A stretch of DNA of 11,741 nt from the NCBI GenBank assembly GCA_016788945.1, contig JAEUSA010000209.1, forward strand, positions 1-11,741, in the 5' to 3' direction. The DNA comes from Leptospiraceae bacterium. GTDB taxonomy: Bacteria > Spirochaetota > Leptospiria > Turneriellales > Turneriellaceae. The stretch's first letter is position 1, and every line of letters begins with the position of its first letter. The notes under the pieces were generated by a model. That model was not told the DNA's origin, did no database searches, and saw only the letters and a program-made list of their open reading frames with translations. Shown one piece after another: positions 1-11,741 of the stretch. The translations under genes were made by a program, and so were the position numbers.

Positions 1-369
1 TATCAACCATCAAAAGTGGGTTCAATCCAAATTACCAGCGGAACTGCTACAACAACAAACCCAAGTTATTATGCAGCGATACCAAATGGCGTCACTTTTG
101 ACGCGTCTACTTCGATGCCCTATGCTGCGACGGCAGCAGCAGTCTCGACCTCTATCACGAACCTGCCACCCGGTGATTACTCCATCTATCGTGTGTGTGA
201 TACCAAAAAATGCACCACGGCTTCAACGCCAGGCACCTGCAGCTCAACGTCAAATAATCCCGACGGTTTTCCCGAGACGGCCGTTTATTGTGGTTCTGCC
301 AATGTAACCACAGGATCATCCAACTCGTTTAACGCCAGCGGTTGCCCGGCAATCTCTAATTGTACCTGA
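1..369 (+). CDS. C-terminal part of a Ser/Thr- and Cys-rich, probably exported protein
   Basis: The frame is open from the first base of the window to the TGA at 367-369, so this is the 3' end of a longer gene. An in-frame GTG at 16 is available as a start but nothing marks it as real. The visible 122 residues are rich in Ser, Thr, Ala and Asn and contain six cysteines, the first pair spaced CDTKKC, plus a Tyr/Pro-containing stretch (NLPPGDYSIYRVC). An even number of cysteines in a low-charge, Ser/Thr-rich chain suggests a disulfide-bonded secreted or cell-surface domain, but that is inference. I do not recognise the family. It ends 48 bp before sucC on the same strand and appears functionally unrelated to it. 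No hairpin terminator is visible in the gap. Confidence 0.6.
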   Translation, partial: YQPSKVGSIQITSGTATTTNPSYYAAIPNGVTFDASTSMPYAATAAAVSTSITNLPPGDYSIYRVCDTKKCTTASTPGTCSSTSNNPDGFPETAVYCGSANVTTGSSNSFNASGCPAISNCT

Positions 370-382
370 ACCACCTTCTTTC

Positions 383-412
383 TTGACCCACTGTTTAATT
401 CACGGCTTTAAT
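383..412 (+). promoter_or_regulatory. Candidate sigma70-type promoter for sucC
   Basis: TTGACC (383-388), an 18-bp spacer and TTTAAT (407-412) each match five of six consensus bases. The -10 box ends 5 bp before the sucC ATG, so transcription would begin at or next to the start codon. This agrees with the lack of a Shine-Dalgarno in the 15 bases before the ATG. It is a pattern match only, with no experimental support. Confidence 0.35.
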
Positions 413-417
413 CCGCC

Positions 418-1581
418 ATGAAAATTCACGAATACCAAGGCAAAGAAATATTCCGTAAATACAAGATTGCCGTACCCAATGGGGTAGTTACCACCTCCGC
501 CGACGAAGCCGCATCGATTTATACCAAACTCGGTAAGTCAGTCGCTGTTGTCAAAGCCCAGATTCATGCAGGCGGCCGCGGTAAGGGTGGCGGTGTGAAA
601 CTCGCCAAGTCGCCAGACGAGGCCAAGACACATGCCAAAGCAATTCTGGGCATGATGCTCAAAACTCCGCAAACCGGGCCTGAAGGGCAAAAGGTCAATT
701 CAGTATTGATTGAAGAAGGTTCTGACATCCTCAAAGAATATTACGTCGGCATTACTCTCGACCGCCGCATCTCGAAGCCCGTCATGATGGTGTCTACCGA
801 AGGCGGTATGGATATCGAAGAAGTCGCGCACAAATCTCCGGAAAAGATTCTCAAAGAAACGATTGAGCCCTCGATCGGTCTGCAGCGTTTTCAGGCATCC
901 AGGCTCGCCTATGGTCTCGGCTTCGAAGGTGATATGGCAAAACAGGCAATTACCATTCTCAGCAATCTGTGGAATTGTTATGACGGTGAAGACTGTTCAC
1001 TCATCGAAATTAATCCGATGATTTCCACAAAAGACGGTAAAGTCATGGCGCTCGACGCGAAGGTCAACTTTGACGATAATGCTCAATACCGCCATCCTGA
1101 GCAGGTGAACCTGCGCGACGAAGCCGAAGAAGATCCGCTCGAAGTCGAAGCGTCTAAATATAACCTCAACTATGTTCGGCTCGATGGTGCTGTCGGCTGT
1201 ATGGTCAACGGTGCAGGCCTCGCGATGGCAACAATGGACATCATCAAGTATGCCGGTTCATCTCCGGCAAACTTCCTCGACGTCGGCGGCGGGGCAAACG
1301 TCACTACTGTCACTAACGGTTTCAAAATTATTCTCTCCGACCCGAATGTCAAAGCCATCTTTGTGAACATCTTCGGTGGCATTGTTCGCTGCGACCGCAT
1401 TGCCAACGGCATTATCGAAGCGGCAAAGAATGTGAACATCACGGTACCGCTGGTCGTGCGTCTGGCGGGTACCAACGCTGAAGAAGCGAAAGAGATTCTC
1501 ATGAAAAGTGGCATTAAGCTTGAAGTAGCCGACGGTCTCAAAGACGGCGCGGAAAAAATCGTCAAAGCCATCGGAAAATAG
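418..1581 (+). CDS. sucC: Succinate-CoA ligase (ADP/GDP-forming) subunit beta
   Basis: This is the beta subunit of succinyl-CoA synthetase. With the alpha subunit SucD it interconverts succinyl-CoA and succinate, coupled to nucleoside diphosphate phosphorylation, in the cytosolic TCA cycle. The 387 residues match the usual family length (about 388). An N-terminal ATP-grasp domain carries K46 and the glycine-rich loop GRGKGGG (53-59). E99/E100 lie at the nucleotide-hinge region, and the metal ligands appear as N199 (in EINP) and D213 (in ALDAK). The C-terminal flavodoxin-like ligase domain shows N264 (VNGAG), DVGGGAN (288-294) and FGGIVRCD (319-326), which contact the alpha subunit and substrate. 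Numbering agrees with the E. coli enzyme as I recall it. The ATG at 418 is the family start; no Shine-Dalgarno precedes it. The expected partner sucD is not next; a MEST-like hydrolase follows after 7 bp. Confidence 0.97.
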
Positions 1582-1588
1582 CCAAGGT

Positions 1589-2452
1589 ATGCTGCCCGCC
1601 GTCACCGATTGGCTGAAGTCGGGCAGCTATTTTTCTTACAAGAATTTCCACATCTTTGTCAAGCAGGCCCGGGCACCGGAAAAACCCCCGGTGCTACTGA
1701 TACACGGTTTTCCCACCGCATCTTTCGATTTTGCGCCTGTGTGGCAGACACTGGCGAAGAACTGCAACCTGTTCACGGTGGATATGCTCGGTTTCGGTTT
1801 CTCTGATAAACCGGCTGATCACCATTATTCCATTATCGAGCAAGCTGACATTCTACTCGCGTATCTAACTGACCAGAAAATCAGCGCGTTTCACATTCTC
1901 GCACATGATTATGGTGTTTCCGTTGCACAAGAAATGCTCGCGCGGCACCAGGAAAAAACCGCGGCCGTGTTATCGGTTTCATTTCTCAACGGCGGGCTGT
2001 ATCCTGAATTTCACAAACCGCTGCTGGTCCAAAAGCTAATGCTGACACCGCTCGGTCCGCTGTTGGCTAAATTTTTCACAAAGAAAAAGCTGCGCGCCTC
2101 CTTTGATGCCATTTTCGGCGACCAAAAAGCAAGTGAGGCGGAGCTCGAAGCGTTCTGGAATCTAATTGAGTACAACAATGGCCGCCGCATTGTACCGAAA
2201 CTGCTGCACTATATGGTAGAACGCCGTAAGTTTCGTGAACGCTGGGTCGGCGCCATGGAATCGACGCAAGTTCCATTGCAAATGATCAATGGCCCGTTGG
2301 ATCCGATTTCAGGTTCACATCTCGCACAAGCGTTTGCCGAACGCAACCCAAAAGCGCACATCGAACTATTACCCGGCGTGGGGCACTACCCACAGGTCGA
2401 AGCACCGGACTTAGTTTGCGAGCACTATCTGCATTTTCTACACAGCAGATAA
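1589..2452 (+). CDS. MEST/PEG1-like alpha/beta hydrolase (Asp nucleophile)
   Basis: This is a 287-residue alpha/beta-hydrolase fold protein, probably cytosolic, since no signal peptide is seen. Oxyanion-hole motif HGFP is at 39-42. The nucleophile elbow is AHDYG with Asp107, as in epoxide hydrolases and haloalkane dehalogenases, not the Ser of esterases. Candidate acid D238 lies in GPLDP, and the catalytic His266 in GVGHYPQVE. Several blocks closely resemble the vertebrate imprinted protein MEST/PEG1, recalled from memory: GFGFSDKP, HHYSIIEQA, NGGLYPE, HKPLLVQKL, RKFRERWVGA and GPLDP. Its natural substrate is unknown to me, and so is that of MEST. The gene starts 7 bp after sucC; an AAGG lies only one base before the ATG, too close for a good ribosome site, so translation may depend on coupling to sucC. 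A stem-loop follows the stop codon. Confidence 0.88.
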   Translation: MLPAVTDWLKSGSYFSYKNFHIFVKQARAPEKPPVLLIHGFPTASFDFAPVWQTLAKNCNLFTVDMLGFGFSDKPADHHYSIIEQADILLAYLTDQKISAFHILAHDYGVSVAQEMLARHQEKTAAVLSVSFLNGGLYPEFHKPLLVQKLMLTPLGPLLAKFFTKKKLRASFDAIFGDQKASEAELEAFWNLIEYNNGRRIVPKLLHYMVERRKFRERWVGAMESTQVPLQMINGPLDPISGSHLAQAFAERNPKAHIELLPGVGHYPQVEAPDLVCEHYLHFLHSR

Positions 2453-2467
2453 ATTATGACGCGAGCA

Positions 2468-2505
2468 TAAGCGCTTTTGGGCGGTGTCGCCCAAAAATCT
2501 GCTTA
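2468..2505. terminator. Stem-loop between convergent genes, possible bidirectional terminator
   Basis: A nine-base-pair perfect stem, TTTTGGGCG (2475-2483) and CGCCCAAAA (2488-2496), closes a GTGT loop. After a short internal loop it extends by TAAGC (2468-2472) with GCTTA (2501-2505). It lies between the stop codons of the hydrolase gene (plus) and the START gene (minus). No U-tract directly abuts either side; on the plus strand a six-T run begins at 2514, so termination efficiency is uncertain. Confidence 0.5.
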
Positions 2506-2532
2506 CGTTACACTTTTTTCAGAAAAAATTTC

Positions 2533-3195
2533 TTATTTCAGTTCCTGAACTTCGGGAATTTTTCCGTTCTGGTATTTTTCCTGTTTCACAATCTGATGCA
2601 TTTTCAGCAGAGTATGGTAAGGTATGTCGGTCACGGTCGAATTGGCAATCGCATCGGGTATAGATCCACCGGGGTCTGAATGCACCTGATAGATGACAGT
2701 CACATAACCGTTCTTATTGGGAATAAACTGCCAGAAACCTTTGAGCGCTGGAACCCGCACTTTGCCACCCTGCACCGGATATTGGTTGGGCACTCCTTTG
2801 AGATAGATCGTGACAATCTTGCTTTTGGGGTCTTGCACGATTTTCGAATAGGTCACTGTATCACGGTCTGAAACTGGCCACGGTGCATTGATCACGGTGT
2901 AGGTAACCCTTTCTTTCAAATTAACTTTCTGCACAAGCTTGGCAACGGTCACGTTATGCAGCCATTGCGGGTATGCATCGGTATCGTCCATGAGCGCGAC
3001 GAGACTCATGAGCGAGGTTTTGATCGTCGTAACTCCTTTGAATTCTTTGAGCGCCGAGCCTTCGATTTTGCGTGTATACACCTTCACGCCGTTCTTATCT
3101 TTTTCAAGGTTAAATTCAGGTGCCGCATCGCTCCAGGCGACACTAGTCAGTAAAACGACGGCGACAATAATTCTGATCAATGTGGGTTGTTTCAT
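2533..3195 (-). CDS. Exported START-domain protein
   Basis: From the ATG at 3195 this is a 220-residue protein with an N-terminal signal peptide: basic MKQ, a hydrophobic core around residues 6-20, and a likely cleavage near residue 24-25 (SDA/AP). The rest fits a single START/Bet v 1-like lipid-binding domain. Visible START hallmarks are the early GVKVYTRK strand, YPQWLHNV (75-82), WPVSDRDTV (106-114), GFWQFIP (153-159), a [12 protein letters not shown] segment (174-185), and a final helix beginning at PYHTLL (192-197). Members bind hydrophobic ligands in a deep pocket; the ligand here cannot be read from sequence. An in-frame TTG two codons upstream (3201) is an alternative start. The gene converges on the MEST-like hydrolase gene and diverges from ndk, sharing a 91-bp intergenic region. 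Confidence 0.88.
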
Positions 3196-3200
3196 ACTCA

Positions 3201-3228
3201 AGTTTAGATCCGCCCGTTATTACGTCAA
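3201..3228 (-). promoter_or_regulatory. Candidate promoter for the START-domain gene
   Basis: On the minus strand, TTGACG (3228-3223), a 16-bp spacer and TAAACT (3206-3201) resemble -35 and -10 boxes. The -10 box ends 5 bp before the ATG at 3195, so a transcript would be leaderless or nearly so. GGAT at 3211-3208 is a poor Shine-Dalgarno for the ATG but is 6 nt from the alternative TTG start. Confidence 0.3.
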
Positions 3229-3253
3229 CGAAACATGCCAGATACTGCATAGA

Positions 3254-3283
3254 TTGACGACCTGTCTCAGACACCGATTTCAA
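3254..3283 (+). promoter_or_regulatory. Weak candidate promoter for ndk
   Basis: TTGACG (3254-3259) lies 33 bp before the ndk ATG. The -10 position is poor; TTTCAA at 3278-3283 (18-bp spacer) matches only three of six bases. I list it because the box sits at the same distance from the start codon as in the sucC and START genes, and because ndk has no visible Shine-Dalgarno. Confidence 0.2.
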
Positions 3284-3286
3284 CCT

Positions 3287-3715
3287 ATGTTTGAAAAAGA
3301 ATTTACCTTAATTATGATCAAGCCCGACGCCGTTCGTTCGAACTACTCTGGCAAAATTCTCGCACGCATCGAAGAAGAAGGCTTTAAGATACGTGCTATG
3401 AAACGTGTTCGTCTGAGTACAGAGCAGGCACAAGAGTTTTACAAGGTGCACGCGGCACGTCCATTCTACGGCGAACTTTGCAGTTTTATGGCATCAGGCC
3501 CGGTTGTTGCTGCCATTCTCGAGCGTGACAGCGCTGTCCAGCACTGGCGTGATGTGATTGGTGCTACAGATCCCGCTGAAGCCAAGCCGAATACTATCCG
3601 CAAGCTGTTTGCCAAGTCTAAGGGCGAAAATGCAGTCCATGGATCAGATTCCGTAGAAAACGCAAAAATCGAAGCGGCGTTCTTCTTTAACGGCCTCGAA
3701 CTCGCAGGGCAATAA
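3287..3715 (+). CDS. ndk: Nucleoside diphosphate kinase
   Basis: This enzyme transfers the gamma-phosphate from NTPs to NDPs through a phosphohistidine intermediate and balances cytosolic nucleotide pools. The 142-residue length is typical. Visible family motifs are MIKPDAV (10-16, with nucleotide-contacting K12), HAARPFYG (55-62), the IGATDP block (91-96), and the active-site NAVHGSDS with catalytic His118. A C-terminal FFF segment (132-134) is also present. The frame is open far upstream (to about 2939), but homology begins at the ATG at 3287, immediately before [13 protein letters not shown]. No Shine-Dalgarno is seen. Downstream, 31 bp separate it from the prenyl synthase gene, and an intrinsic terminator lies 56 bp past the stop codon, inside that next gene. 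Confidence 0.97.
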
Positions 3716-3735
3716 TGCCCGTAAAGAGCTGAGCA

Positions 3736-3755
3736 TTCTTGCAGGTATGCAAGAA
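3736..3755 (+). promoter_or_regulatory. Hairpin enclosing the prenyl synthase start codon
   Basis: TTCTTGCA (3736-3743) and TGCAAGAA (3748-3755) form a perfect 8-bp stem with the loop GGTA. The ATG at 3747-3749 starts in the last loop base and runs into the stem, so this structure would restrict ribosome access. It sits 15 nt before the terminator stem at 3771. Confidence 0.5.
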
Positions 3756-4592
3756 ATACTGAGCGCCCATAAATCCCGCTTTGAGCGGGATTTTTTTTTG
3801 CTGCTCAAGCAAAGCTCGCTCAAATCAGCACCTGCAGGTCTACGCGAAGCCACTTTGTATTCGCTCTCGGGCAGAAACAAACGCCTGCGGCCGGTGCTCG
3901 CATTAGAAAGCGCGCGTATCGCCGGGCGAAAAGATGAGGACGCGCTCGCGATTGCCGCGGCCGTCGAATGCTTGCATACGTATTCATTGGTACACGATGA
4001 CCTGCCCGCGATGGACAACGACGATATGCGGCGCGGCCAACCTTCGACACACAAGAAATTCGGCGATGCCACGGCAATTCTCGTCGGCGACTTGCTGCAA
4101 TCTCTGAGTTTTGAATTGCTCGCTCAGGCAAATTTGCCCTTAAGCGCCGTCCGTTATTTTGCCCGTGCGGTCGGTGCGCAAGGCATGGTATCAGGTCAGT
4201 ATCTCGACATGCAAGCCGCTGGGGCTAGCACATACAGACTGCACCGGCTTAAGACCGGACGCCTTATCGAAGCCGCGCTGATTTTGCCGACTATGGGCCG
4301 CAGCGCTGTACCCGGTATGGCGAAGTTCAGGTGGGCTCGCTCGCTCGGCGTACTGTTTCAAATTACCGACGACCTGCTCGATGCAACGGCATCGTCTGCA
4401 GAGTTGGGCAAAACGGCGGGCAAAGACGCACAGCAGCACAAAAAAACCATCATCTCTTTGTTGGGTTTACCGGGGGCTCGAGTCAAGGCAGAACAGATCG
4501 CTGTAAAACTCGAAAGCGATGCCTCCAAAGCTTTTCCGGAGTCACAACTTCTACGCAACCTGCCACGCGAACTGCTCTCACGGTCGAGTTAG
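3747..4592 (+). CDS. ispA: Polyprenyl synthetase, farnesyl/geranylgeranyl diphosphate synthase type
   Basis: This cytosolic trans-prenyltransferase condenses isopentenyl diphosphate with allylic diphosphates to make short-chain prenyl diphosphates for quinone and undecaprenyl-lipid synthesis. The 281 residues are slightly shorter than E. coli IspA (299). Motifs: KRLRP (45-49, usually preceded by GG but here GRN); first Asp-rich motif DDLPAMDNDD (84-93) with the DDx4D spacing of bacterial FPPS; GQYLDMQ (150-156); KTGRLIEAA (169-177); second Asp-rich motif DDLLD (208-212). The segment before the first motif (CLHTYSLVH) closely resembles E. coli IspA. Product length is inferred. With the ATG at 3747 the N-terminal helix aligns with the family. 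A TTG at 3798, preceded by GGGA at 7 nt, is an alternative start that would place the embedded terminator outside the gene. tlyA follows after 3 bp. Confidence 0.92.
   Translation: MQEILSAHKSRFERDFFLLLKQSSLKSAPAGLREATLYSLSGRNKRLRPVLALESARIAGRKDEDALAIAAAVECLHTYSLVHDDLPAMDNDDMRRGQPSTHKKFGDATAILVGDLLQSLSFELLAQANLPLSAVRYFARAVGAQGMVSGQYLDMQAAGASTYRLHRLKTGRLIEAALILPTMGRSAVPGMAKFRWARSLGVLFQITDDLLDATASSAELGKTAGKDAQQHKKTIISLLGLPGARVKAEQIAVKLESDASKAFPESQLLRNLPRELLSRSS
3771..3799 (+). terminator. Strong intrinsic terminator inside the 5' end of the prenyl synthase gene
   Basis: AAATCCCGC (3771-3779), loop TTTGA, GCGGGATTT (3785-3793) and an uninterrupted run of nine Ts (3791-3799) form a textbook Rho-independent terminator on the plus strand. 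It lies 56 bp after the ndk stop, but also within codons 9-18 of the prenyl synthase ORF that starts at 3747. It may end ndk transcripts, attenuate the ispA-tlyA unit, or show that ispA really starts downstream. Confidence 0.8.
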
Positions 4593-4595
4593 CCA

Positions 4596-5336
4596 ATGCT
4601 GCTGCTTGAGGCGTTGCTTTCTCGCGGGCTGGCAGAAAATGAAATTCAAGCGCGCGGTCTGATTCTTTCGGCAAAGGTACTGGTGAATGAAGTACCGGTC
4701 ACAAAAACCGGCGCCAAAATCAGCGAAACAGATGACATCCGCATTCGCGGCGTCAGAAAATTTGTCTCGCGTGCCGGTGAAAAACTCGACGCTGCCTTAG
4801 AGGCATTTGCCTTTCCGGTGGCGGGACGGACATTCTTGGATATCGGTGCGTCAACCGGCGGTTTTACCGATTCGCTGCTGCAGCGGGGTGCGGCACACGT
4901 AGCCGCAATCGACGTCGGTCGTGGTCTACTGCACCAGAAACTGCGCAACGACCCAAGGGTGCAGGTTATCGAGGATTGTGACTTTCGGAAAATGGAGGCA
5001 AGCGTCTTGAAACATAGCCCCGAAGCGTTTGTCGCCGACGTTTCGTTTACCTCGTTGAACACGATTATTCCGCGCGCATTCTCTTTATTGGTACCCCGAA
5101 ACCGACCCGCAGAGGCCATCATTCTTTTTAAGCCCCAGTTTGAAATTAGCAAGGCAGAGCGGGATATCCTAAAAAAAGGCGTATTGCAAGATCCGCAAAA
5201 AGCCCTTCAGCTCGTGCAGGAATTTACGGAAAAACTCAAAACGATGGGCGTTGAGGTCATCGGGGTACAGCCGGCCGCCGTTAAGGGGCGCAAAGGCAAT
5301 CAGGAATACCTGCTGCACCTGATGCGGCAACAATAG
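4596..5336 (+). CDS. tlyA: TlyA-family rRNA (cytidine-2'-O)-methyltransferase
   Basis: This SAM-dependent enzyme of the TlyA/hemolysin A family 2'-O-methylates cytidines in rRNA; methylation by such enzymes makes ribosomes capreomycin-sensitive in mycobacteria. The 246 residues contain an N-terminal S4 RNA-binding domain (about 1-55), then RAGEKLDAAL (59-68), SAM motif DIGASTGGF (82-90), AIDVGRG (104-110), VADVSF (146-151), FKPQFE (178-183) and KGNQEY (233-238). K63, D148, K179 and E237 fit the K-D-K-E tetrad of the RrmJ/FtsJ fold. The ATG at 4596 lies 3 bp after the prenyl synthase stop, with no own Shine-Dalgarno, so translational coupling is likely. Prenyl synthase and tlyA are often neighbours in bacteria. 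The haemolysin name is historical and I do not infer haemolytic activity. Confidence 0.95.
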   Translation: MLLLEALLSRGLAENEIQARGLILSAKVLVNEVPVTKTGAKISETDDIRIRGVRKFVSRAGEKLDAALEAFAFPVAGRTFLDIGASTGGFTDSLLQRGAAHVAAIDVGRGLLHQKLRNDPRVQVIEDCDFRKMEASVLKHSPEAFVADVSFTSLNTIIPRAFSLLVPRNRPAEAIILFKPQFEISKAERDILKKGVLQDPQKALQLVQEFTEKLKTMGVEVIGVQPAAVKGRKGNQEYLLHLMRQQ

Positions 5337-5382
5337 CTCCGCAATAAACTTTACCCGTTATGTATTAACCCCGCTGTGCAAC

Positions 5383-5913
5383 ATGCCCGAAGCGGCGGAA
5401 AACTCTGTCGATGCCCTGTTTCGGGAGCATAAGGGCCAGCTACTCAAGTACCTGCGGAATTTCGTAGGGGACGATGAATCGCACGACGTTCTTCAGGACG
5501 TCTTCATCTCGTTCTTAAAGCAGAAGCGTGAAGAAAAAATCCGTACTTCAGACGAGCTCGCCTGGCTCTATCGTTCATGCCATAATCGCGCAATCGACTA
5601 CATCAGGCGGGGAAAAAAGCTCACCCACTTTACCGAAGAAAAATTTGATCGCATCGAGGCCCCCACCGAAAATGCCAAGGCCCGCGCTTGGCATGAATTG
5701 CGTGGCACCTTGCGCGAGCTGGCCGTCCGCTTCGATCGAAAAGGCGAGGGTATCATGCTGCTACACATGCTCGAAGAGGGAAAGCCCAAATTACTCATTG
5801 CCGAGTCGCTGCAAATCTCAGACCGCCACCTGCGCCGTAAGGTTTCTCAGCTTTTTCATTATTTTCAGCAAGAACTGCGCAAAATGGGCATTGAAAAAGT
5901 CGAGCTTGAATGA
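5383..5913 (+). CDS. ECF-type RNA polymerase sigma factor
   Basis: A 176-residue protein with the two-domain layout of sigma-70 family ECF factors. Region 2 spans about 10-77 (LFREHKGQLLKYLRNF, DVLQDVFISFLKQ, LAWLYRSCHNRAIDYIRR), the core-binding and -10-recognising part. After a linker, region 4 spans about 105-165, with a helix-turn-helix-like segment around LLIAESLQISDRHLRRKV. No extra C-terminal domain is present. It starts at the ATG at 5383, 46 bp after tlyA, with no clear Shine-Dalgarno. The next gene is a single-pass membrane protein with a FecR-like outer part, as in sigma/anti-sigma pairs, so its activity may be controlled by protein contact at the membrane; that is inference. Its target promoters cannot be read from this window. 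Confidence 0.87.
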   Translation: MPEAAENSVDALFREHKGQLLKYLRNFVGDDESHDVLQDVFISFLKQKREEKIRTSDELAWLYRSCHNRAIDYIRRGKKLTHFTEEKFDRIEAPTENAKARAWHELRGTLRELAVRFDRKGEGIMLLHMLEEGKPKLLIAESLQISDRHLRRKVSQLFHYFQQELRKMGIEKVELE

Positions 5914-6023
5914 GGCTCTATCGCCGCCGGGCCGGTTGGGCACCCCTATGTGACATAACGAGGCTGGACAAATGCATAGGCCGAAAAAAATTGTCCGAAC
6001 CTGCCGATAATAGCGTATCTTGA

Positions 6024-6119
6024 TTAGGGATACCATGAAGAAAGTTTTGCCAGCTGATGTTTTGGCGGCTACGCCGCCAAAACATCAGCTGGCAACTTAA
6101 TTCTTCAGGGCCTCCCTAA
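6024..6119. repeat. Large nearly perfect inverted repeat (about 96 bp)
   Basis: The core is a perfect 21-bp stem, 6049-6069 with 6073-6093, around a three-base loop TAC. The arms contain GCCAGCTGATG and TTTTGGCGGC. Outward, the pairing continues as AAG/CTT with AGTT matched at a small bulge, then TGAAGAA (6036-6042) with TTCTTCA (6101-6107), then TTAGGGA (6024-6030) with TCCCTAA (6113-6119). Each arm is about 46 nt with only short bulges. It fills most of the gap between the sigma factor gene and the FecR-like gene. TA dinucleotides sit near both outer ends (6025-6026 and 6117-6118), as they would after insertion of an IS630/mariner-type miniature element. As RNA it would be a very stable hairpin covering the small ORF at 6035 and touching the next gene's ribosome site. 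Confidence 0.85.
6035..6100 (+). CDS. Possible 21-residue leader peptide inside the inverted repeat
   Basis: An ATG at 6035 with an AGGGA Shine-Dalgarno at 6026-6030 (4-nt spacing) opens a 21-codon frame ending in TAA at 6098-6100. The peptide begins MKKVLPADVL and ends HQLAT. It has no codon run typical of amino-acid attenuators. Its ribosome site lies in the outer left arm of the inverted repeat and its body covers the main stem, so translating it would unfold the hairpin. It may be a real leader peptide or a chance ORF; only the good ribosome site argues for it. Confidence 0.35.
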   Translation: MKKVLPADVLAATPPKHQLAT

Positions 6120-6130
6120 AAAGGTCAAGC

Positions 6131-6964
6131 ATGGCACGCAAAACAAAAGGCAATGCACAGGTGAAAGGTAACTCCCTTTCAGTAGCAGATACGCTGTTTG
6201 CAGCGGCTACACATCGTTACACCGATGCAGCGGCCGATTTTCTGCCCGCCGGCAATGCGCAGCGCATAGCCGGCATACGCCGATTTCAGCAGCAAAACAC
6301 TGCGGCATTAGCAAAGCTGACGCCGGCCACATGCGTGCCCGAGCAAAAGCGTGATAATCTGATCAGGGGTGCATTCCGCAAAATCACCGATTCGCGCCAT
6401 ATGAAAATACTCAGCCGGGCTGCGCTGCTGTTAGTGGCGGTTGGCACCGGCCTCACCCTCATCGGCTTTCTCGGTGACGACTCCATACGCATTGAAGACG
6501 AATGGGGTAAAAGCGCACTCAACAGCGAATTCGGCGGCAACGAAAGCGCAGTATCTTTGCGGCTGATGCGCAAAAAGAAAAAAATCGGTGAAATCACCGT
6601 TGGGCAAGGTTCAAAACTGCGCGTTGTCAAAGCCACCAATGGCGATGCCTTCAGATCAGAAGTGGCATTTGAAGGCAATGAGGCGGATTTCAAACTCAAA
6701 TACAAGGGCAAAACGTCCTTCATAGTCAACAATGGACCGTTCAAAGCAAAAGTCCGTATTGCGCAGAACCCCGATAATGACGTCCATCTGCGCTTCAAAG
6801 AGCTTGGTTCACCTATGCCCGTCGGCGAACCGCAATTCGCGATTGAAGTTATTAAAGGCGATGTGCAGATTTCAGAAGTCGATGACGGCGACAATTTTGA
6901 GCAATATAAAGCAGGTGAAAAAGCGGTTTTCACCCTCTCTCCATCTGACAGCGAAAACCTGTAA
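6131..6964 (+). CDS. Single-pass membrane protein with FecR-like periplasmic region, putative anti-sigma factor
   Basis: A 277-residue protein. Residues 1-93 form a hydrophilic N-terminal region, probably cytoplasmic. One membrane helix lies at about 94-114 (rich in Leu, Ala, Val and Gly). The remainder, probably periplasmic, is a beta-rich domain. Its pattern is like the FecR domain: IGEITVGQGSKLRV (152-165), FIVNNGPFKAKV (197-208), FAIEVIKGDVQIS (236-248) and a closing YKAGEKAVF (259-267). FecR proteins relay outer signals to an ECF sigma factor, and the neighbour at 5383 is one, so a sigma/anti-sigma pair is a reasonable inference. The FecR match is weak and no TonB-dependent receptor is nearby. 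A basic cluster RKKKK (147-151) is unusual in this position. The start is supported by AAGG 6 nt before the ATG. Confidence 0.65.
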   Translation: MARKTKGNAQVKGNSLSVADTLFAAATHRYTDAAADFLPAGNAQRIAGIRRFQQQNTAALAKLTPATCVPEQKRDNLIRGAFRKITDSRHMKILSRAALLLVAVGTGLTLIGFLGDDSIRIEDEWGKSALNSEFGGNESAVSLRLMRKKKKIGEITVGQGSKLRVVKATNGDAFRSEVAFEGNEADFKLKYKGKTSFIVNNGPFKAKVRIAQNPDNDVHLRFKELGSPMPVGEPQFAIEVIKGDVQISEVDDGDNFEQYKAGEKAVFTLSPSDSENL

Positions 6965-6979
6965 CAAACGCGGTGGCCA

Positions 6980-7015
6980 TTTCGTGATGTTTTGCCCAAG
7001 TGCAAACCCACGAAA
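6980..7015. other. Two-part stem-loop downstream of the FecR-like gene
   Basis: Outer stem TTTCGTG (6980-6986) with CACGAAA (7009-7015) encloses an inner stem GTTTTGC (6989-6995) with GCAAAC (7002-7007), with one bulged T, around the loop CCAAGT. It lies in the 81-bp gap before the metallo-beta-lactamase gene. No T-run follows, so it is not a clear intrinsic terminator. It may protect the mRNA end or weaken read-through. Confidence 0.4.
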
Positions 7016-7045
7016 ACCAAGCGCATAGAATAGGGCTATCCACCT

Positions 7046-7993
7046 ATGAATGATATTATTACCATCGACTGCAATTACATCATGCCACAGGTTGCCGCTG
7101 CCTACCTCATCAAAGCGGGCGACAAAGCGTGTTTCATCGATAACAACACCAACAATGCAGTGCCTGCCCTACTTACTGCACTCAAAGATGCTGGCTACAA
7201 GCCAGAACAGGTTTCTCACATCATTATTACGCATGTACACCTCGATCATGCAGGCGCCACCGGATTACTGCTGTCGCATTGCCCCAATGCTCTTGTCATC
7301 GCCCATCCGCGGGCAGCACCGCACATCATTGATCCTTCACGCCTGATTGCCAGCGCTCGTTCTGTTTATGGCGACGAAGCATTCAACCGCATGTACGGTG
7401 ATTTGTTGCCGGTACCCGAAGCCCGTGTGGTTATTCCCGCTGACGGCGAGATAATCTCTATAGGCGATAAACAATTTGAATTCATCTATACGCGCGGCCA
7501 TGCAAACCATCACTTTGTCATTTTCGAGAAAACGACGAAGAGTATATTTACCGGTGATTCGTTCGGTATTGCCTATCCGATGTTGCAGCATGGCAGCATG
7601 CCATTCTACTTTCCGACAACGACGCCGACAGATTTTGACGCGGCAGAATCGCGCGCAAGCTACCGCCGAATACTCGAAACCGGCGCCACTCAGGTTTATC
7701 CGACGCATTTCGGCATCGTCAAAGATATCAGGGCTGCGCACGACATGCTGCAACAATACATGAACGAAACCGAAACCATTTTTCAGCAGGTTTCGCAGGC
7801 GAATCAAGACACAGCGTATGCCACAGCGCGCGCAGGTTTTGATACATTCTTCGCGCGCGAACTGCAGTCGCGGGGTATAAAGCTCAGCGACAAGGAACAA
7901 GAAGTCCTCACCATGGATATTGACCTCAATGCGCAGGGTATTGTTTTTGCCGCCGCGCGCGCGAAGAAAAAAGCACAGGGAAAAAATGCCTGA
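7046..7993 (+). CDS. Metallo-beta-lactamase-fold hydrolase
   Basis: A 315-residue cytosolic protein of the MBL superfamily. It has the dinuclear metal motif HVHLDH (63-68: H63, H65, D67, H68), then GHANHH (151-156, ligand H152), the bridging Asp in TGDS (D171) and a last His in PTHFG (H221). A helical C-terminal extension of about 85 residues follows. The layout resembles glyoxalase II-like and broader MBL-fold hydrolases, which cleave thioesters, lactones or phosphoesters. The substrate is not deducible, but coupling to HMG-CoA lyase and a crotonase hints at an acyl-thioester. Its stop overlaps the HMG-CoA lyase start by 8 bp. The ATG at 7046 has TAGGG 10 nt upstream, a slightly long spacing. 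Confidence 0.88.
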   Translation: MNDIITIDCNYIMPQVAAAYLIKAGDKACFIDNNTNNAVPALLTALKDAGYKPEQVSHIIITHVHLDHAGATGLLLSHCPNALVIAHPRAAPHIIDPSRLIASARSVYGDEAFNRMYGDLLPVPEARVVIPADGEIISIGDKQFEFIYTRGHANHHFVIFEKTTKSIFTGDSFGIAYPMLQHGSMPFYFPTTTPTDFDAAESRASYRRILETGATQVYPTHFGIVKDIRAAHDMLQQYMNETETIFQQVSQANQDTAYATARAGFDTFFARELQSRGIKLSDKEQEVLTMDIDLNAQGIVFAAARAKKKAQGKNA

Positions 7994-8816
7994 GTTGAAA
8001 ATCTGCGAAGTGGGGCCGCGCGACGGCCTGCAATCAGCCTCCCGTGTTTTATCTGTTTCCGAACGCGTCGATTTTGTGTCACGGCTGCTGTCGCACGGCC
8101 TCAATAAAATTGAAGTAGGTTCGTTGGTAAATCCTAAACTCGTGCCCACCATGGCCGACTCCGATGAAGTCTATCGCCAAGTGAGTGAGCGCCATCCAGA
8201 ACACCGAGCGGGTTTTTCTTTGCTGGTCCCTAATGAACGCGGACTCACGAAAGCGCTCGAAATCGGCTGTCACAATATTGCCTTGTTCAGCGCGACATCG
8301 GATACGTTCAACCGTCGCAATATCAACCGCAGCGTTGCAGAGTCTCTGCAAGATCTGAATCAACTCATTCATATTGCTTCTGAAAAAAGTATGACGATCC
8401 GTCTTTACATTTCTACAGTTTTTGACTGCGCCTATCAGGGCACTATGGATGCAGTGGCAGGATTAAAACTGTTTCTGCCGCTATTTGACCGCGTCGATGA
8501 GATCTCGCTCGGTGACACCACCGGGCGCGCGACACGAACGCAAATAGAAAACTTGCTGCAGTCGCAGATTCTATCTCCGTTTCGCGAAAAAATCTGGTGG
8601 CACTTTCATGATACATTCCAGTTAGCTGCAGAAAACACGCGCTATTGCATGCAACAGGGTTATACACAATTTGATTCCTCTGCCGGCGGAATCGGCGGTT
8701 GCCCCTTTTCCCCGGGGGCCAAGGGCAATATTGCCACGGAAAAAGTCATCGCGATTGCAGAAGAAATGGGATTTACGCATACAATCCGCCCCGGTTTCGT
8801 CTCTATCACACCATGA
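7986..8816 (+). CDS. Hydroxymethylglutaryl-CoA lyase
   Basis: This enzyme cleaves 3-hydroxy-3-methylglutaryl-CoA to acetyl-CoA and acetoacetate, the last step of leucine breakdown. The 276 residues form a TIM barrel of the DRE-type family. Active-site signatures are EVGPRDGLQ (8-16; R12, D13), SLGDTTG (174-180), HFHDT (206-210; metal ligands H206 and H208) and the HMG-CoA-lyase loop GGIGGCP with catalytic Cys239, followed by GAKGNIATE (N248). The catalytic-Cys loop separates it from homocitrate and isopropylmalate synthases. The frame is open upstream to 7920, but homology starts at the ATG at 7986, which has AGGG (7977-7980) at good spacing and overlaps the previous gene. Its stop overlaps the next start as ATGA (8813-8816). 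It may alternatively act on a related 3-hydroxy-3-methylacyl-CoA. Confidence 0.93.
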   Translation: MPELKICEVGPRDGLQSASRVLSVSERVDFVSRLLSHGLNKIEVGSLVNPKLVPTMADSDEVYRQVSERHPEHRAGFSLLVPNERGLTKALEIGCHNIALFSATSDTFNRRNINRSVAESLQDLNQLIHIASEKSMTIRLYISTVFDCAYQGTMDAVAGLKLFLPLFDRVDEISLGDTTGRATRTQIENLLQSQILSPFREKIWWHFHDTFQLAAENTRYCMQQGYTQFDSSAGGIGGCPFSPGAKGNIATEKVIAIAEEMGFTHTIRPGFVSITP

Positions 8817-9472
8817 AAAAAATACTGATCAGTGTTCTGTTTATACCTTTGCAGCTTTTGTCCGCAGAAGATTCTGCGCGCATCGAATCTTTAGAATTGT
8901 ACCGCCCGGGAAGAAACGAGCGCGTAAAGGTTTTGTTATCCTACGATAACCAGGGCCAACCAGTCACCATTTCACAGACCGATGCGGCGGGGGTAACCAC
9001 CAACCGCAAAGTCATTAGGTATGCAAATGGTTGCCTCAACGATGCCCGCGCCGAATTACCTGCCGATAACTCGTTTAGTCTGACCTTTTTCCGCGGTAAA
9101 GACTGCCGGCCGTTGACGGCGATCAGTTATGCAAAGGACGGCAAAGTAGATCAGGTACTTTTTTTCCTCTATGAGAATGACCGTCTGAAAACAATCGACC
9201 AGTATGACCAGACGGGAAAATTTACCGGCAAGATCGAGATCCTCGAATATTCTGCAGATAATCGCCCGGCCAAAGTACGCATGTCGCTCGAAAATGGAAC
9301 CGCGATGGGCATGGATTACATTTATAGCAGTGATAAAAATCTACAAAAGATCGAAACGCACATGATGATCGAGGGTGCCCGTAAAGTTGTCGGCATTATG
9401 GAATTCCGGTATTCAAAAACCCTCAAGGCTTCTTTCCGCTGGGAAATCGAACACCTGCTGTTGTTCGGCTGA
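8813..9472 (+). CDS. Exported protein of unknown function
   Basis: A 219-residue protein whose start codon overlaps the HMG-CoA lyase stop (ATGA). The N-terminus has a signal peptide: MKK, a hydrophobic core to about residue 16, and likely cleavage after LLSA (about 18). No lipobox Cys follows, so it is predicted to be periplasmic or outer-surface, not a lipoprotein. The mature part is rich in alternating beta-strand patterns with recurring tyrosine- and Asp/Asn-Gly-containing turns (ISYAKDGKVDQVLFF, YENDRLKTIDQYDQTGKFTG, LEYSADNRPAKVRMSLENG). This vaguely recalls YD/MORN-like strand repeats. I do not recognise the family. The frame is also open upstream to 8699, but the signal peptide and overlap favour 8813. 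An exported protein inside an otherwise cytosolic acyl-CoA operon is odd. Confidence 0.8.
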   Translation: MKKILISVLFIPLQLLSAEDSARIESLELYRPGRNERVKVLLSYDNQGQPVTISQTDAAGVTTNRKVIRYANGCLNDARAELPADNSFSLTFFRGKDCRPLTAISYAKDGKVDQVLFFLYENDRLKTIDQYDQTGKFTGKIEILEYSADNRPAKVRMSLENGTAMGMDYIYSSDKNLQKIETHMMIEGARKVVGIMEFRYSKTLKASFRWEIEHLLLFG

Positions 9473-10254
9473 TGTTCGACGGCAAACAAGTCTTCGCACG
9501 CCTGAGCAGTGAGGGCGTGTGCACAGTAACCCTTAATAATCCCGATCAACTCAATGCGCTGAACACCACGATGGCGGACGAGTGCGCTGAGTTAGCCCGA
9601 ATGATTGCATCTTCATCTGCCCGTGTTATTGTCTTTACCGGTGCAGGCCGGGCGTTCTCGGCCGGTGGAGATTTGAATTATCTGATCGAACTGACCCGCC
9701 TCAGTGCCGCCGAATCTCAGGCGAGTATGCTCCGATTCTATCAGTCCTATCTCTCTCTCTTTCGTCTGCCATTGCCCACAATAGCTCACATCAACGGTGC
9801 CTGCGTCGGCGCCGGGTTCTGCCTCGCGCTTGCCTGCGACATGCGCTTTGTCGTATCAGGCGCTAAAATCGGCATGAACTTTGTACGCATCGGCCTTAAC
9901 CCGGGAATGGCCGCAGAGTTCTGGGCTCAGGAATTCGCCTCACCGATTCTCAAAGAAATGCTCTACACCGGAAAAATCTTCAACGCTTCTGAGTCACGCT
10001 TCGCTTCATTATTCAATTTAGTCGCTTCCGCCGAAGAAATTGATTTTGCAGTGAAAGAGACCGCGGCGTCGATTGCCGCAAATTCACCGCAATCGATACG
10101 CATATCGGCAGAGATTATGCGCGCGGCGAATCAGAGTGCGGAAAATATCATGCTCGCCGAAGCGCGCGGTCAGGGAATTTGCATGAGCAGCGGCGAAATT
10201 GCGGCGGCTGTTGAAGCACAGCGTGCTAACCGCCCCTTTCGTTTCAAAATTTGA
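9472..10254 (+). CDS. Crotonase-family protein (enoyl-CoA hydratase/isomerase-like) lacking both hydratase glutamates
   Basis: A 260-residue protein with the crotonase fold. N-terminal LNNPDQLNALN (21-31), oxyanion-hole segment AFSAGGDL (61-68) and second oxyanion segment HINGACVGAGFCLALACDMRF (106-126) are clear. In rat enoyl-CoA hydratase E144 lies in GGGCELA and E164 in PEILLG. Here these positions fall on C117 and F137 by ungapped alignment done by eye. Standard hydration is therefore doubtful; isomerases such as PaaG also lack these glutamates. With HMG-CoA lyase upstream, a role in leucine or branched-chain acyl-CoA breakdown is possible but not shown. Its ATG overlaps the preceding stop by one base (TGATG). 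Its last 11 bp overlap the convergent phnP-like gene. Confidence 0.87.
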   Translation: MFDGKQVFARLSSEGVCTVTLNNPDQLNALNTTMADECAELARMIASSSARVIVFTGAGRAFSAGGDLNYLIELTRLSAAESQASMLRFYQSYLSLFRLPLPTIAHINGACVGAGFCLALACDMRFVVSGAKIGMNFVRIGLNPGMAAEFWAQEFASPILKEMLYTGKIFNASESRFASLFNLVASAEEIDFAVKETAASIAANSPQSIRISAEIMRAANQSAENIMLAEARGQGICMSSGEIAAAVEAQRANRPFRFKI

Positions 10255-11029
10255 ACTCCATGCCGTCGTAGGCGGGTTCGGCCCGGCCCTGCCAACGCTG
10301 CGTAAGCTCAGCGTGCGAATAATAATGCGAGAGATGGCCTATGACACCGCGAGCGGGTTTGAATTTATCAAACAGCGCCAGCGCCTCACCATGGTTAATA
10401 TGCGAGATATGTGGCTTCTCAATGGGTGAACCAAGAAACAGGACTTCGAGGTTATACAGATATTTCTCATCGTCACTATGGATTTCTTTAAAATCTGTCA
10501 GATACCCGAATTTGCCATCGACCACAAACCCCGTGCTCAATACCCCCGCCTTCGGAATATGTACCATACGAATCGGCTGAATCCGCATTCCCGCAAGGTT
10601 AAAGGCACTGTAGCCATCTTCTTCATTGCCCGGTAACATTTCCACTCTGAGCCGTGGTACGGTCGTGTAAGCGACATTCTCGCGTATGTAAGGATAACGG
10701 CTGAGAATAATTTCATGCGTCTGTATGTTCGCATAACACAGCAGCTGCTCTTTGTGATCGAAGGTAAATGGGCGCAAGTCGTCGAGGCCTGATAAGTGAT
10801 CATAATGAAAATGCGTGTAAAGGACGGCTGACAGATGATCAATGCCCATTCTCAGCATCTGGTAGCGCAGATCAGGCCCGGTATCGATCAAAACATGGTC
10901 GTCACCGATCAGCAGAATTGCCGCGCGTAACCTCTTATCAAAAGGTGAAGATGACGTACAGACGGAGCATTTACACCCGACAATCGGGACCCCTGTTGAG
11001 GTACCGCTGCCGAGCACGATTGCCTTCAT
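10244..11029 (-). CDS. PhnP-like MBL-fold phosphodiesterase/hydrolase
   Basis: A 261-residue MBL-fold protein starting at the ATG at 11029. The N-terminus has GSGTSTGVP (7-15) and a cysteine cluster GCKCSVC (18-24: C19, C21, C24), as in PhnP, where such cysteines bind a structural zinc. The active-site motif is THFHYDH (72-78: H73, H75, D77, H78) followed by LSGLDDLRPF. Later come LTDF and the HISHINHGEA and GHLSHYYSH segments, likely the remaining metal or catalytic histidines. PhnP cleaves cyclic ribose phosphates in phosphonate use, but no other phn gene is here, so the physiological substrate may differ. The gene has no visible Shine-Dalgarno. It converges on the crotonase gene with an 11-bp overlap and no separating terminator. 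Confidence 0.87.
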   Translation of the reverse strand: MKAIVLGSGTSTGVPIVGCKCSVCTSSSPFDKRLRAAILLIGDDHVLIDTGPDLRYQMLRMGIDHLSAVLYTHFHYDHLSGLDDLRPFTFDHKEQLLCYANIQTHEIILSRYPYIRENVAYTTVPRLRVEMLPGNEEDGYSAFNLAGMRIQPIRMVHIPKAGVLSTGFVVDGKFGYLTDFKEIHSDDEKYLYNLEVLFLGSPIEKPHISHINHGEALALFDKFKPARGVIGHLSHYYSHAELTQRWQGRAEPAYDGMEFKF

Positions 11030-11035
11030 GTATCA

Positions 11036-11064
11036 ATCACATCGATTCGCGGCGACCGCGTCCA
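11036..11064 (-). promoter_or_regulatory. Candidate promoter for the phnP-like gene
   Basis: On the minus strand, TGGACG (11064-11059), a 17-bp spacer and TGTGAT (11041-11036) each match four of six consensus bases. The -10 box ends 6 bp before the ATG, which fits a leaderless transcript. The spacer contains a small hairpin, CGCGG and CCGCG around 3 nt (11048-11060). The support is weak. Confidence 0.25.
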
Positions 11065-11135
11065 GGATGTAGCATTCAGTGAATGAGGTTTGCTCCCCCG
11101 GTTCATTATTCAAGGTTAAAAACAAAAATGAAAGC

Positions 11136-11741
11136 TTATGAATTGAGTAATTTATCAATCGCCTCTTTCATCGCCGGATAAGAGCGTTCTTGCTGATAAA
11201 GAACACCGTTAATATAAATCGTCGGAGTGCCTCTGACACCAATTTTCTGACCATACCGCATGTCTTCTTCAATAGAACTGCGTTCGCTGCCATTGACGTC
11301 AGCAAAGCATTGTTTATAAGACGGCATATTCAAACCGATTCCTTGTGCAATGTTTTCTAACTGACCTGGCGACATATCGAGCTCACGACCGCGGTAAGGT
11401 ATCGCAAACACCCGCGATTGGAATTCAAAATACTTGTTCTGGCGGCCCGCGCAGCTGGCGGCGATATGCGTCGGCATTGCCTGCGGATGAAAATCAAGCG
11501 GGAAATTGCGGAATACCCATTTGATTTTTCCCGAATATTCTGCCTTCAGGCGCTGTACATCGGGTTGCATCTGCCGGCAATAAGGGCATTCAAAATCGGA
11601 AAATTCTGTAATAACCACCTTTGCATCTGACTTGCCCCAGTACGGTTTGCCATCATTATTGATAGTCAATACCGGCGGTTGCGGTTCTTTAAGATTGAAC
11701 TTAAAATTATATGCCTTGAACAGTTCTGCAGTCAATGAGTC
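11136..11741 (-). CDS. DsbA-family thioredoxin-fold protein, 5' end outside the window
   Basis: The frame is open from the TAA at 11138-11136 to the window edge at 11741, so the N-terminus, possibly with a signal or membrane anchor, is missing. An in-frame TTG at 11735 is available but unsupported. Numbering from that TTG, the catalytic CPYC is at 50-53 in EFSDFECPYC, and the cis-proline loop GVRGTP is at 166-171. Between them is the helical insert of DsbA-like (Thioredoxin_4) proteins. Two more cysteines (about 95 and 143) may form a second disulfide. Such proteins catalyse or isomerise disulfides in the periplasm, or act as thiol-linked subunits. The PhnP-like gene follows 106 bp downstream on the same strand. 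The visible part ends cleanly at KLLNS. Confidence 0.88.
   Translation of the reverse strand, partial: DSLTAELFKAYNFKFNLKEPQPPVLTINNDGKPYWGKSDAKVVITEFSDFECPYCRQMQPDVQRLKAEYSGKIKWVFRNFPLDFHPQAMPTHIAASCAGRQNKYFEFQSRVFAIPYRGRELDMSPGQLENIAQGIGLNMPSYKQCFADVNGSERSSIEEDMRYGQKIGVRGTPTIYINGVLYQQERSYPAMKEAIDKLLNS

Follow-up and report, generated by a model that had tools for sequence, protein, structure and literature searches.

What does a near-perfect 96-bp palindrome do between the gene of an ECF-type sigma factor and that of a membrane-like protein which may regulate it, and where did the palindrome come from? We addressed this question in a window of 11,741 nucleotides (the whole stretch of DNA that was analyzed), which is contig 129 of the 465-contig assembly of its source genome, here called G000, and in six comparison genomes of the same genus, Turneriella (G001 to G006). 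An earlier note on this DNA had proposed that folding of the palindrome hides the ribosome site of a small leader ORF embedded in it and that translation of this ORF melts the stem, so that the element could set the stoichiometry of sigma and anti-sigma factor. The features discussed below are listed in Table 1.

Table 1. Features around the gap between the sigma factor gene and its downstream neighbor (positions counted from the first base of the window)
Feature	Position	Strand	Basis or remark
ECF-type sigma factor gene, 176 aa	5383..5913	+	Pfam Sigma70_r2, NCBIfam TIGR02937
Conserved promoter-like motif GTCC...TGCCGATAAT..CGTATC	5993..6019	+	Ends 4 nt before the palindrome
Whole imperfect palindrome	6024..6119	.	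Outer arms 6024-6046 and 6096-6119
Leader ORF, 21 codons and TAA stop (MKKVLPADVLAATPPKHQLAT)	6035..6100	+	Read from the sequence
Perfect core	6047..6095	.	23-bp arms 6047-6069 / 6073-6095, 3-nt loop TAC
Tip ATGTTTTGGCGGC-NNN-GCCGCCAAAACAT	6057..6085	.	Common to the hairpin G000:C303:4149-4193 and a half-hairpin at the end of G000:C168
AAAGG, probable Shine-Dalgarno (SD) of the downstream gene	6120..6124	+	Just outside the palindrome, before ATG 6131
277-aa single-pass membrane-like protein, probable FecR-type anti-sigma regulator	6131..6964	+	Synteny, fold match

An ECF sigma gene and a probable anti-sigma gene flank the palindrome

The upstream gene product matched Pfam Sigma70_r2 with an E value of 1.5e-10 and lay above the cut-off of the NCBIfam sigma70-ECF family (TIGR02937), which bears out its earlier identification as an ECF sigma factor; the gene is present in all six same-genus genomes, at 65 to 89% identity. 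The downstream gene had been called FecR-like, a label that gains moderate support from the predicted fold and none from any sequence family. Its 277-aa product matched no Pfam family at 0.01 and no NCBIfam family at 0.1, the FecR family was absent among the Pfam matches at 0.1 of the 40 homologues scanned, and a PDB sequence search returned no match at E 1. An AlphaFold model built from 40 sequences (mean pLDDT 72.9, pTM 0.49) combines a helix at 89 to 115 with a long stretch rich in beta structure. Foldseek placed the anti-sigma regulator PupR first among its PDB matches (C-terminal domain, E 2.3e-3, probability 1.00, TM 0.35/0.45), with the next match at E 0.16 and none at E ≤0.001. We consider the protein to be probably a FecR-type anti-sigma regulator, and the position of its gene suggests that it may bind the neighboring sigma factor. 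Homologues of the protein numbered 61 at E ≤0.001, of which the five with an organism name were all from Turneriella sp.; a strain-level relative (P0001) has a protein 99% identical to it. The dN/dS of its gene was 0.08 for the pair G000-G001, a rough value with dS saturated; mostly, saturation of dS left this ratio not computable.

The 217-nt gap between the sigma stop codon and the downstream ATG holds a near-perfect palindrome, as the earlier note had stated, and its pairing is far above that of shuffled sequence. The window has 42 inverted repeats, and of the 25 longest none with full complementarity exceeds the core of the palindrome in length; the 3-nt loop of this core was as described, and its arms, which had been given as 21 bp, measured 23 bp. 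Arms of this length with a loop of at most 8 nt are expected about 1.5e-9 times by chance in 11.7 kb of even base composition. The outer arms do run on to TTAGGGA (6024-6030) and TCCCTAA (6113-6119), with bulges and mismatches between these and the core, and their alignment score of 24 was reached by none of 5000 shuffles (mean 5.5, sd 4.2). The predicted RNA fold energy was -44.1 kcal/mol for the core and -64.2 kcal/mol for the whole 96 nt, and for the 161-nt region around the palindrome the fold z was -10.6, equaled by none of 200 shuffles. Together, the fold z, the outer-arm shuffles and the expected-number estimate rule out chance pairing as the origin of the palindrome.

The palindrome is specific to one lineage

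All six relatives keep the sigma gene and the gene of the 277-aa protein (50 to 67% identity) side by side. We compared their gaps by one fold-based measure, which was used for all borders since a perfect-arm search alone misses hairpins with G-U pairs; its z values come from mononucleotide shuffles of the best 50-nt window, which flatters all genomes alike. By this measure the sigma gap of G000 reached 23 consecutive pairs and z -11.3, and a long hairpin was found in none of the six relatives, whose best windows had at most 9 consecutive pairs and z values from +0.1 to -2.9 (lowest in G001). The palindrome is lineage-specific and was probably gained recently. Because all six relatives keep both genes and none has such a palindrome, the comparison that the earlier note had named as a check refutes the switch as a conserved device, and leaves a species-specific effect standing. 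A conserved regulatory RNA was rejected on the same absence from the six relatives and on the lack of any Rfam 15 match in the window at the gathering score. The other six species have no hairpin there and so give no sign of selection for one at the sigma gap.

At three further borders, hairpins were found in more than one genome. The four borders were not randomly chosen, having been met while we followed the window and the hairpins, and among them the sigma gap is the exception, with a hairpin in one of seven genomes. Strong hairpins lie 3' of the anti-sigma-like gene in G001, G002 and G004 (z -7.9, -5.2 and -6.7), those of G002 and G004 being alike and that of G001 different; none of that strength was found there in G000, G003, G005 and G006 (z -0.4 to -1.9). 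A second border has a hairpin in G004 (z -11.0) and a different one in G002 (z -5.4), with none in G000 and G001 (z 0.2 and -2.2). The presence of G-U pairs in the G002 and G004 hairpins is compatible with selection on RNA. Upstream of msrA, G000, G004 and G005 each have one hairpin, unrelated in sequence (z -12.0, -9.2 and -12.0), and G001 and G006 have none (z -2.0 and -1.2); G002 and G003 gave no msrA match at E 1e-10. The G005 hairpin upstream of msrA (locus L263) has an 18-bp stem and is read through by msrB. Within its right arm the msrB stop codon and the start codon of msrA overlap, by eye the layout expected of translational coupling.

Perfectly paired hairpins are abundant in the genus

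Counting perfect arms of at least 13 bp with loops of at most 8 nt, we found 64 inverted repeats in 800 kb of G004, 50 of them outside and 14 inside genes predicted with a simple script based on hexamers (89% coding), and no such hairpin in a first-order Markov control for 400 kb of that genome. Smaller samples came from G006 (220 kb, 3 hairpins), G005 (76 kb, 5 hairpins) and G001 (67 kb, 4 hairpins). The source genome had 14 in 445 kb (41 contigs or parts, out of 3.7 Mb, some of them fetched because of matches), 6 of these 14 lying in 154 kb from 19 contigs picked by number alone. The pattern searches for tips and motifs reported below covered whole genomes, mostly draft assemblies.

These hairpins fall into two kinds. 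In kind A the loop is minimal or absent and the center AT-rich, and the members have a common tip and outer arms that partly differ from one another yet are perfectly matched. Kind B has loops of 3 to 8 nt; the 37 found in G004 comprise 14 in convergent gaps, 14 in tandem gaps, 3 in divergent gaps and 6 within genes, which corresponds to densities of 1.03 per kb in convergent, 0.25 to 0.28 in tandem and 0.14 in divergent gaps. A preference of stable stem-loops for convergent gaps is general in bacteria, according to the available text of one survey (PMC1590033). By its shape the palindrome of the window is a member of this abundant genus-wide class: its loop and center are those of kind B, and its 13-bp tip recalls kind A. 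Its placement is atypical, 134 nt past the upstream stop codon and 36 nt before the downstream start, most tandem hairpins being found no more than about 20 nt from a stop codon. Elsewhere in the genus, two palindromes (G001 L128:1449-1484 and G000 L079:7993-8020) have the same center, CTATGGAATTCCATAG, and possibly form a further repeat family.

As a candidate terminator the palindrome offers a stable GC-containing stem-loop and no clear U-tract: on both strands the tail CTTAATTCTTC just reached the scan threshold of 5 T in 8, and it has no run of four T. The scan returned 7 sites in the region against 4.2 (sd 2.3) in shuffles, which is not clearly above. Tails of the kind B hairpins of G004 had at least 5 T in 8 in one of 34 cases and TTTT in none.

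The reading that we prefer, which could equally well prove right or wrong, is that a recently gained hairpin of this class acts as a partial transcription barrier and RNA end-stabilizer and lowers downstream expression. The hairpin lies past the promoter-like motif and ahead of the start codon, within the 5' leader of that gene, the anti-sigma-like one, and as RNA is predicted to form a stem-loop of about -64 kcal/mol. Such a stem might hold back part of the transcription that enters it and would favor a stable 3' end for transcripts arriving from the sigma gene, so that expression of the downstream gene would be lowered relative to that of sigma, not abolished.

A shared tip and the palindromes of Y1 transposases

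The palindrome might instead be a neutral or selfish mobile element of the REP type, its tip copied to a new site and holding no selected role there; we regard this as rather unlikely, and the evidence points both ways. In favor, the exact 13-base tip occurs in G000 in hairpin arms only, namely in the window, on contig C303 and at the end of contig C168, and among about 144 hairpins only some 0.00015 pairs sharing a 13-bp tip would be expected (uniform composition assumed), so that sharing by chance is unlikely. These two or three places are few for a mobile element of this kind, REP/RAYT families having high copy numbers. The C168 hairpin is cut by the contig end, the C303 copy lies near one, and these contig ends share a 53-nt overlap at 92%; they may represent one locus between divergent genes, with strain variation. 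Judged by eye, none of 11 one-mismatch tip sites forms a hairpin, and a looser tip pattern gave, across the genus and besides the known tips, mostly single-mismatch matches at close to the level of the control (26 forward versus 17 with the reversed pattern).

Turneriella does have elements of this type. At 7 of 10 Y1 transposase loci in the genus, the gene lies between perfect palindromes whose tips are identical or nearly so; at 2 of the 10 such palindromes were found within 1.5 kb on just one side, and the remaining locus has only other palindromes nearby. The two flanking tips differ slightly at the G000 locus, where the transposase match itself is short (37 bits, positions 2 to 62 of 121), which weakens the case for mobility in the source genome. 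The window's tip was found at none of the 10 loci within about 1.5 kb, a count in which a copy in the fragmented G000 assembly could be missed; on this absence we rejected membership among the transposase-associated palindromes as the main reading. The forms differ as well, the transposase palindromes being loopless with AT-rich centers and that of the window having a 3-nt loop and a GC-rich center. A GTAG/CGTC tag is absent from the flanks, which read AAAGTT/CTTAAT for 6047-6095 and TCTTGA/AAAGGT for 6024-6119, and neither a clean empty site nor a target duplication could be defined.

Several of the transposase loci are of interest in themselves. A Y1 (RAYT-like) transposase gene of G004 (L107:4259-5587, or G004:C1:1284259-1285587) has on either side palindromes that carry the tip CC[AC]CCGAATTAATTCGG[GT]GG and differ in their outer arms. 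This tip has 15 copies in G004, which also counts for the mobility of such elements, one in G002 and none in the other five genomes; one copy lies in frame within an ATPase-like gene of G004, at a site within a variable linker, for which the comparison with relatives was uninformative. The Y1 transposase genes L190, L191, L192, L193, L195 and L197 have perfect palindromes on both sides (with tips such as GGGGTAGGTTTAAACCTACCCC and CCACGGGTTTAAACCCGTGG), and at L191 and L197 the outer arms differ between the two ends of the element yet are perfectly matched.

The window's palindrome shares just the 13-bp tip with another hairpin, and its imperfect outer arms may take in an older start region. 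One improbable account of this is that in Turneriella a short tip is carried to new sites and the local flanks are turned into an inverted copy by fold-back strand copying, which would give every site a perfectly matched long stem of its own; the palindrome of the window would then be a recent product of this process and now a species-specific brake on the anti-sigma gene.

A conserved promoter-like motif precedes the palindrome

Upstream of the palindrome, the motif GTCC...TGCCGATAAT..CGTATC was found in all seven gaps between the sigma gene and its downstream neighbor. With no mismatch, its core pattern TGCCGATAWNNNCGTAT had a single site in each of the seven genomes, always in the sigma gap; with one mismatch there were 32 further sites, compared with 16 for the reversed control pattern. 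The motif may be the promoter of the 277-aa protein gene, perhaps read by the sigma factor itself. It includes GCCGATAA, which we take to recall the flagellar sigma-28 -10 element.

A transcript starting at about the first base of the palindrome would carry the hairpin at its 5' end, where it could protect the mRNA and raise downstream expression. With CGTATC (6014-6019) as a -10 element, transcription would be expected to begin near 6024-6027, on the first bases of the left arm, and the downstream SD is predicted to be open in transcripts from there. The promoter and the start site are themselves putative and the relatives share the motif without the hairpin; we hold a stabilizing role of this sort to have a small chance of being correct.

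The leader ORF and the accessibility of the ribosome sites

The arrangement of ribosome sites is as the earlier note had described it: an SD-like AGGGA (6026-6030) stands four bases upstream of the leader ATG, within the left outer arm, and the AAAGG of the downstream gene follows directly 3' of the palindrome. In the predicted fold the unpaired probability of the leader AGGGA is about zero and the T and G of the leader ATG are paired (the A was not scored), so that folding would indeed hide the leader ribosome site. This pairing is what speaks for a switch in which the stem conceals that site and leader translation melts the stem, tuning the downstream gene relative to sigma.

The second half of that proposal fared worse. 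In folds that contain the stem, the predicted openness of the downstream AGG (6122-6124) is 0.82 to 1.0 in transcripts from 6024 or 6027, 0.39 to 0.64 in one from 6019 and 0.47 to 0.96 in one from 5900; with the leader removed, as if cleared by a ribosome, it is open to just 0.11 to 0.23, the opposite of the release that leader translation had been expected to bring. By this prediction the AGG would be accessible even if no ribosome translated the leader. Nor is the downstream SD predicted to be hidden by a structure that the ORF would open, although the AGG is partly paired for one of the four transcript starts. In four of the five predicted folds, with the leader kept or removed, the start codon of the downstream gene has its A and T mostly paired. 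The leader stop codon (6098-6100) lies 30 nt upstream of the downstream start at 6131, so that the two neither overlap nor adjoin.

ORFs spanning a hairpin are ordinary, occurring on 22 of 104 hairpin strands (the window's own leader ORF strand included) and in 266 of 909 random intergenic windows. Those with an SD-like 4-mer are somewhat commoner at hairpins (5 of 104 versus 15 of 909), which mildly favors a role for the leader ORF, as do the msrB/msrA layout of G005, by which the principle may exist in the genus, and the precedent of the iraD leader ORF in the portion of its report available (PMC5574718). Weighed against the predicted accessibility, the 30-nt spacing and the lack of such a palindrome in all six relatives, a switch operated by the leader ORF appears doubtful, and the ORF is probably a by-product rather than a conserved regulatory peptide. 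There is a weak suggestion that the downstream gene once began at the leader ATG, an older start region which the left arm has since taken in: the distance of this ATG from the motif is, by eye, like that in G001, G003 and G006, and alignment of the leader start to the relatives was above shuffles for G003 only (1 of 500 shuffles as high), not for G001, G002, G004, G005 or G006.

Comparison with known systems

The palindrome and its locus have parallels in several known systems. If the hairpin does damp the anti-sigma-like gene, this would be a structural insertion that reset the balance of sigma and anti-sigma in one species. Mycobacterial-type "I-shaped" intrinsic terminators have a strong stem without a U-tract. 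The window's hairpin is like them in its strong stem with no clear run of U, and differs in standing upstream of a start codon, with termination here being putative. Among stable intergenic 3'-end stem-loops, as far as the accessible text of their survey goes (PMC1590033), the genus class finds its likeness in stems of at least 12 bp, the preference for convergent over divergent gaps and the position after stop codons; the surveyed loops are of 5 to 100 nt, whereas the Turneriella stems are perfect with tiny loops, and unlike those 3' elements the window's hairpin belongs to a 5' leader and stands 134 nt past the stop codon.

The iraD leader, in the part of its description available (PMC5574718), resembles the locus studied here in that a gene with a part in sigma-factor control has a small ORF in its leader, together with RNA structure. 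In iraD the stop codon of the ORF and the start codon overlap, and the SD is concealed, neither of which applies in the window. REP and TIR elements with their Y1 (RAYT/TIRYT) transposases are, in the available portions of two reports (PMC3733652, PMC2817692), short intergenic palindromes of which some flank IS200/IS605-type transposases. Turneriella shows the same arrangement, and its kind A palindromes agree with these published elements; the window's palindrome is unlike them in the absence of its tip from the 10 transposase loci, the missing tag and the two or three places of its tip. With many perfectly paired hairpins, some of them absent from relatives that keep the flanking genes, Turneriella is well suited to studying both how palindromes arise and how strong stems without a U-tract shape RNA ends.
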